Positions 1 to 64,000 of a stretch of DNA of 64,000 nt are shown in pieces. The stretch is from Archangiaceae bacterium (GTDB lineage Bacteria > Myxococcota > Myxococcia > Myxococcales > Myxococcaceae): NCBI GenBank assembly GCA_016879935.1, contig JAACJQ010000258.1, positions 1 through 64,000 on the forward strand, read 5' to 3'. Under the pieces are notes generated by a model. It was given only the letters and a program-made list of their open reading frames with translations. It was not told the origin of the DNA and did no database searches. A program made the position numbers and the translations under genes. The stretch's first letter is position 1; every line of letters begins with the position of its first letter.

Positions 1-392
1 CGGGCGAAGGCTGGCTTCTGAACGTACTCATCGACGCCAACGACCTCAGCGAGGTTGCCCACGTTCTGGTCATCGGGCTTGGCGAGGAGCACGACCGGAA
101 CTCGCGCAGTTCTGGGGTTGCCCCGCAGCTCGGCGCAGAACGAGAAGCCGTCGCCTCCCGCCAGATCGGTCTCGAGCACGATCACGTCAGGCGTTCGGCC
201 ACGTCGCAGCACGCCAAGCCCCTGCTCGGCCGACTCGACGCTCCACACGTCGAAGCCATCTCGTGCGAGCGCGACCTCCAACACCGCCCGAGCCGAACGA
301 TCAGGGTCCACCACCAGCACCAGCGGACGTTCGGAGCTGGGAACGGCGGAACGGCTCGACGACGACGGCACGACAGGGGACGACCGAAGCAT
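1..392 (-). CDS. Response-regulator receiver protein, N-terminal part (runs off the window)
   Basis: Read on the minus strand from the ATG at 392; the C-terminus lies beyond base 1. A Ser-rich leader of about 22 residues precedes a CheY-like receiver fold: hydrophobic strand LVLVVD with acidic residues near 29-31, then VIVLET at 70-75, GGDGF, the VPVVLLAKP strand, and a conserved Lys in EYVQKP. The residue aligned with the phospho-acceptor Asp is Glu74, so the domain probably cannot be phosphorylated normally and may be fixed in an active-like state (inference). The output domain, if any, is outside the window. The PilZ gene lies 70 bp upstream on the same strand. Confidence 0.8.
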   Translation of the reverse strand, partial: MLRSSPVVPSSSSRSAVPSSERPLVLVVDPDRSARAVLEVALARDGFDVWSVESAEQGLGVLRRGRTPDVIVLETDLAGGDGFSFCAELRGNPRTARVPVVLLAKPDDQNVGNLAEVVGVDEYVQKPAFA

Positions 393-462
393 GCGACCTC
401 CGGAGACGGGCTCTGACACCCTACCCCGGACACCCACCTGCTCTGCAAATGCCCGACGGAGG

Positions 463-873
463 CTAACCCACTGAATTCACTGCGCGCGCCTCGACCGGCC
501 GGCGACGCGACGGCTTTTCATGAGGTTCTGGCAGGGCCAACACGCCGAATTCGCCGATGAGGGTATGGCCGAGCAGCTGAAGATCGTCGGGCGCCACCTC
601 TTTGAAGGTGAGCACCCAGCCGCGCCCATCGACCATCTCGGCCGAGCACTTCGCCTTGAACATGCGCTCCCGGGCAGGGAGCGAGACGTGAAGAATGACG
701 TCTTCCGTGAAAGGAGAGCGGCACGCGACGGGCAGTCGGGCACCTCTGACCGTCAGTTCGAGCCCCCGGCCCATCGCGGAGCAGCCGTTCGATTCGACGA
801 ACCAGTCGTGGTCGAGAAAGAAGCGTGGCCACCGTCGCCGCCCACCGCCATCGAACCGCTTCGAGGTGCGCAT
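463..873 (-). CDS. Small PilZ-domain protein
   Basis: 136 residues. The N-terminus has RRRWPR (the RxxxR part of a PilZ c-di-GMP site), followed by beta strands; ELTVRGARL sits where (D/N)xSxxG is expected and is degenerate (Glu for Asp/Asn, Thr for Ser). The C-terminal FKEVAPDDLQLLGHTL is typical of the PilZ end helix. The start was set at the ATG at 873 because the fold begins right there; upstream sequence in this frame overlaps the divergent gene at 931. Binding of c-di-GMP is therefore uncertain. The receiver gene follows 70 bp downstream on the same strand and may be co-transcribed. Confidence 0.72.
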   Translation of the reverse strand: MRTSKRFDGGGRRRWPRFFLDHDWFVESNGCSAMGRGLELTVRGARLPVACRSPFTEDVILHVSLPARERMFKAKCSAEMVDGRGWVLTFKEVAPDDLQLLGHTLIGEFGVLALPEPHEKPSRRRPVEARAVNSVG

Positions 874-930
874 GCTGCAAGGCTGTAGCGGAAACTTTCG
901 GGGGTCAAAAAACCGGCCTATTCCGGGGCC

Positions 931-1572
931 ATGCTCGCACTCGCCCTGCTGGTGACGCTCGCAGCCGACCCGACACCGGCTCCAGCCCCGCCGGCAAACC
1001 CGCAAGCGACAGGTGGCGCCTTCGCTCCCGCCGCGCTGCCAGCCGGGTCGATCGCCTTCTGGGGAACGCTGGGCGCGCCCGAGCTCGCTGGCGGGTATCG
1101 CCAGGGCTTCTCCCTGCTCGAGTTCGAGGCCACCGCGCGGTTTCACTACCTCGAGGTCTCGGGCACGGTCGAAGCCGGCGTGCGCCTGCTGGCCTGGAAG
1201 AACGAGCGCACCCTGATCGCGCCGACGTTCTCGATGGGCTTCAAGGCGAACTCGGGCGTTCGCGCGTTCGACCCCTACAACTTCGCTGCATTCGCGTTGC
1301 GGCCCCGGGTGGGGTTGGTTGCGTCTGTCGCTGCGTCAGAGGTGCTGCAGGTGGTCGCGCTGGTCGACGTACCGTGGGCGATCGCGCTGAACGTCACCGG
1401 GTTTCAGCTCACGCCGACCGTCGGCGCCGGAGTCGAGTTCATGCTCAACCCGAAGCTGTCGCTCGTGGGAGTCGGACAGATCGGCGTGGACGTGATCAAA
1501 GAGCCGCTGGGCGTTGCCGTGCCTCGACCGGCCTGGGCTGTGCGCGTCGGCATCGGCTACCGGCTGTTCTGA
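931..1572 (+). CDS. Exported protein, probable outer-membrane barrel, function unknown
   Basis: 213 residues with a signal peptide (MLALALLVTLAADP) followed by a Pro/Ala-rich linker. The body alternates short amphipathic strands and Gly-rich turns (TARFHYLEVSGTVEAGVRLL, FMLNPKLSLVGVGQIGVDV) and ends in an aromatic residue (IGYRLF), as outer-membrane barrels often do. I do not recognise the family. It is divergent from the PilZ gene across a 57-bp gap that must hold both promoters. Confidence 0.7.
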   Translation: MLALALLVTLAADPTPAPAPPANPQATGGAFAPAALPAGSIAFWGTLGAPELAGGYRQGFSLLEFEATARFHYLEVSGTVEAGVRLLAWKNERTLIAPTFSMGFKANSGVRAFDPYNFAAFALRPRVGLVASVAASEVLQVVALVDVPWAIALNVTGFQLTPTVGAGVEFMLNPKLSLVGVGQIGVDVIKEPLGVAVPRPAWAVRVGIGYRLF

Positions 1573-1599
1573 GATCGGCCGTCATTCCGAGACAGCCCG

Positions 1600-1613
1600 G
1601 CGCATCGATGCGC
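1600..1613. repeat. Perfect 14-bp palindrome in convergent intergenic gap
   Basis: GCGCATCGATGCGC reads the same on both strands and lies in the 114-bp gap between the convergent genes ending at 1572 and 1687. There is no T-tract, so it is not a classical terminator. It may be a protein site or chance in GC-rich DNA. Confidence 0.3.
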
Positions 1614-1686
1614 TTGCGACGAGGCGGCTCCTCTGCGAACCGGCAGGGTCAGTCTCCGGCCGCGCCGATGAGATCGATGCGTCGAA

Positions 1687-2655
1687 CTAGAACGTGACGA
1701 CTGCGCCTGGTCCGACCGACAACTCACTGCCTCGCCCGGGCAACACCACCAGCGTCGGCACCAGACTCACTGCCTGGGGCTCCGCGGGCGTGGTGGCAAC
1801 CGAGACGAGCGCCGTGACGCCGAGGGTGATCGCGGCGCCGCCGAGCGCGACGGCCGCTCCGAGCTGAACGGACTCGAAGGCACCAGACACGAGCGCGAAC
1901 AGCGCGAGCGCGGCGCCAAGCGGTAGACCCGCGTACCGGAAGATCGTCGCGACTGGCACGGAGGTCAGCGCCGCGATCAGCCCGCCGATCGCCATGCCCA
2001 CCGCGGGCGCGAGCAGCAACGCAGCAGGCACCAGCGGCCGACCGGTCGCCAGATTGAGGAGCCCGGTGAGCGCGAACGCCGACAAGGCCGCAGCGCCCAT
2101 CATCGCCAGGTCGCTCGGGTCGAGATCCTCCGCGGCCCACGACAACGCGAGCGGCACGAGGCCACCGACCTGCGAGCCCACCAGCGCGAGCAGCCCTGGA
2201 ACCGCCGTGCCCACCGGGAGCAGTGCCGCGACGCCGAAACCTGCCAGCGCCCCAACCAACAGGCCGAGCGAGGTCGCACCAGCGGCGACGAGGCCGATCG
2301 GCTGCAGATGTTGAAGCAGCGAGCCGAGCGCGCCCAGCGTCACGCCACCTGCCAGCGCCCCGAGGTAGAGGCCCTGGGCTCCCGAGAGCGGCGCACGCCA
2401 CCCCGCAGTGATGGACGCGCCGATCACCGCGCCGAGCACGAGGCCATCGACCCCCTGCGAGAACGCGAAGAGCGCCCCGCCCCGCCCCGCCGAGAAGGCC
2501 GAGAACCTGGCTCCGCTCGTGGCGCCACCGGTGGACTTCTCGGGCGTCGTGGTGCTGGTGGGCCCCAGGTCTCCTGGAGTCTCGCCGAGGGGCCTGACGA
2601 TCTGCGCGTGCGCTGCGCTGCCCAGGAGCAGCATCAGAGCCAGCGCGCGGTTCAT
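1687..2655 (-). CDS. Exported multi-segment membrane protein, function unknown
   Basis: 322 residues. A signal peptide (ALMLLLGSAAHA) is followed by a Thr/Ser-rich stretch, then at least seven hydrophobic, Gly/Ala/Leu-rich segments between roughly residues 65 and 290. It ends with a short polar tail. No motif identifies it. The start ATG overlaps the stop of the upstream kinase gene (ATGA), so the two are translationally coupled, and the protein could be a partner or target of that kinase (inference from position only). Confidence 0.7.
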   Translation of the reverse strand: MNRALALMLLLGSAAHAQIVRPLGETPGDLGPTSTTTPEKSTGGATSGARFSAFSAGRGGALFAFSQGVDGLVLGAVIGASITAGWRAPLSGAQGLYLGALAGGVTLGALGSLLQHLQPIGLVAAGATSLGLLVGALAGFGVAALLPVGTAVPGLLALVGSQVGGLVPLALSWAAEDLDPSDLAMMGAAALSAFALTGLLNLATGRPLVPAALLLAPAVGMAIGGLIAALTSVPVATIFRYAGLPLGAALALFALVSGAFESVQLGAAVALGGAAITLGVTALVSVATTPAEPQAVSLVPTLVVLPGRGSELSVGPGAVVTF

Positions 2656-3854
2656 CGGTACTTGAGGAACCCGCCGACGACGTCACGAACCAGCGCACTG
2701 ACCGACAAGCCGTGCCGACGCGCGATGAGCGCCAACTGGTCGAACTCCGCCGTGCTCAGATCGATCGTCAGCGACTTCGCCGACCCATCGTCCAGCGACT
2801 GGGAGTCGGAGATCGGCTCGATGGTCGAGATGATCTCGTCGGCCTCTTCGATGACCTCTTCGGGACTCGCTGCGGGAGCACGCAGGCTCGAGAGCCGCTG
2901 CTTCTCTTCTTCGAGCTCGTCGTCGAAGAGCTGCTTGAGAAAGTTCGAGAGGTGGATGTTCGACGGCGTGAACTCGTACTGCGACAGGAACTGATCGATG
3001 TCGTACTGCATGTCCCACGCGGTCTGGTACCGGCGCTCGCGGTCCTTCTCGAGCCCCTTCATCAGAATCGCTTCGACCGCCTCGGGGATGTCAGCCTTGA
3101 AGTACGAAGGGGCGTAGATCTTCCCCTCGGTGATGCTCTTGAGGATCGCGACCTCGGAGTCTCCGGTGAAGAGCTTGAAGCCGGTGAGCCACTCGTAGAG
3201 CACGGTGCCCAGCGAGAAGAGATCGCTGCGACAGTCGAGCTGCTTGCCCATGCACTGCTCGGGCGACATGTACGAGAGCTTGCCTTTGATCTCTCCGGCG
3301 CGCGTCTGCTCGATCTGGTTCGTCGCCTTCGCGATGCCGAAGTCGAGCACCTTCACCGTGCCGTCGAACGAGACGAAGATGTTCTCGGGCGTGACGTCGC
3401 GGTGCACGATGCTCAGCGCCGTGCCGTACGTGTCAGTCTTCTGGTGCGCGTAATAGAGGCCCTCGCACACGCTCGAGGCGATCTTGAGCGCGTAGACCAT
3501 GGGGAACGGAATGCCCATGGAGTCGGCCTTCGGAATGATGCGACGCATGTCGCGCCCGAAGACGTACTCCATGGCGATGAAGTACGACTCGCCGATCTTA
3601 CCCAGGTCGTAGATCTGAACGATGTTCGGGTGGTTCAGCTGCGCGGCGAGCTTGGCTTCGTTGAGGAACATCTTCACGAAGTTCGGCTGCTTCGACAGGT
3701 GCGGTCGAATGCGCTTGATGACGATCGTCTTCTCGAAGTTCTCGATGCCGGCCTGCCGGGCGAGAAAGATCTCGGCCATGCCGCCGACCGCGATGCGATC
3801 GATCAGGGTGTACTTGCCGAATCGGATGTTTCTCTTCGGGTCTGCTTGAGCCAT
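2652..3854 (-). CDS. Ser/Thr protein kinase with C-terminal ribbon-helix-helix domain
   Basis: 400 residues, no membrane segment. The Hanks-type kinase domain spans about 13-290: Gly loop IAVGGMAEIF, catalytic Lys47, catalytic loop HRDVTPEN with Asp153, DFG at 171-173, and YMSPEQ at 195-200. An acidic linker follows (DDELEEE, then EEVIEEADE). Residues 360-400 look like a CopG/Arc ribbon-helix-helix DNA-binding unit: strand KSLTIDLS, helix TAEFDQLALIARRHG, turn LS, helix VSALVRDVVGGFLKYR. The kinase assignment is certain from motifs; the RHH is a pattern-level call. The downstream membrane gene overlaps by 4 bp. Confidence 0.93.
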   Translation of the reverse strand: MAQADPKRNIRFGKYTLIDRIAVGGMAEIFLARQAGIENFEKTIVIKRIRPHLSKQPNFVKMFLNEAKLAAQLNHPNIVQIYDLGKIGESYFIAMEYVFGRDMRRIIPKADSMGIPFPMVYALKIASSVCEGLYYAHQKTDTYGTALSIVHRDVTPENIFVSFDGTVKVLDFGIAKATNQIEQTRAGEIKGKLSYMSPEQCMGKQLDCRSDLFSLGTVLYEWLTGFKLFTGDSEVAILKSITEGKIYAPSYFKADIPEAVEAILMKGLEKDRERRYQTAWDMQYDIDQFLSQYEFTPSNIHLSNFLKQLFDDELEEEKQRLSSLRAPAASPEEVIEEADEIISTIEPISDSQSLDDGSAKSLTIDLSTAEFDQLALIARRHGLSVSALVRDVVGGFLKYR

Positions 3855-3919
3855 CGCGAGGGGCGCACCTTACCAGCCCGCTCTTGCGCGTACAGGCTCG
3901 GAACACGGTGGTTCGACCG

Positions 3920-4471
3920 CTAGGGCTCGCGCCCTCTCGCGACCTGGCGGTGGGGAGCCAACCGCTCGAGCTGCTCGGCGATGCCCCACGGTGACGCGTC
4001 TTGCACCGGGGTGTCGAGCGTCGCCCGGAGCGTCTTGATCATCTGACAGCTCGTCGTCGCGAGCTCGAGGTGCAGCTGCTCATCGGCGGCGATGCCGCGC
4101 GTCGCGCGTTCGACACAGACGGGCAAGGTGCGATCGATGACGACGATGAGTTCCTGGCGAAGCGCGCGCGTCTCGTCCATGCGCACGGTGCGCCCCAGGT
4201 TCCACTGGTACCAGACGAGCTCGCCTTGCAGCCTCGAGCAGGTTCGACCGACCACGGCCTCGGGCATCTGGAAGATGATCGGCGCATCACCTTCGAAGAG
4301 CCGCGTGAAGAGCACCCGGCTGTTCTCGAGGCGCTCGTTGGCCGAGGCCTGAAGAGCCGGGCAGATCTTCGCGACGCGATTGCCGGTCACCACGTTCTTC
4401 ACGCAGTTCCCGGCGTAGACGACGATGAGCACAGCGAGCAGGGAGCCTCCGACGAGGCGCCACCGCTTCAC
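3920..4471 (-). CDS. Membrane-anchored hypothetical protein
   Basis: 183 residues. One N-terminal hydrophobic anchor (about 7-20, [16 protein letters not shown]) is followed by a mostly helical soluble part with four or five Cys residues (ICPAL, RTCSRL, PVCVER, TSCQMI). The Cys after the anchor lacks a proper lipobox, so I read it as a transmembrane anchor rather than a lipoprotein. The GTG start overlaps the gcvP stop (GTGA), indicating coupling, but I see no link to glycine cleavage. Family not recognised. Confidence 0.65.
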
Positions 4472-7326
4472 ATGTAGCTCTCGATCGGCGGGCAGCTGCA
4501 GACGAGCTTGCGATCACCCAGCACGTTGTTCACGCGGCCGACCGACGGCCAGAACTTGTGCTTCTTCACCCAGGCGAGCGGGTACACGGCGCGTTGGCGC
4601 GAGTAGGGGCGGCTCCACTCGTCGGCGGTCGCCACGTCGGCGGTGTGCGGCGCGTGCTTGAGCGGGTTGTTGTCTTTCGGGAGCTTGCCGCTCTCGATCT
4701 CGGCGATCTCGGCGCGAATGCTCTTCATCGCGTCGATGAAGCGATCGAGCTCGCCCTTCGACTCCGACTCGGTGGGCTCGACCATCATCGTGCTGGCGAC
4801 GGGGAACGAGACGGTCGGCGCGTGGAAGCCGTAGTCCATCAGGCGCTTGGCGATGTCTTCGACCTCGACCCCGCTCGACGCCTTCAGCTTGCGCATGTCG
4901 AGAATGCACTCGTGCGCCACGCGGCCCTGCGCGCCGCGATAGAGCACCGGGTAGTCGGCTTCGAGCCGTTCGGCGACGTAGTTCGCGTTGAGAATGGCGG
5001 CCTTCGTCGCGGCCGCGAGACCGTCGGGCCCGAGCAGGCGAATGTACATCCACGAGATGAGGAGCACGCTCGCGCTGCCGAACGGAGCCGCAGAGACGGC
5101 CCCGCTCGAGCCACCCGTCTTCGCGCCCACGTGGCCAGGCAGGAAGGGGACGAGGTGACTGGCGACGCAGATCGGGCCCATGCCCGGGCCGCCACCACCG
5201 TGGGGGATCGCGAAGGTCTTGTGGAGGTTGAGGTGGCAGACATCGGGGCCGAAGTCTCCGGGGCGGCAGAGGCCGACCTGCGCGTTCATGTTCGCGCCGT
5301 CCATGTAGACCTGCCCGCCTTCGGCGTGCACGAGCTCGCAGATCTCGGTGATGGCCGCCTCGAAGACGCCGTGCGTCGACGGGTACGTCACCATCAGGGC
5401 GCCGACCTTGCCGGTGTTGGCTGCGATCTTCGCCTTCAGGTCGCCCACGTCGACGTTGCCGGCGTCATCGGTCTTCACGACCACGACCTGGTAGCCAGCC
5501 ATGACGGCGGTCGCAGGGTTCGTGCCGTGTGCCGAGGCGGGGATCAGGCAGACGTTGCGGTGGCCCTGCCCGCGAGCCTCCTGGTACGCGCGAATGGTCA
5601 GCAGGCCTGCGTACTCGCCCTGTGAGCCGGCGTTCGGCTGGAGCGACGTGCCGGCGAACCCGGTGATCTCGGCGAGCCAGGTCTCGAGATCGCTGAAGAT
5701 CTGCCGATAGCCGGGCCACTGCGCCTCGGGCGCGAACGGGTGCAGGCCGTTGAACTCGGGCCAGGTCACGGGGTCCATCTCGCTCGTGGCGTTGAGCTTC
5801 ATGGTGCACGACCCCAGCGCGATCATGCTGTGGCAGAGCGACAGATCCTTCGCCTCGAGCGAGCGGATGTACCGCAGCATCTCGTGCTCGGTGTGGTGGG
5901 AATTGAAGACCGGGTGCGTGAGGTACGCGCTGGTGCGGCGCAGGCTCTCGGGGAAGACGGGCGAGGCGTTCGCCGCGGCGGCGAGGGCGTTGGCAGTGAA
6001 GTCGGTCTTCTTGCCGGCAAAGACGGCGAGCAGGTTGTCGAGGTCGGTCGCCGAGATCGTCTCGTCCATCGCGACGCCGAGGTGAGTCGCGTCGATGCGG
6101 CGCAGGTTCATGCGCGCGGCCTGGGCGGCCTGCACGAGCGAGTCTCCCTGCTTCGCGTCGACTCTCACCGAGACGGTGTCGAAGAACACGTCATGTTCGA
6201 CCTTGAAGCCGAGCCTGGCGACGCCGGCCGCGAAGGTGCGAGCGAGCGCGTGAACGCGGGTGGCGATGGCGCGCAGGCCCTGGGGCCCGTGGTACACGCC
6301 GTACATCGACGACATCACGGCGAGCAGCACCTGCGCCGTGCAGATGTTCGAGGTCGCCTTCTCTCGACGAATGTGTTGCTCGCGGGTCTGGAGGGCCATG
6401 CGCAGGGCCATGTGGCCGTTCGCGTCTTCGGAGACTCCGATGATGCGGCCCGGCATGGAGCGCGCGAACTCGGCCTTCGTCGCGAGGAACGCAGCGTGCG
6501 GGCCGCCGAAGCCCATGGGCACGCCGAAGCGCTGCGCGGAGCCGATGGAGACGTCGGCCCCGAGTTCACCAGGCGACGTGAGGAGGCAGAGCGAGAGCAG
6601 ATCGGCCGCCATCACGACGAGCGCGCCGTTGGCGTGGGCCTTCTCGACGAAGGGCCGGTAGTCGATGACTGCGCCGTCGGTGGCCGGGTACTGCACGAGC
6701 GCGGCGAAGCACTTCTTGGCGAAGTCGAAGGTGCGGTGATCGCCGACGACGACCTCGACGCCCAGCGGCTTCGCGCGGGTCTTCACGACCTCGATCGTCT
6801 GCGGGTGGCAGAGCGACGACACGAAGATGGTCTTCGCGTCGGCGTCCTTCGCCATGGAGTGGGCCAGGTGCATGGCCTCGGCGGCCGCCGTGCCTTCGTC
6901 GAGCAACGAGGCGTTGGCGATCGGCAGCCCCGTGAGGTCGCCGATCATCGTCTGGAAGTTGAGCAGCGCTTCGAGACGGCCCTGGGCGATCTCTGCCTGG
7001 TACGGGGTGTAGGCCGTGTACCAGCCGGGGTTGAGCAACACGTTGCGGAGCACGACGCCCGGCGTGAGCGTGCCGTGGTACCCCTGCCCGATGAACGAGG
7101 TGAAGACCTGGTTCTTCGACGCGATCGACTTCAGCTCGGCGAGGAGCTCGGCCTCACCCTTCGCGGCGGGCAGCGAGAGCGGCTTCTTCGCGCGGATGTT
7201 CTTCGGCACGGTCTGATCGATGAGCGCGTCGAGTGACGGCGCTTTCACGGCAGCGAGCATCGCCTCCATGTCTCGGGAGGACGGACCAACGTGACGACGG
7301 GCGAAGGTGTCGAGAAACGAGAGCAT
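4468..7326 (-). CDS. gcvP: Glycine dehydrogenase (decarboxylating), P-protein of the glycine cleavage system
   Basis: 952 residues, the full length of single-chain P-proteins. This PLP enzyme decarboxylates glycine and passes the aminomethyl group to lipoyl-GcvH in the cytosol. The N-terminal half starts FARRHVGPS; the PLP Lys is K703 in [18 protein letters not shown], followed by the Gly-rich loop. The start was placed at the ATG at 7326 ([15 protein letters not shown]), the usual family N-terminus, rather than 23 codons upstream. gcvT and gcvH are not adjacent here, and I saw no glycine-riboswitch-like structure in the 85-bp upstream gap. Confidence 0.97.
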
Positions 7327-7411
7327 GCGCGGCGGCTTACAGAACGCGCGCAGGCGGGGCAACGGATTGCGCCCGTATGAATGGGCGCCGCTCATGGCTC
7401 CGTTGAGCCCT

Positions 7412-8059
7412 TCAATCGTTCGCGTAGGACATCGATTGCCACGTCGCGGAGTCGACTTCGAGCGTGGCTGGTCGCGGCGCGTAGTGAGCCTTCACCAGGG
7501 GCGCGAGCTTGTCTCTGAGGCCCTTGCCCAGCCACGGCCAATCGCGTTCGCGCCACCAGATCTCGCCGCCGCGGTGAACCACCCAGTCCATTCCATCGAG
7601 GGCGAACACGAGAACGACCGGCGCAGTGCCGGAGACGGGTCGCAACGCAGCGACGAACGAACGATCACGGGCCTCTTCCACCGCCAGCGCGCGACGGTGG
7701 TGCTGTTCTTTGCGCTCGTGGTGTTTGCCCACGATGGCTCGCAAGTCGGCCTCCGGTGGCGCGGGAACCACGGTCAGCCCGCTCAGCTCGACGCTGACCG
7801 TACAGGTCTCGCCACCGCCGTACCGCTCGCCGCGGAAGCATGACTTCAAGCAATCGCCGTCGACGAAGAAGGCGGTCGTGTAGAGCCAGTCTTCGAGGCT
7901 CGACTCGTTCCACCAGGACTCCCGGGTGACGGCGTCTCCTTCGATTCGAAGGAACGAGGCAGTCGCCACCTCACGCCCATCGGGGAGGCGTGCCGCGCGT
8001 TCGGCCTTCCACTCGACCAACAGCGCTCCGTCAGCGGTTCGCCACACACGCATGGGCAC
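7412..8059 (-). CDS. Hypothetical protein
   Basis: 215 residues, no signal peptide or membrane segment. It is rich in Trp (for example [17 protein letters not shown] near residue 165) and has a pair of Cys around residues 70-86 (DCLKSCFRG, then ETCTV). A His/charged helix ([15 protein letters not shown]) lies near the middle. I do not recognise the family. ATG codons at 8059 and 8053 are both possible starts. It is divergent from the gene at 8157. Confidence 0.6.
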
Positions 8060-8156
8060 GTCTCTATCCGTTTCAGGTGCGGATTCCGCCCTTCAAACGG
8101 AGCGAGGCACGGCTGGGATGTCAGCCCTGGCTGCTAGAGAGCTCGTGGGGGGCGGA

Positions 8157-9101
8157 ATGGACTCGGCGGAGCGGGCGGTCGTGATGATGGCGTCGTGTCA
8201 GCACGGGGTGGTGAGTCTTTCGCAGGCGCGCGCGAAGGGCATGACGGCAGATCAGGTGAAGCGCCGCGTGCGAGCTGGGCGGTGGAGCCGGGTGCTGCCC
8301 TCGGTGTACGTGATGGAGGGCGCTCCCGAGACGTGGATGCGGCACCTGCGTGCCGCGGCGCTGTGGGCCCCCCGCGCGACGTTTTCGCACCGCACCGCCG
8401 CCGCGCTCTGGGGCCTCGCCCGCTTCACCGACGAGACCAGCACCATCACCCTCTCCTCCTCCGTTCACACGCCGGCCCCGCCCGGCCTCCGCGTCGTTCG
8501 ACGGAAGCTGTTGTTGCCCCGTGAAGTCGCGCTGTCGCAGGGCCTCAAGGTGACGGCGGTGGAGCGAACGCTGCTCGATCTATGCGTCGACGAAGAAGAA
8601 GCCGACGTCGCAGCCGCGCTCGATGATGCGCTCAGAAAGAAGCTGACGACGACCGAGCGGCTCGAGTCGTTGCTCTCGCGGCGCGCGGGCGAACCAGGTG
8701 CCGGAGTGCTGAGGCGGCTCGTGGCGCGGCGCGCTGGCGACGAGGGCATTCCCGAGAGCGAGCTCGAGACGCGAGTGCTTGGCTTCCTCGAAGAGCACGG
8801 CTTCCCCGCGCCAGCGCGCCAGACGAAGGTTCGCGTGCGAGGCCGGCGCTTCAGGCTCGACTTCACCTTCACCGAAGCGCCCGTCGTGATCGAAGCCGAC
8901 GGCTATGCGTGGCACTCCACGGTGGCATCGTTCGAAGCCGATCGCCGCCGCATCAACGCCTTGACGGCGCGCGGCTATCGGGTGCTGCAGTGGACGTGGG
9001 CTGCGCTCGACGAGCGGCCCGACGAGCTCGTGCAGGAGCTGCGAACGCTGCTGGCTACTTCTTCTTCTTTGGCAACTCGGGCATCACGAGGCGCGACATG
9101 A
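8157..9101 (+). CDS. AbiEi-like winged-helix / DUF559 endonuclease-like fusion
   Basis: 314 residues. Residues 1-90 resemble the AbiEi-type antitoxin N-terminus (VSLSQARAKGMTADQVKRRV, then WSRVLPSVYVMEG and the HRTAAALWGL helix). Residues about 200-300 are a DUF559 (Vsr-like endonuclease fold) domain with ESELETRVLGFLEEHG, FRLDF and VVIEADGYAWH, carrying the acidic residues expected of that fold. The start follows GGGGGGCGGA. The last 15 codons overlap the convergent cytochrome gene. No toxin-sized partner is adjacent, so this is a solitary gene; nuclease activity is inferred. Confidence 0.8.
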   Translation: MDSAERAVVMMASCQHGVVSLSQARAKGMTADQVKRRVRAGRWSRVLPSVYVMEGAPETWMRHLRAAALWAPRATFSHRTAAALWGLARFTDETSTITLSSSVHTPAPPGLRVVRRKLLLPREVALSQGLKVTAVERTLLDLCVDEEEADVAAALDDALRKKLTTTERLESLLSRRAGEPGAGVLRRLVARRAGDEGIPESELETRVLGFLEEHGFPAPARQTKVRVRGRRFRLDFTFTEAPVVIEADGYAWHSTVASFEADRRRINALTARGYRVLQWTWAALDERPDELVQELRTLLATSSSLATRASRGAT

Positions 9102-9732
9102 AGTCGGTCACTGCGAGCACCTGGGTGTCGGTGTAGCCCTTGATCGCGTCCATCATCTTCGGGTTCGCGTTGAGCCGCTTGCCGTCACGAATGTTGGTCA
9201 TCTGGCGCAGCAGATACTTGTAGTGCTGGCCCGCGAGCACCGGGGTGTACGTCTTCGGGTCGCCCTCGCCACTGCGGCCGTGACACGAGACACAGTCACG
9301 CTTGTAGAGCACCTGCCCATCGTCGAGGAACTCACCCTCGCCGCGCCCGTTGTCTCGCGGAATCGGCAGAATCTTCAAGAACGCGGCGATGTCGGCCATG
9401 TCCTGCTCCGAGAGCGACTGCGCAGCTCCGAGCATCACGGCGTTCTCACGCGCGCCCGCACGAATGTCGGTGAGCTGCTTGAGCACGACGGCCGGGTGCT
9501 GGCCAGCGAGCTGCGGAAACGTTCCATCGGGCTGACCTGCGCCGGTGTCGAGGTGACACGAGGCGCAAGCTGCCTGGTACCGATCTTTGCCCGCGACGAC
9601 GTCACCCTTCTTCGCGAGGACCTTCTTCAGCTCCTTCTGTGCAGCGATCTCGGGACCGGGGCCTGCGAACGCGACACCCGCCGTCACGACGAGAGCCATC
9701 ACCATCTTCACGCTGGGCTTCATGCGGTTCAT
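9055..9732 (-). CDS. Diheme cytochrome c, c4-like
   Basis: 225 residues, exported (signal peptide VKMVMALVVTAGVAFA). Two heme c sites, CASCH and CVSCH, each lie at the start of a roughly 90-residue domain, with FPQLAGQHP and TPVLAGQHY after them as in c4-type cytochromes. It probably carries electrons in the periplasm, perhaps to the cbb3 oxidase encoded at 34-42 kb (inference). The ATG at 9732 was chosen because GGAG lies 9 nt upstream. The C-terminus is a short Lys run. Confidence 0.9.
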   Translation of the reverse strand: MNRMKPSVKMVMALVVTAGVAFAGPGPEIAAQKELKKVLAKKGDVVAGKDRYQAACASCHLDTGAGQPDGTFPQLAGQHPAVVLKQLTDIRAGARENAVMLGAAQSLSEQDMADIAAFLKILPIPRDNGRGEGEFLDDGQVLYKRDCVSCHGRSGEGDPKTYTPVLAGQHYKYLLRQMTNIRDGKRLNANPKMMDAIKGYTDTQVLAVTDFMSRLVMPELPKKKK

Positions 9733-9904
9733 TGCGACGCGCTCCATAGCAGGAATGTGGCCCCGGTCGTCGACACAGACTCGTCGACCCTGCGCACATT
9801 CACGTTCGAAACCTCGAGAGACGGAGTGGGCGAGATCGAGCGCTCCGAAGTCCCAAACGCGGCGAGGGCGAGTGACGCCGAGAGGTGACGGTGGCAACCC
9901 ACGC

Positions 9905-9958
9905 TTGACGCTCAGGCCATTCGTGGCGTAGCGCCGCGCCGCGTCGAAGCCCGGGGAG
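9905..9958 (+). promoter_or_regulatory. Possible promoter and ribosome-binding site of the Ig-repeat gene
   Basis: TTGACG at 9905-9910 resembles a -35 box; the -10 region 17-18 nt further on is poor. GGGGAG at 9953-9958 is a good Shine-Dalgarno, four bases before the ATG at 9963. The 230-bp gap 9733-9962 is the only long divergent spacer here and otherwise shows nothing clear. Confidence 0.3.
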
Positions 9959-9962
9959 CGTC

Positions 9963-12900
9963 ATGACTACGCCAAGAAATTCGCTGGTTCTGCTGGCTCT
10001 GATTCCCACGCTGGCGTTCGCGCAGGTCACCATCAACCCCGCTGGCGGAACGGGCCCCGGCACCGGCATTCGCGTGCACGTCGGCCCGACCGGTCAGGTG
10101 CAGGTGATTCGCAACGGCACCGGCCAGTTCTACTCGCAGACGGCCACGCCTGGAGCCACCACCAACCCCGGCGTCGTCACCGGCCTCTCGAACGGCGTCT
10201 ACCTCGCGGTCGGCACCACGAACGTCTTCGGCCCGCTGCACTTTGCGACGGCTCCAGTCACGGGCATCACGGCGGCGGAGTTCACGCCCATCAGCAACAC
10301 GCTGACGCCGCAGGCAAACGGCTCGGGCTCGGCGACGACGGTGCTGCGCGCGACGGTGGCGGGCCGCAACTACGACGTCTCGGTTCGCTACGACTACGTC
10401 TTCCCCAACGACTTCGTCACCGTCACGCACACCCTGACGATTCCTTCGGGCAACACGGTGCCAGTGCGCCTGTACCACGCGCTCGACGCGTACCTGGGCG
10501 GCGACGACAACGGGCCGAGCTTCTTCGTGCAGGGCCCGCCCACGGTGGTGGGCGGCTTCCGCCAGCTCTCGAACATCGTGCTCGCGTGGCGCTACCGCGG
10601 CGGCGTCCCGTGGACGGGGTACTACGGCGGCTTCTACGAGTGCGCCTTTCGCGATGCGCTCTGCCCGATGGGCTCGGGCGGCGGCAACAACGTCTTCGGA
10701 GCGAACACGTTCAACAACTGGGTCGACTCCACCGTGCAGGACAACGGCTTTGCGATCATGTGGAACTTCGGCTCCTCGCCGGGGACCCAGATCGTCGCGA
10801 ACGACCTGACGTTCTTCTCGTACCAGCCGACGCTGTCGAAGGCCTTCGGCACGACGGCCATCTCGGCAGGTTCGGCCACGACGCTCACCTTCACCATCGA
10901 CAACGTCCCCGGAGCGCCGGCCCAGGGCAACCTCGGCTTCCAGGACAACCTGCCGACGAATCTGCTGCTCGCGAACACCGCCTTCACCAACACCTGCGGC
11001 GGCACGGTGACGCTCAACACGTCGGCCACGCCGAACACGATTCGGCTCCAATCGGGCAGCCTGGCGCCGCTCACGCAGCGCTGCACGGTGACCGTCAACG
11101 TCACCGCGAGCGTTCCGGGCGCGTACGTCAACGGCCGCACCAACATCTCGAACCTGTCGGTGATCGAGAACCAGGTGAGCGATCAGACACTCTCCGTCGT
11201 GCAGAGCTCTCCCGTCGTCACCCTCGACTCGCCGGGCATCATCAACCTCTCGAACGCCACGGCCTATTCGGTCTCGGGCTCGTGCCAGGTGACGGCAGGC
11301 CAGGTGACGGTGACGGTCGGCTCCGTCGTCGTCGGAACGACGTGTACGGCTGGCAGCTTCTCGACCTCAGTGAACGTGGCGGGGCTGGCAGACGGCCCCT
11401 CCATCACCGTGAGCGCGGCGCAGACGAACTTCGCGGGCACCGGCACCAGCTCACGTCCGACCTCCAAAGACACCACCGCACCGGCGACGCCGGTCTTCAC
11501 GGGCCCTGCTGACGGCTCCTTCGTCGGGAGCGCGACGCCCACCATCTCGGGCACGGCCGAACCCGGCAGCACCGTTCGCGTCATCGTGGGCGGCGTCACC
11601 GTCTGTACGGCGCTCGCGCAGGGCAACGGCGTGTGGACTTGCACGACCTCGACGATCGCCGATGGCAGCCGCAGCTTGACCACGACCGCGACCGATCCAG
11701 CAGGCAACACGTCGGCTGTGTCGCCGCCGCGAACCATCACGGTCGACACCACGCCGCCAGCCGCGCCGCTCATCAACAGCCCGGCGCAGAGCGCGACCGT
11801 CGGCCCGAACCCGACCATCTCGGGCACCTCCGAGGCGTTCGCGACCGTCACCGTCACGGAAGGTGCCGGCACCGTGTGCACCGTCACCGCCAACAACCTC
11901 GGCCAGTGGAGCTGCCCCACCACCTTCGGCCCGTCGATGCGTACCATCTCGGCCACGCAGCGCGACCGGGCGAACAACGCGAGCCCCGCGGCACCGAACC
12001 GCACCTTCACCATCGCCAACGTGCCGACGGTGACCCTCGCGACGCCTGCTGCGATCACCTCGATGAACGCGGCCTCGTACCCTGTGAGTGGCACGTGCAC
12101 CGCCGCGGCGGGCACCGTCACGCTTCAGGTGGGAACGGTCTCGACCACCTCGACCTGTGGCACCGGCACCTTCAGCGCGACCGTGAACGTCACGGGCCTG
12201 ATGGACTCGGCCAGCGTCACCGTCAGCGCATCGCAGATGAACGTCACGGGCACCGGCACCGACACGCGCACCACGCTGAAGGACACGGTGGCTCCGGCGG
12301 CGCCTGCGTTCACCACGCCAACCGAAGGCGCGATCATCAACACCGCGACGCCCACCATCACCGGCACGGGCGAAGCCGGCGCGAGCCTCGTCGTCCGCCG
12401 CGGCGCCACCACCGTCTGCACCGTGACGGTTCCCGCCAACGGCGTGTGGAGCTGCGTGGCGAGCACCATTCCCGACGGAGCCGTCACCATCACCGCCACC
12501 GCCACAGACCCCGTGGGCAACGTCTCGCCCGTCTCGCCTGCGCGCAACTTCAACGTCGACACCGGCACGCCCGCGGCACCCGTCATCACGAACCCGGCGC
12601 AGGGCGCGACCGTCGGCATCAACCCCACCATCGCAGGAACGGCCGAGGCCAACGCGACGGTGAGCGTGACCGAAGGCTCGGTGCTGGTGTGCAGCGTCAC
12701 GGCGAACACGAGCGGCCAGTGGAGCTGCCCGACGACGTATCAGCCGGGCACCCGCTCCATCACGGCGACGCAGCGTGACGTCAGCGGCAACCTCTCGCCG
12801 CCCTCTGCGGCGCGGCAGTTCACCGTCGCCGCCGTGCCGACCGTCACCCTCGACACGCCTGGCCCCATCAACGGCATGAACGCTTCGGCGTACCCGGTCT

Positions 12901-14606
12901 CGGGTTCGTGCACGACCTCGGCTGGCGTCGTCACCGTCACGGTCGGAGCCGTCAACGCGTCGGCGCCCTGCCCTGCGGGCACCTTCAGCACCACGGTCGT
13001 CGTGGCCTCAGTGGCCGATGCGGCCGCCGTCACCATCGTCGCAGCGCAGACGAACCCCTCGGGCACCGGCAACGACACGCGCAACACGGTGAAAGACACG
13101 ATGGTTCCTGCGGCGCCGACGTTCACGAGGCCCGCGGAGATGAGCATCAGCAACGACACCACGCCGACGCTCACCGGCACGGCCGAGCCGGGCAGCACCG
13201 TTCGGGTGATTCGCAACGGCATGACGGTCTGCACCACCATCACTCCGGCGAACGGGCTGTGGAGCTGCGTCTCCTCGACGCTCCCCGACGGGCAGATCGT
13301 GCTGACCTCGACCGCGACCGACCCTGCCGGAAATCTCTCGGCCGCGTCGCCGCCGCGCACCTTCACCATCGACACCACCGCGCCCGCAGCCGCAGCCATC
13401 GTCACGCCTGCCGAGAACGCGCGCACGGGCCTCTCTCCGATGCTCACCGGCACCGCCGAGCCGTTCTCGACCGTCGTGGTGAACGAAGGCACCGCGCTCG
13501 TCTGTCAGGCGACCGCGACGATGACCGGCACCTGGTCGTGCCCCACCACGCTCGGCGCAGGCAGCCACTCCGTCACGGCGAAGCAGACCGACCGTGCCGG
13601 CAATCAGGGCCCCGCGTCGATGCCTCGCACCTTCGTCGTCGAGAACGTGCCCACCGTCATTCTCGGCAGCCTCGCCGTCATCAACGCCATGCGCGCGCCG
13701 ATGTACGAGGTGACGGGCTTCTGCACGACGGGCGCGGGACAGGTGAGCGTCGCCGTCGGCTCGGTCACGGCGATGACCGCCTGCACCAACGGCCTCTTCT
13801 CGACCACGCTCAACGTCAGCGCCGTTCCCGACGGGGCGATGGTGACGGTCACCGCCTCGCAGATGACGGCCGGCGGCACGGGTATGGACACGCGCTCGGT
13901 GCGGAAAGACACGGTGCCGCCCGACGCGCCCGCGATCAGGTTGCCCACCATCGAGAGCGTCATCACCTCGGGCCGCCCGATGATGTCAGGCACGGCCGAG
14001 CCGAACAGCACCGTGACCATCTTCATCAACGGCCAGGAAGCCGGCACCACGCAGACCGACGCCAACGGCGCGTGGACGTTCACGCCGCCCACGCAGCTCG
14101 CCGACGGGCGCTACGAGGTGAAGGCGCGCGCGACCGACACGGCTGGCAACACGGGCCCCGACACGACGCAGGTGGCGTTCACCGTCGACTCCACCGCGCC
14201 GAACCCTCCAGTCATCGTCACGCCTGCGAAGAACGCGGCGGTCGACATCGATCGGCCCTTCGACATCTCGGGCACCTCGGAGCCGAACGCGCGCGTCACC
14301 ATCTACCTCGACGGCAAACAGGCTTTCTTCGTGGTCGCCGATGCACAGGGCCGCTGGAGCACGCCCGTCGGCGCCAACACGCTCGGTGAAGGCAACCACG
14401 TCGTCTCGGCCGAAGCGCTCGACCCCGCCGGCAACCAGGGCACTCGCGCCACCGACGTGCCCTTCTTCGTTCGAATTCCCTCCATCCGTTACGCGGGTCA
14501 GGGCCTCATCAGCTGCAGCAGCGTGTCGTTCGACGCCGCGCCGCTCGTGCTGGCGCTGCTCGTTCTCGTCACCCGCCGCCGCGCGCGCCAGGGCCACCAC
14601 TCATGA
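9963..14606 (+). CDS. Large Ig-like repeat surface protein with MYXO-CTERM-like tail
   Basis: 1547 residues. A signal peptide (LVLLALIPTLAFAQ) is followed by a unique N-terminal domain of about 400 residues. Four tandem copies of a three-domain unit come next, starting near PVVTLDSPG, PTVTLATPA, PTVTLDTPG and PTVILGSLA and spaced exactly 271 residues apart. Each unit holds three bacterial Ig-like domains, mostly with a Cys pair that could form a disulfide. The tail is CSS, a hydrophobic helix and RRRAR, resembling the MYXO-CTERM sorting signal. The architecture recalls proteins annotated as gliding-motility AgmC in myxobacteria, but I cannot confirm this. The next gene overlaps by 4 bp. Confidence 0.88.
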   Translation: MTTPRNSLVLLALIPTLAFAQVTINPAGGTGPGTGIRVHVGPTGQVQVIRNGTGQFYSQTATPGATTNPGVVTGLSNGVYLAVGTTNVFGPLHFATAPVTGITAAEFTPISNTLTPQANGSGSATTVLRATVAGRNYDVSVRYDYVFPNDFVTVTHTLTIPSGNTVPVRLYHALDAYLGGDDNGPSFFVQGPPTVVGGFRQLSNIVLAWRYRGGVPWTGYYGGFYECAFRDALCPMGSGGGNNVFGANTFNNWVDSTVQDNGFAIMWNFGSSPGTQIVANDLTFFSYQPTLSKAFGTTAISAGSATTLTFTIDNVPGAPAQGNLGFQDNLPTNLLLANTAFTNTCGGTVTLNTSATPNTIRLQSGSLAPLTQRCTVTVNVTASVPGAYVNGRTNISNLSVIENQVSDQTLSVVQSSPVVTLDSPGIINLSNATAYSVSGSCQVTAGQVTVTVGSVVVGTTCTAGSFSTSVNVAGLADGPSITVSAAQTNFAGTGTSSRPTSKDTTAPATPVFTGPADGSFVGSATPTISGTAEPGSTVRVIVGGVTVCTALAQGNGVWTCTTSTIADGSRSLTTTATDPAGNTSAVSPPRTITVDTTPPAAPLINSPAQSATVGPNPTISGTSEAFATVTVTEGAGTVCTVTANNLGQWSCPTTFGPSMRTISATQRDRANNASPAAPNRTFTIANVPTVTLATPAAITSMNAASYPVSGTCTAAAGTVTLQVGTVSTTSTCGTGTFSATVNVTGLMDSASVTVSASQMNVTGTGTDTRTTLKDTVAPAAPAFTTPTEGAIINTATPTITGTGEAGASLVVRRGATTVCTVTVPANGVWSCVASTIPDGAVTITATATDPVGNVSPVSPARNFNVDTGTPAAPVITNPAQGATVGINPTIAGTAEANATVSVTEGSVLVCSVTANTSGQWSCPTTYQPGTRSITATQRDVSGNLSPPSAARQFTVAAVPTVTLDTPGPINGMNASAYPVSGSCTTSAGVVTVTVGAVNASAPCPAGTFSTTVVVASVADAAAVTIVAAQTNPSGTGNDTRNTVKDTMVPAAPTFTRPAEMSISNDTTPTLTGTAEPGSTVRVIRNGMTVCTTITPANGLWSCVSSTLPDGQIVLTSTATDPAGNLSAASPPRTFTIDTTAPAAAAIVTPAENARTGLSPMLTGTAEPFSTVVVNEGTALVCQATATMTGTWSCPTTLGAGSHSVTAKQTDRAGNQGPASMPRTFVVENVPTVILGSLAVINAMRAPMYEVTGFCTTGAGQVSVAVGSVTAMTACTNGLFSTTLNVSAVPDGAMVTVTASQMTAGGTGMDTRSVRKDTVPPDAPAIRLPTIESVITSGRPMMSGTAEPNSTVTIFINGQEAGTTQTDANGAWTFTPPTQLADGRYEVKARATDTAGNTGPDTTQVAFTVDSTAPNPPVIVTPAKNAAVDIDRPFDISGTSEPNARVTIYLDGKQAFFVVADAQGRWSTPVGANTLGEGNHVVSAEALDPAGNQGTRATDVPFFVRIPSIRYAGQGLISCSSVSFDAAPLVLALLVLVTRRRARQGHHS
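11211..14462 (+). repeat. Four tandem 813-nt coding repeats (C-A-B Ig-like units)
   Basis: The first Pro codon of each unit lies at 11211, 12024, 12837 and 13650, giving an exact spacing of 813 nt three times. Each unit has domain C (VTLxxPxxI, SGxC), A (APxxPxFTxPxxG, WxC) and B (PAAPxIxxPAxxA, WSC). The fourth A and B domains have lost their Cys residues. The sequence has diverged but the length has not, which suggests amplification followed by selection on spacing. Confidence 0.9.
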
Positions 14607-16423
14607 ACCGCTTCGTCCTCGTTGGGGTCCTCGTCTCGCTCACTGCGCTCGCGCAGGAGGCGACGCCACTGCCGCCGTTTTCGCTCACGCGCTTCTCGCC
14701 GAACGACGCTCCCCTCGGCGGGCTCGGCGCGGCGACGGGAGACGTGCTGCCTCACAAGAAGTTCCGCGCGTGGGGTGCCTTCCACTACGAGAACAACCCG
14801 CTGGTGCTCTTCCGCGACAACCAGCGCCAGGGCGCGCTCGTCGGCAACCGGCTCAACCTGCACCTCGGCGTCGCGTACGGCATCACCTCGTGGCTGACCG
14901 CGTCGCTCGAAGTGCCGCTCGTCATCTACCAGGGCGGTGACGATCTCTCGCAGGTGGCGAAGGTCATCTCGCCCGACAGCTTCGGCCTCGCGTCTCCCCG
15001 CCTCTCGGTGCGCCTCGGCATTCTCTCGCAGCGCAAAGGTGGCCTGTTGGCCGACGCTCCGGTCGATCTCGCGTTTCAGCTCGGCACCGCGTTTCCCTTC
15101 GGCGTCGGCAACGCGCTCGCCGTCGAGAGCGGCTGGAACATCTTCCCCCAGCTGTCGGCCGGCCGTGACTTCGGCCCCGTACGCTTCGGTGGAGAGGTGA
15201 CGGGCTACGTGCGCCCGACAGCGGTGAACCTCTCGAACGCCGCCTTCGTGCGTGATCAGATCGGCAGCCAGCTCGGCCTGCGTGCGTTGGTCGGCAGCAC
15301 CGGCGATGGCGTTCGGTTCGAGGGCTCGTTCCACACGCTCGTTCCGCTGGGAGGCGGTGAGACGCCGGCGGGCTTCGAGCTGCTCGGCGGCGCGCGCTTC
15401 CCCATCGGCCCCATCGAGCTCTTCCTCATGGCCGGCCCGGGCTTCGGCAGTCTGCCGGGCACTCCGACCGTGCGCGTGCTCGGCGGCGTCGGCATCAGGC
15501 CCGACGACAACGATCCCTGCTCGAGCGGCCGCAAACACACGCCGCAGCAGTGCCCCGATCTCGACGACGACAACGACACGATTCTCAACGCGGCCGACAC
15601 CTGCCCGCTCGAGCCCGAAGACTTCGACAGCTACAAGGATCAAGACGGCTGCCCCGACCCCGACAACGACAGTGACGGCGTGCCCGACGTCTCCGACAAG
15701 TGCCCGCTCAAGAAGGGCCCGCTCGCGAACAACGGCTGCCCGGTGGTGAAGGTCGTGGAGATCGACACCGACGGAGACGGCATCGTCGACGCCAAGGACG
15801 AGTGCCCGACCGAAGCCGGCCCGCCCGAGCGCAACGGCTGCCCCGTGAAGGATCGCGACGGCGACGGCACGGAAGACAAGGACGACGCGTGCCCCGACGA
15901 AGCCGGCCCGAAGGAGAACAAGGGCTGCCCCGTGAAGGACAAAGACGGCGACGGCGTGGAGGACAAGTTCGACAACTGCCCCGAAGAGAAGGGCCCGGCG
16001 TCGAACCAGGGCTGCCCCGAGAAGCAGAAGCAGCTCGTGATCATCACCAGCGAGAAGCTGATCATCAAAGAGAAGGTCTTCTTCGCGACCGCGAAGGCGA
16101 CGATTCTTCCCCGCTCGTTCCCGCTGCTGAACAACGTCGCGAGCGTGTTGCGCGATCACCCCGAGATTCAGCTCATTCGCGTCGAGGGCCACACCGACGC
16201 GCAGGGCGGCCGCGACTACAACATCAGCCTCTCGCAGCGACGCGCCAACTCGGTGAAGGACTACCTCATTCATCAGGGCGTCGATGGCACGCGGCTGCAG
16301 GCCAAGGGCTTCGGGCCCGACCGGCCGGCCGACTCGAACAAGACCGAGGCCGGGCGCTCGAACAACCGTCGCGTCGAGTTCGTGATTCGCGCGAGCGGCG
16401 CCAGCAACGACGAGGCCGAGTGA
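14603..16423 (+). CDS. OmpA-family protein with TSP3-type calcium repeats
   Basis: 606 residues with a signal peptide (MNRFVLVGVLVSLTALAQ). Residues about 25-300 form a probable outer-membrane barrel. Residues about 306-470 carry thrombospondin-type-3-like repeats (DTDGDGIVDAKDECP, DRDGDGTEDKDDACP, DKDGDGVEDKFDNCP), which in this family bind calcium. Residues about 486-600 are an OmpA C-terminal peptidoglycan-binding domain (EGHTDAQG, LSQRRANSVKDYL, NNRRVEF). It is translationally coupled to the Ig-repeat gene (ATGA overlap), so the two probably form one envelope system. Confidence 0.92.
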   Translation: MNRFVLVGVLVSLTALAQEATPLPPFSLTRFSPNDAPLGGLGAATGDVLPHKKFRAWGAFHYENNPLVLFRDNQRQGALVGNRLNLHLGVAYGITSWLTASLEVPLVIYQGGDDLSQVAKVISPDSFGLASPRLSVRLGILSQRKGGLLADAPVDLAFQLGTAFPFGVGNALAVESGWNIFPQLSAGRDFGPVRFGGEVTGYVRPTAVNLSNAAFVRDQIGSQLGLRALVGSTGDGVRFEGSFHTLVPLGGGETPAGFELLGGARFPIGPIELFLMAGPGFGSLPGTPTVRVLGGVGIRPDDNDPCSSGRKHTPQQCPDLDDDNDTILNAADTCPLEPEDFDSYKDQDGCPDPDNDSDGVPDVSDKCPLKKGPLANNGCPVVKVVEIDTDGDGIVDAKDECPTEAGPPERNGCPVKDRDGDGTEDKDDACPDEAGPKENKGCPVKDKDGDGVEDKFDNCPEEKGPASNQGCPEKQKQLVIITSEKLIIKEKVFFATAKATILPRSFPLLNNVASVLRDHPEIQLIRVEGHTDAQGGRDYNISLSQRRANSVKDYLIHQGVDGTRLQAKGFGPDRPADSNKTEAGRSNNRRVEFVIRASGASNDEAE

Positions 16424-16995
16424 TGCTGAGCCTGCTCCTCGCGGTGGCCGTCGCAGGCACTCCGGGCAGCAGGCTGTTCATCGCGTCTGGCGCGAAGACG
16501 AAGGTCGAGGCCGAGAAGCTGCAGAAGGCCCTCGTGCTCCCGAAGGAGCTGCGCCTCTCCCCCGGCTTCCCGAAGCTGATCGAGTCGAAGACGGTCGAAG
16601 GGCTGAACCCCGGCTTCTTCCTCGTGGTGCTCGGGGCGTGTGCCGACGTGACGGCCGCGCAGACGAGTCACTCCAACGGGCTCGCGGCGCTCATTCAGCG
16701 CGGGCTCAAGGGCGCGTACGCGAAGCCCGTGGCGAAGCAGCCCGAGGCGTGCCCCTCGTGGCTCGAGGGCACAGAGAAGCCGCCCGCGAAGCTCGCGATG
16801 CTCGAGAAGAGCCCCGACGATCGAAAGCTCCTCTTCGAGGTCGCGCAAGAGCTCGACGCCCAGGGCAGCCTGCTCGGCGCCTGCATTCTGCTCCGTCGCG
16901 CGACGGCCCTCGGGGCGAACGACCAGCCCACGCTTGAGCTGCTGCGGAAGGTGGAGTTCGTGCTCGAAGACGCCCCGTTTCGGCTGCCGCTGTAG
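16423..16995 (+). CDS. Small exported hypothetical protein
   Basis: 190 residues with a short signal peptide (MLSLLLAVAVAGTPG). A SPOR-like or repeat-free alpha/beta region follows (GAKTKVEAEKLQKALVLP, then GFFLVVLGACAD), and a helical C-terminal part that looks TPR-like (LFEVAQELDAQGSLLGACIL, LRRATALGAN). The ATG overlaps the OmpA-gene stop (TGATG), so it is the third cistron of that operon. The family was not recognised; the early pattern suggests a protein that measures or binds something in the periplasm, but this is weak. Confidence 0.7.
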   Translation: MLSLLLAVAVAGTPGSRLFIASGAKTKVEAEKLQKALVLPKELRLSPGFPKLIESKTVEGLNPGFFLVVLGACADVTAAQTSHSNGLAALIQRGLKGAYAKPVAKQPEACPSWLEGTEKPPAKLAMLEKSPDDRKLLFEVAQELDAQGSLLGACILLRRATALGANDQPTLELLRKVEFVLEDAPFRLPL

Positions 16996-17033
16996 CGACT
17001 GTCGAAGTCCTCGCAAGACGGTATGAAGGCGCC

Positions 17034-18386
17034 GTGAGCCTGCAACCACGCGTCTACGAAGATCTCGCGGCCGAGCGCGCCGTGCTCGGCGCCATCGTGA
17101 TGGACAACGCCGTTCTGCCGAACGTCGCCGAGCAGATCACCAAAGACGACTTCGCCAACGCGGCGCACAGCGAGATCTTCGACGCCATGGTCGCGCTCGA
17201 CGGGCGCAACTCGCGGGTCGACTGGCTCACCATCTCGGAAGAGCTCAAGTCGCGCGGGCAGCTCGCGAACGTCGGCGGCCCCAGCTACCTGCAGACGCTC
17301 GATCAGCTCGTGCCCTTCTCGGCCAACGCGGTCGAGTACGCGAAGATCATCAAGGATCAGGCGACGCGGCGGAACCTCGCGAAGGCGGGCCGTGAGATCT
17401 ACGACCTCGCCAGCCAGGACACGGGCAACGTGCTCGAGCTCGTCGACGAGGCGGGCCGAAAGGTCTTCCAGATCGCCGAGGCGCGGCAGCAGGGCGACCT
17501 GCGCTCGATGCAGGATCTGATGGACGAGGCGCTCACGCTCCTCGACACGATGAAGAAGAACGCGTCGGGCATCACCGGCACGGCCACGGGCTTCGTCGAT
17601 CTCGACAACCAGCTCACGGGCCTGCACGGCGGAGAGCTCATCGTGCTCGCCGCGCGCCCCGGCATCGGCAAGACCTCGCTCGCGATGAACATCGCCATTC
17701 ACGTGGCGCTGAAAGAGAACCGGGCCGCCGCGGTGTTCTCGCTCGAAATGCCCGCCGTGCAGCTGCTCACCCGTATGCTCGCGACCCACGCCCGCGTCGA
17801 CATGAAGAAGCTGCGTGGTGGCCGTCTCACGCCGGGCGACGAAGAGCGCATTCAGCAGGGCGCCAACGAGCTCTACGGCTGCAAGCTGTACATCGACGAC
17901 ACGGGCGGTCTCTCGGGCTTCGATCTGCGCGCCAAGGCCCGCCGCCTCAAGCAGAAGGAGCCGTCGCTCGGCCTCATCGTCATCGACTACCTCCAGCTCA
18001 TGCACCAGAAGGGCAAGGTCGAGAGCCGCCAGCTCGAGGTCTCGGAGATCTCGCGTGGCCTCAAGCAGCTCGCCAAAGAGCTCGACGTGCCGATCATCGC
18101 GCTCAGCCAGCTCAACCGAAAAGTCGAAGAGCGCAAGGGCGGCAAGCCGATGCTGTCTGACCTTCGCGAGTCGGGCGCCATCGAGCAGGACGCCGACGTC
18201 GTCATGTTCATCCACCGTGAAGACGAAGAAGGCGACGAAGGGGGCCCGCCTCCGCCCCAGCGGGCGTCGATGCCCTGCGAGCTCATCGTCGCCAAACAGC
18301 GAAACGGGCCCGTGGGCTCGATCGACCTGATCTTCCTCGCGGAGTACACGCGCTTCGAAAGCCGCGCGCGCGACTGGCAGGGTTGA
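17034..18386 (+). CDS. dnaB: Replicative DNA helicase DnaB
   Basis: 450 residues, full length for DnaB. The N-terminal domain (LAAERAVLGAIVMDN) binds primase in known homologues. The RecA-like helicase core has Walker A ARPGIGKTSLAMN with Lys213, Walker B LIVIDYLQLM, and LSQLNRKVEERK, then DLRESGAIEQDAD. The hexamer unwinds DNA at the replication fork. The start is GTG at 17034; the nearby ATG at 17023 is out of frame. It contains no intein. The regulator gene at 18408 follows after 21 bp. Confidence 0.97.
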   Translation: MSLQPRVYEDLAAERAVLGAIVMDNAVLPNVAEQITKDDFANAAHSEIFDAMVALDGRNSRVDWLTISEELKSRGQLANVGGPSYLQTLDQLVPFSANAVEYAKIIKDQATRRNLAKAGREIYDLASQDTGNVLELVDEAGRKVFQIAEARQQGDLRSMQDLMDEALTLLDTMKKNASGITGTATGFVDLDNQLTGLHGGELIVLAARPGIGKTSLAMNIAIHVALKENRAAAVFSLEMPAVQLLTRMLATHARVDMKKLRGGRLTPGDEERIQQGANELYGCKLYIDDTGGLSGFDLRAKARRLKQKEPSLGLIVIDYLQLMHQKGKVESRQLEVSEISRGLKQLAKELDVPIIALSQLNRKVEERKGGKPMLSDLRESGAIEQDADVVMFIHREDEEGDEGGPPPPQRASMPCELIVAKQRNGPVGSIDLIFLAEYTRFESRARDWQG

Positions 18387-18407
18387 GGCTAAGGTCTGGG
18401 GTTCGCG

Positions 18408-19343
18408 ATGAAGGGCAACGCTCCTGACTTCAGCAACCGCCTCGTGCTGATCGTCGACGACGACGAGCACACCCGCACCCTGCTGAAGGACCTCTGCGAG
18501 ACGAGCGGCTTCAAGGTGCTGACTGCCGAAGATGGCGTCGAGGCCATGGAGCACATCTCGAAGGCGCGGCCCGATCTCGTGCTGCTCGATCTGATGATGC
18601 CGCGGCGTGACGGCTTCTCGGTGCTGAAGGCCGTGCGCGAGACGACCGAGCTGGCCGAGCTGCCCGTCATCGTGCTCACCGCCATGGGCGACATGGACGG
18701 GAAGATTCGCGGCATGGAGCTGGGCGCCGACGACTACATCACCAAGCCCTTCAAGCTGATCGAGCTGCAGACGCGCATCAACTCGGCGCTGACGGTGCGG
18801 GAGTACCGCCGGCGGCTACTCGACGCGGAAGACGAGCTCGCCCAGTTTCGTGCGGTCGACCCCGTCACGGGCGCCGGCACGTACTCGCAGCTCAAGGCCA
18901 GCCTCGACTCCGAGCTCGCGCGCAGCCGCCGCTACGGCCGGCCTGCCGCGTGTCTCATGTTCGGCTTCGACGACTACCAGGGCCTTCGCTACCAGCTCGG
19001 GCGCGACGCGTGCGACGGCTACCTCGCGAAGGTGGTGCAAGAGGTTCGGAGCGCGATGCGTGGCGCCGATCGGCTCTTCCGCATCGACACCGACGAGTTC
19101 GTCGGCCTGCTGCCCGAGACCGATCTCCCCGGCGCGCGAATCGTGGCCGATCGCATGTTGAGCCTGCTCCAGGCGCTACCAGTGGAAGGACCGCACGGCC
19201 GCATTCGCGTCGTCATTCGCTTCGGTGGAGCCGTCTTCCCGACCGATCGCGTGCGCTCGAGCGAAGATCTGCTGCGTGAAGCGAACAAGAGCTTCCGCGC
19301 GCTGCAGGCCTCAGAGGTGCAGAAGTACCTGTTCGACGCTTGA
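18408..19343 (+). CDS. Response regulator with degenerate GGDEF domain
   Basis: 311 residues. The receiver domain (13-130) has the acidic cluster VDDDEH, phospho-acceptor Asp61 in LLDLMMPRRDGF, VLTAMGD and Lys in YITKPF. A coiled linker (REYRRRLLDAEDELAQFRA) leads to a GGDEF-fold domain (about 145-305). The signature there is RIDTDEF (224-231 region) instead of GG(D/E)EF, so diguanylate cyclase activity is unlikely; it may bind GTP or act as a scaffold. The gene is 21 bp downstream of dnaB and probably co-transcribed. Confidence 0.9.
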   Translation: MKGNAPDFSNRLVLIVDDDEHTRTLLKDLCETSGFKVLTAEDGVEAMEHISKARPDLVLLDLMMPRRDGFSVLKAVRETTELAELPVIVLTAMGDMDGKIRGMELGADDYITKPFKLIELQTRINSALTVREYRRRLLDAEDELAQFRAVDPVTGAGTYSQLKASLDSELARSRRYGRPAACLMFGFDDYQGLRYQLGRDACDGYLAKVVQEVRSAMRGADRLFRIDTDEFVGLLPETDLPGARIVADRMLSLLQALPVEGPHGRIRVVIRFGGAVFPTDRVRSSEDLLREANKSFRALQASEVQKYLFDA

Positions 19344-19375
19344 ACGTCTTCAGCCGGCTGACGATGAAGGCTGGT

Positions 19376-20026
19376 TCAGCGGAGTGACAGCAGCTCGATC
19401 GGCGACTCGATGATGTGACGCGCGCCCGCGTTGGCGAGCTCTTCGCGCCCGCGAAAACCCCACACGCACCCGACGCTCCGCATGCCGGCGTTCTTCGCCG
19501 TGTTCACGTCGACGGCCGTGTCTCCGACGAAGGCGATGTTCACCGGCAGCACGTTCAACGCGAGGGCGAGCTCGTAGGCGGCGGTCGGGTCGGGCTTGCG
19601 CGGCACGCCTTCACGCTCACCGCGAACGTCGACGAAGTGCCACCGCGAGAACTGCTTCGCCACCAGCGCGCGTGTGAAGTCGTCACGCTTGTTCGACAGC
19701 ACGGCCAGCTTCACCTTCGCGGCGGTCAGCCCGTCGAGCAGCTCAGGAATGCCGGCGTAGGGCTTCGTGTGCGGGTAATCGAGCCTCGCGTAGTGCGCCC
19801 GGTAGGTGTCGGCGATGGCCTTCAGCGTCTGCGGGTTCGACTCGGGAGTTGCGGCCCGGCGCACCATCGTGTCGACGCCCTCCCCCACGAAGGTGCGGTA
19901 CGCGTCGATGGAGTGCGTCGGCAGCTTGAAGTCGGTCAGCGCCAGGTTCATCGCCTCGGCGAGATCGCGCAGCGAGTCGGCGAGCGTACCGTCGAGATCG
20001 AAGATGACGGCTTGAAACGGCAGCAT
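19376..20026 (-). CDS. gph: HAD-family phosphatase, phosphoglycolate-phosphatase-like
   Basis: 216 residues. HAD motifs are all present: FDLDGTLADS (nucleophile Asp), VLSNKRDD, KPDP and FVGDTAVDVNTAKNAG. The cap domain (EGVDTMVRRA) and length fit phosphoglycolate phosphatase (Gph), but close relatives act on other small phosphomonoesters, so the substrate is inferred. The ATG overlaps the stop of the upstream DUF1801 gene (ATGA), making a two-gene operon. It converges on the GGDEF regulator across 32 bp. Confidence 0.85.
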   Translation of the reverse strand: MLPFQAVIFDLDGTLADSLRDLAEAMNLALTDFKLPTHSIDAYRTFVGEGVDTMVRRAATPESNPQTLKAIADTYRAHYARLDYPHTKPYAGIPELLDGLTAAKVKLAVLSNKRDDFTRALVAKQFSRWHFVDVRGEREGVPRKPDPTAAYELALALNVLPVNIAFVGDTAVDVNTAKNAGMRSVGCVWGFRGREELANAGARHIIESPIELLSLR

Positions 20027-20601
20027 CAGACCGCGCCCGACGACGGGTCCTGCACGTTCAGCATGACGGCCTGCCGCACCAGCGCCTGCAGCACGTTTTC
20101 TTTCAGATCGTCGAGCGACGCGACCGAGATGGCGCGCGAGTCACCGTCTCCGGCGAGGGTGCCTTCGGGCGCCTCGAGCTGCGCACCGCGCAGGAACGTC
20201 ACCAGCACCTCGCGATCGCTCGCCTCGATGCGGGCGAAGAGGCCATTGGCGTCGTACGCAGGCCCGTTCGGGTCGAGCAGCTCGCGCGCCTCGGGCGCCG
20301 CATCACGAACGACCTGACGCAGCTTGTTCACGATCGGCACCACCGGCGGCGGCAGGCTGCGCACGTAGCCCTCGATCTCGGGCAGCTCGGGCAGCTTCAC
20401 AGGTGGGTACGTCTTCGGCGCGGCGGCCTTCTTCGCCGGCGCCGCCTTCTTCGCAGCCGCCTTCTTCACAGGCTTCGGCGCCGCCTTCTTCTTCGGCGCC
20501 GGCTTCTTCGCCTTCGAAGCCTTCGCGACCTTCACCGGCTTCTTGATCTTCGACTTCGCCTTCGGGGTCTTGCCCCGCTTCGCGTTCTTCCTGGCGGCCA
20601 T
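20026..20601 (-). CDS. DUF1801-type protein with histone-like Lys/Ala tail
   Basis: 191 residues. Residues 1-65 are almost only Lys, Ala and Pro (for example PKKKAAPKPVKKAAAKKAA), like eukaryotic histone H1 tails and some bacterial nucleoid proteins. The rest (about 70-191) is a DUF1801/YdhG-like domain: LPPPVVPIVNKLRQVVRDAAPE, then EVLVTFLRGAQL. The basic tail suggests nucleic-acid binding; the role of the domain is unknown. A second DUF1801 protein without the tail lies at 23428. The gene is divergent from the FrnE-like gene across 87 bp. Confidence 0.8.
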   Translation of the reverse strand: MAARKNAKRGKTPKAKSKIKKPVKVAKASKAKKPAPKKKAAPKPVKKAAAKKAAPAKKAAAPKTYPPVKLPELPEIEGYVRSLPPPVVPIVNKLRQVVRDAAPEARELLDPNGPAYDANGLFARIEASDREVLVTFLRGAQLEAPEGTLAGDGDSRAISVASLDDLKENVLQALVRQAVMLNVQDPSSGAV

Positions 20602-20688
20602 GAGAAAAAGGCTAGCCGTCGTTTCCCGGTCGATCATGCGAAATCGGCTCCGCTTGCGTCTGCTCGCTGGGAGTGGGAACAGACGCCC

Positions 20689-21318
20689 ATGAACACGCCC
20701 GTCATCACCATCTGGTCCGACTACGTCTGACCGTGGTGCTACATCGGCCTCGGCGAGGTCGAAAAGCTGAAGCGAGAGTGGGACTTCACCGTCGACTGGC
20801 GCCCGTTTCTCCTGCGCCCCGAGACACCTGACGAAGGGCTGCCGCTGCCCGATCGCGTGAAGGCCTACATGGCCAACCCGAACAACCCGCTCACCACGCG
20901 CGCTGAGGCGATGGGCCTGACGATGGTGCACGATCGCGAGCTCATTCCCTCGACGCGGCGCGCGCACCAGGCCGCCGAGTACGCGCGGTCGAAGGGCGCG
21001 TTCGACCGGTTCCACCACTCGGTGCTCGAGCGGTACTGGACGAAGGGCGAGAACCTTCACGAGTGGAGCGTGCTCCGTGCGGCGGCGGCCGATGCCGGTC
21101 TCGACGGAGACGAGCTGCAACGCGAGGTCGAATCCGGGAAATGGAAGCCGGTGATGGAAGCCGGCCTCGCGGCGGCTTCGGAGCTCGGCGTACACGCCGT
21201 GCCGACCTTCATCGTGGGCAACAGGTTCGTCATTCAGGGCGCGCAGGACTCGCAGGTGTTCGCGCACGCTTTGGAGCGGCTGGGCTTTGCTCCGCGGAGT
21301 AAGACGCCGGGCCCATGA
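20689..21318 (+). CDS. FrnE/DsbA-like oxidoreductase with in-frame TGA, candidate selenoprotein
   Basis: 210 codons including the stop. From ATG 20689 the reading is MNTPVITIWSDYV, then TGA (codon 14), then PWCYIGLGEVE and an uninterrupted frame to 21318. FrnE-type DsbA proteins have DYxCPWCYxG here, so the TGA replaces the first active-site Cys and the motif becomes U-P-W-C (C17 intact). The thioredoxin-fold cis-Pro lies at about P172 (HAVPTFIVGNRFVIQGAQ). Such proteins catalyse thiol-disulfide exchange. A hairpin of SECIS type follows (20744-20762). If TGA is a plain stop, this is a pseudogene. The stop overlaps the next gene (ATGA). Confidence 0.82.
20728..20730 (+). other. In-frame TGA, candidate selenocysteine codon
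   Basis: Codon 14 of the FrnE-like gene, in frame with the ATG at 20689 and the stop at 21318. It sits at the catalytic Cys of the CxxC motif, the position at which selenoproteins of thioredoxin-fold families carry selenocysteine. Confidence 0.75.
20744..20762 (+). promoter_or_regulatory. Candidate bacterial SECIS hairpin
   Basis: Bases 20744-20751 (TCGGCCTC) pair with 20755-20762 (GAGGTCGA) to make an 8-bp stem (one G-U pair) with loop GGC at 20752-20754. The loop begins 21 nt after the TGA and its first bases are G, as in the known bacterial SECIS consensus recognised by SelB. It lies inside the coding region, as bacterial SECIS elements do. selB, selA, selC and selD are not in this window. 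Confidence 0.65.
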
Positions 21319-22133
21319 CGCCCACCGCCCAATGTGCGCTGCACCCTGATCGCGCCGCAACTTCGGTCTGCCCGCGGTGTGGCGCGTTCACCTGCGGCGA
21401 GTGCAACCCCGATGGGCGTAGCCAGTGCCCGACCTGCCAGCAGGTGACGGGCGCGAGCAGCAGCACGCCGGTGCCGACCCCGTGGGAGCGCCGCGCCGAG
21501 CTGGGTCTCGTGCAGGCCGTCTGGCAGACGTGGAAGCAGACGATCGTCGAGCCGAAGAAGTTCTGGGCCGAGCTCGACCCGAACGGCTCGGGAATGGACG
21601 CGTTCCTCTATGGCTGGGTGATCACCAGCGCGGCGGGGCTGCTGCAGATTCCCTTCCTCATCTTGAACCTCGCACAGTCGGCCTCTCAGTTCCGCGAGCT
21701 GGGCAGAACGATGAAAGACGTGCCTGCGCCGATGCAGGCGATGTTCGACTTCTTCCAGACGAGTCCGCTCATTCTGGCCATCGTGCTGGGCGTCTCGACG
21801 ATCGTGCTCTTCCCGTTGTCGATGATGTTCTCGACCGCATTGGTGCACCTCGGGGTTCGCATGGCGGGCGGCACGCAGTACCCGTTCTCGACGACGCTGC
21901 GGGCCATCTCGTACGCCGTCGCGCCGAACGTGCTGCAGGGCATTCCCGTCATCGGCGGCTTCGCGGGCATCTACACGCTGGTGCTCGAGATCTGGGCCAT
22001 TCGTGATGCGCACAAGCTCACGACCGCGCGCGCGGCCATCGCCGTTCTGTGGCCGCTGGTGCTCTTCTGCTGCTGCGGCGTCGGCGGAGCGATCTTCTTC
22101 GGCGCCGCCCTCGCCTCCCAGCTCGGCAAGTGA
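21315..22133 (+). CDS. Zinc-finger plus YIP1-type membrane protein
   Basis: 272 residues. Residues 7-45 form a B-box-like zinc finger (CALHPDRAATSVCPRCGAF, then CGEC and CPTC). A linker and about five transmembrane segments follow (around 95-265), in a YIP1-like arrangement, with LGVRMAGGTQYPFSTTLRA between segments. The function in bacteria is unknown. The ATG overlaps the stop of the FrnE-like gene (ATGA), so expression depends on that mRNA. It converges directly on the RDD gene, whose N-terminal finger is similar. Confidence 0.8.
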   Translation: MTPTAQCALHPDRAATSVCPRCGAFTCGECNPDGRSQCPTCQQVTGASSSTPVPTPWERRAELGLVQAVWQTWKQTIVEPKKFWAELDPNGSGMDAFLYGWVITSAAGLLQIPFLILNLAQSASQFRELGRTMKDVPAPMQAMFDFFQTSPLILAIVLGVSTIVLFPLSMMFSTALVHLGVRMAGGTQYPFSTTLRAISYAVAPNVLQGIPVIGGFAGIYTLVLEIWAIRDAHKLTTARAAIAVLWPLVLFCCCGVGGAIFFGAALASQLGK

Positions 22134-22733
22134 TCACTGCTCGCCGCTGACGTCGATCACGATCGTCTCGGCGATCAGATCGTGCAGACAGCGCTGCTCG
22201 TCTCCGAAGATCATCGCGCCGTCGATGATGCTCACCAGGCCGCACAACTGCGAGACGACGTGAATCACCACGTTGCGCAGGAGAATGATGCGCCACAGCT
22301 CGACTGGTGAGCCGTCGACCCGCACGACCTTGATCTTGAAGAGGCGCTTGGCGACAGATTGCCCAAAGCGCACCTGCATGAAGACCTGCGCCGCGATGCC
22401 GACCGCGAAGCCACCAAAGAGCCCGAGCATGCCGAACAGCACAACGAGATCTTCGTTCTTCTCGCGCTGATTGAAGGCGCCTCCTGCCACCATGACGATG
22501 ATCATCACGATCACGCCCGGCACCGAGACGACGAACGAGTCGAGCACGTTGGCCAGGAAGCGGTAGCCCCGGTTGGCGCGGTTGAGCGTCGGCGTGAAGC
22601 AGCGCGGGCAATAGAGCGAGCCCTCACCCCAGCGGGTGCATGCCTGGCAGACGAAGCTCCCGCAGCGGGTACACACGCCCGGAGCGCTGACGTCGGGATG
22701 GTACGCGCACTGCCCTCCGGCTGGTGCCTGCAT
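22134..22733 (-). CDS. Zinc-finger plus RDD-family membrane protein
   Basis: 199 residues. The N-terminal finger (CAYHPDVSAPGVCTRCGSF, CQAC, CPRC) resembles that of the convergent YIP1-like neighbour. An RDD-family membrane domain follows: YRFLANVLDSFVV, two or more hydrophobic segments, and GQSVAKRLFKIKVVRVDG. RDD proteins are poorly understood, some being linked to transport. The start was set at the ATG at 22733, six bases after GGAG. The stop is immediately next to the neighbour's stop at 22133. Confidence 0.82.
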   Translation of the reverse strand: MQAPAGGQCAYHPDVSAPGVCTRCGSFVCQACTRWGEGSLYCPRCFTPTLNRANRGYRFLANVLDSFVVSVPGVIVMIIVMVAGGAFNQREKNEDLVVLFGMLGLFGGFAVGIAAQVFMQVRFGQSVAKRLFKIKVVRVDGSPVELWRIILLRNVVIHVVSQLCGLVSIIDGAMIFGDEQRCLHDLIAETIVIDVSGEQ

Positions 22734-22839
22734 GAAAAACTCCGTGGTTTCGGGGGCTTTTCGTACGACCCCACCCCCTCTTTTCTCGACCGCTCCAAAG
22801 CGATAGACGCGCCGCAGCATACGACTTGCGAGGCCGGCC

Positions 22840-23427
22840 GTGATCGACTCCGTGACCCAGCTCAGCGTTCGACGCTTTCATCTCGAGAGCAGCGATCCTG
22901 CGTTCCATGTCGAGCGGCAGGGGTCGTCGAAGTTCCTGCTCTCGGGCAAGGTGAGTGACGAGCCGACGACTGCGCTCGGTGTCGAGACGCCCTCCACGGC
23001 CTTCGACGTGACGCTGGCGACTTCGAGCGGCCCCGAACACGCGGTCGCGACCCTCAAGCGCGATCTGCCGCGCGACGTGGTGATGCAGGTGATGGAGCGC
23101 ATCGGCGGCCTCGAGATCTCGCTCTCGGAGGCGCTGGTGCCCGCGGCGAAGCCACCGCGTCTGCGCGTCATCTCGACCGATCTCGTGCAGCGCATCACCC
23201 AGCTCGACGAGAACCGCATCGAAGTGCGCGGCGCCATCGGAGCCGACGCGCTGCTCACCATTCTCTGCGACTCGCGGCGGGTGACGATCAGCGTGCACAA
23301 GGGCCTGTCGTCGACGGCCACCGCGATTCGCATCGCCGCCTCGGTGCCGCGTGGCTATCGCGCGCTCGCCGACGGGCCGATCGTCAGCGTGTGGAAGGAC
23401 GCCGACTTCTTCTCGATGGTGGCGTGA
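22840..23427 (+). CDS. Hypothetical protein
   Basis: 195 residues, GTG start, no signal peptide or membrane segment. It is a mixed alpha/beta sequence with two similar-looking halves (strands FHVERQGSSKFLLSG and VRGAIGADALLTILC). It has few Cys. I do not recognise a family. The next gene starts at the base after its stop, so the pair is co-transcribed. Confidence 0.6.
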   Translation: MIDSVTQLSVRRFHLESSDPAFHVERQGSSKFLLSGKVSDEPTTALGVETPSTAFDVTLATSSGPEHAVATLKRDLPRDVVMQVMERIGGLEISLSEALVPAAKPPRLRVISTDLVQRITQLDENRIEVRGAIGADALLTILCDSRRVTISVHKGLSSTATAIRIAASVPRGYRALADGPIVSVWKDADFFSMVA

Positions 23428-23847
23428 GTGGCCGCGAAGAAGCCCTCGAGCGTCGAGGCTTTCTTCACCGCGGCGCCAGCAGCTCAGCGTGACGAGCTGA
23501 TCGCCGTCGACGCGCTGATCCGAAAAGTGGCTCCGAAGCTCGTGCGCAAGCTGTGGAGCAACGGCTCCCTGCTCGGCTACGGCGAGTTCCACTATCGCTA
23601 CGCGACCGGCCGTGAAGGTGACTGGCCCCTGCTGGCGCTCTCGGCCCGCAAGTCGAACCTGTCGCTCTACGTCTGCGCCCTCACCGACGAGGGGCAGTAC
23701 GTCGCCGAAGCGCACGCCGAGTCGCTCGCGCCGGCCTCGGTTGGCAAGAGCTGCATTCGGTTCAAGTCACTCGCCGACCTCGATCGCGCGGCCTTGACGA
23801 AGGTGATCAAGCTCGCCGTGCGCAACGGTGGGGCGTTCGAGGCCTGA
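23428..23847 (+). CDS. DUF1801-domain protein
   Basis: 139 residues, GTG start directly after the preceding stop. The whole protein is a DUF1801-type domain: VEAFFTAAPAAQRDELIAVD, KLVRKLWSNGSLLGYGEFHY, LLALSARKSNLSLYVCAL, then SCIRFKSLADLD. It is a paralogue of the domain at 20026-20601 but lacks the Lys-rich tail. Function unknown; related proteins include iron-uptake-associated YdhG. Confidence 0.8.
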   Translation: MAAKKPSSVEAFFTAAPAAQRDELIAVDALIRKVAPKLVRKLWSNGSLLGYGEFHYRYATGREGDWPLLALSARKSNLSLYVCALTDEGQYVAEAHAESLAPASVGKSCIRFKSLADLDRAALTKVIKLAVRNGGAFEA

Positions 23848-23938
23848 CCGTCGGTGAATGTGCCGAAGATGCGCCTTGCAGGCGCGCGCGGCGACCGACG
23901 ACACTGCTGCGTCTCGTTCCCCCGGGGGGCCCACGCAC

Positions 23939-24781
23939 ATGAGCAACGACTGGTACCTCAAGGACTCGCGCGGCAACGAAGTTGGTCCGCTCTCCCGCGA
24001 CGTCGCGGTCGATCTGCTGCGCACCAAGCCCGGCGTCTTCGTGCTCGCCTCGAAAGATCGCCTCACCTGGCAGCCGGTACGGGGCCAGGCCGTGCAGACG
24101 ATGGTGACGGCCGAAGCGCCGGCGGCACGACTCGCGCGAGAGCAGCAGGAGGCAGAGCGCGCGCTGTTCGATCTCGATCGCTACCGTGAGCTCGCGCCGC
24201 ACGCCCTGTTCGGCGTTCCGAAGACGGCCACCGTGAAGGACTACCGCCACGGCTTCTTGAACCTCGCCAAGCGGTTTCACCCCGGCCGCCTGCCACGCGA
24301 CGCCTCGAGCGCGCTCGTGAAGGCCCACATGGCCGTGTACCAGTACCTCACCGAGGTGATTCAGCAGGTCGAAGCGAAGCTCGCGGTGCCTGAGCCCAAA
24401 CCCTCTGCGCCGCCACCCGCTCCCAGCCGCCTTCCGACCTGGCAGCTCGACGTGCTGCGCCTGCGGCAGGAGCCGCACCAGCTCGCGGCCTCGTTCTCGG
24501 TCACGCGCCAGACCGCTTTCGTCTTCACCGCGCACCGGCTGATGAACCTGTCGACGAGCTCGGTCTTCTTTCCGTGCATTCCCGCGCTGCCGCTCGGCAC
24601 GAAGCTCGGGCTCTCGTTTCAGTTCGAAGAAGCGAAGCGCGTCATCGGCGCGCGCGGCGCGGTGGCTTTCGAGAGCGCGACGGCCGATCAGACGCTGCGC
24701 GGCTTCGGCGTTCGACTCGAGCTGGGCACCGAAGATCGCGGCTTCATGCTGCGTGAGAGCAAACGCCTGCTGAGCGCCTGA
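23939..24781 (+). CDS. GYF-2 / J-like / PilZ-like three-domain protein
   Basis: 280 residues. Residues 1-50 match a GYF_2-type fold (WYLKDSRGNEVGPLSRD, WQPVRGQ). Residues about 85-145 resemble a DnaJ J-domain (LFGVPKTATVKDYRHGFLNL, AKRFHPGR), but the invariant HPD is HPG, so Hsp70 stimulation is doubtful. After a Pro-rich linker, residues about 170-280 look like a divergent PilZ domain (VFTAHRLMNLSTSSVFFP). The start is the ATG at 23939. The combination suggests an adaptor protein; this is inference. Confidence 0.72.
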   Translation: MSNDWYLKDSRGNEVGPLSRDVAVDLLRTKPGVFVLASKDRLTWQPVRGQAVQTMVTAEAPAARLAREQQEAERALFDLDRYRELAPHALFGVPKTATVKDYRHGFLNLAKRFHPGRLPRDASSALVKAHMAVYQYLTEVIQQVEAKLAVPEPKPSAPPPAPSRLPTWQLDVLRLRQEPHQLAASFSVTRQTAFVFTAHRLMNLSTSSVFFPCIPALPLGTKLGLSFQFEEAKRVIGARGAVAFESATADQTLRGFGVRLELGTEDRGFMLRESKRLLSA

Positions 24782-24782
24782 G

Positions 24783-25088
24783 TCAGCAGTCGTCGCACTT
24801 CAAGAACGTCACCCCGCCATCGGCTTCGGTGCGCTCGGCGCTCCAGAGCGCGTTGAGCTCGAACGGCTGGCCGTCGATGGTTCCCCGCACCACACACGCC
24901 GCGACGTCGGCCTCGTGCACGTCGACGGCCCTCGCCCTCGAGAAGAAGCGCGTGACCTGCTCGCGCGAGGGCGCAAAGTTCTGACAGGCGGCCACGTCGC
25001 CGGGTGTCGCATCAGCGCGAACGCCTCGGGTCAGTGGAGAGAGCCCCGACGCGGCACACGCGCAGAGCAGAAGCAGTGACCGATGCAT
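24783..25088 (-). CDS. Small exported hypothetical protein
   Basis: 101 residues. The N-terminus is a signal peptide (MHRSLLLLCACAASGLS); the Cys at 9-11 could act as a weak lipobox. The mature part has four further Cys, ending in CDDC, and could form disulfides. The family was not recognised. It lies 14 bp downstream of the M15-like peptidase gene on the same strand and may be co-transcribed. Confidence 0.6.
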   Translation of the reverse strand: MHRSLLLLCACAASGLSPLTRGVRADATPGDVAACQNFAPSREQVTRFFSRARAVDVHEADVAACVVRGTIDGQPFELNALWSAERTEADGGVTFLKCDDC

Positions 25089-25102
25089 CGCACCACTGTC
25101 GC

Positions 25103-25834
25103 TCAGTCGTAGCGGCGCGCCCAGTTCGGAATCGGACGGCCGGCGGTGGCGCGATCACGATCGGGTGCGTTGTTGCGGAGGCCGTTGCGACCCGCGAAGT
25201 ACGACTGCACCTGGTTGGCCGCAGCGGCCGAGAGCTGGCGATCACCGATGGCCACGGCGTGAATGTGCGGCGAGAACCCGTCGCGAGCGTCACGGCTCCA
25301 CGCCGCGAAGCCCGCCTGCCGCAGCGCCTTCACCATCAGCACCACGCCGCGCGGAGAGTGATCGCGGGTACGAATGTCGAGGGCGCCGCCCCGATCGTGC
25401 GTGCCTCCACTCTGCGTCACGCCGCCCGGGTTGTAGCTGCCCTGCGCGAGCCCGAAGGGCACCTTCACGCCCATCGCCTTCGCGTACTTCTCGGCGCGCA
25501 GGAGCATCTGCTGCGTGCGCACGTTCACCGTCACGCCGCGGAAGTTCACCCGGCGATAGTCGTGCGCGGGCTCGGCGGCGGTCTGCCAGGTGGTGGGCTT
25601 CGCGGGAGCCTTCGTCGCGGCGGCCTTCTTCGCCAGCAGCGCCTGCATCGCCGGGTCTGCGATGCCGTCGACCTTCAGATGATTGCGGCGCTCGAACTGC
25701 GAGACGGCCTCACGGGTGTAGTTGCCGTAGAAGCCAGTCGCTTTCGGGTAGTCGAAGGTGCCGACCGCCTTCAGGCGCTGCTGCAGCACTCGAACCGATG
25801 CGCTCGTCATTCCAGGTCGAAGGGTCGTGGTCAT
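25103..25834 (-). CDS. Peptidoglycan-binding protein with M15-like metallopeptidase domain
   Basis: 243 residues. Residues 1-65 are a PG_binding_1 domain (VRVLQQRLKAVG, GFYGNYTREAVSQFERRNHL). After an Ala/Lys linker, the C-terminal domain has GGTHDRGGALDIR, matching the HxxGxAxD zinc motif of M15-type peptidases, and HIH near the end as the third ligand. It probably cleaves peptidoglycan peptides (inference). No signal peptide is visible, so export is unclear. The start ATG at 25834 follows GGAG, which lies in a perfect inverted repeat (25838-25868). Confidence 0.82.
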   Translation of the reverse strand: MTTTLRPGMTSASVRVLQQRLKAVGTFDYPKATGFYGNYTREAVSQFERRNHLKVDGIADPAMQALLAKKAAATKAPAKPTTWQTAAEPAHDYRRVNFRGVTVNVRTQQMLLRAEKYAKAMGVKVPFGLAQGSYNPGGVTQSGGTHDRGGALDIRTRDHSPRGVVLMVKALRQAGFAAWSRDARDGFSPHIHAVAIGDRQLSAAAANQVQSYFAGRNGLRNNAPDRDRATAGRPIPNWARRYD

Positions 25835-25837
25835 GGC

Positions 25838-25868
25838 GTCTCCAGAAAGGAAGTGAACCTCTGGAGAC
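25838..25868 (-). promoter_or_regulatory. Perfect inverted repeat covering the ribosome-binding site
   Basis: GTCTCCAGA (25838-25846 on the plus strand) and TCTGGAGAC (25860-25868) are perfect 9-bp inverted repeats separated by 13 nt. On the mRNA the 3' arm is UCUGGAGAC, three bases before the AUG at 25834, so the GGAG Shine-Dalgarno is inside the stem. It could block translation until melted or act as an operator for a dimeric regulator. Confidence 0.6.
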
Positions 25869-25944
25869 AATGTCGGCCGATGTGGCTCTCTCGAACACCA
25901 AGACCCCTGCGAACCCACGTTACAACCAGCGTGAATTTCGCCGG

Positions 25945-26649
25945 TTATTTCAGGCCGAGGGCGAGAAACCGGTTCAAGGCCAGCTCGGTCTTGGCGTCTT
26001 GAATGATGCCGTCTCGCAGCGCCTGTTGGAGCGACTCGAGCGTTCGCCACGCGAGCGTTCCGCCTTCTTCGAGGTGGCTGCCGTCGCCGGGAGGCTGCTC
26101 CATGGACAGCCCAGTGACCTCGACGTGGGTGAGGAAGATCTTCTCGCTGATGATGCCGGGCGCGACGAAGAACGGCGGGCCGAGGTGCTTCACCGCGTCG
26201 ACCTCGACCCGAATGCCCGCCTCTTCGTGCACCTCTTCGACGCCCCGCGCCCGCACGGCCCGCTCACCGTCGTCTGACGGCTCGATGAGGCCGGCGACGA
26301 TCTCTTCGCAGAAGAGCCAGTCGCGCTCCTCGGGCAGCACCGGCTTCTTCTCGCTGCGAAAGTACGCGGCAGGACGAAGCTGCTGCCGGGTGAGAAACTC
26401 GAGGCCGTGCTCGGTGCGCCGCCACACCAGCACCGCCACCGCGTCGAGCTTGGGCCTGTCGACGACGTCGACCCGATAGATGGGCGAATGCGAACCATCG
26501 CTGCGGCGATTGCGAACACGCAGCCGCCGAATCTGGAGAAAGCCCTCGTCGCAGCGAGCAGTGGAAGAGAAATCTTCGACGACTTCCAGGGCGGTGACAG
26601 ACGCGTTCCGGTTCACAGACGCGGCTTTACCAGACGAGGGGCCTTGCAT
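25945..26649 (-). CDS. Nudix hydrolase, ADP-ribose-pyrophosphatase-like
   Basis: 234 residues from the ATG at 26649; a GTG at 26616 is a possible alternative, and neither start has a good Shine-Dalgarno. The core follows ADP-sugar pyrophosphatases: YRVDVVDRPKLDAVAVLVW, FLTRQQLRPAA, and the Nudix box starting GLIEPSDDGE and ending EEVHEEAGI. In the REUxEE part, the first Arg is Glu, but the metal-binding Glu residues remain. The substrate is probably a nucleoside diphosphate linked to another group. It is divergent from the nucleotidase gene. Confidence 0.82.
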   Translation of the reverse strand: MQGPSSGKAASVNRNASVTALEVVEDFSSTARCDEGFLQIRRLRVRNRRSDGSHSPIYRVDVVDRPKLDAVAVLVWRRTEHGLEFLTRQQLRPAAYFRSEKKPVLPEERDWLFCEEIVAGLIEPSDDGERAVRARGVEEVHEEAGIRVEVDAVKHLGPPFFVAPGIISEKIFLTHVEVTGLSMEQPPGDGSHLEEGGTLAWRTLESLQQALRDGIIQDAKTELALNRFLALGLK

Positions 26650-26693
26650 ACGGTGCCCGCGCTTTCGAAGGGCCCCGCCAAAGAACCCCACCC

Positions 26694-29117
26694 ATGCGCT
26701 TTCTTCGCTGCTTTGCCTTCCTCGTCGTGGGCCTCGTTCACGGCTCCTGCCTTCCCGTCGTGGAGGGCGCAGAGCTCGATCTGTCTGATCAGCAGATTCG
26801 CCTGACGCTGCTGCACACGTCCGACATTCACTCGCGCCTGCTGCCGTACGACTTTCGCCCGCTGCGCACCGACATCGACCTCGGGCTGATTCCCGAGGCG
26901 GGCCCGTTCGGCGGCGCGACGCGCATGGCGTCGATCATCAAGCGCGAGCGCAAGAAGGCCGACCGCGTGCTGCACCTCGACTCTGGCGACAGCTTTCAGG
27001 GCGCGCCGATCTTCAACATCAACTTCGGAGAGGTCGAGTACCGCTTCTTGTCGCTCCTGGGCCTCGACGCGGCCGTCATCGGCAACCACGAGTTCGACGC
27101 CGGCGCGTTCAACTTCACGAAGCAGGCGAAGGAGTCGGCGCGGTTTCCGGTGCTGGTCGCGAACTACGAGTGGGAGGACTACCGCAGCCCGGTCGCGAAC
27201 AACCCGTCGAACACCACCGCCCTCTACACGCAGCCGTACACGATTCGAAACGTCGGCGGTCTGCGCGTGGGCATCATCGGCCTGGGCAACATCGGCTCGC
27301 TCAACTCCATCGTCGAGCAGGGCAACTCGCTGCAGGCGATTCCGCTCGAGCAGAACGAGGTGGTGCGCGGCTACGTCGACTTCCTGCGGCCGGCCGTCGA
27401 TCTCATCGTCATCACCAGCCACGCGGGCCTCACCGAAGATCAGGATCTCGTCGAGGGCTACGAGGCCTTCTACGAGTGGGGCATCGCCAAGAAGTACGTG
27501 AAGCGCACGAACTCGCCGTGGGCGCTGCTGGAGTCGTTCGGGCCGACCAACGACGCGAACGAGCCGACCGACGACTCGACGATCGTGCGCGTGACGATCC
27601 CCGGCGTCGAAGGCATCGACGCGATTCTGGGCGGCCACCTGCACATCGTGCTCAACCCGCCCCAGCTGCTGCGTGACCCGAACGGGCGTCGGGTGATCTT
27701 GAGCCACGGCGGTGCGTTCTCGAAGTACGTCAACCGCCTCGACCTCGTCATCCAGATGCCCCCGAAGCTGGGCGACAAGAGCGAAGGTGGCGAGATTCTC
27801 TCGCACGACTTCAAGGTCTTCCCCATCGACTCGGTGTGGTGCGACGACGGCCTGCACCAGCTCTACCGCGACCAGTTCTGGAACGCGGGGGCCTTCATCG
27901 CCGACCCGCGCGTGCAGGCGGGCGTCGAGAAGTGCAAAGCCGAAGAAGACAAAGACACCTCGCAGCTGTTGCTCAACTACATCACCGACCTCGACGCGAA
28001 GATCGCGCTCACCACCCTGTTCGCCTACGCGCCCAACGACATCGCGCGCCGCAACAACTCGACCGGTGGCGACAGCCCGCTCGGCAACATCACCGCCGAC
28101 TCCATGCGCAAGCGCCGCGGCATCGAGGCCGAGATCGCCATCACCAACTCGCTCGGCATTCGCGACAACCTGTACGCCGGCCCCGTCAGCATCGAGTCGA
28201 TGTTCAACGTGTTCCCCTTCGAGAACACCATCAACGTCATGTTCCTCTCGGGCCGGGAGATGCAGGAGCTCTTCGACTTCATCACCGAGCGCTCGACCGG
28301 CCGCGGCTGCGTGAGCCAGGCGCAGGTGTCGGGCGCGCGTTTCACGATGGACTGCGCGCAGGCGCAGCTGAACCAGCTCCGCATTCCGTGCGACCCCACC
28401 GGCGATGCCTCGGAGTGCCCGAACGACGGCCGAACCGGAGGCCGCCAGCCCTGGCAGTGCCTGACCGACGCGACCTCGGGCGGCGGGCGGTGCTGGTCGA
28501 GCCCCGCGACGAACCTGACGATCAACGGGCAGCCGGTGCAGCTCAACGAGTCGTACCGAATCGCGGTGAACGACTACATCGCGCGCGGTGGCTCGGGCTT
28601 CCTCGTGCTCAAGCGCAACACCACGCGCATCGAGTCGGGCATTCCGCTGCGCGATTCGCTCATCGGCTTCATGCAGAACTTCTGCACCTGCAACGATCTG
28701 CTCAGCGGCAACGTCGACAGCTACGGCAACACCATCGGCGCCAACCAGCAGGTCTGCGGCACGCGCGACCCCGCCCGCCCCAGCAAGTGGAACGTCGACC
28801 CGCAGCAGGTCTCGTTCTGCACGCAGGCCAAGGCGTTCTCCGATCGCCTCACCGTCGACGACGGCAACGGCTGCACGTGCCTCGGCGCCTTCCGTGGCGA
28901 CGCCAGCTGCCCCGGCGCGAAGGACATCGCGGCCCAATGCCAGAGAGATCTGCCGCCGGGTCCCTTCACTGGAAAGTGCTCGTGCCGCGACGCGCTCGCC
29001 GGAGACCCGGTCTGCGGCACGGTGACGCGCGCCGTGCAGAACTTCTGTGAGAACCCGACGCGCATTCCCATCGCCTCGGGCATCGAAGACGGCCGCATCG
29101 GCCGGAGGGTCAAGTGA
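26694..29117 (+). CDS. 5'-nucleotidase/UshA-like metallophosphoesterase, exported
   Basis: 807 residues. The N-terminus is a signal peptide (FLRCFAFLVVGLVHGSC), possibly a lipoprotein with an imperfect lipobox. The metallophosphoesterase domain has LLHTSDIHSRLL, LDSGDSFQG, GNHEFDAG, ITSHAG and GGHLH, the dinuclear metal ligands. The 5'-nucleotidase C-terminal domain follows (GNITADSMR, NVFPFENTINVMFLSG, NDYIARGGSGF). The last 150 residues are Cys-rich (CTCND, CSCRD) and unusual. It probably hydrolyses extracellular nucleotides. It is the first gene of an apparent three-gene operon. Confidence 0.9.
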   Translation: MRFLRCFAFLVVGLVHGSCLPVVEGAELDLSDQQIRLTLLHTSDIHSRLLPYDFRPLRTDIDLGLIPEAGPFGGATRMASIIKRERKKADRVLHLDSGDSFQGAPIFNINFGEVEYRFLSLLGLDAAVIGNHEFDAGAFNFTKQAKESARFPVLVANYEWEDYRSPVANNPSNTTALYTQPYTIRNVGGLRVGIIGLGNIGSLNSIVEQGNSLQAIPLEQNEVVRGYVDFLRPAVDLIVITSHAGLTEDQDLVEGYEAFYEWGIAKKYVKRTNSPWALLESFGPTNDANEPTDDSTIVRVTIPGVEGIDAILGGHLHIVLNPPQLLRDPNGRRVILSHGGAFSKYVNRLDLVIQMPPKLGDKSEGGEILSHDFKVFPIDSVWCDDGLHQLYRDQFWNAGAFIADPRVQAGVEKCKAEEDKDTSQLLLNYITDLDAKIALTTLFAYAPNDIARRNNSTGGDSPLGNITADSMRKRRGIEAEIAITNSLGIRDNLYAGPVSIESMFNVFPFENTINVMFLSGREMQELFDFITERSTGRGCVSQAQVSGARFTMDCAQAQLNQLRIPCDPTGDASECPNDGRTGGRQPWQCLTDATSGGGRCWSSPATNLTINGQPVQLNESYRIAVNDYIARGGSGFLVLKRNTTRIESGIPLRDSLIGFMQNFCTCNDLLSGNVDSYGNTIGANQQVCGTRDPARPSKWNVDPQQVSFCTQAKAFSDRLTVDDGNGCTCLGAFRGDASCPGAKDIAAQCQRDLPPGPFTGKCSCRDALAGDPVCGTVTRAVQNFCENPTRIPIASGIEDGRIGRRVK

Positions 29118-32100
29118 TGCGCCGCCTGCTCGTCTTCTCGGCGCTCGCGCTCACCGCCTGCCCGATCATTCCCACGCCCGAGCGCAGCGAAGTGCAGTCG
29201 TTCGAGGTCGTCGTCGAAGGCATCTACACGTCGTCGAACGGCCAACGCACGCCGCTCGCCGTGGTGGGCAGCTGCGCCGCGCTCTACGACGGTGGGCAGC
29301 CTGCGGTGCCGCTGCAGGTGCGGGGCAAAGAGAACTGCCGCTACATCATTCCGCGGGGGCCCATCGAGATCGACTACGTCGGCCGCGCGCTGAACGCCGA
29401 GCGCAACCTCGCCAGCGGCTTCACGGGCCCCGTCGCGATTCGTGTCATCCCCGGAGATCTCGCCGACCCCGTGGAGTGGACGGCCGGCTCGGCTGGTGGT
29501 GCGCACGTCGCCAGCATTCGCACCGACGGCACGTTGTGGACGTGGGGCGCCAACGACACGAGCCAGCTCGGTGACGGCACCAACACGCCACAAGAGACGC
29601 CGCTGCCCGTCGCGCCCGAAGGCCGGTGGAAGGTGGTCGCGGCCGGAGGCTCCTTCACCGCTGCGATTCGTGAAGACGGCACGCTCTGGGGCTTCGGGTC
29701 GATCAACGGGCAGCTCGGGAGCGACGCAGACTGGGTGCAGGTCTCGGCCGGCGCGAAGCACCTGCTGGCCCTGCGAAACGACGGCAGTCTGTACGCGTTC
29801 GGCGACAACGAGTCGGGCCAGCTCGGCAATGGAACGCTGACGGCACCATCGACCATCACGCGCGTCGGCACCGACACCTTCAAGGCGATCGCGGCTGGGG
29901 CGCGCCACTCGCTGGCCGTGCGCAGCGACGGAACGCTCTGGGCGTTTGGCTCCAACGATCAGGGCCAGCTCGGCGTCATGATGGCCAACGCGCTGACGCC
30001 GGTGCAGGTCGATCAGAACACGTGGAAGACCGTCGCCGCTGGCGAGGGCCACTCGCTCGCGATTCGCACCGACGGAACGTTGTGGGCCTTCGGGCGCAAC
30101 GACAAGGCGCAGCTCGGCCTGGGCAACACCACCGCGGTCTCGGTGCCCACCCGCGTGGGCACCCTCGCCGCGTGGGACAGCGTGTCGGCGGGCGTCACGC
30201 ACTCGGTCGGTCTGCGAGCGCCCGGCGTTCTCTACTCGTGGGGCAGCAATGCCGAAGGCGAACTCGGCGATGGCACCAGCTCGCAGCGCACGTCGCCTCA
30301 GCCCATCGGGCTGGCGAGTGACTGGGCGAGCGTCGCGGCCGGAGACACCTTCAGCATTGGCCTCAAGGACGATGGCACCTTCTTCACGTGGGGCCGCAAC
30401 ACGTCGGGCCAGCTGGGCACCCCGCTGCCGCTGCTCAAAGACGGTGGCGTCGACCCCTTCCGCCGCACTGCCGGTCGCGTTCGCACCCCTGGCTACGAGA
30501 ACCGCTGGAAGCAGGCCGTCGCTGGAGAGATTCGCGGCGTGGTGCGCGTGCAGCACCAGTACGGCCAGGTTCGGTTGTGGCTCGAGAACGCGCCGCCGAA
30601 GCAGCTCTTCGATGGTGGCTACCTCATCGCGCCCGATCGCCTGCCGCCGGTCGACACGAAGTACAGCTTCGCCACCGGCAGCTCGCCCATCGTGTGGTTC
30701 GAGGAGCAGACGCTGCAGACGCTGAACATGCCCGACACGCTCGACAACCGGTCGTCGCCCTTCGTCGGTGAGTTCGTGCGCGTCGGCACGCCGCCCGAGA
30801 TGGGCACGCCGCTCAAGCAGACCTGCCTCGACGACCCGGAGCGCAACGGCCAGCAGATGGCCATGGTCGTCACTGGCGTCGAGCCCACCGGCTTCTACGT
30901 CACAGACATCACCGCCTGCCGCCAGAAGGAGCTGCTCCAGTCGGGCACGCTCCGCGTTCGCACGCCCGAGCCGCCCGAGCCATGTCAGGTGGCGCTCGCC
31001 GATGGCGGCGTCGCCAACATCGAAGACGTGCCCGGGGGCCGCAACGCCCGCTGCGCGATCTCGAAGGCCGCGTGTACCGCGCGCTCCCAGTGCTCGAGCT
31101 ACGCGCCAGGCACGTTCGCGAGTCTCTTCGTCTTCAACTTCTCGTTCCCCGAAGGGCTCAACCAGGGCGACCTGCTCTTCAGTCTCTCGGGCGCGATGCA
31201 GGAGTTCACCTCGACGACGCAGATGACGTTCCCCGCGTGGACCATCGCCGAGCGCGTGCGCCTGCTGCCGCCGTCGGAGTGGGACAAGTGGCTGCGCTTC
31301 GCTCCGCCCGTCGACATCAACTACCGCATCTGCGGCCTCGACAACGCGTTCGCCCCGTTCATCACCGACGCGCTGTGCGGCCAGTCGTCGACGAACCTGA
31401 AGCTCGAGAGCCTCGAGGCCGGCCTCGTGCGCGTGAAGGGCGTCACGTTTCCGAAGAAGTTCGCGAACTGCGATCTCGACGCGAACGGCTCGGTGCCCTT
31501 CTTCTGCAACCGCACCGATCTCGACGCCATGGGCAACACCGTGCGCACGTGGGGCAACTGCGACTTCGACACGCCCCCTGCGCCCGAAGCCGAGAACGAT
31601 CGTCTCGAGCGTGAGTGCATTCAGAACTGCACGCTCGGCCGCGGCGCCGACGGAGAGCAGGTCTGCGCCGAAGAGGCCACCTTCATCGGCTTCGGCCAGT
31701 ACACGGTCGAGATGGCGCCTCCGGGGCCGGCCTGGGCCAACCTCGACGAGTCGAGCCCGGCGCGCATCGTCTCGGCGCCCGTCACGCTCGGAGCGCCTGG
31801 CCGGGTGAACGGCCTCTACCTTCCCCAAGAGGCTGGCTTCGAAGCGGGCACCTACGCCGTCGCGGTGTGCGACGTGCCGGTGCGGTGGAAAGCCGGCACC
31901 AGCACCGTCGTCGCCACCGATCAGGATCCCCTGCTCGACGCGCGCACGGTGCTCAAGCTGCGCATGCCAGTGGCGGCGCCGAACATGCCCGTGCAGGACT
32001 CGCTGAGCTTCCTGCCGACCGCGGCGACGGGGCGCTGCTACGCCGCCATCAACCCGCGCACGCGTTTCAACCTCGACACGAAAGACGCGATTCCCGAGCT

Positions 32101-32317
32101 GAACCCCGACTGCCGCGAAGACGACCCCGACGCCGAGGTGGCCCGCCAGTGCCGCTTCACGAAGGGCGCGACCTACGACGTCGTTGGGCACCTCAAGCAG
32201 GTGCAGCCGGCCCGCCCGCGGTGGATTGTCATTCCCCGCGACCCTGATGACGTCTGCTGCTATCCCGGCCCGGGCCTCGAGTGCCCCAGACCGCTGCGGT
32301 CGTGCCGAGGAAGCTGA
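29117..32317 (+). CDS. RCC1-repeat propeller lipoprotein
   Basis: 1066 residues. Lipobox ALALTAC near residue 15 marks a lipoprotein. Residues about 120-435 hold seven RCC1-like repeats (TLWTWGANDTSQLGDG, SLYAFGDNESGQLGNG, TFFTWGRNTSGQLG), enough for a seven-bladed propeller. The remaining 600 residues are unrecognised and Cys-rich. The ATG at 29117 overlaps the previous stop (TGATG); a GTG at 29114 is also possible. Bacterial RCC1 propellers bind partners, but the target here is unknown. It is co-transcribed with the nucleotidase and the barrel gene. Confidence 0.88.
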   Translation: MRRLLVFSALALTACPIIPTPERSEVQSFEVVVEGIYTSSNGQRTPLAVVGSCAALYDGGQPAVPLQVRGKENCRYIIPRGPIEIDYVGRALNAERNLASGFTGPVAIRVIPGDLADPVEWTAGSAGGAHVASIRTDGTLWTWGANDTSQLGDGTNTPQETPLPVAPEGRWKVVAAGGSFTAAIREDGTLWGFGSINGQLGSDADWVQVSAGAKHLLALRNDGSLYAFGDNESGQLGNGTLTAPSTITRVGTDTFKAIAAGARHSLAVRSDGTLWAFGSNDQGQLGVMMANALTPVQVDQNTWKTVAAGEGHSLAIRTDGTLWAFGRNDKAQLGLGNTTAVSVPTRVGTLAAWDSVSAGVTHSVGLRAPGVLYSWGSNAEGELGDGTSSQRTSPQPIGLASDWASVAAGDTFSIGLKDDGTFFTWGRNTSGQLGTPLPLLKDGGVDPFRRTAGRVRTPGYENRWKQAVAGEIRGVVRVQHQYGQVRLWLENAPPKQLFDGGYLIAPDRLPPVDTKYSFATGSSPIVWFEEQTLQTLNMPDTLDNRSSPFVGEFVRVGTPPEMGTPLKQTCLDDPERNGQQMAMVVTGVEPTGFYVTDITACRQKELLQSGTLRVRTPEPPEPCQVALADGGVANIEDVPGGRNARCAISKAACTARSQCSSYAPGTFASLFVFNFSFPEGLNQGDLLFSLSGAMQEFTSTTQMTFPAWTIAERVRLLPPSEWDKWLRFAPPVDINYRICGLDNAFAPFITDALCGQSSTNLKLESLEAGLVRVKGVTFPKKFANCDLDANGSVPFFCNRTDLDAMGNTVRTWGNCDFDTPPAPEAENDRLERECIQNCTLGRGADGEQVCAEEATFIGFGQYTVEMAPPGPAWANLDESSPARIVSAPVTLGAPGRVNGLYLPQEAGFEAGTYAVAVCDVPVRWKAGTSTVVATDQDPLLDARTVLKLRMPVAAPNMPVQDSLSFLPTAATGRCYAAINPRTRFNLDTKDAIPELNPDCREDDPDAEVARQCRFTKGATYDVVGHLKQVQPARPRWIVIPRDPDDVCCYPGPGLECPRPLRSCRGS

Positions 32318-32343
32318 ACCGAAGAACGAAGTTCCGTTGGGCA

Positions 32344-32360
32344 CGCCCCGCTGTGGGGCG
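32344..32360 (+). promoter_or_regulatory. GC-rich hairpin between RCC1 and barrel genes
   Basis: CGCCCC (32344-32349) pairs with GGGGCG (32355-32360) around a 5-nt loop, 20 nt before the GTG at 32381. There is no T-tract, so it is not a terminator. It may be an mRNA stabiliser or processing site. GGAGAGGAG, a strong ribosome-binding site, follows it. Confidence 0.35.
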
Positions 32361-32380
32361 CTGCGGGAGAGGAGAACGTC

Positions 32381-33943
32381 GTGAGAGCCGTGAAGCCGTT
32401 GCTGATTGCCCTGACTCTGTCGAGCGCCGCCTGGGCCGGTGACTTCATCGATACCCGCGTCACCTTCGCGTTCGCGCACGACAACGTGTTCGTGCGCCCC
32501 GGAGAGACGACGCCCAACAGCCCCGGCGTGGGCTTCGGCGCCTCGCGGCAGAACACCCAGTTCTTCGACAACTTCAACACGCGCTTCTCGGGCTTCGAGA
32601 CGCTGTCGAACCTCACGCTCTACAAGAAGTCGTTCAGCTTCTTCGAAGGCTTCGAGGGCGAGGCGGCGCTGTCGGTGCTGCTGCTGACGCAGCCCAACGG
32701 GCAGATCACCCTCTTCGACAACTCCAGCTACATCAAGCTCAACTTCAAGCCGATGGGCTGGGGCTCGAAGGAAGACATCTCGCTCACCGGCTTCCCCGTC
32801 TCGTCCGACCGGTTTCGTCTTGGCTACAACTGGCGCGTGACGTGGGGCGGAGACTCGGCCTTCACCTACCAGCAGGGCTCGGGCCTCTCGACGACGGGCC
32901 GGCCCAGCGCGGCGCCCGGCGGCAAGCTGCAGGTCACCAAGGACTGGGGTTATGCCTTCGTCGGCCTGAAGACGGGCCTGCTGCTCAACAACCTGCTCAA
33001 CGTGCAGGAGCGCGTCTACGGCTACCTCGGCGGCGCCGGCATCGATCTGTGGAAGACCGACAAGCGTGGCCTGCGCTTCGAGGTGAACGGCGGCTACTTC
33101 AACCGTGGCATCGCCCCGTCGCTCGCGCTCCAGGGCGTGCGCGCGCCGATCAACGCGGTCGGTGGTTCGGCGCGCCTCTCGTTCCAGCAGGGCGCCGAGA
33201 TTCAGCAGTCGATCGACATTCGCCTCTACAAGAATGACCCCGACGTGCTCGCGCGCTTCTTCCGCCCCGAGACGTACCCGGGTGGCTTCTCGATCACGGC
33301 CGAGCTCGAGGGCTCGGTGCTCGCGCAGACGCTGATCGACCCCGACAAGTTCGCCTCGACCAAGCCGCAGTACGCCGGCGCCCTGGCGCTGAACACCCGC
33401 GCGAAGATCGACTACTGGCGCGTCACCCTGCTGGGCCTCGTGCGCACGCTGTCGTTCATTCAGTTCGACGTGCCGGGCTTCCCGCCGTTCTTCGACTTCT
33501 CGAAGGGCAGCACGGTGCGGCCCGAGACGTGGCTCGCGGTCGGCGTCGATCGCTACATTCCCAAGCTGCACTCGACGTTCGGCATCGTCGGCGGCGTGCA
33601 GATGCCCGCCTCGTTGTCGGCGCCGCGCTTCGACTTCGGTGGCAACGCGCCGCCTCCCGGGCTGACTGGCCCGCGCGTGGTCGTCGTTCGCGACGTGAAC
33701 CTGTTCAACATTCTTCCCGCGACCGATGGCGCGGGGAACGCGATCGCGGTGCTGCCGATCATCTCGGTGAAGGGCACCTACCGGCTCGACCTCTCGGAGT
33801 ACTTCGCGATCATCGGCGAGGTCTTCTACACGCGCGACGACAACCGCGTGACGTTCCGCGACTCGACGGCCAGCATCTCGCAGCCGACGTTCGAGCAGCC
33901 GAACCAGCTCGGCTTCAACGCCGTGATGCAAGCCCGCTTCTGA
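32381..33943 (+). CDS. Outer-membrane beta-barrel protein, function unknown
   Basis: 520 residues, GTG start with a strong GGAGAGGAG ribosome-binding site. The signal peptide is LLIALTLSSAAWA. The mature part alternates aromatic-ended strands and polar turns throughout (NLTLYKKSFSFFEGF, RFRLGYNWRVTWGGD, DYWRVTLLGLVRTLSF) and ends in QARF, with Phe at the C-terminus as in BAM-inserted barrels. I do not recognise a porin family. It follows the RCC1 lipoprotein by 63 bp, so the barrel, propeller and nucleotidase may form a surface complex. Confidence 0.82.
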   Translation: MRAVKPLLIALTLSSAAWAGDFIDTRVTFAFAHDNVFVRPGETTPNSPGVGFGASRQNTQFFDNFNTRFSGFETLSNLTLYKKSFSFFEGFEGEAALSVLLLTQPNGQITLFDNSSYIKLNFKPMGWGSKEDISLTGFPVSSDRFRLGYNWRVTWGGDSAFTYQQGSGLSTTGRPSAAPGGKLQVTKDWGYAFVGLKTGLLLNNLLNVQERVYGYLGGAGIDLWKTDKRGLRFEVNGGYFNRGIAPSLALQGVRAPINAVGGSARLSFQQGAEIQQSIDIRLYKNDPDVLARFFRPETYPGGFSITAELEGSVLAQTLIDPDKFASTKPQYAGALALNTRAKIDYWRVTLLGLVRTLSFIQFDVPGFPPFFDFSKGSTVRPETWLAVGVDRYIPKLHSTFGIVGGVQMPASLSAPRFDFGGNAPPPGLTGPRVVVVRDVNLFNILPATDGAGNAIAVLPIISVKGTYRLDLSEYFAIIGEVFYTRDDNRVTFRDSTASISQPTFEQPNQLGFNAVMQARF

Positions 33944-33964
33944 AGTTCAGCGGCTTGAAGTTGA

Positions 33965-34006
33965 AAGGCGTCGGCGCTCTTCGAAGCTCCGGCGCCTTCA
34001 CTTTTT
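33965..34006 (+). terminator. Intrinsic terminator of the nucleotidase-RCC1-barrel operon
   Basis: Bases 33965-33978 pair with 33985-33998 (13 of 14 positions, one of them a G-U pair) around a 6-nt loop, CTTCGA. CAC and then TTTTT (34002-34006) follow. It lies 22 bp after the barrel stop codon. Confidence 0.75.
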
Positions 34007-34013
34007 CCGGCGG

Positions 34014-34544
34014 TCAGAGCTGATCGAAGCAGTCGCGCGCGCGCATCGACAGGCCCGGCAACAGCGGCGTCTGCGAAATGGCGTCACCGTTCTTCACGCG
34101 ACGCGTTCGCCCGCCCTTCCAATCCGCGGGAGCACGACGCACACGAGCCTCACCCCTTTTGGCGAAGTACCACTGCGCCTTCCGCCGAAGGGCTGCCTCG
34201 TCTTCATCGAGGCCCGCGACTTCAACGGCCAGAATCGGGGGCACCGTTCGAAAGCGGCCCGTGCGAGGCGGCAAGGACTCGCGGAGCCACACGGCCGCGT
34301 CGGCCCCGAGCTTCCGTCGATGAGAATGCCCTCGGTGCCACCCACGACGGAGTCGCCTCACTTTCGTGCCCAGGCCTGCAGCGCGGAGACGACGATCACC
34401 GCAATGTCGGAGGCGTGAACCAGAGTCGCCGGTCGTAGAACTCGAGCCGACCGTTCACGCGCGGCCACGACTCGGGGAGCGAGACGACGAACCTTCGGGC
34501 CGCTCCAGCGACAGCGGCAACTTCAGCCTCGCGGCCCGCGGCAC
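34014..34544 (-). pseudogene. Decayed Uma2-family endonuclease gene, several frameshifts
   Basis: Pieces of one Uma2 (PD-(D/E)XK, DUF820) protein appear in order but in different minus-strand frames: SLPESWPRVNGRLEFYDRRL, then SDIAVIVVSALQAWARK, VVGGTEGILIDGS, LGADAAVWLRESLPPRTG with ILAVEVAGLDEDEAALRRKA, GVRLVCVVLP, and LPGLSMRARDCFDQL. At least four frame changes are needed, so no intact protein is made. The start would be GTG at 34544 after GGAGGAGGG. Uma2 proteins are often multicopy in such genomes. The function is lost unless the shifts are sequencing errors, which I think unlikely for so many. Bases 34545-34580 before it hold only the ribosome-binding site. Confidence 0.7.
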
Positions 34545-34580
34545 GGGACCACCACCCTCCTCCAGCCCTCGCGCGTCGCA

Positions 34581-36026
34581 CTACCGGCCCACGCCCATCG
34601 GAGAGAGGAACCGAATCGGCTGCCGCTTCACGGTGCCCGAGTAGTCGTCGGTGATCTCCAGCGTCAGCTCGAGCGCGCCTTTGATCTGGTCCTTCTTGAT
34701 CGTCACCATCACCGGCACCCGCTGATCGGTGAGCGAAGCCAGCTCGAACTCGGGTGTCCCGATCACCACGTCGGCAGGCACGGGAGCCGTGAGTCGCAGG
34801 TGGAACTTCGAGCGCTCGGGGTTCTTGTTCACGAGGTGAACCTCGAAGGGGTTTCGAACCACGTCGCCGTCGACGATGAACGGGTTGGAGCCCTTCGTAC
34901 GAATCACGTTCGACTCGAACGGCGTGCGCGTCACCAGGCTCACGCCGAGGGTGCCCAGCGAGAGCACCATCAACGCGAGGTAGACGAGCAGGCGCGGCCG
35001 AACGACCTTGCGCGGCTGGCCAATCAGCTGCTGGTGCGAGGCAAAGCCGATCAGCTCCGGCGGGCGCTTCACCTTCGACATCACGTCGTTGCAGGCGTCG
35101 ACGCACTGAAGGCAGGCCAGACACTCCATCTGCAGGCCGTTGCGAATGTCGATGCCAGTCGGGCACACGGCGACACAGCGGTTGCAGTCGACACAGTCAC
35201 CGCGGGGCGTCGCGGCGGCGCCCTTGGCCACCTTGCCGCGCGGCTCGCCACGCTTCTCGAAGTACGAGACGGTGATCGACTCCTTGTCGTGCAGCACCGA
35301 CTGCAGGCGGCCGTACGGGCAGAGCACCACGCAGAACTGCTCGCGGAACCAGGTGAAGTTGAACATCAGAATTGCCGTGAAGCCCATGACCAGGAAGAAG
35401 GCCGTGGGGTGCAGTGACGGGCCCTCGGTGATCATCGCGAGGAACTCCCGCGGCCCGACGAAGATGGCGGCCGCGGCGTGCGCGATGTTCAACGAGACGA
35501 ACAGAAACGTGGCGTACTTGCCGAGCCGGAGCGCGATCTTCTTCCCGCTCCACGGCGCGGCGTCGAGCTTGATGCGCTGCTCACGCCCACCTTCGAAGAA
35601 GTGCTCGATCGGCCGGTACACGCCCTCGAGAAAGACGGTCTGCGGGCACGCCCAGCCACACCACACGCGGCCACGCCACGCGGTGAGCGCCAACAGGCCA
35701 AAGGCAAACCCAATCACCAGCAACAGCACCATCCAGAAGTCCTGGGCGTTGAAGGTGGCGCCGAAGAGGTAGAACTTGCGAGCCGCGACATCGAGCTGAA
35801 TGGCTGGTTTGCCACCAATCTTCACCAGCGGCGTGATCACGTAGAACGCGACCAGCAGCGCGAAGACGACTCGCCGCCGGTTCAACCATTTCCCCTTCAC
35901 GTCGGCCGGGTGCATCTTGATGCGAGACCCATCGGCCTTCATCGTGCCCAGCGTCGAGGCCGGAACGTGGAACGGAAGGTGGGGCTCGTCGGGCGTTTGC
36001 GGAGTCGGAGTCATGGTGGAGCTCAT
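34581..36026 (-). CDS. ccoG: cbb3 oxidase accessory protein CcoG (FixG/RdxA family)
   Basis: 481 residues from the ATG at 36026; an ATG at 36014 is also possible. Five or so transmembrane segments surround CGWACPQTVFLEGVYRPIEH and FCVVLCPYGRLQSVLHDKES, typical of CcoG. Two 4Fe-4S ferredoxin-type clusters follow (CVDCNRCVAVCPTGIDIRNG, then CLACLQCVDACNDVM). The C-terminal part (about 370-481) is a soluble Ig-like domain. In other bacteria CcoG helps supply reduced copper to cbb3 oxidase. It is the last gene of the cluster, after a 155-bp gap from ccoP. Confidence 0.95.
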   Translation of the reverse strand: MSSTMTPTPQTPDEPHLPFHVPASTLGTMKADGSRIKMHPADVKGKWLNRRRVVFALLVAFYVITPLVKIGGKPAIQLDVAARKFYLFGATFNAQDFWMVLLLVIGFAFGLLALTAWRGRVWCGWACPQTVFLEGVYRPIEHFFEGGREQRIKLDAAPWSGKKIALRLGKYATFLFVSLNIAHAAAAIFVGPREFLAMITEGPSLHPTAFFLVMGFTAILMFNFTWFREQFCVVLCPYGRLQSVLHDKESITVSYFEKRGEPRGKVAKGAAATPRGDCVDCNRCVAVCPTGIDIRNGLQMECLACLQCVDACNDVMSKVKRPPELIGFASHQQLIGQPRKVVRPRLLVYLALMVLSLGTLGVSLVTRTPFESNVIRTKGSNPFIVDGDVVRNPFEVHLVNKNPERSKFHLRLTAPVPADVVIGTPEFELASLTDQRVPVMVTIKKDQIKGALELTLEITDDYSGTVKRQPIRFLSPMGVGR

Positions 36027-36147
36027 GTCGTCGGTGGGATGCAGCCGACGGGGTGCGGGGTTCGAGACGAAGGTGCTCTGGAAACACGACGAGCGCACGG
36101 GGCGATAAGGCTGCCTCCCCCACGTGCGCTCGCGCTGTCAGGTGTGA

Positions 36148-36168
36148 CGCTCCGATCGAGACGGAGCG
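36148..36168. promoter_or_regulatory. Hairpin in ccoP-ccoG spacer
   Basis: CGCTCCG (36148-36154) and CGGAGCG (36162-36168) form a 7-bp stem with a 7-nt loop. It lies just after the ccoP stop on the minus strand and lacks a T-tract. It could be an mRNA 3'-end stabiliser or an attenuator that lowers ccoG expression. Confidence 0.4.
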
Positions 36169-36181
36169 CCCCACACGACGA

Positions 36182-36724
36182 CTACTCGACCGGGTCGCCC
36201 TGAGGGTCTTTGCCCTTCAGGTTCTTGCCCTTGAGCGACAACACGAAGGCAGTCACGTTGCGAGCCTTCGCGTCGCCGATGACGACACCCCAGGCCGGCA
36301 TGCCCTTGTCGGGGTACCCATCGTTGACGGACTTGAGAATGTCCTTCCCGGCGGCGCCGTGAATCCAGAACTTGTCGGTCAGGTTCGGGCCGACGAGCCC
36401 TTCGGCGTTCTGGCCGTGGCACGAAGCGCAGGTGGTGGAGAACACCTTCTGGCCCTCACTGAGGGCCTCCGGGCTCGCCACCAGCGCCGTGAGCGCCTCT
36501 TCCGAGGTCGGGTTCGCCGCCGCACGGGCCTTCTTCAACGCGTCGACGTCGGCTCGGTAGACGACTGGCGGGTTGGGGAACGTGTCGGTCGTGTGGAAGG
36601 CGATCCAGTAGCCGAAGGCGAAGACGATGGAGCCAAAGAGAATGGCCAGCCACCAGTTCGGCAGGTGGTTGTCCTCCTCGAGAATGTCGTCGTACTTGCG
36701 CAGGTTGTTGTTGTCGGAGCTCAC
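36182..36724 (-). CDS. ccoP: cbb3 oxidase subunit III, CcoP (single heme)
   Basis: 180 residues, GTG start overlapping the ccoQ stop (GTGA). An N-terminal region with HLPNWWLAILFGSIVFAFGY is the membrane anchor, followed by one cytochrome c domain with CASCHG near residue 100 and KGMPAWG as the Met ligand region. Classical CcoP proteins have two heme c sites and about 290-300 residues; this one has one heme and is shorter. It would pass electrons to the CcoNO core in the membrane. Confidence 0.93.
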   Translation of the reverse strand: MSSDNNNLRKYDDILEEDNHLPNWWLAILFGSIVFAFGYWIAFHTTDTFPNPPVVYRADVDALKKARAAANPTSEEALTALVASPEALSEGQKVFSTTCASCHGQNAEGLVGPNLTDKFWIHGAAGKDILKSVNDGYPDKGMPAWGVVIGDAKARNVTAFVLSLKGKNLKGKDPQGDPVE

Positions 36725-36900
36725 GACTTCACCTCCTTCGTCTCATCGTTCAGGGGCATCGACGCGAGGGGCTCGAAGTCGCCCTTGCGCTTGTAGAAGT
36801 ACGTTCGCGCCAGCATCAGCAGGAACGCGGAGAAGAACACGGCGAGCGCGAACAACGGCAGCGCCGGCGACTCCATGTTGGCGAAGAACTGCTTGTACAT
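36721..36900 (-). CDS. ccoQ: cbb3 oxidase small subunit CcoQ
   Basis: 59 residues, ATG at 36900. One transmembrane helix (PLFALAVFFSAFLLMLARTY) is followed by a basic and then acidic tail (FYKRKGDFEPLASMPL). Size, topology and position between ccoNO and ccoP identify CcoQ/FixQ, which stabilises the complex in other bacteria. Its stop overlaps the ccoP GTG. The 3-bp gap to ccoNO implies one transcript. Confidence 0.85.
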   Translation of the reverse strand: MYKQFFANMESPALPLFALAVFFSAFLLMLARTYFYKRKGDFEPLASMPLNDETKEVKS

Positions 36901-36903
36901 GGC

Positions 36904-39363
36904 TCAGCGCCCCCCACCGTTGGCCGCAGGCGCCGCGGCGGGCGCGCCTTCGGGAGCAGGAGCCGCAGGCGCCGGCGCCGCAGGATCAGCCGCGGGAGCA
37001 GGCGCCGCTGGGTCGGCAGCAGGAACCGGCGCGGGTGCAGGCGGAACGACCTCGGTCGTCTTCACCGGCTCGACGCCGTACTTGATGCCCGAATCGCGGC
37101 CCAGGCGCTGGAGGTACGAGATGAGCGCGACGATCTCGCTGTCTGCAGCGACGGTGACGCCCTGTGCCGCGAGGTCCTTCGCGACGGCAGCGCCCTGCAG
37201 CTGCTGATCGGTCGTCGCGTTGGCGATCTGCTCGGGCGTGTAGGGAACGCCGAGCGTGGTCATGAGCTCGAGCTTCTTGCTGCCGAGGTCGAGATCGATG
37301 CGGCCATCGGCCAGCCACGAGTACGAGGGCATGTTCGAGCCCTGGCTCGTCGCACGCGGGTCCATCAGGTGCGTGTAGTGCCAGAGGTTCGGGTACTTGC
37401 CGCCGATGCGGTGGAGGTCAGGGCCCGTGCGCTTGGAGCCCCACTGGAACGGGTGATCGTAGATGAACTCTTCGGCGCGAGAGGCTTCGCCGTAGCGCTG
37501 GTACTCGTCGATCATCGGACGAATCATCTGCGAGTGGCACACGTAGCAACCTTCGCGCGTGTAGATGTCGCGGCCCTGCTGCTCGAGCGCGGTGTACGGC
37601 TTCTGCGCTGAGCCCGTCGCCGGGACGGCCTGCTTCACGAAGATGGTGGGAATGAGCTCGGAGATGCCACCGATGAGCACCGACAGGAGCACGAGCACCG
37701 TGAAGGCCATGGGCCGGCGCTCGATGATGCCGAACCACGACGGCTTGCCGGCCGCGCGCTCCTTCTTGTTGATGACATACGCGGCCTCACCAACCACCAG
37801 AACGGCGATGGCAAGAATGATGGCCGGCACGAGCGAGACGAAGGTGAACACCACCGCCGCGCCGAAGCCGACGATGCTGAACCACATCGGGCGGCCAGCG
37901 AGAACGTCGACGAGCGTGCCCGCCTCGGGGTCTGCCTTGTCTTCCGAGACGACGACCTCGGTGCTGGCGACGACGGCAGTCTTGCCAGACATGGTCTTGA
38001 TGAGGTTCCAGATCATCAGCAGGAAGCCCGTGAGGTAGAGCGTGCCGCCGAGGAAGCGCACGACGTACATCGGGCGAATCGCGATCAGCGTCTCGACGAA
38101 GCTCGGGTACGTCAGCGTTCCGTCGACGTTGCGCGCCTGCCACATGAGGCCCTGGTTCACGCCAGAGATCCACATCGACACCATGTAGAGAACGATGCCG
38201 GCCGTCGCGATCCAGAAGTGCGCGTCAGCGGTCTTCTTCGAGTACAGCTGGGTGCCGTACATCCTCGGGACGAGCCAGTAGAACATGCCGGCCGCCATGA
38301 GGCCGTTCCAGCCGAGGGCGCCGCCGTGGGCGTGGCCGACGATCCAGTCCGTGTAGTGCGCGAGCGCCGACACCGACTTGATGCTGAGCAGCGGGCCTTC
38401 GAACGTCGACATGCCGTAGAAGGTCACGCCAGCGACGAAGAACTTGAGCACGGGGTCTTCGCGAACCTTGTTCCAGGCGCCGCGGAGCGTGAGCAGACCG
38501 TTGAGCATGCCGCCCCACGACGGCGCCCAGAGCATCACCGAGAAGACCATGCCGAGCGACTGCGCCCAGTCAGGAAGTGCCGTGTAGAGCAGGTGGTGCG
38601 GGCCGGCCCAGATGTACATGAAGACGAGCGCCCAGAAGTGAACGATCGAGAGCCGGTAGGAATAGACCGGGCGCTCAGCCGCCTTCGGCATGAAGTAGTA
38701 CATGATGCCGAGAATCGGAGTGGTCAGGAAGAACGCGACGGCGTTGTGGCCGTACCACCATTGAACCAACGCATCTTGAACACCCGAGAAGACCGAGTAG
38801 CTCTTGAACATCGACAGCGGCAGCTCGAACGAGTTGACGATGTGCAGAACTGCGACCGTCAGAATGGTCGCAATGTAGAACCACAGCGCGACGTACAGGT
38901 GCTTCTCGTTCCGCTTCGCCAGCGTCCAGAAGAAGTTGATGGCGAACACCACCCAGATAAGCGCGATGGCGATGTCGATCGGCCACTCGAGCTCGGCGTA
39001 CTCCTTCGAGGTGGTGATGCCGAGCGGCAGGGTCACGGCGGCCGCGACGATGATGAGCTGCCACCCCCAGAAGTGAATGTTCGACAGTAAGTCAGACGCC
39101 ATTCGCGCGCGGGTGAGGCGCTGGGTCGAGTAGTAGACGCCGGCGAACATCATGTTGCCGACGAACGCGAAGATGACGGCGTTCGTGTGCAGCGGGCGCA
39201 GACGCGAGAAGGTGGTGTACGGAATGCCGAAGTTCATCTGCCACCAGGCAAGCTGGCTGGCGATGAGGACTCCGACGAGAAGGCCGACGGCCCCGAACAA
39301 GACAGACGCGAAGATGAACTTCCGGACGATCGCGTCGTCGTACTCGATGCGTTGGGTCTGCAT
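36904..39363 (-). CDS. ccoNO: cbb3 cytochrome c oxidase, fused subunits I and II (CcoN-CcoO)
   Basis: 819 residues. Residues 1 to about 480 are CcoN, the heme-copper core ([67 protein letters not shown]). An extra hydrophobic linker of about 90 residues follows. Residues about 590-765 are CcoO, with heme site [11 protein letters not shown] and GSNMPSY as Met ligand. The last 50 residues are Ala/Pro-rich. Reduction of oxygen occurs at the CcoN binuclear centre in the membrane; such enzymes have high oxygen affinity. Fusion of the two subunits is unusual compared with the separate genes of Rhodobacter or Pseudomonas. The upstream gene ccoS shares base 39363. Confidence 0.96.
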
Positions 39364-39572
39364 CAGATCGACTCCTGGTTGGACTGCTTCGTGGTGGTGG
39401 TGCTGGCGGGGGGTGGGGCGCTGCCGCTGACGACGTCGTCGTTCTCGAGCGGCGTGAGCGACAGCCGGTCGGCGTGCTCGAAGGTGCGGGACTTCACGGT
39501 GAAGACGAAGAGGACGACGGAGCTGAGGACGAGCATCAGGCTCACGAAGACCTGCAGGATCATCACGTTCAT
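39363..39572 (-). CDS. ccoS: cbb3 oxidase assembly protein CcoS
   Basis: 69 residues. One hydrophobic helix ([20 protein letters not shown]) is followed by the CcoS signature [16 protein letters not shown], then a Ser/Thr-rich tail longer than usual. CcoS is needed for cofactor insertion into cbb3 oxidase in other species. It overlaps ccoI by 4 bp upstream and abuts ccoNO downstream. Confidence 0.9.
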
Positions 39573-42034
39573 GGCTGGGCTCCGGCCAGACGCGAGTTCT
39601 GCGTCACCGAATTGTCGGGCGCAGTCGTTGCGCGGGCGAATGCCTTGAGCCCGATGATGGTGATGACGAGGAGCGTCAACGTGCTCGCCGGCATGGTGAT
39701 CGCCGCCAGCAAGGGAGACATTTTTCCCAGCAAAGCCAAACAGATGGCAAAGGCGTTGTAGGTCAGGCTCACGGTCAGCACGCGTTTCACGACGGCGCGC
39801 AGATGCGCGGCACGTGCCAGCGACTCCTTGATGGGTGCCAAGCCTTCGCCGACGAGAAAAAAGTCGCTGCGACCGGGCATGACGGGGCGGTCAATGGCCG
39901 GAGTGCCCGCGATCAAGGCTTGCTCGAAGGCGAGCGAGTCGTTCACGCCGTCGCCGAGGTAGAGCGTGTCTTCTGCGTCGAGGCGCGCAACCGTGTCGGC
40001 CTTCTCTTCGGGGCGCTGGCCGCCGAGGGCGTGATCGGGGGCGATGCCCAGCGTCTGGACCATGGCCGCGACGCGGGCCGGTTCGTCGCCGCTGATCAGC
40101 CACACGTCGAAGCCGTGATCGGTGAGCCAGCCGAGTTCTTTGCGGGCGTCGGCGCGCAACGCCTCACGCGTCTCGAGCCTGGCGACCTGCACGCCGTCGA
40201 CAGAGAGCAGCGTCACCTTTTCGGTCGACCCCTGAACGGCCCAGCTCGCCCGCCCCAGCCGCCACACGCCATCGGCGCGCCGCCACTCCATGCCCTGCCC
40301 GTGCACCTCTTCGATGGCGGCGGTGACGTCGTAGCGAACGCCGTGGCCTTCGAGCGCGCGTGCGATGGCGCCCGAGACGGGGTGACTCGAACGCACGGCC
40401 AGATTCCATGCGGCGTCACGAGCTGGCGACGAGAGGCCCTCCAGCACCGACGAATCGGCCAGCTCGAGGCGGCCCAGCGTCAGCGTGCCCGTCTTGTCGA
40501 AGAGCACCTTCTTCACCTTCACCAGGCGATCGAGCAGATCGGCCGAGCGCACGAAGAAGCCGGCGCGGCGCAGGTGCGTCTGGGTGATCTCGTACGCGAG
40601 GGGAATCGCGATGCCGATGGCGCAGGGGCACGTGATGACGAGCAGCGAGGCGGCGACGTTGACGGCCTCGTCGAAGCTCGAGGGCAGCCACGCGAGGAAG
40701 CCGGCGGCCGAGACCAGCAGCACCTTCACCACCCACTTGCGCGCCAGGTCGTTCCACAGCTGGTGGTGCTCGGGCACCTTGCCCTCACGCGTGGGAGGCT
40801 GACGGAGCAGCTGCACCAGCGGCGACGCCGAGAACTCGGTGCGGGCGATGACGTGAAACGCCGTACGGCCCGCGTTGAAGCTGCCCGCGGGAACCTCGGC
40901 GCCCTTCTTCAGCTGCCGCGCCTTCGACTCTCCCGTGATCCAATCGGTGCTGACGTTCGCGTCTTCGTCGAGCAGCGAGGCGTCGACCGGTACCACGTCG
41001 CCCGGCGCCACCAGCAACACGTCGCCCGACTGCACGAGCGGCGCCTTCATCGGCACCAGCTTCTCGCCGACCACCTTGCGCACCACGAGCCCCTCGGCGC
41101 CGTCGTCGTCGAGCAGGAAGCGGCGGTTTCGCTCGAGCAGCCGCTCCTGGAGGAACCGACCGAGCAGCATGAGGGTGATGAAGGTGTTGAGCGTGTCGAA
41201 GTACGTGAGATCGCCGCGCCCCGTGCGCATCTGAATCAGCGACATCGCGTAGACGAGCGCGATGCCGACGGCGATGGGCAGGTCGAGGTGCAGCATGCCG
41301 CTCTTGAGCCCGCGGTAGGCGGCGTTGAAGAACGGCCAGCCCCCGACCAGCACCGTCACCGACGAGAGCGCGAACGAGAGCCAGGTGAAGAGCGAGAAGA
41401 TGCCCTCCTGATCAGGCGCGAGCCCGAAATAGAAGCTCACCGAGAACAGCATCACGTTGATGGTGATCGCCGCCGAGACGCCGAGCCGCAGGGGCAGGTC
41501 GATCGACTTCTTCGAGGTCTCCTTTCGCGCGGGGCCGAACTGGTAGCCGAAGCCTTCGACCGCCTTCACCCAGCGCGAGAGATCGGTCTCGCCCTTCTTG
41601 AACAGCAGCCGCACCTTGCCGAGCGCGGGGTTGACGGTGATCTCCTGCGCACCCTTCTCGCGGCGGTACGTCTCGTTCATCAACCACACACACGCCGCAC
41701 AGTGGATTCCCTGCACGTCGAGCGTCAGCGCACACAGCTCGCCCTGCGCCGAGGCCTGCGCCTGCTCCATCAACGGCTCGAGCCAGGTGTGCGATCGAAC
41801 GCCGGGCGACGAAGCCACTGGCGTCACCTCACCTCTCGCGAGCTCGTAGTAGCGGCCGAGCCCTTGCTCGAGCAGCAAATCGTGCACCGCCTCACAGCCA
41901 TGGCAGCAGAACTGCGCAGATGCTGCGTCTGCGGGGATGGGGCTCTGACAGTGCAGGCACTTGCCGGGTTGAGGAGCGACAAGAGGTTGGGACGCGGGGG
42001 CACTCACGATGACGGGCGGCTGTGCAGACGGCAT
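39569..42034 (-). CDS. ccoI: Copper-translocating P-type ATPase CcoI (CopA2-like)
   Basis: 821 residues from the ATG at 42034; an ATG at 42085 would give 838 but overlaps the divergent gene. The N-terminus has a [15 protein letters not shown] metal-binding region, then an HMA-like domain with IHCAACVW. P-type ATPase motifs: VITCPCAIG (copper-type CPC), DKTGTLTLG (phosphorylated Asp), [13 protein letters not shown]. Eight membrane helices are expected. In cbb3 systems it exports copper for the CcoN binuclear centre. It is the first gene of the minus-strand oxidase cluster. Confidence 0.95.
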
Positions 42035-42065
42035 GCCCGTTGAACGGAACCGCGGCGTGGACGCG

Positions 42066-42731
42066 ATGACTTCCCCGCTCGTCATCGCCGGCGCGTCGAG
42101 TGCGCTGGTGGCCGGTGCGACCGGAAGCCTGCATTGCGCGCTGATGTGCGGGCCGCTCGCCTGCGCGGGGCTTCCGCACGGTGAAGGTCGTCGGGCCGCA
42201 GCGCTCGCGTGGAACGCTGGGCGAATCAGCGGCTACGTAGTCGTCGGTGCGGCCCTCGGCCTGATGGGTACGGCGGTGTCGAGCGCCCTCTCCTTCTCGG
42301 TTGCTCCGTACCTGCCCTGGGTGATGGCAGCGGGCCTCATCGCCACCGCGCTCGAGCTGGGCAAACACCTGCGCCCGTTGCCCGGGGTGAGCCGCGTCTC
42401 GCGTGCGCTCGTTCGCGCGGGAGCGACACTTTCACCTGCGCGCCGGAGCTTCGTGATGGGGCTGGCGACTCCGTTTCTTCCGTGCGGGTTGCTCTACGGC
42501 GTGTTCCTCGCGGCCATCGCGACGTCGAGCGTGCTCGGTGGCGCGACGATTCTCGGCGCCTTCGCGCTCGGCGCCGTTCCCGCGCTCGGGGCCGTGCAGG
42601 CAGGCGCGCACTTCGGCACGCGCTGGCCGAACGTGACGTGGGCGCTGCGCAAGGCGGTGCCACTCTTCGCGGCAGGCGTGCTGATCTGGCGCGCGGTGCA
42701 GGCGGCGACCCAGGGCCCCGACTGCCACTGA
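42066..42731 (+). CDS. TauE/SafE-like (UreH-type) membrane protein
   Basis: 221 residues, about six transmembrane segments. GSLHCALMCGPLACAGLPHG near residue 20 carries the Cys/His motif seen in the sulfite-exporter-like proteins found beside cbb3 genes, and ATPFLPCGLLYGVF is typical of this DsbD-related fold. It may handle copper or redox cofactors for oxidase assembly (inference from position). It is divergent from ccoI across 31 bp, so a shared promoter region is likely. The ATG at 42066 is chosen; one at 42033 is in frame. Confidence 0.8.
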   Translation: MTSPLVIAGASSALVAGATGSLHCALMCGPLACAGLPHGEGRRAAALAWNAGRISGYVVVGAALGLMGTAVSSALSFSVAPYLPWVMAAGLIATALELGKHLRPLPGVSRVSRALVRAGATLSPARRSFVMGLATPFLPCGLLYGVFLAAIATSSVLGGATILGAFALGAVPALGAVQAGAHFGTRWPNVTWALRKAVPLFAAGVLIWRAVQAATQGPDCH

Positions 42732-42781
42732 GACGAATGTGCGACCGGTGAGGGGAGTGGCGCTAGAGTCCTTCGCACTCC

Positions 42782-44350
42782 ATGGAGGGCACCCACCTCG
42801 ATCCAGCCGCCTTTCACGGCTTCGTCTCCGGCACGCTGACGCCTGAAGAACGAGAGGTGGCGCTGGCTCACCTCGACGAGTGCTCGCGTTGCCGCAAGCT
42901 GCTCTCGGCGCTCGCGAGCGACGACGACGGTGGTGACGGCTCCGAGACGCTCGACGGCATTCAGGAGCCCGACACGGACAAGGAGCGGCTGCGCCAGAGC
43001 GTGCAGGATCGCACCGTCGATCTGCGAAAGGCCCAGGCTGGCACCGAGCTGGTCCCGCCGCTCGTCACCCCGAAGAAGAAGCGCCTCGACGTCGACGACA
43101 CCACCTCGCCCGACGGCGCCCAGCTCGCGCCCACGAAAGAGAGCGTGTCGGTGCGCCGCCAGGCTCCGCTTCAGGTCGAGCAGCTGCCGATTCCCTCGGA
43201 CAAGCTCGTCGGCCAGAAGCTCGGCGACTACCTCGTGCAGGAGCTGCTCGCGAAGGGCGGCATGGGCGCGGTCTACAAGGGCGTGCAGCCACTCATCGGC
43301 AAACAGGTCGCCATCAAGGTGCTGCTGACCGCAGGCCCAGCCGAGCTCAACTACGCGCAGCGCATGTTGGAAGAGGCGCGCACCGTCAACGCCATCGGCC
43401 ACCCGAACATCATCGACATCTTCAACTTCGGTGAGCTACCCGACGGGCGCCCGTGGCTGGTGATGGAGTACCTCGACGGCATGTCGCTGAGTCAGTGGGT
43501 GCGCGCGCGCACGAGCGACGAGCCACCGACGGCGCGAATCATCTCGATTCTCGAGCAGATCTGCGCGGCGCTCGAGGCCGTGCACGCGGTCGGCGTGGTG
43601 CACCGCGATCTCAAGCCCGCGAACGTGATGCTCACGCACATGGCCGCGCCCGAGCCTCGCGTGAAGGTGCTCGACTTCGGCTTCGCGAAGAGCGGCGAGA
43701 GCACGCTGCGAACGTCACCCGACATGGTGTTGGGCACGCCGGGCTACATGGCGCCCGAACAGATTCAGGCGATCGGCACCACGCCGCAAAGCGACCTCTA
43801 TTCGCTCGGGCTCATGGCCTACTTCATGATCACGGGAATGGACGCGTTCTACGACAAGAGCCCGATCGCCGTGCTGCAGATGCAGCTGCAGCGGGAGCCC
43901 GCGTCGCTCAAAGGCCGGCCCGGTGTTCCCGATGGGCTCGCGCAGCTGATCGCCGACCTCACGCGCATCAACCCGCAGCTGCGGCCCGTGTCGGCCAGAG
44001 CCGTGAGGGAACGTCTGCAGGCGATCGTGTCTGGAGCGCCCGCGCCCGCGACGGCCAACTCCGAGGTCATCACCCTCAAGGAGTCGCACGCGCCCGCGCC
44101 AGCCTCGCGCGCCAGCACCGTGAAGCCCGGCCGGCTCGCGCAGAAGCCGTTCGACCCCGAGAAGACCGAGCCCGAGCGTCAGTCCGAGGGGAAGAAGAAG
44201 GTCGACAAGCTCGAGGCGGCCGTCGATGGCGCGATGCTCGATCTCTCGAAGTCGCAGATGCGCTCGGTGAGCTCGAGCAAGTGGCCGTGGGTAGTGGCGG
44301 TGGTGTCGGCCATCGCGCTCGGCCTCGGCACCTGGCTGCTGCTGCGCTGA
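42782..44350 (+). CDS. Ser/Thr protein kinase with N-terminal anti-sigma-type zinc finger
   Basis: 522 residues. Residues 1-45 are a zf-HC2-like anti-sigma finger (FVSGTLTPEEREVALAHLDE then CSRCRKLL). The kinase domain spans about 142-410: LLAKGGMGAVYKG, AIKVLL, catalytic HRDLKPANV near 273, DFGFAKSG, GYMAPEQ. A polar linker leads to a C-terminal transmembrane helix (WPWVVAVVSAIALGLGTWLL). It probably signals from the membrane. It converges on a sigma-factor gene 3 bp away, which supports a link between them. Confidence 0.93.
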   Translation: MEGTHLDPAAFHGFVSGTLTPEEREVALAHLDECSRCRKLLSALASDDDGGDGSETLDGIQEPDTDKERLRQSVQDRTVDLRKAQAGTELVPPLVTPKKKRLDVDDTTSPDGAQLAPTKESVSVRRQAPLQVEQLPIPSDKLVGQKLGDYLVQELLAKGGMGAVYKGVQPLIGKQVAIKVLLTAGPAELNYAQRMLEEARTVNAIGHPNIIDIFNFGELPDGRPWLVMEYLDGMSLSQWVRARTSDEPPTARIISILEQICAALEAVHAVGVVHRDLKPANVMLTHMAAPEPRVKVLDFGFAKSGESTLRTSPDMVLGTPGYMAPEQIQAIGTTPQSDLYSLGLMAYFMITGMDAFYDKSPIAVLQMQLQREPASLKGRPGVPDGLAQLIADLTRINPQLRPVSARAVRERLQAIVSGAPAPATANSEVITLKESHAPAPASRASTVKPGRLAQKPFDPEKTEPERQSEGKKKVDKLEAAVDGAMLDLSKSQMRSVSSSKWPWVVAVVSAIALGLGTWLLLR

Positions 44351-44353
44351 CGA

Positions 44354-45148
44354 TCAGGGCAGCGGCAGCTCGTCGCGGTTGAGCACCTGCGAGAGCCGCA
44401 GGGAGATCGACTGGGCGACCTCTCCGATGAGGGAGTCGACGTCGCTGCGGCCGAGGCGGGTCTCTTCTTCGAGGCGCGCGCGCATCGCGGCCATGATCTT
44501 CGCCTGGGCCGACTCGATCCACCGTTGGGCGGTGGTGCGGTGCACCTGGAACATGCGGCCGAGCTCTTCGGTCGAGACGCCGTCGACGAAGCGCATGCGG
44601 AGCAGCGTGCGCTCCTTCGCCTCCAGCACGCCCAGCGCGTCACGAAGTGCCAGCGACACCAGGCGTGTGTCCATCGTCGAGCGGGCCTGCGACTCAGGCG
44701 TGCGGCCCTGCGCGGTGAGGTGGGTGAGCTCTTGAATGTCTTCGGTCGGCGCCTGGCCCATGCCACGCGTGGCCTGCAGCAGCTCGAGCTTCGTCGCCGT
44801 CCACAGCCAGCTCTTGAGCTTGCCGCGTCCGTCGTACGTCGACAGGCGCGCCTCTTTGTTCTTCGGCGCGACAAGCAGCCGGGTGCGAACGCGCTGCGCG
44901 AGCTCGGAGGCCTCGATGGCGCGGCCCGCCGCTCGCCGCGAGAGACCTTCGATCAGCTCGTCGATCTCCATCAGGGCGACGGCATTGCCCTGGAGCACCG
45001 CCCAGACGAGCGTGAGATCGGCGGGAATTACCGCGATCGCACCGTTCTTCGAGCGCGAGTCGACCCACTTCAGGCACGCGGCCCTGGCCGCCGGAGCCGT
45101 CACTCCAAAGTCTGCGAGCCGTTGATCGACGAGGTCGCCAAAGTTCAC
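44354..45148 (-). CDS. RNA polymerase sigma-70 family factor, ECF-like
   Basis: 264 residues. The first 100 residues form a helical N-terminal region that includes sigma2-like helices (RRAAGRAIEASELAQRVRTR, KSWLWTATKLELLQATRG). The C-terminal helix-turn-helix reads LEAKERTLLRMRFVDGVSTE then ELGRMFQVHRTTAQRWI, a sigma4-type promoter-binding element. The protein is longer at the N-terminus than ordinary ECF factors. Its gene faces the zinc-finger kinase, a likely regulator. The target promoter is unknown. Confidence 0.85.
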   Translation of the reverse strand: MNFGDLVDQRLADFGVTAPAARAACLKWVDSRSKNGAIAVIPADLTLVWAVLQGNAVALMEIDELIEGLSRRAAGRAIEASELAQRVRTRLLVAPKNKEARLSTYDGRGKLKSWLWTATKLELLQATRGMGQAPTEDIQELTHLTAQGRTPESQARSTMDTRLVSLALRDALGVLEAKERTLLRMRFVDGVSTEELGRMFQVHRTTAQRWIESAQAKIMAAMRARLEEETRLGRSDVDSLIGEVAQSISLRLSQVLNRDELPLP

Positions 45149-45212
45149 GCCTCATTCCTACCACGGGTTTTGTCCGTCACCCGTTCGTGACCTTGGGTAC
45201 CCTTGGCGCCCG

Positions 45213-46748
45213 ATGCTCTTTTTCGAGACCCTGGCCAACGAAGCGCTCGAGGCCCGCACGCTGTGGATTCTGGGCGGCCTGCTGTTCGCCGTGCCGTTGG
45301 TGCGGCGCCTGGGCCACGATCAGCCTCGCCTGAAGGCCATCATCGTCTTCGCGTTCCTGCACGTGATCTCGTTGCTCGTCTCGGCGGGCTTCGAGGCAGC
45401 CGGCAGCACGTTCGACAACTTCTTCCGCACGCCATGCTGGGTGTTCGGCGGCGTGTCGTTCGTCGGAGCCATGGCGACGCTGCTCTTCACGGTGGTGCTG
45501 CCGCGCGTGAAGCTGGCGGTGCCGCAGATCGTGCAAGACGTGTCGGTCGCGCTGCTGTCGATCATCGCCGCGGTCACCGTGGCGGGCCGTGCGGGCGTGA
45601 ACTTGTCGGGCCTGATCGCCACGAGCGCGGTGCTGACGGCGGTGCTCGGCTTCTCGCTGCAGGACACGATCGCGAACATCGCGGGCGGGCTCGGGCTGCA
45701 GACGGACAACTCCATCGAGGTCGGCGACTGGATTCGCATCGGCACACAGCCCACCGACATCAACGGGCGGGTGGTGCGCATTCGCTGGCGCTACACGGCC
45801 ATCGAGACGCGCAACTGGGAGACGGTGCTGGTGCCCAACCGTGTGCTGATGAACTCGTCGGTGATGGTGCTCGGGCGGCGCGGTGGCCAGCCTCAGCAGT
45901 GGCGGCGCTGGGTGTACTTCCACGTCGACTTCCGCTTCCAACCTGGCGACGTGATCGACGTCGTTCAGTCGGCGGTACGGGGCGCGAAGATCGAGCGGCT
46001 CGCGAAGGACCCGCAGGCCAACTGCGTGATGATGGACATGGCCGAGTCGTACGGGCGCTACGCCGTGCGCTACTGGCTCACCGATCTCGCCGCAGACGAC
46101 CCGACCGACAGCGAGGTGCGGCAGGTGATCTTCTTCGCGCTCGAGCGGGCGGGCATGAAGCCCGCGCTCCCGGCGCACGCGGTGTTCCTCACGCAGGAGA
46201 CCGAAGATCGTCAGGCCATCAAGACGCAGAAGCAGCTCGCGCGACGCCGCCGGGTGCTCGAGGTCATGCCGCTGTTCGCGCCGCTGTCGGACGAAGAGAA
46301 GCAGGAGCTCGCGCGCGGCATGAAGTACGCGCCGTTCGCGCGCGGTGAGGTGATGACGCGGCAAGGCTCCGAAGCCCACTGGCTGTACCTGCTGGAAGAA
46401 GGCCGGGCGAGCGTGAAGGTCAGCGACGGCGTCACGGAGCGCGAGGTGGCGAAGCTGTCTGACGGTTCGTTCTTCGGCGAGATGTCGCTGCTGACGGGAG
46501 AGCCGCGCTCGGCCACGGTGATCGCTGAGTCCGAGGTCGAGTGCTTCAGGCTCGACAAGGTGACGTTCCAGCGGGTGATCGAGAAGCGCCCCGAGCTGAT
46601 GGAGCAGGTGGCCACGCTGCTCGCCAAACGCCGGGTCGAGCTGCAGGCCGCGCGTGAAGGGCTCGATGCCGACACCGCGAAGGCGCGGCAGCGCTCCGAC
46701 GAGGTCGATCTGCTCGAGCGAATGAAGCGCTTCTTCGGGCTGAACTGA
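45213..46748 (+). CDS. MscS-family channel with C-terminal cyclic-nucleotide-binding domain
   Basis: 511 residues. Four transmembrane segments in the first 150 residues lead to the MscS pore helix and beta domain (GLIATSAVLTAVLGFSLQDT, IANIAGGLGLQTDNSIEVGD). After the MscS C-terminal fold, residues about 350-480 are a cAMP/cGMP-type binding domain with the phosphate cassette FFGEMSLLTGEPRSATV. It may be a ligand-gated channel rather than a purely mechanosensitive one. A coiled C-terminus follows. It ends exactly one base before the convergent potassium-channel gene. Confidence 0.92.
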   Translation: MLFFETLANEALEARTLWILGGLLFAVPLVRRLGHDQPRLKAIIVFAFLHVISLLVSAGFEAAGSTFDNFFRTPCWVFGGVSFVGAMATLLFTVVLPRVKLAVPQIVQDVSVALLSIIAAVTVAGRAGVNLSGLIATSAVLTAVLGFSLQDTIANIAGGLGLQTDNSIEVGDWIRIGTQPTDINGRVVRIRWRYTAIETRNWETVLVPNRVLMNSSVMVLGRRGGQPQQWRRWVYFHVDFRFQPGDVIDVVQSAVRGAKIERLAKDPQANCVMMDMAESYGRYAVRYWLTDLAADDPTDSEVRQVIFFALERAGMKPALPAHAVFLTQETEDRQAIKTQKQLARRRRVLEVMPLFAPLSDEEKQELARGMKYAPFARGEVMTRQGSEAHWLYLLEEGRASVKVSDGVTEREVAKLSDGSFFGEMSLLTGEPRSATVIAESEVECFRLDKVTFQRVIEKRPELMEQVATLLAKRRVELQAAREGLDADTAKARQRSDEVDLLERMKRFFGLN

Positions 46749-47795
46749 TCACGCGCCCAGCAGCTGCTCGACGGTCTTGAGCTGGTCGGCCGTGCCCAGC
46801 ACGAGCAGGTGATCGCCAGCGGCGAGCTGGAAGTCACCGCGCGGGTTGGCGGTGGGCTCTCCATCACGCACGACCGCGAGCACGGTGGCGCCCGACTTCG
46901 CGCCGACCTGCAGGCCTTCGATCGTCTTGCCCGCCGCGCCGCCCTGCCCCACCACCACGTCGTCGATGTTGAGCGTCTTGTTGCCGCTGGTGAGCGCCGT
47001 CTCGAGGAAGTCGACCACGCGCGGGCTGAGCATGACGTGCGCGAGGCGACGGCCTCCGATGGCGTAGGGGCTGATCGCGCGATCGGCGCCAGCGCGAATG
47101 AGCTTCGGCACCGAGGCGTCGTCGACGGCGCGGCTCACGATGAAGATGTCGCTGTTGAGCAGCCGCGCCGAGAGGATCACGTAGAGGTTCGTCGCGTCGC
47201 TCGAGGTGGTGACGATGAGACCCTTCGCGCGCTCGAGCCCCGCCGAGAGCAGCGTCGCGTCTTCGGTCGCGTCGCCCTGAATGAAGGGGCACTTGAGCTG
47301 CGTGCAGAACGACTCGATGCCCGGTGAGGGGTCGATGACGACGAAGGCGGCGCCCGACGCAGCGAGCTCGGCGGCCGCCTCACGCCCGACGCGCCCGATC
47401 CCCGCGAGAATGTAGTGACCGCTCAGCGTGTCGATCGTCTTCTGCATCTTGCGTCTCCGTCGCGCCGAGCGAACCTGCTCGCTCGCCGCGTAATCGAGCA
47501 ACACCGTGAAGGAGTAGAACAGGCTGCCGATGCCACTGCCCGCGATGAGCATCGTGAGCAGCCGGCCCGCCGTGTCGAGCTTGTGCACCTCACCGAAGCC
47601 GATGGTGGTGATGGTGGTGACGGTCATGAAGAGCGCGTCGAGCCAGGTGCCGCCGATGTCGCTCCAGATGATCTTGAAGCCGACGGTGCCGAGCAGGTTC
47701 GTCATCAGCAGCAGCACGATGGGAACACGCAGCCGCTCGATCAGGTGTCTGCGATCGGAGTTGATCAGCGGGTCTGCCACGGTACCCCGATGCAA
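46749..47795 (-). CDS. Potassium channel with RCK (TrkA-N/TrkA-C) domains
   Basis: 348 residues. Two membrane helices flank the selectivity filter TTITTIGFGEV (about 61-71). The RCK N-domain has the nucleotide-binding loop LAGIGRVGREAAAELAASGA and FIQGDATEDATLL; the C-terminal TrkA-C domain ends the protein (AGDHLLVLGTADQLKTVEQL). The protein probably tetramerises and gates potassium flow in response to a ligand. The stop abuts that of the MscS-type gene, so the two converge without a gap. Confidence 0.93.
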   Translation of the reverse strand: MHRGTVADPLINSDRRHLIERLRVPIVLLLMTNLLGTVGFKIIWSDIGGTWLDALFMTVTTITTIGFGEVHKLDTAGRLLTMLIAGSGIGSLFYSFTVLLDYAASEQVRSARRRRKMQKTIDTLSGHYILAGIGRVGREAAAELAASGAAFVVIDPSPGIESFCTQLKCPFIQGDATEDATLLSAGLERAKGLIVTTSSDATNLYVILSARLLNSDIFIVSRAVDDASVPKLIRAGADRAISPYAIGGRRLAHVMLSPRVVDFLETALTSGNKTLNIDDVVVGQGGAAGKTIEGLQVGAKSGATVLAVVRDGEPTANPRGDFQLAAGDHLLVLGTADQLKTVEQLLGA

Positions 47796-47860
47796 GAGCA
47801 GGAACGGGGCGACCGCAAAGATCTGGCCTGCCGCCGCGCCTTCGTGCTTCGAGCGGCCAT

Positions 47861-48676
47861 GTGACGGGCATCATCAGACAGCCGCGCCGACCCGAAGGCT
47901 GGGAGCCACCTGGCCCGAAGCCCGTCGGCCGACCCGACCTGCTGCCGAGAGACGACGAAGATCTCTGCTACCTCTCGGGCGAGTGACGGCTGTTTCAGAA
48001 GCTCGACGACCACCGCTGGAGCCTCGACGACCTCGTCACCGCCCACCTCGCCACCTCGGAGCTGCCCAGCGGCGCGGCGCTCGATCTCGGGTGCGGGCTC
48101 GGCAGCGTGTTGTTGATGGTCGCCTGGCGCGGGCCGTCGCTCGACGTGACCGGCGTCGAAGCGCAGCCCGAACGCGCGGAGATGGCACGGCGTTCGATCG
48201 CCTGGAACGGCGTGGACGATCGCTGCCGCGTGCTCGACGGTGATCTGCGCGAGCTCGACCTCGGCCAGCGCTTCTCGCTCGTGACAGGAACCCCTCCCTA
48301 TTTTCCCGCGGGCACGGGCACCGAAGCAGAAGCCGAGCATGTCGCGGCGTGCCGCTTCGAACACCGCGGTGGCGTCGAGGTGTATCTCGCAGCGGCCGAG
48401 CGGCACCTGCTGCCCGGTGGGCGTTTCGTGATGTGCGCTGCGACGCTCGAAGACGAGCGGGTGCTGTCCGCGAAGACGGCGCTTTACCCGCGCGTGGTGC
48501 GCCACATCATTCCGCGCGAAGGCAAAGCGCCGCTCGTGACCGTGTTCTGCTTCACCTGGGAGTCAGGCTCGACGCTTCGTGACTCGCTCACCGTTCGCGA
48601 CGCGAAGGGCCAGTGGACGCAGGAGTTCTCGAACGTTCGGCGCGACATGGGTCTGCCGCCCACCCCACCGCGCTGA
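47861..48676 (+). pseudogene. tRNA1(Val) A37 N6-methyltransferase-like gene with in-frame TGA
   Basis: From GTG 47861 the frame reads MTGIIRQPRRPEGW, later DLCYLSGE, then TGA at 47984-47986 (codon 42), then RLFQKLDDHRWSLDDLVTAH and the full methyltransferase. SAM motif I is LDLGCGLGS; motif IV is TGTPPYF, followed by LLPGGRFVM. In this family the TGA position is normally aromatic, usually Trp (LSGxWRxFQ), so TGG to TGA is the simplest reading. Either a nonsense mutation or an error; a shorter product from internal starts (for example GTG 48107) would lack the N-terminus. The family modifies tRNA or related RNA. Confidence 0.75.
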
Positions 48677-48721
48677 CGTGCCCTCGGGCTTTTCGCACCC
48701 TCGAAGGGTAGAACGAGGGCC

Positions 48722-49588
48722 GTGGCTGACCAGACGATCCTCGACGGGAAGTACCGGCTGATCCGGCCCGCTGGAACGGGCGGCACGGCGCGCGTCTACC
48801 TCGCTGAAGACACGGGCTCGGGTCAGCTGGTCGCCGTGAAGGTGCTGCGGCGCGAGCTGCTCGCCGATCACGACATGAAGGCGCGCTTCTCGCGTGAGGC
48901 GTCGCTGCTCTGGCAGATCGAACACCCCGGCATCGTGAAGCTGATCAAGTTCGAGGAGCGCGCGGCCGAGGGCCTGCTGCTGGTGCTGGAGTGGATCGAC
49001 GGCGTGCGGCTCGATCAGCTCTGCATCAAGGATCACCCCGACGGGCCCACCTCGGTCGAACTCTTCGCGCAGCTCGCCTCGGCGCTCGGGGCGATTCATC
49101 AGAACGGCATCGCCCATCGCGACGTGAAGCCCGAGAACGCGATGGTGATCGGCTGGCCCGACACGCCGTCGATCAAGCTGCTCGACTTCGGCATCGCGCG
49201 CTTCACCGACCCGAAAGAGGCGGCGCTGATGTTCCAGACGAACATCAATCAGGTGGGCGGCACACCGGCCTACGTGTCTCCCGAGCAGGCCATGGGCAAG
49301 CCGGTGACCGCAGCCTCGGACGTCTACAGTCTGGGCGTCGTCGGCTACCAGCTGCTGGCGGGCAAGCTGCCGTTTGCGGGAAAGCACTTCGACCTGCTCT
49401 CGGCGCACCTCAACGACACGCCACCGCCGATCGTCCCGAGAGATCCCGCGCTCAAGGGACACCCGGCCATCGACGTGGTGATGCTCTGTCTGGCGAAGAA
49501 GCCAGAGGCGCGGCCGGCGAACGGTGCCGAGGTCGAAAAGCTGCTTCGGGCCCCGAAGAAGAAGGGGCTGTGGCCGTTTGGGCGCTGA
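48722..49588 (+). CDS. Ser/Thr protein kinase, soluble
   Basis: 288 residues, GTG start. It is nearly only a Hanks kinase domain: GTGGTARVYLAED, AVKVLR, catalytic HRDVKPENA, DFGIARFTD, AYVSPEQA. The C-terminus ends in KKKGLWPFGR, and no membrane segment is present. It overlaps the following monooxygenase gene by about 11 bp if that starts at TTG 49578, so the kinase may be co-transcribed with the oxidation operon. Confidence 0.92.
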   Translation: MADQTILDGKYRLIRPAGTGGTARVYLAEDTGSGQLVAVKVLRRELLADHDMKARFSREASLLWQIEHPGIVKLIKFEERAAEGLLLVLEWIDGVRLDQLCIKDHPDGPTSVELFAQLASALGAIHQNGIAHRDVKPENAMVIGWPDTPSIKLLDFGIARFTDPKEAALMFQTNINQVGGTPAYVSPEQAMGKPVTAASDVYSLGVVGYQLLAGKLPFAGKHFDLLSAHLNDTPPPIVPRDPALKGHPAIDVVMLCLAKKPEARPANGAEVEKLLRAPKKKGLWPFGR

Positions 49589-51032
49589 AGTCGAGGTGCT
49601 CATCATCGGCAGTGGCTTTGCCGGTCTCGGAGCCGGAGCGCAGCTCGCGATGCGCGGCGAGAAGTCGTTCCTCATTCTCGAGCAGGCCGATCGAGTCGGC
49701 GGCGTGTGGCGCGAGAACACGTACCCGGGCTGTGCGTGCGACGTACGCGTGCACCTGTACTCGTTCTCGTTCTTCCCCAACCCTGACTGGAGCCACGACT
49801 ACGCCCGCCAGCCCGAGCTGCTCGACTACCTGGAGCGCGCGGCGACGCACTTCGGGCTGCGGCCACACCTGCGCTTCGGGCATCGCGTCGTCGAAGCCGT
49901 GTGGAACGGCGCGCGGTGGATCGTGCGCTGCGAGAACGACGCGACGTTCTCGGCACGCTTTCTCATCGCGGGCATCGGCGGCCTCAGCCGCCCTGCTCTG
50001 CCATCGCTCCCCGGCCTCGAGCGCTTCTCGGGGAAGATCTTTCACTCGGCGCAGTGGGATCATTCGGTCGATCTCTCGGGCAAACGCGTCGGCGTCATCG
50101 GCACCGGCGCGAGCGCGATTCAGTTCGTTCCGAAGATCGTCGACGAGGCGCGACAGGTGACGGTGTTCCAGCGCACGCCTCCGTGGGTTCTGCCGCGTGG
50201 CGATCAGCCGATTCCGACGTGGCGGCGATCGCTCTTCCGCCTGCTGCCGTTCGTGCAGTGGTTGCTGCGGACGGCGCTGTATTGGCAACACGAGCTGCGC
50301 TTGCCCGCGTTCAGCGGCGCGACGTGGCTGATGACGGTCGCGCGAAGGCTCGCGACGCGACACCTCGAGAACCAGATCGCCGACCCGGCGCTGCGCGCGA
50401 AGCTCACGCCCGACTACACGATGGGCTGCAAGCGCGTGCTCGTCTCCGATGACTTCTACCCGGCGCTCACGAGGCCGAACTGCGAGGTCGTGACGGAGTC
50501 GATCGCCGAGGTGACGTCCACCGGCGTGAAGGCTGGCGCGCAGCACGATTGTGACGTGTTGATCTTCGGCACCGGCTTCAGCGTGAGCGACGTCATCGGC
50601 CCCTTGCGCATCGTGGGGCGCGACGGCGTCTCCTTGAACGACGCGTGGAAACACGGCGCGAAGGCCTGGTACGGCACGGCGGTTCACGGCTTCCCCAACC
50701 TCTTCCTCATGACGGGACCGAACACGGGGCTTGGGCACTCCTCGATGGTCTTCATGATCGAGGCCCAGCTCGCGTTCGTGATGAAGACGGTCGAGATCGT
50801 GCAGAACACGCGCGCGCGCTGGTGGCAGGTTCGCAGCGACGCTGAAGCGGGGTTCAACGCCGCGATTCAAAAACGCCTGCAACGAACGGTGTGGCTCAGC
50901 GGGTGCCGAAGCTGGTACCTCGACGAGCACGGCCAGAACGTCACGCTGTGGCCGGGCTTCACCTTCACCTTCCGCGCGGGGCTCTCGCGCTTCGACAAAC
51001 GCCTGCATCACCTCGAGGGAGTCTCCACATGA
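49578..51032 (+). CDS. FAD-dependent Baeyer-Villiger-type monooxygenase
   Basis: 484 residues from TTG 49578 (GTG 49596 also possible). FAD site VLIIGSGFAGLGAGAQL, an ENTYPGCACDV stretch, the Baeyer-Villiger fingerprint FSGKIFHSAQWDH near residue 150, and NADPH site VGVIGTGASAIQFVP. These enzymes use NADPH and oxygen to convert ketones to esters or lactones, or oxidise related groups. The genes downstream (SDR and SMP-30-like) overlap by 4 bp each, so a small oxidation pathway is likely; the substrate is unknown. Confidence 0.92.
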   Translation: MGAEVEVLIIGSGFAGLGAGAQLAMRGEKSFLILEQADRVGGVWRENTYPGCACDVRVHLYSFSFFPNPDWSHDYARQPELLDYLERAATHFGLRPHLRFGHRVVEAVWNGARWIVRCENDATFSARFLIAGIGGLSRPALPSLPGLERFSGKIFHSAQWDHSVDLSGKRVGVIGTGASAIQFVPKIVDEARQVTVFQRTPPWVLPRGDQPIPTWRRSLFRLLPFVQWLLRTALYWQHELRLPAFSGATWLMTVARRLATRHLENQIADPALRAKLTPDYTMGCKRVLVSDDFYPALTRPNCEVVTESIAEVTSTGVKAGAQHDCDVLIFGTGFSVSDVIGPLRIVGRDGVSLNDAWKHGAKAWYGTAVHGFPNLFLMTGPNTGLGHSSMVFMIEAQLAFVMKTVEIVQNTRARWWQVRSDAEAGFNAAIQKRLQRTVWLSGCRSWYLDEHGQNVTLWPGFTFTFRAGLSRFDKRLHHLEGVST

Positions 51033-51868
51033 AGGCAGGACAGGTCGCAGTCATCACGGGCGCAGGGTCGGGCATCGGCCGGGCGCTCGCGAAGAAGCTC
51101 GACTCGCAGGGGCTGTCGCTGGTGATCGCCGACGTCAACGCGCAGGGCCTCGACGAGACCGCCGCCCTGCTCTCGAAGAAGCCGACGATCGAGCTCGTCG
51201 ACGTCTCGAAGCGCGATCAGGTCGAGGCCATGGCCGCACGCGCCCAGCAGCAGCACGGCCACGTCGATCTCGTCATCAACAACGCCGGCGTCACCGTTCA
51301 CGACACGGTCGCCGAGGTCTCGTACGAAGACTTCGAGTGGGTGATGAACATCAACTTCTGGGGCGTGGTGTACGGAACCAAGGCGTTCCTGCCGGCCATG
51401 CTGCGGCAGCGCTCCGGCGTCATCGCGAACGTCTCGAGCGTCTTCGGCATCGTCGGGTGGCCGCTGCAGAGCGTCTACAACTCGTCGAAGTTCGCGGTGC
51501 GAGGTTTCACCGAGACGTTGTGGCGTGAGCTCAAGGGTACTGGCGTGAGCGCCGTCTCGATTCACCCCGGCGGCATCAAGACGAACATCGTGCGGTCGAT
51601 GCGGTTTCGTCGCGGTGCCTCACCGCAGGCCAATCACGCGCTCATGACGCGAATCTTCGACAAGATGGCTGCGACGACGGCCGAAGACTGCGCCGAGACG
51701 ATCGTTCGCGGCATCGACAAGGGCGACAAGCGCGTGCTGATCGGGAAGGACGCGATCATGCTCGATCGCCTGCAGCGCACCTCGCCCACCGGCTACCCCT
51801 CGGTGCTGGAGTTCTTCGAGCAGCGGCAAGAGGCGAAGCGCGCCAAACGCCGGAGCGCCCAGTCGTGA
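51029..51868 (+). CDS. Short-chain dehydrogenase/reductase
   Basis: 279 residues. Rossmann motif VITGAGSGIGRALAKKL, DVxxR-type contact ELVDVSKRD, NNAGVTVHDT, catalytic Ser in IANVSSVFG, YNSSK and SIHPGGIKTNIV. It uses NAD(P)H to oxidise or reduce an alcohol or ketone. The ATG overlaps the monooxygenase stop (ATGA), and the next gene overlaps too, so its product probably acts before or after the monooxygenase. Confidence 0.93.
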   Translation: MKAGQVAVITGAGSGIGRALAKKLDSQGLSLVIADVNAQGLDETAALLSKKPTIELVDVSKRDQVEAMAARAQQQHGHVDLVINNAGVTVHDTVAEVSYEDFEWVMNINFWGVVYGTKAFLPAMLRQRSGVIANVSSVFGIVGWPLQSVYNSSKFAVRGFTETLWRELKGTGVSAVSIHPGGIKTNIVRSMRFRRGASPQANHALMTRIFDKMAATTAEDCAETIVRGIDKGDKRVLIGKDAIMLDRLQRTSPTGYPSVLEFFEQRQEAKRAKRRSAQS

Positions 51869-52962
51869 AGCGGCGAGTGCTGCTCTTCGTGGTGACGTTG
51901 CCGGTCGCGTTGATCGGCTGGCTCGCGACGATGCCCGCGGTGATCGAGCCCGCCGAGTGGGATCCGCCTCCGCCGATGCCGATGGAAGGCGCCTATGCGC
52001 TCAACGAACGGCTCAAGCCCGTCGAGTGGTGGGCGAAGCAGCTGGTCGGGCCCGAGGCGGTCTTCATCGACGCCGATGGCACCGTCGTCACGGGACTCAA
52101 AGACGGCCGCATCGTTCGGCTCAAGCCAGGAGTCGACGAGCCGACGGTGATCGCCGACACCCACGGCCGGCCGCTCGCCCTCGCCCGGCACCCCGACGGG
52201 CGCATTCTGATCTGCGACGCCTTTCGCGGGCTGCTCGCGTTGGACACATCGGGCGTGATCGAAGTGCTCGCCTCGGAGCATGGCGGCATTCCGTTTCGCT
52301 TCACCGACGATCTCGACGTCACCGCGAGCGGCCTCGTCTATTTCACCGATGCCTCGGCCCGGCAGTCGATCGACAAGTTCACCGAAGACCTGATCGAACA
52401 TCAGACGACGGGGCGTGTGCTGATGTGGGATCCCGCGACGCGCCTGACGACGCTGGTGGCCGAAGGGTTCAACTTCGCCAACGGCCTCGCGTTGTCGCCT
52501 GACGAATCGTTCCTGGTAGTGGCCGAAACTGGCGCTTACCGCCTCTGGCGCATCTGGCTGACGGGGCCGAAGAAGGGCACGAAGGAGCCGTTCGGCGCTC
52601 CCCTGCCCGGCTTCCCCGACAACGTGCGGCTGTCGAAGGCGCGCAAGGTGTTCTGGGTCGCGATCGGGTCTCCGCGTCACGCCTTGATGGACGCGCTGGC
52701 CCACGCTCCGGCCATTCGCTCGCTCGTCGCCAAGCTCCCGAAGAGCGTTCAGCCGAAGCCGACACGGCACGCGTTCGTCGCGGCGTACGATCTCGACGGC
52801 AACGTCGTGGAGTCGCTCCAGTACAAACACCCCGAGAGCTACTCGCCCATCGCCAGCGCCATCGAGCACGACGGGTTTCTCTACCTCGGCAGCTTCGCCC
52901 GTGAAGGCGTGGCCCGCGTGAAGCTCGACCCGATTCCTGCGGCGCCCTCGAAGCCGGAGTAG
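51865..52962 (+). CDS. SMP-30/gluconolactonase/strictosidine-synthase-like protein
   Basis: 365 residues, GTG start overlapping the SDR stop (GTGA). An N-terminal membrane helix (VLLFVVTLPVALIGWLATMP) anchors a six-bladed propeller. Repeated motifs: DADGTVVTGLKDGRIVRL, HPDGRILICDAFRGL, VYFTDAS, NGLALSPDESFLVVAETG, and FVAAYDLDGNVV. Many relatives are calcium-dependent lactonases, which fits a product of the monooxygenase (a lactone), but relatives also have other activities. It is the last of three coupled genes. Confidence 0.88.
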   Translation: MKRRVLLFVVTLPVALIGWLATMPAVIEPAEWDPPPPMPMEGAYALNERLKPVEWWAKQLVGPEAVFIDADGTVVTGLKDGRIVRLKPGVDEPTVIADTHGRPLALARHPDGRILICDAFRGLLALDTSGVIEVLASEHGGIPFRFTDDLDVTASGLVYFTDASARQSIDKFTEDLIEHQTTGRVLMWDPATRLTTLVAEGFNFANGLALSPDESFLVVAETGAYRLWRIWLTGPKKGTKEPFGAPLPGFPDNVRLSKARKVFWVAIGSPRHALMDALAHAPAIRSLVAKLPKSVQPKPTRHAFVAAYDLDGNVVESLQYKHPESYSPIASAIEHDGFLYLGSFAREGVARVKLDPIPAAPSKPE

Positions 52963-52972
52963 CCTTCGTCTC

Positions 52973-53404
52973 GTGCTCGCGCTCGCGCTCGGCTTCGTCC
53001 TCGCTCAGGGAACCACCCATGTGGCGGTGCTCGACGTCTCGGCGCCAGACGCGGTCTACGAAGACGTCTCACGTGCCCTCGCCGAACAGGTCACGCTCGA
53101 GCTGCTGAAGAAGGGCTTTCTCTCGAAGCGTGTCGACGAGTCCGAGCTGCCGGTGCAGGGCTGTCGCATCGGCCCGTGTCTGGGAGAGGTCGCGAAGTCG
53201 CAGAGCGCCGACGTGCTCCTGCTGCTCGACGCCACCGAAGGCGAGAAGGGCAAAGTCGACGTCTCCCTGAGCGCGATGCGCGGGCGTGACGGGCTGCCGC
53301 TGTCGGTCGGGAAGTGGTCGACGACCGCTGAAGGAAAGCCCAACAAGCAGCTCTCGAAGTTCATCACCGCGATGCAGAAGGCCGTCGCGAAGCACCTGCG
53401 ATGA
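52973..53404 (+). CDS. Exported hypothetical protein
   Basis: 143 residues, GTG start. A signal peptide (MLALALGFVLAQG) precedes an alpha/beta domain that resembles bacterial CsgG/TolB-like receptor folds (THVAVLDVSAP, LAEQVTLELLKKGFLSKRV, KSQSADVLLLLDATEG), so it may sense or assemble surface factors; this is weak inference. Two Cys (QGCRIGPC) are close together. The stop overlaps the following gene (ATGA). Confidence 0.65.
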   Translation: MLALALGFVLAQGTTHVAVLDVSAPDAVYEDVSRALAEQVTLELLKKGFLSKRVDESELPVQGCRIGPCLGEVAKSQSADVLLLLDATEGEKGKVDVSLSAMRGRDGLPLSVGKWSTTAEGKPNKQLSKFITAMQKAVAKHLR

Positions 53405-53607
53405 GAGCGCTCGTGGTGACGCTGCTGTGTAGCTGCGCGACGCTGAACACGGCGGGCATGAGCGAGTCGTGCAAACGGCTCTACGACGCCTGCCTCAACA
53501 CCTGCCCGGGCGCCGCTCGTGGAGGTCCACCTCCGACCAGCAACCTGCAGATCGAGGTCGCCGCCTGTACCAACGACTGCAACGAGCGGGCGAAGAAGTG
53601 CCAGTGA
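53401..53607 (+). CDS. Small Cys-rich lipoprotein
   Basis: 68 residues. Signal peptide MRALVVTLLCSCATL with possible lipobox. The mature peptide has six further Cys (SCKRLYDACLNTCPG, then ACTNDCNERAKKC), spaced like disulfide-stabilised small proteins. It is translationally coupled to the gene before. Family not recognised. Confidence 0.6.
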   Translation: MRALVVTLLCSCATLNTAGMSESCKRLYDACLNTCPGAARGGPPPTSNLQIEVAACTNDCNERAKKCQ

Positions 53608-53652
53608 CACTTCGTGCTGCGGCGATGGGCTGAGGTGACTATCACCGGCCTC

Positions 53653-54480
53653 ATGTTCCGCTTCCTGAGTCTCGGCGCGCTGCTGCTCGTCGCCTGCGTT
53701 CCCGATCATGCCGTGCTGGGGCGGGCGTACGAGGTGCGCGTTCCTTCCGGTTACGACGGCAAGACGCCACTGCCGCTCATCGTCATGCTCCACGGCTACG
53801 GCGTCACCGGCCGCGGGCAGGACATTCTCTTTCCCGTCTCAGGGCAGATCGACGCGAAGCAGTTTCTGTACGCGCTGCCGAACGGAACCGTCGATCGACT
53901 CGGCAAGCGCTTCTGGAACGCGACCGACGCCTGCTGCAACTTCGAGAAGCTCCCCGTCGACGACGTGGCCTTCTTTCGCGCGCTCGTCGACGACGTGAAG
54001 GCCCGCTACCCGGTGAAGCCCGGAGCCGTCTTCCTCGTGGGCCACAGCAACGGCGCCTTCATGTCGCTGCGGCTCGCGTGTGATGCGAGTGACGTGGTCG
54101 CTGGCGTGGTCGCAGTGTCGGGCTCGACGTTCGAGGCGCCGCTGCGCTGTGGAGCCGGCCAGCCCGTACCGATCCTGCTGGCGCATGGCGACAAAGACAC
54201 CTCGGTGCCGATCGAGGGAGTGTCTGGGCTGTACCCCTCAGCGCGTGAGACCGGCGCACGCTTCGGCGCTCGCAACGGCTGCACGGGAACGTGGAAGGAA
54301 GGCGAGCGGCTCGATCTGCTCGGCAAGCCCGAACCCGAGACGCAGCAATCGATCATCGAGGGCTGCGCGCCGCGGAGCTCGGTCGAGTTGTGGACGCACG
54401 AAGGCACCGGTCACCTGCCGCTCTACGACACCCGGTGGACCTCGAAGATCGTCGACTGGCTGCTGGAGCGTGCGCGATGA
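53653..54480 (+). CDS. Esterase/PHB-depolymerase-like lipoprotein (LpqC family)
   Basis: 275 residues. Lipobox LLLVAC after a short signal. Alpha/beta hydrolase of the polyhydroxybutyrate depolymerase/LpqC type: VMLHGYGVTGRG (oxyanion region), GHSNGAF with nucleophile Ser near 132, LAHGDKDTSVP (Asp), and HEGTGHLPLYD (His). It would cleave ester bonds at the cell surface. The start at ATG 53653 gives a clean lipoprotein signal; an upstream ATG at 53614 is in frame but not preferred. It overlaps the next gene by 4 bp. Confidence 0.85.
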   Translation: MFRFLSLGALLLVACVPDHAVLGRAYEVRVPSGYDGKTPLPLIVMLHGYGVTGRGQDILFPVSGQIDAKQFLYALPNGTVDRLGKRFWNATDACCNFEKLPVDDVAFFRALVDDVKARYPVKPGAVFLVGHSNGAFMSLRLACDASDVVAGVVAVSGSTFEAPLRCGAGQPVPILLAHGDKDTSVPIEGVSGLYPSARETGARFGARNGCTGTWKEGERLDLLGKPEPETQQSIIEGCAPRSSVELWTHEGTGHLPLYDTRWTSKIVDWLLERAR

Positions 54481-55181
54481 GAACGCTCGGCTTCTTCCTG
54501 CTGCTGACCGGCTGCACGACGGTGGTGCCGATGCAGACGGCATCGGTCGTCGAGCAGGGCCGCTTTCGCGTCGGTGGCCAGCTCTCCGCGTCGGCGTTCT
54601 GTGGCGACCCGTCGCAGGGGCCCCTGCTCGGCCTCACGCGCTGCACTGACTACCCCGATGGCATTCCCCTGCCCGAGCTGCGCGTGAACGGGCGCTACGG
54701 CCTCGGGTCGCGCTTCGACGTCGGCGTGTCGGCACAGGCGCTGGGCCAGGTGCTGGCGCCCGAGCGCGTCTTTCAGTTCGGTCTCACAGCCGACGTGAAA
54801 GGCGAGCTCGTTCACGCGAAGACGGGGCCGGTGACGCACGTGGTGTCGACGGGGCTGCTCGGTGGCACGGCGCTCTCGGGCCGATTCGGGTTGCCGCTCT
54901 GGGCGCAGGTCGAATGGGGCGTTCCGATCTTCTATGGCCTTCAGCTGGAGCGCTGGGAGTTCGTGCTCGGCACGTCGCTCAGCGAGCGCCGCACGTTCTC
55001 GAGGCTGGGGCTCAGCCAGGTGCTGCCTCCGTCGAGCCTCGTCCACGTCGGCTTCACCCTCGGTGCCTTCCGGCGCGCGCCAGCGTCGTGGGGCCTGCAG
55101 GTGGGCTACCTCACCGACCCCGCCCGCTTCTCGAACGGAACCATTCAGCTGCAGTTCGGTTGGTTCTTCGACCTGGGCTAA
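54477..55181 (+). CDS. Lipoprotein, probable membrane barrel-like, unknown
   Basis: 234 residues. Lipobox FLLLTGC at residues 7-13. The mature part alternates strands and Gly-rich turns (RFRVGGQLSASAF, GSRFDVGVSAQALGQ, ERWEFVLGTSLSERRTFS) and ends in QFGWFFDLG, suggesting a small beta-barrel or OMP-like fold. Family not recognised. It overlaps the esterase stop by 4 bp. Confidence 0.65.
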   Translation: MRTLGFFLLLTGCTTVVPMQTASVVEQGRFRVGGQLSASAFCGDPSQGPLLGLTRCTDYPDGIPLPELRVNGRYGLGSRFDVGVSAQALGQVLAPERVFQFGLTADVKGELVHAKTGPVTHVVSTGLLGGTALSGRFGLPLWAQVEWGVPIFYGLQLERWEFVLGTSLSERRTFSRLGLSQVLPPSSLVHVGFTLGAFRRAPASWGLQVGYLTDPARFSNGTIQLQFGWFFDLG

Positions 55182-55190
55182 ACCTGTGCC

Positions 55191-55793
55191 GTGAAAAAGC
55201 TCCTCACCTTCGGTGTCATCGGTCTCGTCCTGGCGTTCGTGCTGCGCTGTTCGCCGCACTTCTCGGTGCTGCGTCTGCAGCAGGGCATCGAGCAGGGCGA
55301 TCTGAACGTGGTGATGCGGTACGCCGATCTCTCTCGCTTCGCCGAGCTGCCCGTCGACATCACGGTCGCGATGACGGCCGCGGGCATGAAGGAGGCCACC
55401 GGCGTGCTGGGGGAGTCGCTCGCGAACCTGCTGGGCGGAGCGCTGGGCTCGACGGTGAAGCAGGTCGGCGGTCAGCTCGCGGCCCAGGAGCTGCGCGACC
55501 GCATCGAGAAGCGCGACGTGACGAGCCTGCTGGGTGGCTTCAAACCGAACAGCGGCTTCGGCTGGTACGGCGGCATCGAGCTGCTCGGTGGAGACGCCGC
55601 CATTCTCACGGTCGTCGGCACCTGCAACGCGCGCGAGAAGAAGAGCGAGCGCGTGGAGACGCGCATGGGCATCAGCATGGTGAAGGTGCCCGGCCCGTAC
55701 TTCGGCCTTCCGTGGGACTGGCGCGCGTCGGGCGTCGAGGCGAACTCGATGAAGCAGCTCATTCGCGAGTGCCAGTTCAGCTTCAGCTATTGA
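55191..55793 (+). CDS. DUF2939-like membrane-anchored protein
   Basis: 200 residues, GTG start. One N-terminal hydrophobic anchor (LLTFGVIGLVLAFVLRC) is followed by SPHFSVLRLQQGIEQGDLNV, then MRYADLSRF, the DUF2939 pattern for a short helical pair. The rest includes VTSLLGGFKPNSGFGWYG. Function unknown. It is 9 bp downstream of the lipoprotein gene and probably co-transcribed. Confidence 0.75.
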   Translation: MKKLLTFGVIGLVLAFVLRCSPHFSVLRLQQGIEQGDLNVVMRYADLSRFAELPVDITVAMTAAGMKEATGVLGESLANLLGGALGSTVKQVGGQLAAQELRDRIEKRDVTSLLGGFKPNSGFGWYGGIELLGGDAAILTVVGTCNAREKKSERVETRMGISMVKVPGPYFGLPWDWRASGVEANSMKQLIRECQFSFSY

Positions 55794-55825
55794 CGCCACC
55801 TTGAACCGCGGAGCTGGCCTGGGCC

Positions 55826-57202
55826 ATGGTTCTCGGCGTGGCACGGGTCCTCGTCACGCTGCTGGGGTGCGCTGCCTGCGGGCTGCCTTCACCACTCGAG
55901 AGCGCCGACCTCTGGGCAGGCATCAAGGAGCTCGAGGCCGGGAACGCCAGCGAGGCCCTCGACCGCTTCGATCGGGTGAACGTTTCGCCACACCCCGCCC
56001 TGCTCCTGAACCGGGGGCTCGCGCTCCACCAACTCGGCCAGGATGCACCAGCGCTCAGCGCGCTCGACGAGGCGATCGAGCTCGTCACCGAGCCATCGCT
56101 GCGAGCGCGAGTGCTCAGCGATCGAGGCACGGTGCGCGCCCGTGCGGGGCGAACGACCGACGCCATCGCTGACTATCGCGCAGCGCTCCACCTCGCTCCC
56201 GGTGACGAGCTGGCGAGGCACAACCTCGAGCTGCTGCTGCGCGTGCTGAGTGACGAACCCGAGCCCGACGCGGGAGCCGAATCTGACGATGACGACGAGG
56301 GCTTCGCGATCGACCAGCGCGGGCCGGAGCCTCCCATCGACCTCGCGAGTGTGTCGATCGCTCCCGATCCCTCCACGGGGCTCCTCGACGCCTACTGGCG
56401 ATGGACGACCTACGACACCTTCGATGGTCGCCGTTGGTCGGCGCGCGCCAGATGGACGACGGAGCCGACGGCCGTACCCCTTCCGAAGGGGCCGGTGACG
56501 GTGCAGACGATCACGTTTCTCAGGCGCTCAGATGCGAACCTCTTCGGTCTCGATCACGCCCTCAGCTTCGCCGCGGGTTCCCCGATCACGCGACGAGGCT
56601 GGGACGCGCGAGCTGGCGAGGCAGTTCGGAGCTTCACGGTGACGAGCAGTGAAGCGGCGCGCGACGTCGAGAACGATCCGCGGCGCTTCGGCCAACTGCC
56701 TCTCCGATTCGACCCACGCATCCGGGCGCTCGCGGTGTCGGTCAGCGGCGCTGAGCAGGACCCGGAGCGCGCCGCGGCTGAGCTCACGGCCTGGCTGCGC
56801 TCCCACCTGACGTACTCACAGGCTCGGCAGGAGCGCGCCGTCGACCCCCTCGCCGCGTTCCTCTTCTCGACCAAACGAGGTGACTGCCGGCTCTTCTCGA
56901 GCGCGCTCACGATGATGCTGCGCAGTCGGGGGTTTCAGGCGCGGGTCGTCGGTGGCTATCGCGGTGGGCGGCGCGTCGGAACAGCGCGCTACCTGCTCGC
57001 GTCGAGCGATCTCCACGCGTGGGTCGAGGTTCGCGGGGTCGGAGGTTGGGCGCGCTTCGACCCGACTCCAACGCGTGATGACGAGCCGCTCACTCAGACG
57101 GCCGCAGCGAGCCTGATCGACGCCGTTCGAAGTAGGCCGCCCACGCGCTTCAGCCCGTTGGCCGACGCGGGCGTGCGCCCACGCACGACGAACGATTGGT
57201 GA
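55826..57202 (+). CDS. TPR plus transglutaminase-like lipoprotein
   Basis: 458 residues. N-terminal signal with Cys at 15-18 (LLGCAACG). Residues about 25-155 hold three or four TPR units (LEAGNASEALDRFDRV, LLLNRGLALHQLGQDAPALS, GRTTDAIADYRAALHL). An acidic linker leads to a transglutaminase-like core, about 300-440, with Cys in KRGDCRLFSSALTMMLRS, His in DLHAWVEVRG and Asp in WARFDPTP. This Cys-His-Asp triad occurs in peptidase- and crosslinking-type enzymes. The role at the cell surface is unknown. Confidence 0.82.
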   Translation: MVLGVARVLVTLLGCAACGLPSPLESADLWAGIKELEAGNASEALDRFDRVNVSPHPALLLNRGLALHQLGQDAPALSALDEAIELVTEPSLRARVLSDRGTVRARAGRTTDAIADYRAALHLAPGDELARHNLELLLRVLSDEPEPDAGAESDDDDEGFAIDQRGPEPPIDLASVSIAPDPSTGLLDAYWRWTTYDTFDGRRWSARARWTTEPTAVPLPKGPVTVQTITFLRRSDANLFGLDHALSFAAGSPITRRGWDARAGEAVRSFTVTSSEAARDVENDPRRFGQLPLRFDPRIRALAVSVSGAEQDPERAAAELTAWLRSHLTYSQARQERAVDPLAAFLFSTKRGDCRLFSSALTMMLRSRGFQARVVGGYRGGRRVGTARYLLASSDLHAWVEVRGVGGWARFDPTPTRDDEPLTQTAAASLIDAVRSRPPTRFSPLADAGVRPRTTNDW

Positions 57203-57211
57203 GGTGTCGTT

Positions 57212-58060
57212 TCACCGCTGGCGACACGAGGCCCGCGCCGCTTCGGGATCTTCCGAGAACCGGAGCGCCGCGTTCATGCGCACCTGCTCGAGCGGTGTGA
57301 GCGGCGCCAGCTCCCGGCCCGCCTGCCGCAGGTAGAACTTCGTGTCCTTCTCCGAGAGCGAGAACGGCGCGGTGGTGAGGCTGGCTCTGGCTCCGACGAC
57401 GCGCGCGGCCTCCACGCGTGCCGTCTCGGTTCGCGTGAACACCTTCAAGGCACAGTCGAGCCCCTCTGCGGCGCGCACCGTCTCGACGAACGAGCTCAGG
57501 CGCGAGTCGAACGTCAGCTCCACCACTTCGCGCCCCTCGAGAAACCCGACTTGAGACGACATGGCCGCGGGGAGCCGACCCAGGCGCGCTTCGCATTCCC
57601 AGAAGCAGTGCGCAGCGAGCAGCACCGTCATCGGCGCGGGCTCGTTCCCCGCCTTCACGCCATCGAGCAGCTTCACGAACGCTTCCTTCGTGTACGGCCC
57701 GTCGAATCGCGGCGCGAGGGGGCGCTGCTCCGCGTCGATGACGTGAACGACGGGGTTGTTCCACGCGGGCTCACCAAACCGCTCGAGCACGCGGCGATCG
57801 GCGCCACCCACGTTGTTGAAGATCGCGACGGGAATGAAGTCGCGCTCCACGCGCGAGACGATCGCCTCGTCGGACAGCACGTCGCGCCCGAAGCCGCGAA
57901 CGGTGGCGCAGCCAGGCACCTCGTCGAAGAGCACCAGCACCGGCTTTCCAGTGACCCGCGATTGGGCGCGCGCGACCTCGAGATCGCGCAGCCACGACAC
58001 CCTCCCCAGCTCGGGGTGAGCAGGAGCGACGCCGACGACGAGCGCGAACAGGGCGAGCAT
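57212..58060 (-). CDS. Exported thioredoxin-like-fold protein (VPGC type)
   Basis: 282 residues. A signal peptide (MLALFALVVGVAPAHP) precedes a thioredoxin-like fold: WLRDLEVARAQSRVTGKPVL, LFDEVPGCATVRGFGRDVLS, then FIPVAIFNN. In this family a CxxC motif is often present, but here only one Cys is in the VPGC site, so reductase activity is doubtful. A second part from about 150 has HCFWECEARLG, reminiscent of another catalytic site. Role unknown. It converges with the TPR gene across 9 bp. Confidence 0.75.
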   Translation of the reverse strand: MLALFALVVGVAPAHPELGRVSWLRDLEVARAQSRVTGKPVLVLFDEVPGCATVRGFGRDVLSDEAIVSRVERDFIPVAIFNNVGGADRRVLERFGEPAWNNPVVHVIDAEQRPLAPRFDGPYTKEAFVKLLDGVKAGNEPAPMTVLLAAHCFWECEARLGRLPAAMSSQVGFLEGREVVELTFDSRLSSFVETVRAAEGLDCALKVFTRTETARVEAARVVGARASLTTAPFSLSEKDTKFYLRQAGRELAPLTPLEQVRMNAALRFSEDPEAARASCRQR

Positions 58061-58090
58061 GCGCTTCCTACGCCGACCCTGCGCCGGGGG

Positions 58091-58951
58091 TTACGGCTGG
58101 GCCTTCGACAGTCGAATGAGGCCCCGAATCAGCCGCCCGATGCCGACGCCGATGAAGCCCGTGGCGATGAGGTAGCGGCCTCCTCCACTGCCCGACGAGG
58201 CGACCGCGTACGACGCGACCGAGACGCCGATCCCCACCACCAGCATCACGGCCCCGATGCCGAAGTCTGCCGCAGGGCTCGGAGGCGGCGCCTCTCCAGT
58301 CACGGGACGGGGAGCGGCCGCTTCGGAGCTCGAGTTCATGATCTGCGCCCTCGCCGCGAAGACGAGCGCCACCATGGTGCCGGTGCCGAGCAGACTCATC
58401 ACGCCCAGCACCCACGGGTACCAGGTCATCAGCCCCTCGCCACCGATCCTCGAGATGATGAGCGGGAGCGCGAGCGAGAAGACCGTTCGAAGCACGCCGA
58501 TACCGCCCGAGAGCAGGCCCACCATCAGGGCCCACGGGTGCTTCGGCCCGCAGAGCTGCACGAAGAACACGACGAAGACGATGCGCTCGGCCAGGCCGAA
58601 CAGGCTCGAGGGCACCGAGAACAGCGACCACAGCCAGTACTTGTCGGCCGCGAACGTTCGCGCGAGCGTGAAGCCCAGGCTCAGCAGCGAGCTCACCGCG
58701 ATCAGTCCGACGAGCGCCCACGCGAGACCAGGCCGATCGATCGCCGTTCCGATGAAGATGACGGCGACCGCGAGCACCACGGCCGCCCCGAGCCACAACA
58801 ACTCGAAGCCGGCCTGCACCGACTCCACCCGGCCCATCGAGAGGACCCGATAGACGACCATGTTCAACACCAGCAGCACGGCTGACGCGACCGCGTAGCC
58901 GGCTGCCAGGTTCACACCACGGAGGGCCACGGGCTGGTTGGTGATGGTCAC
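58091..58951 (-). CDS. Integral membrane protein, function unknown
   Basis: 286 residues with about seven hydrophobic segments, for example LAAGYAVASAVLLVLNMVVY, LLWLGAAVVLAVAVIFIGTA and LFGLAERIVFVVFFVQLCGP. The C-terminal part after a Ser/Pro-rich loop has two more (IGAVMLVVGIGVSVASYAVA). I do not recognise the family. It lies between the thioredoxin-like gene and the ferredoxin gene on the same strand. Confidence 0.65.
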   Translation of the reverse strand: MTITNQPVALRGVNLAAGYAVASAVLLVLNMVVYRVLSMGRVESVQAGFELLWLGAAVVLAVAVIFIGTAIDRPGLAWALVGLIAVSSLLSLGFTLARTFAADKYWLWSLFSVPSSLFGLAERIVFVVFFVQLCGPKHPWALMVGLLSGGIGVLRTVFSLALPLIISRIGGEGLMTWYPWVLGVMSLLGTGTMVALVFAARAQIMNSSSEAAAPRPVTGEAPPPSPAADFGIGAVMLVVGIGVSVASYAVASSGSGGGRYLIATGFIGVGIGRLIRGLIRLSKAQP

Positions 58952-58996
58952 CGCTCGATGACCCCACGCCTGCGACCCACGTGCAACTCCCGTTCG

Positions 58997-59332
58997 TTAC
59001 TTGAACGGTGCCGGGTCGAGCATCGCGCGCTTGCCCGTCTTGTCCTTGAAGGCCTCGGCGTCGGCCATGGGCTCCTTCTTGGCGGCGATCTGCGGCCACT
59101 GCCCGGCGTATTGCGCGTTGAGCGCGGTGTACTCGGCCCACTCCGCAGGCAACGAGCCCTCGGGGAAGATGGCCTTCGTCGGGCAGACAGGCTCACACGC
59201 GCCGCAGTCGATGCACTCGGTCGGGTGAATGACGAGGAAGTTGGCGCCCTCGTAGAAACAGTTCACCGGACAGACTTCGACACAGTCGGTGTACTTGCAC
59301 TTGATGCACGGCTCAGCGACGACGTACGGCAT
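58997..59332 (-). CDS. fdxA: 7Fe ferredoxin FdxA-type
   Basis: 111 residues. [20 protein letters not shown] followed by [16 protein letters not shown] gives the Cys set for a [3Fe-4S] plus [4Fe-4S] ferredoxin of the Azotobacter FdI kind. The C-terminal extension of about 50 residues ([25 protein letters not shown]) is typical. It carries electrons in the cytosol; the partner is unknown. It is 33 bp downstream of a hemerythrin gene that follows the nuo genes. Confidence 0.93.
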
Positions 59333-59365
59333 GTGATGCCTCCTGGAGGTGACGACGGGGGTGAA

Positions 59366-59818
59366 TCACTCGCTGTCGGGCCCCACCGCGATGATGTCGT
59401 CGCGGAGCACGTCGGGTGACAGGCAGGTCTTCTCTTCATCGGCCATGTCGGCGAGCAGCTCGGTGGCGAACGTGCGCACCTCTCTGGCCCACTTCGCGGG
59501 GTCGCTCACCGCGTCCATCTGGGCGAGCCGCGTGACCTGCTTGCGCTGCGTGGTGTGCTCTTCGTCCATCGAGGCGACGCGGGCTGGGCCCCACGCGTCG
59601 ATCGTCTGCAGCACGGGTCGAAGAATGCGCTCCTCGTGCTCGATGTGGCGAATGAAGCTCTCGAGCAGCGACTGCAGCGCGTGGTGCGTGTCCTTGATCG
59701 CGGCGACGTCTCCCGAGGCGACGAGCTCGAGCTTCGACTCGATGCCCCGCATGCCGATGCGAAGGCCCTCATGCTCGACGAGGATGATGCGGCGAATCTT
59801 GCTGTGCTCCAGGCTCAT
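59366..59818 (-). CDS. Hemerythrin-like domain protein
   Basis: 150 residues, all helical. His and Glu residues for a di-iron site are seen in RIILVEHEGLRIGM, FIRHIEHEERILRPVL and MDEEHTTQRKQ. Such proteins bind oxygen or protect iron-sulfur enzymes. The start is ATG 59818, five bases after AGGAGG. It lies 10 bp downstream of nuoN and 33 bp upstream of the ferredoxin, so it is probably made with complex I. Confidence 0.85.
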   Translation of the reverse strand: MSLEHSKIRRIILVEHEGLRIGMRGIESKLELVASGDVAAIKDTHHALQSLLESFIRHIEHEERILRPVLQTIDAWGPARVASMDEEHTTQRKQVTRLAQMDAVSDPAKWAREVRTFATELLADMADEEKTCLSPDVLRDDIIAVGPDSE

Positions 59819-59828
59819 GACGGCCTCC

Positions 59829-61265
59829 TCAGTGCCTCTGCATGAACGCGCTCGCGGCGCGGTTCGCTTCATCGACCAACGGCTTCGGCCACAGCCCCAG
59901 CCCCACGACGGCTGCCAGACAGACGGCGATCGACAGCTTGAGCGCGAGGCCAGCGCGAATCGGCTCCTGCGCCGTGCCCTCGGACATGAACGTCGAGCGC
60001 GCGACGCTCAGGTAATAGAAGAGGCCGAAGACGGCGACGACGAGGCCCAGCACGACGAGCCCGCCAAGCCCCGCGCGCCACGCCGCCATGAAGACGAACA
60101 GCTTCGCCCAGAAGCCGACGACGAAGGGAATGCCTGCGAGCGAGAGCAGAAAGACGAGCAGCGACGCGCCGAGCCACGGAGAGCGCCGTGAGAGGCCCGC
60201 GAGCTTCGCCGTCTCGTGCCCACCGCTGCTCTGCGCGGCCGCGTGCACGACGAGGAACGCGCCGAGGTTCGTGAAGACGTAGGTGGCGATGAAGAAGAGC
60301 GCCATGGCGACGCCCTCCTGCGAGCCTGCGCCCAGCGCGACCAGCACGTAGCCAATCTGCGCCACGCCCGAGAAGCCGAGCAGCCTGCGCACGTCGGTCT
60401 GCGGCAGCGCGAAGATGTTGCCAACCACCATGCTCGCCGCGGCGATGACGGCGATGGCCGGTGCCCAGAACGTCTGCTGCGTGCCCCAGCCCGAGAGCGT
60501 CACCACCGTCAGGGCCGCGAGCCCACCCGCCTTCGGAGCGACGGACAGGAACGCGACGAACGGCGTGGGAGCGCCCTGGTACGTGTCGGGTACCCACATG
60601 TGGAACGGCACCGCGCCCAGCTTGAAGCCCATGCCGGCGATCACCATCATCATGCCGACGTGCGTGAGCATGGTGGCCTGCGCGGGGAGCGCCGACAGCG
60701 CCGTCGAGCCCGTCTCGCCGATCACCAGCGCGAGACCGAAGAGCGTGAAGGCCGAGCTCGCGGCGCCCGTGACGAAGAGCTTCATGCCGGCTTCGGGGCC
60801 GACCTTCGGCTCGTCAGCGGGGCCATCGGTCTTCGCCCACGCGGCCAGCACGTAGAGGGGAATACCCATCAACTCGAAAGCGACGAGCAGCAGCACCCAG
60901 TCGCGCGCGCCCGGCACCACCATCATGCCGGTGAGGCTGAACAACATGAGCGCGTAGTACTCGGCCTGACGGCGCGGCGTTCGCTCCGAGAGCCAGTCGA
61001 GGCTGCCCAGCACCGCGAGAATTCCGGCAACGAGGAAGACGCGCTTGAAGAAGAGCACCCAGGCGCCGGCCACGTAGACGCCGTGGGGCACCGAGCCGGA
61101 AGGGTCGAAGAAGAAGCTCGCGACGAGCACCGCGCCGAGCAGCGCGGCCGTGAACCAGCCCAGCACGCGGCCCGAGATGCCACCCATGGCGTCGAGCGCG
61201 AGAATGAGAATCGCCGCGCCAGCCACTGCGAAGTCGAGCGAGAAGACCTGCAACCAGGCGTTCAT
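59829..61265 (-). CDS. nuoN: NADH-quinone oxidoreductase subunit N
   Basis: 478 residues, about 13-14 membrane helices. Antiporter-like subunit: LVAFELMGIPLYVLAAWAKT with conserved Glu, GAVPFHMWVPDTYQGAPTP with PFHMWxPD, and KLFVTGAASSAFTLFG. It forms part of the proton-pumping arm of complex I in the inner membrane. Its ATG overlaps the nuoM stop by 4 bp. The order L-M-N matches the usual operon. Confidence 0.96.
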   Translation of the reverse strand: MNAWLQVFSLDFAVAGAAILILALDAMGGISGRVLGWFTAALLGAVLVASFFFDPSGSVPHGVYVAGAWVLFFKRVFLVAGILAVLGSLDWLSERTPRRQAEYYALMLFSLTGMMVVPGARDWVLLLVAFELMGIPLYVLAAWAKTDGPADEPKVGPEAGMKLFVTGAASSAFTLFGLALVIGETGSTALSALPAQATMLTHVGMMMVIAGMGFKLGAVPFHMWVPDTYQGAPTPFVAFLSVAPKAGGLAALTVVTLSGWGTQQTFWAPAIAVIAAASMVVGNIFALPQTDVRRLLGFSGVAQIGYVLVALGAGSQEGVAMALFFIATYVFTNLGAFLVVHAAAQSSGGHETAKLAGLSRRSPWLGASLLVFLLSLAGIPFVVGFWAKLFVFMAAWRAGLGGLVVLGLVVAVFGLFYYLSVARSTFMSEGTAQEPIRAGLALKLSIAVCLAAVVGLGLWPKPLVDEANRAASAFMQRH

Positions 61266-62815
61266 GGCGACACCACCTGTGCCAGCGCGACGACGACGGG
61301 AAGGCGGCCGAGATAGCCCTGCGATGCGACGTCGATGAAGTCGAGCAGCAGGCGCGGCCAGAAGCCGAAGACGACGAGCAGCGTTCCCAGCACCAGCGGC
61401 GCGGCCCACTCGGTGCGACGAACGTCTTCGAGATGCGCGAACTCACCTTGCGGCGGCGGGCCCCAGAAGATCGCCTTGCACGCGCGCAGCACGTACACGG
61501 CCGTGACGAACGCTCCGAGCACGCCCGGAACCGCCCACCACCAATTGGAGCCCTTCGCCGCTCCAGCGAAGACCATGAACTCGGCGACGAAGCCGGCGGT
61601 GCCGGGCAGGCCGAGCGACGAGAGACAGGCCAGCGTGAAGAAGCCGGCGACGACGGGCATCGTGTGCGCGAACCCGCCCATCTTCGCGATGGCTCGCGTG
61701 TGCGCGCGTTCGTAGACGAGGCCGACGAGCGCGAAGAAGAGGCCCGTCATGATGCCGTGCGCGACCATCTGGTAGACGGCCCCGTTCCACCCCGCCGCGT
61801 TCATCGTCGCGATGCCGAGCATCACCACGCCCATGTGGCTCACCGACGAGTACGCGATGATGTACTTGAGGTCCTTCTGGCTGGCGGCGCAGAGGGCACC
61901 GTAGAGCACGTTGACGATGGCGACCGCGCCGACGATGGGCGCCCACCACGCCGCCGCGTCAGGCACGAGCACCATGCCGATGCGCAGCACCCCGAAGGCG
62001 CCGAGCTTCATGAGCACGCCGGCATGGAGCATCGACACCGCCGTCGGCGCCGAGGCGTGTCCATCGGGTGACCAGGTGTGAAACGGGAAGACGCCAGCGA
62101 GCGTGCCGAAGCCCAGCCACACGAGCGGGAACACCACGTGCTGCACCGCGATGGGGAACTTCGTCTGCTCGAGCACCTGCATGTCGAAGGTGCGCGCGCC
62201 CGAGTTCGCCCAGAGCAGGAACATCGCCACGAGAATCGCCGCCGAGCCGACCAGCAGCATCAGCGTGAGCTTCATCGCGGCGTACTCCTTGGAACCGACG
62301 TCGAAGCGCTTCCACGTGAACGTGAACGGGCCCTCGGCGGGCACCTTGTGGCTCGCGCCCCAGATGCCGATCAGCAGGTACATCGGCAGCACGGCGATCT
62401 CGTAGAAGAGGAAGAAGATGAAGAGGTCTTGCGCGACGAAGACGCCGAACACGCCCGCGACCAGCACGAGCAGCAGCAGGAAGAACTCCTTGTCGCGGCG
62501 AGCCACCGTCCAGCTCGCGAGCACGCCAGCGACGATGATGATGCCGGTGAGCAGGAGCAGCGCGACGCCCCAGCCGTCGACCGCGAGCTTCAGGTGAATG
62601 CCGAGGGAAGGAACGAGCGGCACCGTCTCGAGCAACTGCAGCCCGCCCTGCGCGCGGTCGTATTGTGTAGCGACCAGAATGGCGGTGACGAGCGAGATGA
62701 CCGCACCGATGAGCGAGACGACGCGCATCGCGAGGCGTGCGCTCGAAGGCACGAGCAGCAGCAGTGCTCCCGCGATGGCCGGAGCCGCGATGGTGATGGC
62801 GAGCAGGTGACTCAT
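61262..62815 (-). CDS. nuoM: NADH-quinone oxidoreductase subunit M
   Basis: 517 residues. Antiporter-like complex I subunit with LFIFFLFYEIAVLPMYLLIG, FPFHTWSPDGHASAPTAVSM and KDLKYIIAYSSVSHMGVV. The start was set at ATG 62815, because the frame upstream overlaps nuoL. Its 5' end overlaps the nuoL stop and its 3' end the nuoN start (both ATGA-type). It pumps protons when NADH is oxidised. Confidence 0.96.
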   Translation of the reverse strand: MSHLLAITIAAPAIAGALLLLVPSSARLAMRVVSLIGAVISLVTAILVATQYDRAQGGLQLLETVPLVPSLGIHLKLAVDGWGVALLLLTGIIIVAGVLASWTVARRDKEFFLLLLVLVAGVFGVFVAQDLFIFFLFYEIAVLPMYLLIGIWGASHKVPAEGPFTFTWKRFDVGSKEYAAMKLTLMLLVGSAAILVAMFLLWANSGARTFDMQVLEQTKFPIAVQHVVFPLVWLGFGTLAGVFPFHTWSPDGHASAPTAVSMLHAGVLMKLGAFGVLRIGMVLVPDAAAWWAPIVGAVAIVNVLYGALCAASQKDLKYIIAYSSVSHMGVVMLGIATMNAAGWNGAVYQMVAHGIMTGLFFALVGLVYERAHTRAIAKMGGFAHTMPVVAGFFTLACLSSLGLPGTAGFVAEFMVFAGAAKGSNWWWAVPGVLGAFVTAVYVLRACKAIFWGPPPQGEFAHLEDVRRTEWAAPLVLGTLLVVFGFWPRLLLDFIDVASQGYLGRLPVVVALAQVVSP

Positions 62816-64000
62816 CGAAGAACTCCAATCAGCACCAGCACCACGACGCCGACGACGACCATGAGCGCGTAGTCGCGCACCAGGCCCGTCTGGAGCTTCC
62901 GCGCCGACGCTCCACCCTCGAGCGTGGCCCAGCCGGTGAAGTTCATGAGGCCGTCGATGAGGTACCGATCGATCCACCCCGCGAGTGAGGCGATGCCGAG
63001 CAGACCGATGCGGTAGCCGCTGGCCCAGGTGCGGTCGACGAGCGAGAAGGTGTCGAGCTTCTCGAGCACACCCGCGAAGGGGGCCTTGCCGCCACGGCCG
63101 AAGACGACGACCGCGGCCACGATGCCGAGAATCGCCATCGACGAGGCGACGATGGGCGTGAGGCCCAGGTGCACGTGGTACTCGGCCTTCACCTGCGAGG
63201 CGAGCCAGCCCCCGAGGAAGCCCGAGGCCAGCGACGGAATCGCGAGCACCATGAGCGGGCCCGTCATCGCGAGGCCGCTCTCGTGTGCGTGTGACGACTT
63301 CTCCGATTCGTTGCCCCAGAACGCCTTGATGACGACGCGGCCCATGTAGAAGGCCGTGAGGAACGCCGAGCCCATCAACAGGGTCCACGGAATCCAGTGG
63401 CCCTTGCCTTCCAGCGAACCCAGCACAAGATCCTTGCTGAAGAAGCCTGCGAAGCCGGGAACGCCTGCGAGCGAGAGCGCTCCGATGACGAAGGCCGCGG
63501 TGGTGAGCGGCATCTTCTTGCGCAGCCCGCCCATGTCTTCGAGCGAGTTCGAGTGCACCGCGTGAATCACGCTGCCCGCCGCGAGGAAGAGCAGCGCCTT
63601 GAAGAAGGCGTGCGTGCCGAGGTGGAAGAAGCCGGCGAAGGCCTGCCCTGCTCCGAGCGCCGCAACCATGTAGCCGAGCTGCGAGGCAGTCGAGAACGCG
63701 AGCACCTTCTTGATGTCTTTCTGAACGAGCGCGAGGCCGGCCGCGAAAACCGCCGTCACGGTGCCAACCCAGAGCATGACCTCACGGGTCTCGGGCGCCT
63801 GCGCGAAGAGGGGATCGGCGCGCACGACGAGGAAGACACCGGCAGCGACCATCGTGGCGGCGTGGAGCAGCGCAGAGACCGGCGTCGGGCCTTCCATCGC
63901 GTCAGGCAGCCAGATGTGGAGCGGAAACTGCGCCGACTTGCCGATGACGGCGACGAAGAGCAGCGCGGTCACCCACGTCGCGACCTGTGCGCTGGGCGTC
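62812..64000 (-). CDS. nuoL: NADH-quinone oxidoreductase subunit L, C-terminal part (runs off the window)
   Basis: About 395 codons of the C-terminal part are visible. KSAQFPLHIWLPDAMEGPTP, SALLHAATMVAAGVFLVVR and LVQKDIKKVLAFSTASQLGY identify NuoL; the N-terminus lies beyond base 64000. The long amphipathic helix region is in the later part. It overlaps nuoM by 4 bp. Proton-pumping membrane subunit of complex I. Confidence 0.95.
   Translation of the reverse strand, partial: TPSAQVATWVTALLFVAVIGKSAQFPLHIWLPDAMEGPTPVSALLHAATMVAAGVFLVVRADPLFAQAPETREVMLWVGTVTAVFAAGLALVQKDIKKVLAFSTASQLGYMVAALGAGQAFAGFFHLGTHAFFKALLFLAAGSVIHAVHSNSLEDMGGLRKKMPLTTAAFVIGALSLAGVPGFAGFFSKDLVLGSLEGKGHWIPWTLLMGSAFLTAFYMGRVVIKAFWGNESEKSSHAHESGLAMTGPLMVLAIPSLASGFLGGWLASQVKAEYHVHLGLTPIVASSMAILGIVAAVVVFGRGGKAPFAGVLEKLDTFSLVDRTWASGYRIGLLGIASLAGWIDRYLIDGLMNFTGWATLEGGASARKLQTGLVRDYALMVVVGVVVLVLIGVLR

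Follow-up and report, generated by a model that had tools for sequence, protein, structure and literature searches.

A FrnE-type oxidoreductase gene of Myxococcota with a predicted selenocysteine active site and probable repeated Sec-to-Cys change

In the 64,000-nucleotide stretch of an Archangiaceae genome analysed here (the window), a forward-strand gene at 20689-21318 almost certainly encodes a cytoplasmic FrnE-type oxidoreductase of the DsbA family with selenocysteine (Sec) at codon 14, where UGA would be decoded via SelB and a nearby hairpin. The sequence-only reading of this DNA described it as a Sec form of a family usually known with Cys; that such a form would be new is not supported by the literature, where DsbA-like selenoproteins of COG2761 go back to 2005. 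What is new here concerns evolution, namely a probable repeated Sec-to-Cys change, and novelty is otherwise modest. The source assembly, a draft of 9.5 Mb, comprises 445 contigs, and its nearest named relatives are Myxococcaceae metagenome-assembled genomes (MAGs).

Active site, predicted fold and proposed mechanism

The gene, assigned as a selenocysteine FrnE/DsbA-like thiol-disulfide oxidoreductase of 209 residues from Pfam, AlphaFold and structure matches, contains a sole in-frame TGA at codon 14 (20728-20730), is open throughout the rest of its length and terminates in TGA at 21316-21318; reading through the frame thus bore out what the sequence-only reading had described. The protein reads MNTPVITIWSDYV-U-PWCYIG...HAVPTF..., and its Pfam match to PF01323 (DSBA) spans the TGA (residues 6-195, E 2.4e-33). 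The earlier proposal that the TGA substitutes the first catalytic Cys also held, as codon 14 aligns with the first Cys of CPWC in relatives, and the other features then listed are intact: codon 17 (TGC, 20737-20739), the resolving Cys of the UPWC motif, which occupies an invariant alignment column and is the only Cys in the protein; codon 172 (CCG, 21202-21204), the cis-Pro of the VPTF loop, with P172 and T173 invariant; and a C-terminus that runs cleanly to the stop. With a DSBA domain, UxxC for CxxC and a cis-Pro loop, the protein belongs with FrnE/COG2761. No signal sequence was seen ahead of the active site, suggesting a cytoplasmic protein. No NCBIfam model passed, the only match being to the (seleno)lipoprotein model NF041057 (score 30.9; cut-off 190), and a promoter scan found nothing.

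An AlphaFold model built from an alignment of the protein and its relatives (pLDDT 95.3, pTM 0.90) places Sec14 just ahead of helix 15-27, at the start of the active-site helix. In the thioredoxin fold, the residue just before this helix is the usual site of the attacking residue. The best match in the PDB was FrnE of Deinococcus radiodurans (DR_0659; PDB 5cnw, 5co3, 5coh, 5cp1, 5xwh), which has the same fold (Foldseek E 5e-16; VIA-align Z 24.9 over 206 residues) at 28% identity, and whose gene has been assigned to COG2761 (PMC1978522). When its CPWC is aligned, Sec14 takes the place of Cys22 and Cys17 corresponds to Cys25, and both proteins are placed in the cytoplasm. As a cytoplasmic oxidoreductase, the D. 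radiodurans protein shows disulfide isomerase and insulin-reducing activity, and a mutant in which its gene is disrupted shows sensitivity to cadmium and diamide (PMC8945050). It differs from the window protein in carrying a C-terminal CxxxxC motif (residues 239-244), proposed to aid regeneration of the active site; the motif is likewise missing from FrnE of D. maricopensis and S. roseofulvus (PMC8945050) and is therefore not family-defining.

In the mechanism that we propose, SelB with Sec-tRNA-Sec would decode the UGA at 20728-20730, helped by the hairpin at 20744-20762, and the ribosome would pass the codon and proceed to the stop at 21316. By analogy with the family, Sec14 would attack a substrate disulfide or another oxidised thiol, Cys17 would resolve the mixed selenenylsulfide and a cellular reductant would restore the selenolate-thiol pair; because the C-terminal CxxxxC is absent, regeneration would have to come from outside the protein, presumably from an external reductant. 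Its likely role would be to repair oxidised thiols during oxidative stress, where Sec would allow faster exchange than Cys.

Selenocysteine machinery and conservation of the TGA

The Sec reading put forward from the sequence is supported by the Sec machinery, by TGA in other genomes, by the aligned Cys and by purifying selection. When selA, selB, selD and tRNA-Sec were sought in the genome, all were present, with selB split across two contigs. The tRNA-Sec carries the anticodon TCA (UCA) and scores 72.3 bits (cut-off 47), SelA and SelD were matched at E 3.8e-171 and E 2.7e-115, and the N-terminal half of SelB at E 2.4e-88. Of the SelB match, residues 1 to 412 lie on one contig (C27) and the last part on another (C58), and the ends of the two contigs overlap exactly over 87 nt, so that a full SelB gene is present. 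The one clear FdhA of this genome (G000:C237:13775-15802, L202) has no internal stop and was ruled out as a Sec form; it is thus apparently not FdhA that sustains the machinery here. SelD has one internal TGA in many other Myxococcota (e.g. L128) and none in the window's genus, and seems to be itself Sec or non-Sec by lineage.

We surveyed the codon in 99 relatives and then in 195 genomes of the phylum. TGA stands at codon 14 in all seven genomes of the window's own genus and in many further Myxococcota, including genera g2, g5, g7, g8, g16, g18, g23 and g26 of the same family and g38 and g44 of another; Cys forms occur in genera g13, g16, g17, g23 and g26. In the species collection, the two best matches come from Myxococcaceae MAGs (76% and 68% identity) and carry TGA, and the next-nearest have TGC or TGT. 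As the TGA-bearing genomes include single-contig assemblies, the codon is no sequencing fault. A FrnE-type gene in TGA form is present in 41 of the 99 genomes, every one of them with SelA (41/41). SelA, SelB and tRNA-Sec occur together in 34 of the 41, and the remaining seven, several of which are incomplete drafts, each lack one of SelB or tRNA-Sec. A further 12 of the 99 genomes are without all three, and none has a TGA form; one of these (G048) has TGT at the site in a FrnE paralogue (L137), and its genus relatives with the machinery have TGC (L135, L140, L141) or TGA (L133).

These distributions bear on the possibility that UGA is read through by some other route, with Cys or Trp inserted or a suppressor tRNA at work instead of Sec. 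Readthrough of any kind would keep the frame, but this reading is very improbable: the gene itself terminates in TGA, every TGA form sits in a genome where SelA was found, the members read have only TGA, TGC or TGT at codon 14, the presence of the hairpin follows that of the TGA, and G048, with no matches to SelA, SelB or tRNA-Sec, has TGT in its FrnE paralogue. We give hardly any credence to a translation start 3' of the TGA, for example at GTG 20857, which would leave the TGA in an untranslated leader and yield a shorter, Cys-less protein. A 153-residue open reading frame from that GTG does appear in the mechanical list, but the first strand and the active-site helix would be lost, conservation at the protein level extends over codons 1-13 and 15-17 (SDYV-PWC is invariant or almost so), and the Cys relatives have one uninterrupted gene. 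That the gene is a pseudogene, its TGA a nonsense mutation with a dead or decaying frame beyond, could draw on the position of the TGA near the frame start, but is exceedingly unlikely and, on the sequences compared, already refuted by conservation across genera: the TGA and the full-length frame are kept across several genera, the TGA members read stay open through the domain, and 3' of the TGA there is no decay of codons, within-genus dN/dS of 0.13-0.36 (dS 0.7-1.0) placing the downstream frame under purifying selection.

The SECIS-type hairpin

Downstream of the Sec codon, the forward strand can form a hairpin of bacterial SECIS type, UCGGCCUC-GGC-GAGGUCGA (20744-20762), with an 8-bp stem and a GGC apical loop (20752-20754) that lies 21 nt after the UGA. 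The bSECIS model allows a loop of 3-9 nt, an upper stem of 4-16 bp and a UGA-loop distance of 16-37 nt, with G in the first two loop positions (PMC13188914), and the 8-bp stem, 3-nt GGC loop and 21-nt spacing of the window hairpin all fit it. All eight pairs are intact in 17 of 19 distinct Sec forms versus 2 of 19 Cys forms (Fisher p 1.7e-6; the sequences are related, not independent, and this kinship overstates the p-values for the hairpin). Compensatory changes were found at two pairs (C-G to U-A in three sequences, U-A to A-U in L132), and the covariation score was reached by none of 500 shuffles. In every Sec form the loop starts with G followed by G or U, and most Cys forms differ.

Single sequences carry a weaker signal. 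Against synonymous recodings of the same peptide, the hairpin was weakly better (P ranging over 0.005-0.13 among Sec forms, with 0.08 in the window sequence), most single sequences were not significant, and the fold energy was unremarkable (z -0.4 to -1.4). This weakness is attributable to a G+C-rich gene and to the peptide YIGLGEVE, which favour such a stem; the case for the putative SECIS element is thus one of Sec-versus-Cys comparison and covariation only. Rfam RF00031, a model of the eukaryotic SECIS element, gave zero matches in the window's own genome; it was equally silent in the controls, so this null result is uninformative.

Known relatives and Sec/Cys evolution

DsbA-like selenoproteins of COG2761 with a UxxC motif were first described as a family of nine sequences in a 2005 study of the Sargasso Sea (PMC1088965), and recur as 'DsbA 1' (63 sequences) in a 2008 ocean survey (PMC2398784), as the row 'DsbA-like protein 41 45' in a 2016 survey (PMC5029168), which we take to mean 45 genes in 41 organisms, and as DsbA-like protein form 1 (PF01323, UxxC) in a 2026 review (PMC13188914). 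The window gene shares with prokaryotic DsbA-like selenoproteins a DSBA domain, UxxC with Sec for the N-terminal catalytic Cys, an in-frame UGA followed by a bacterial SECIS hairpin, and widespread Cys homologues. Compared with the Sargasso family as described, it represents a myxobacterial branch with its own hairpin, UCGGCCUC-GGN-GAGGUCGA. Anaeromyxobacter dehalogenans was credited in 2006 with a protein that is likewise a myxobacterial DsbA-like selenoprotein (PMC1794560), possibly a member of a paralogous UPFC branch found in other families of the order.

Members of this second, paralogous branch of FrnE-like selenoproteins have the motif UPFC or UPYC (L133, L134, L136, L138, L142-L147, L149, L151-L154, L156) and a hairpin of their own, AGCAGCCUGGUCAGGCUGC with a GGUC loop, which resembles the SECIS of E. 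coli fdhF; at E 1e-20 the genome of the window yielded no member of the branch. A third TGA-bearing branch has the motif UPWCYLS and occurs in family f7 (L148, L150, L155). One record, 'Comamonas sp. KCTC 72670' (L023), holds a gene that groups with Myxococcus, and its organism name is probably wrong. Automatic annotation is likely to truncate or miss such genes in myxobacteria, so that the size of myxobacterial selenoproteomes is probably understated.

A tree of 81 proteins, built with the Sec/Cys column masked and rooted on Cys forms of Chloroflexota and Spirochaetota, requires six state changes, to be read as one Sec gain and five losses or as two gains and four losses. The former was obtained in ~70% of bootstrap trees when gains were kept low; eight gains with zero losses are allowed by 74 of 1000 bootstrap trees, a minority that makes the Sec-to-Cys direction likely, not proven. 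Relic hairpins in Cys orthologues lend support to reversion from Sec: 8/8 pairs persist around a GCC loop in L117, L188 and L189, and 7/8 pairs around a CAG loop in L175 and L191. Upstream of the window gene on the reverse strand lie a divergent gene for a DUF1801 protein with a Lys/Ala/Pro-rich N-terminus (20026-20601) and a gene for a HAD-family, phosphoglycolate phosphatase-like phosphatase (19376-20026), both conserved neighbours of Sec and Cys orthologues. As genera g1, g13 and g16 have this pair next to Sec and Cys orthologues alike, replacement there took place at one locus, with no swap of paralogues.

The FrnE selenoprotein of Myxococcota thus probably had one origin followed by some four to five reversions from Sec to Cys, mostly in species that keep the machinery and in some cases with relic hairpins left behind. 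A survey from 2006 counted 15 Sec-to-Cys events in four families and zero for DsbA-like proteins (PMC1794560), and in bacteria the change is regarded as rare and documented mainly for FdhA and SelD (PMC13188914). We found no report of repeated Sec-to-Cys change in the DsbA-like/FrnE selenoprotein family in the literature searched. If true, this history of a UxxC thiol oxidoreductase would clearly run counter to the view that such families change almost exclusively in the Cys-to-Sec direction. Close species with Sec or Cys at the same locus, among the same neighbours, offer a natural experiment on the benefit of selenium, and the same comparison bears on how a SECIS element decays once unneeded.

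Other coding frames across a TGA were also sought in the window, and the candidates were without a clear Cys-like active site. Several, including those at 59368 (-) and 23425 (+), have a coding-like base composition on both sides of the TGA, and the majority resemble normal gene ends or shadow frames. Immediately downstream of the oxidoreductase gene lies a Yip1-domain gene with an N-terminal Cys/His cluster (21315-22133, +), whose ATG overlaps the oxidoreductase stop (ATGA, 21315-21318), an overlap from which the two genes may be translationally coupled; their order is kept in near relatives (L098-L100).
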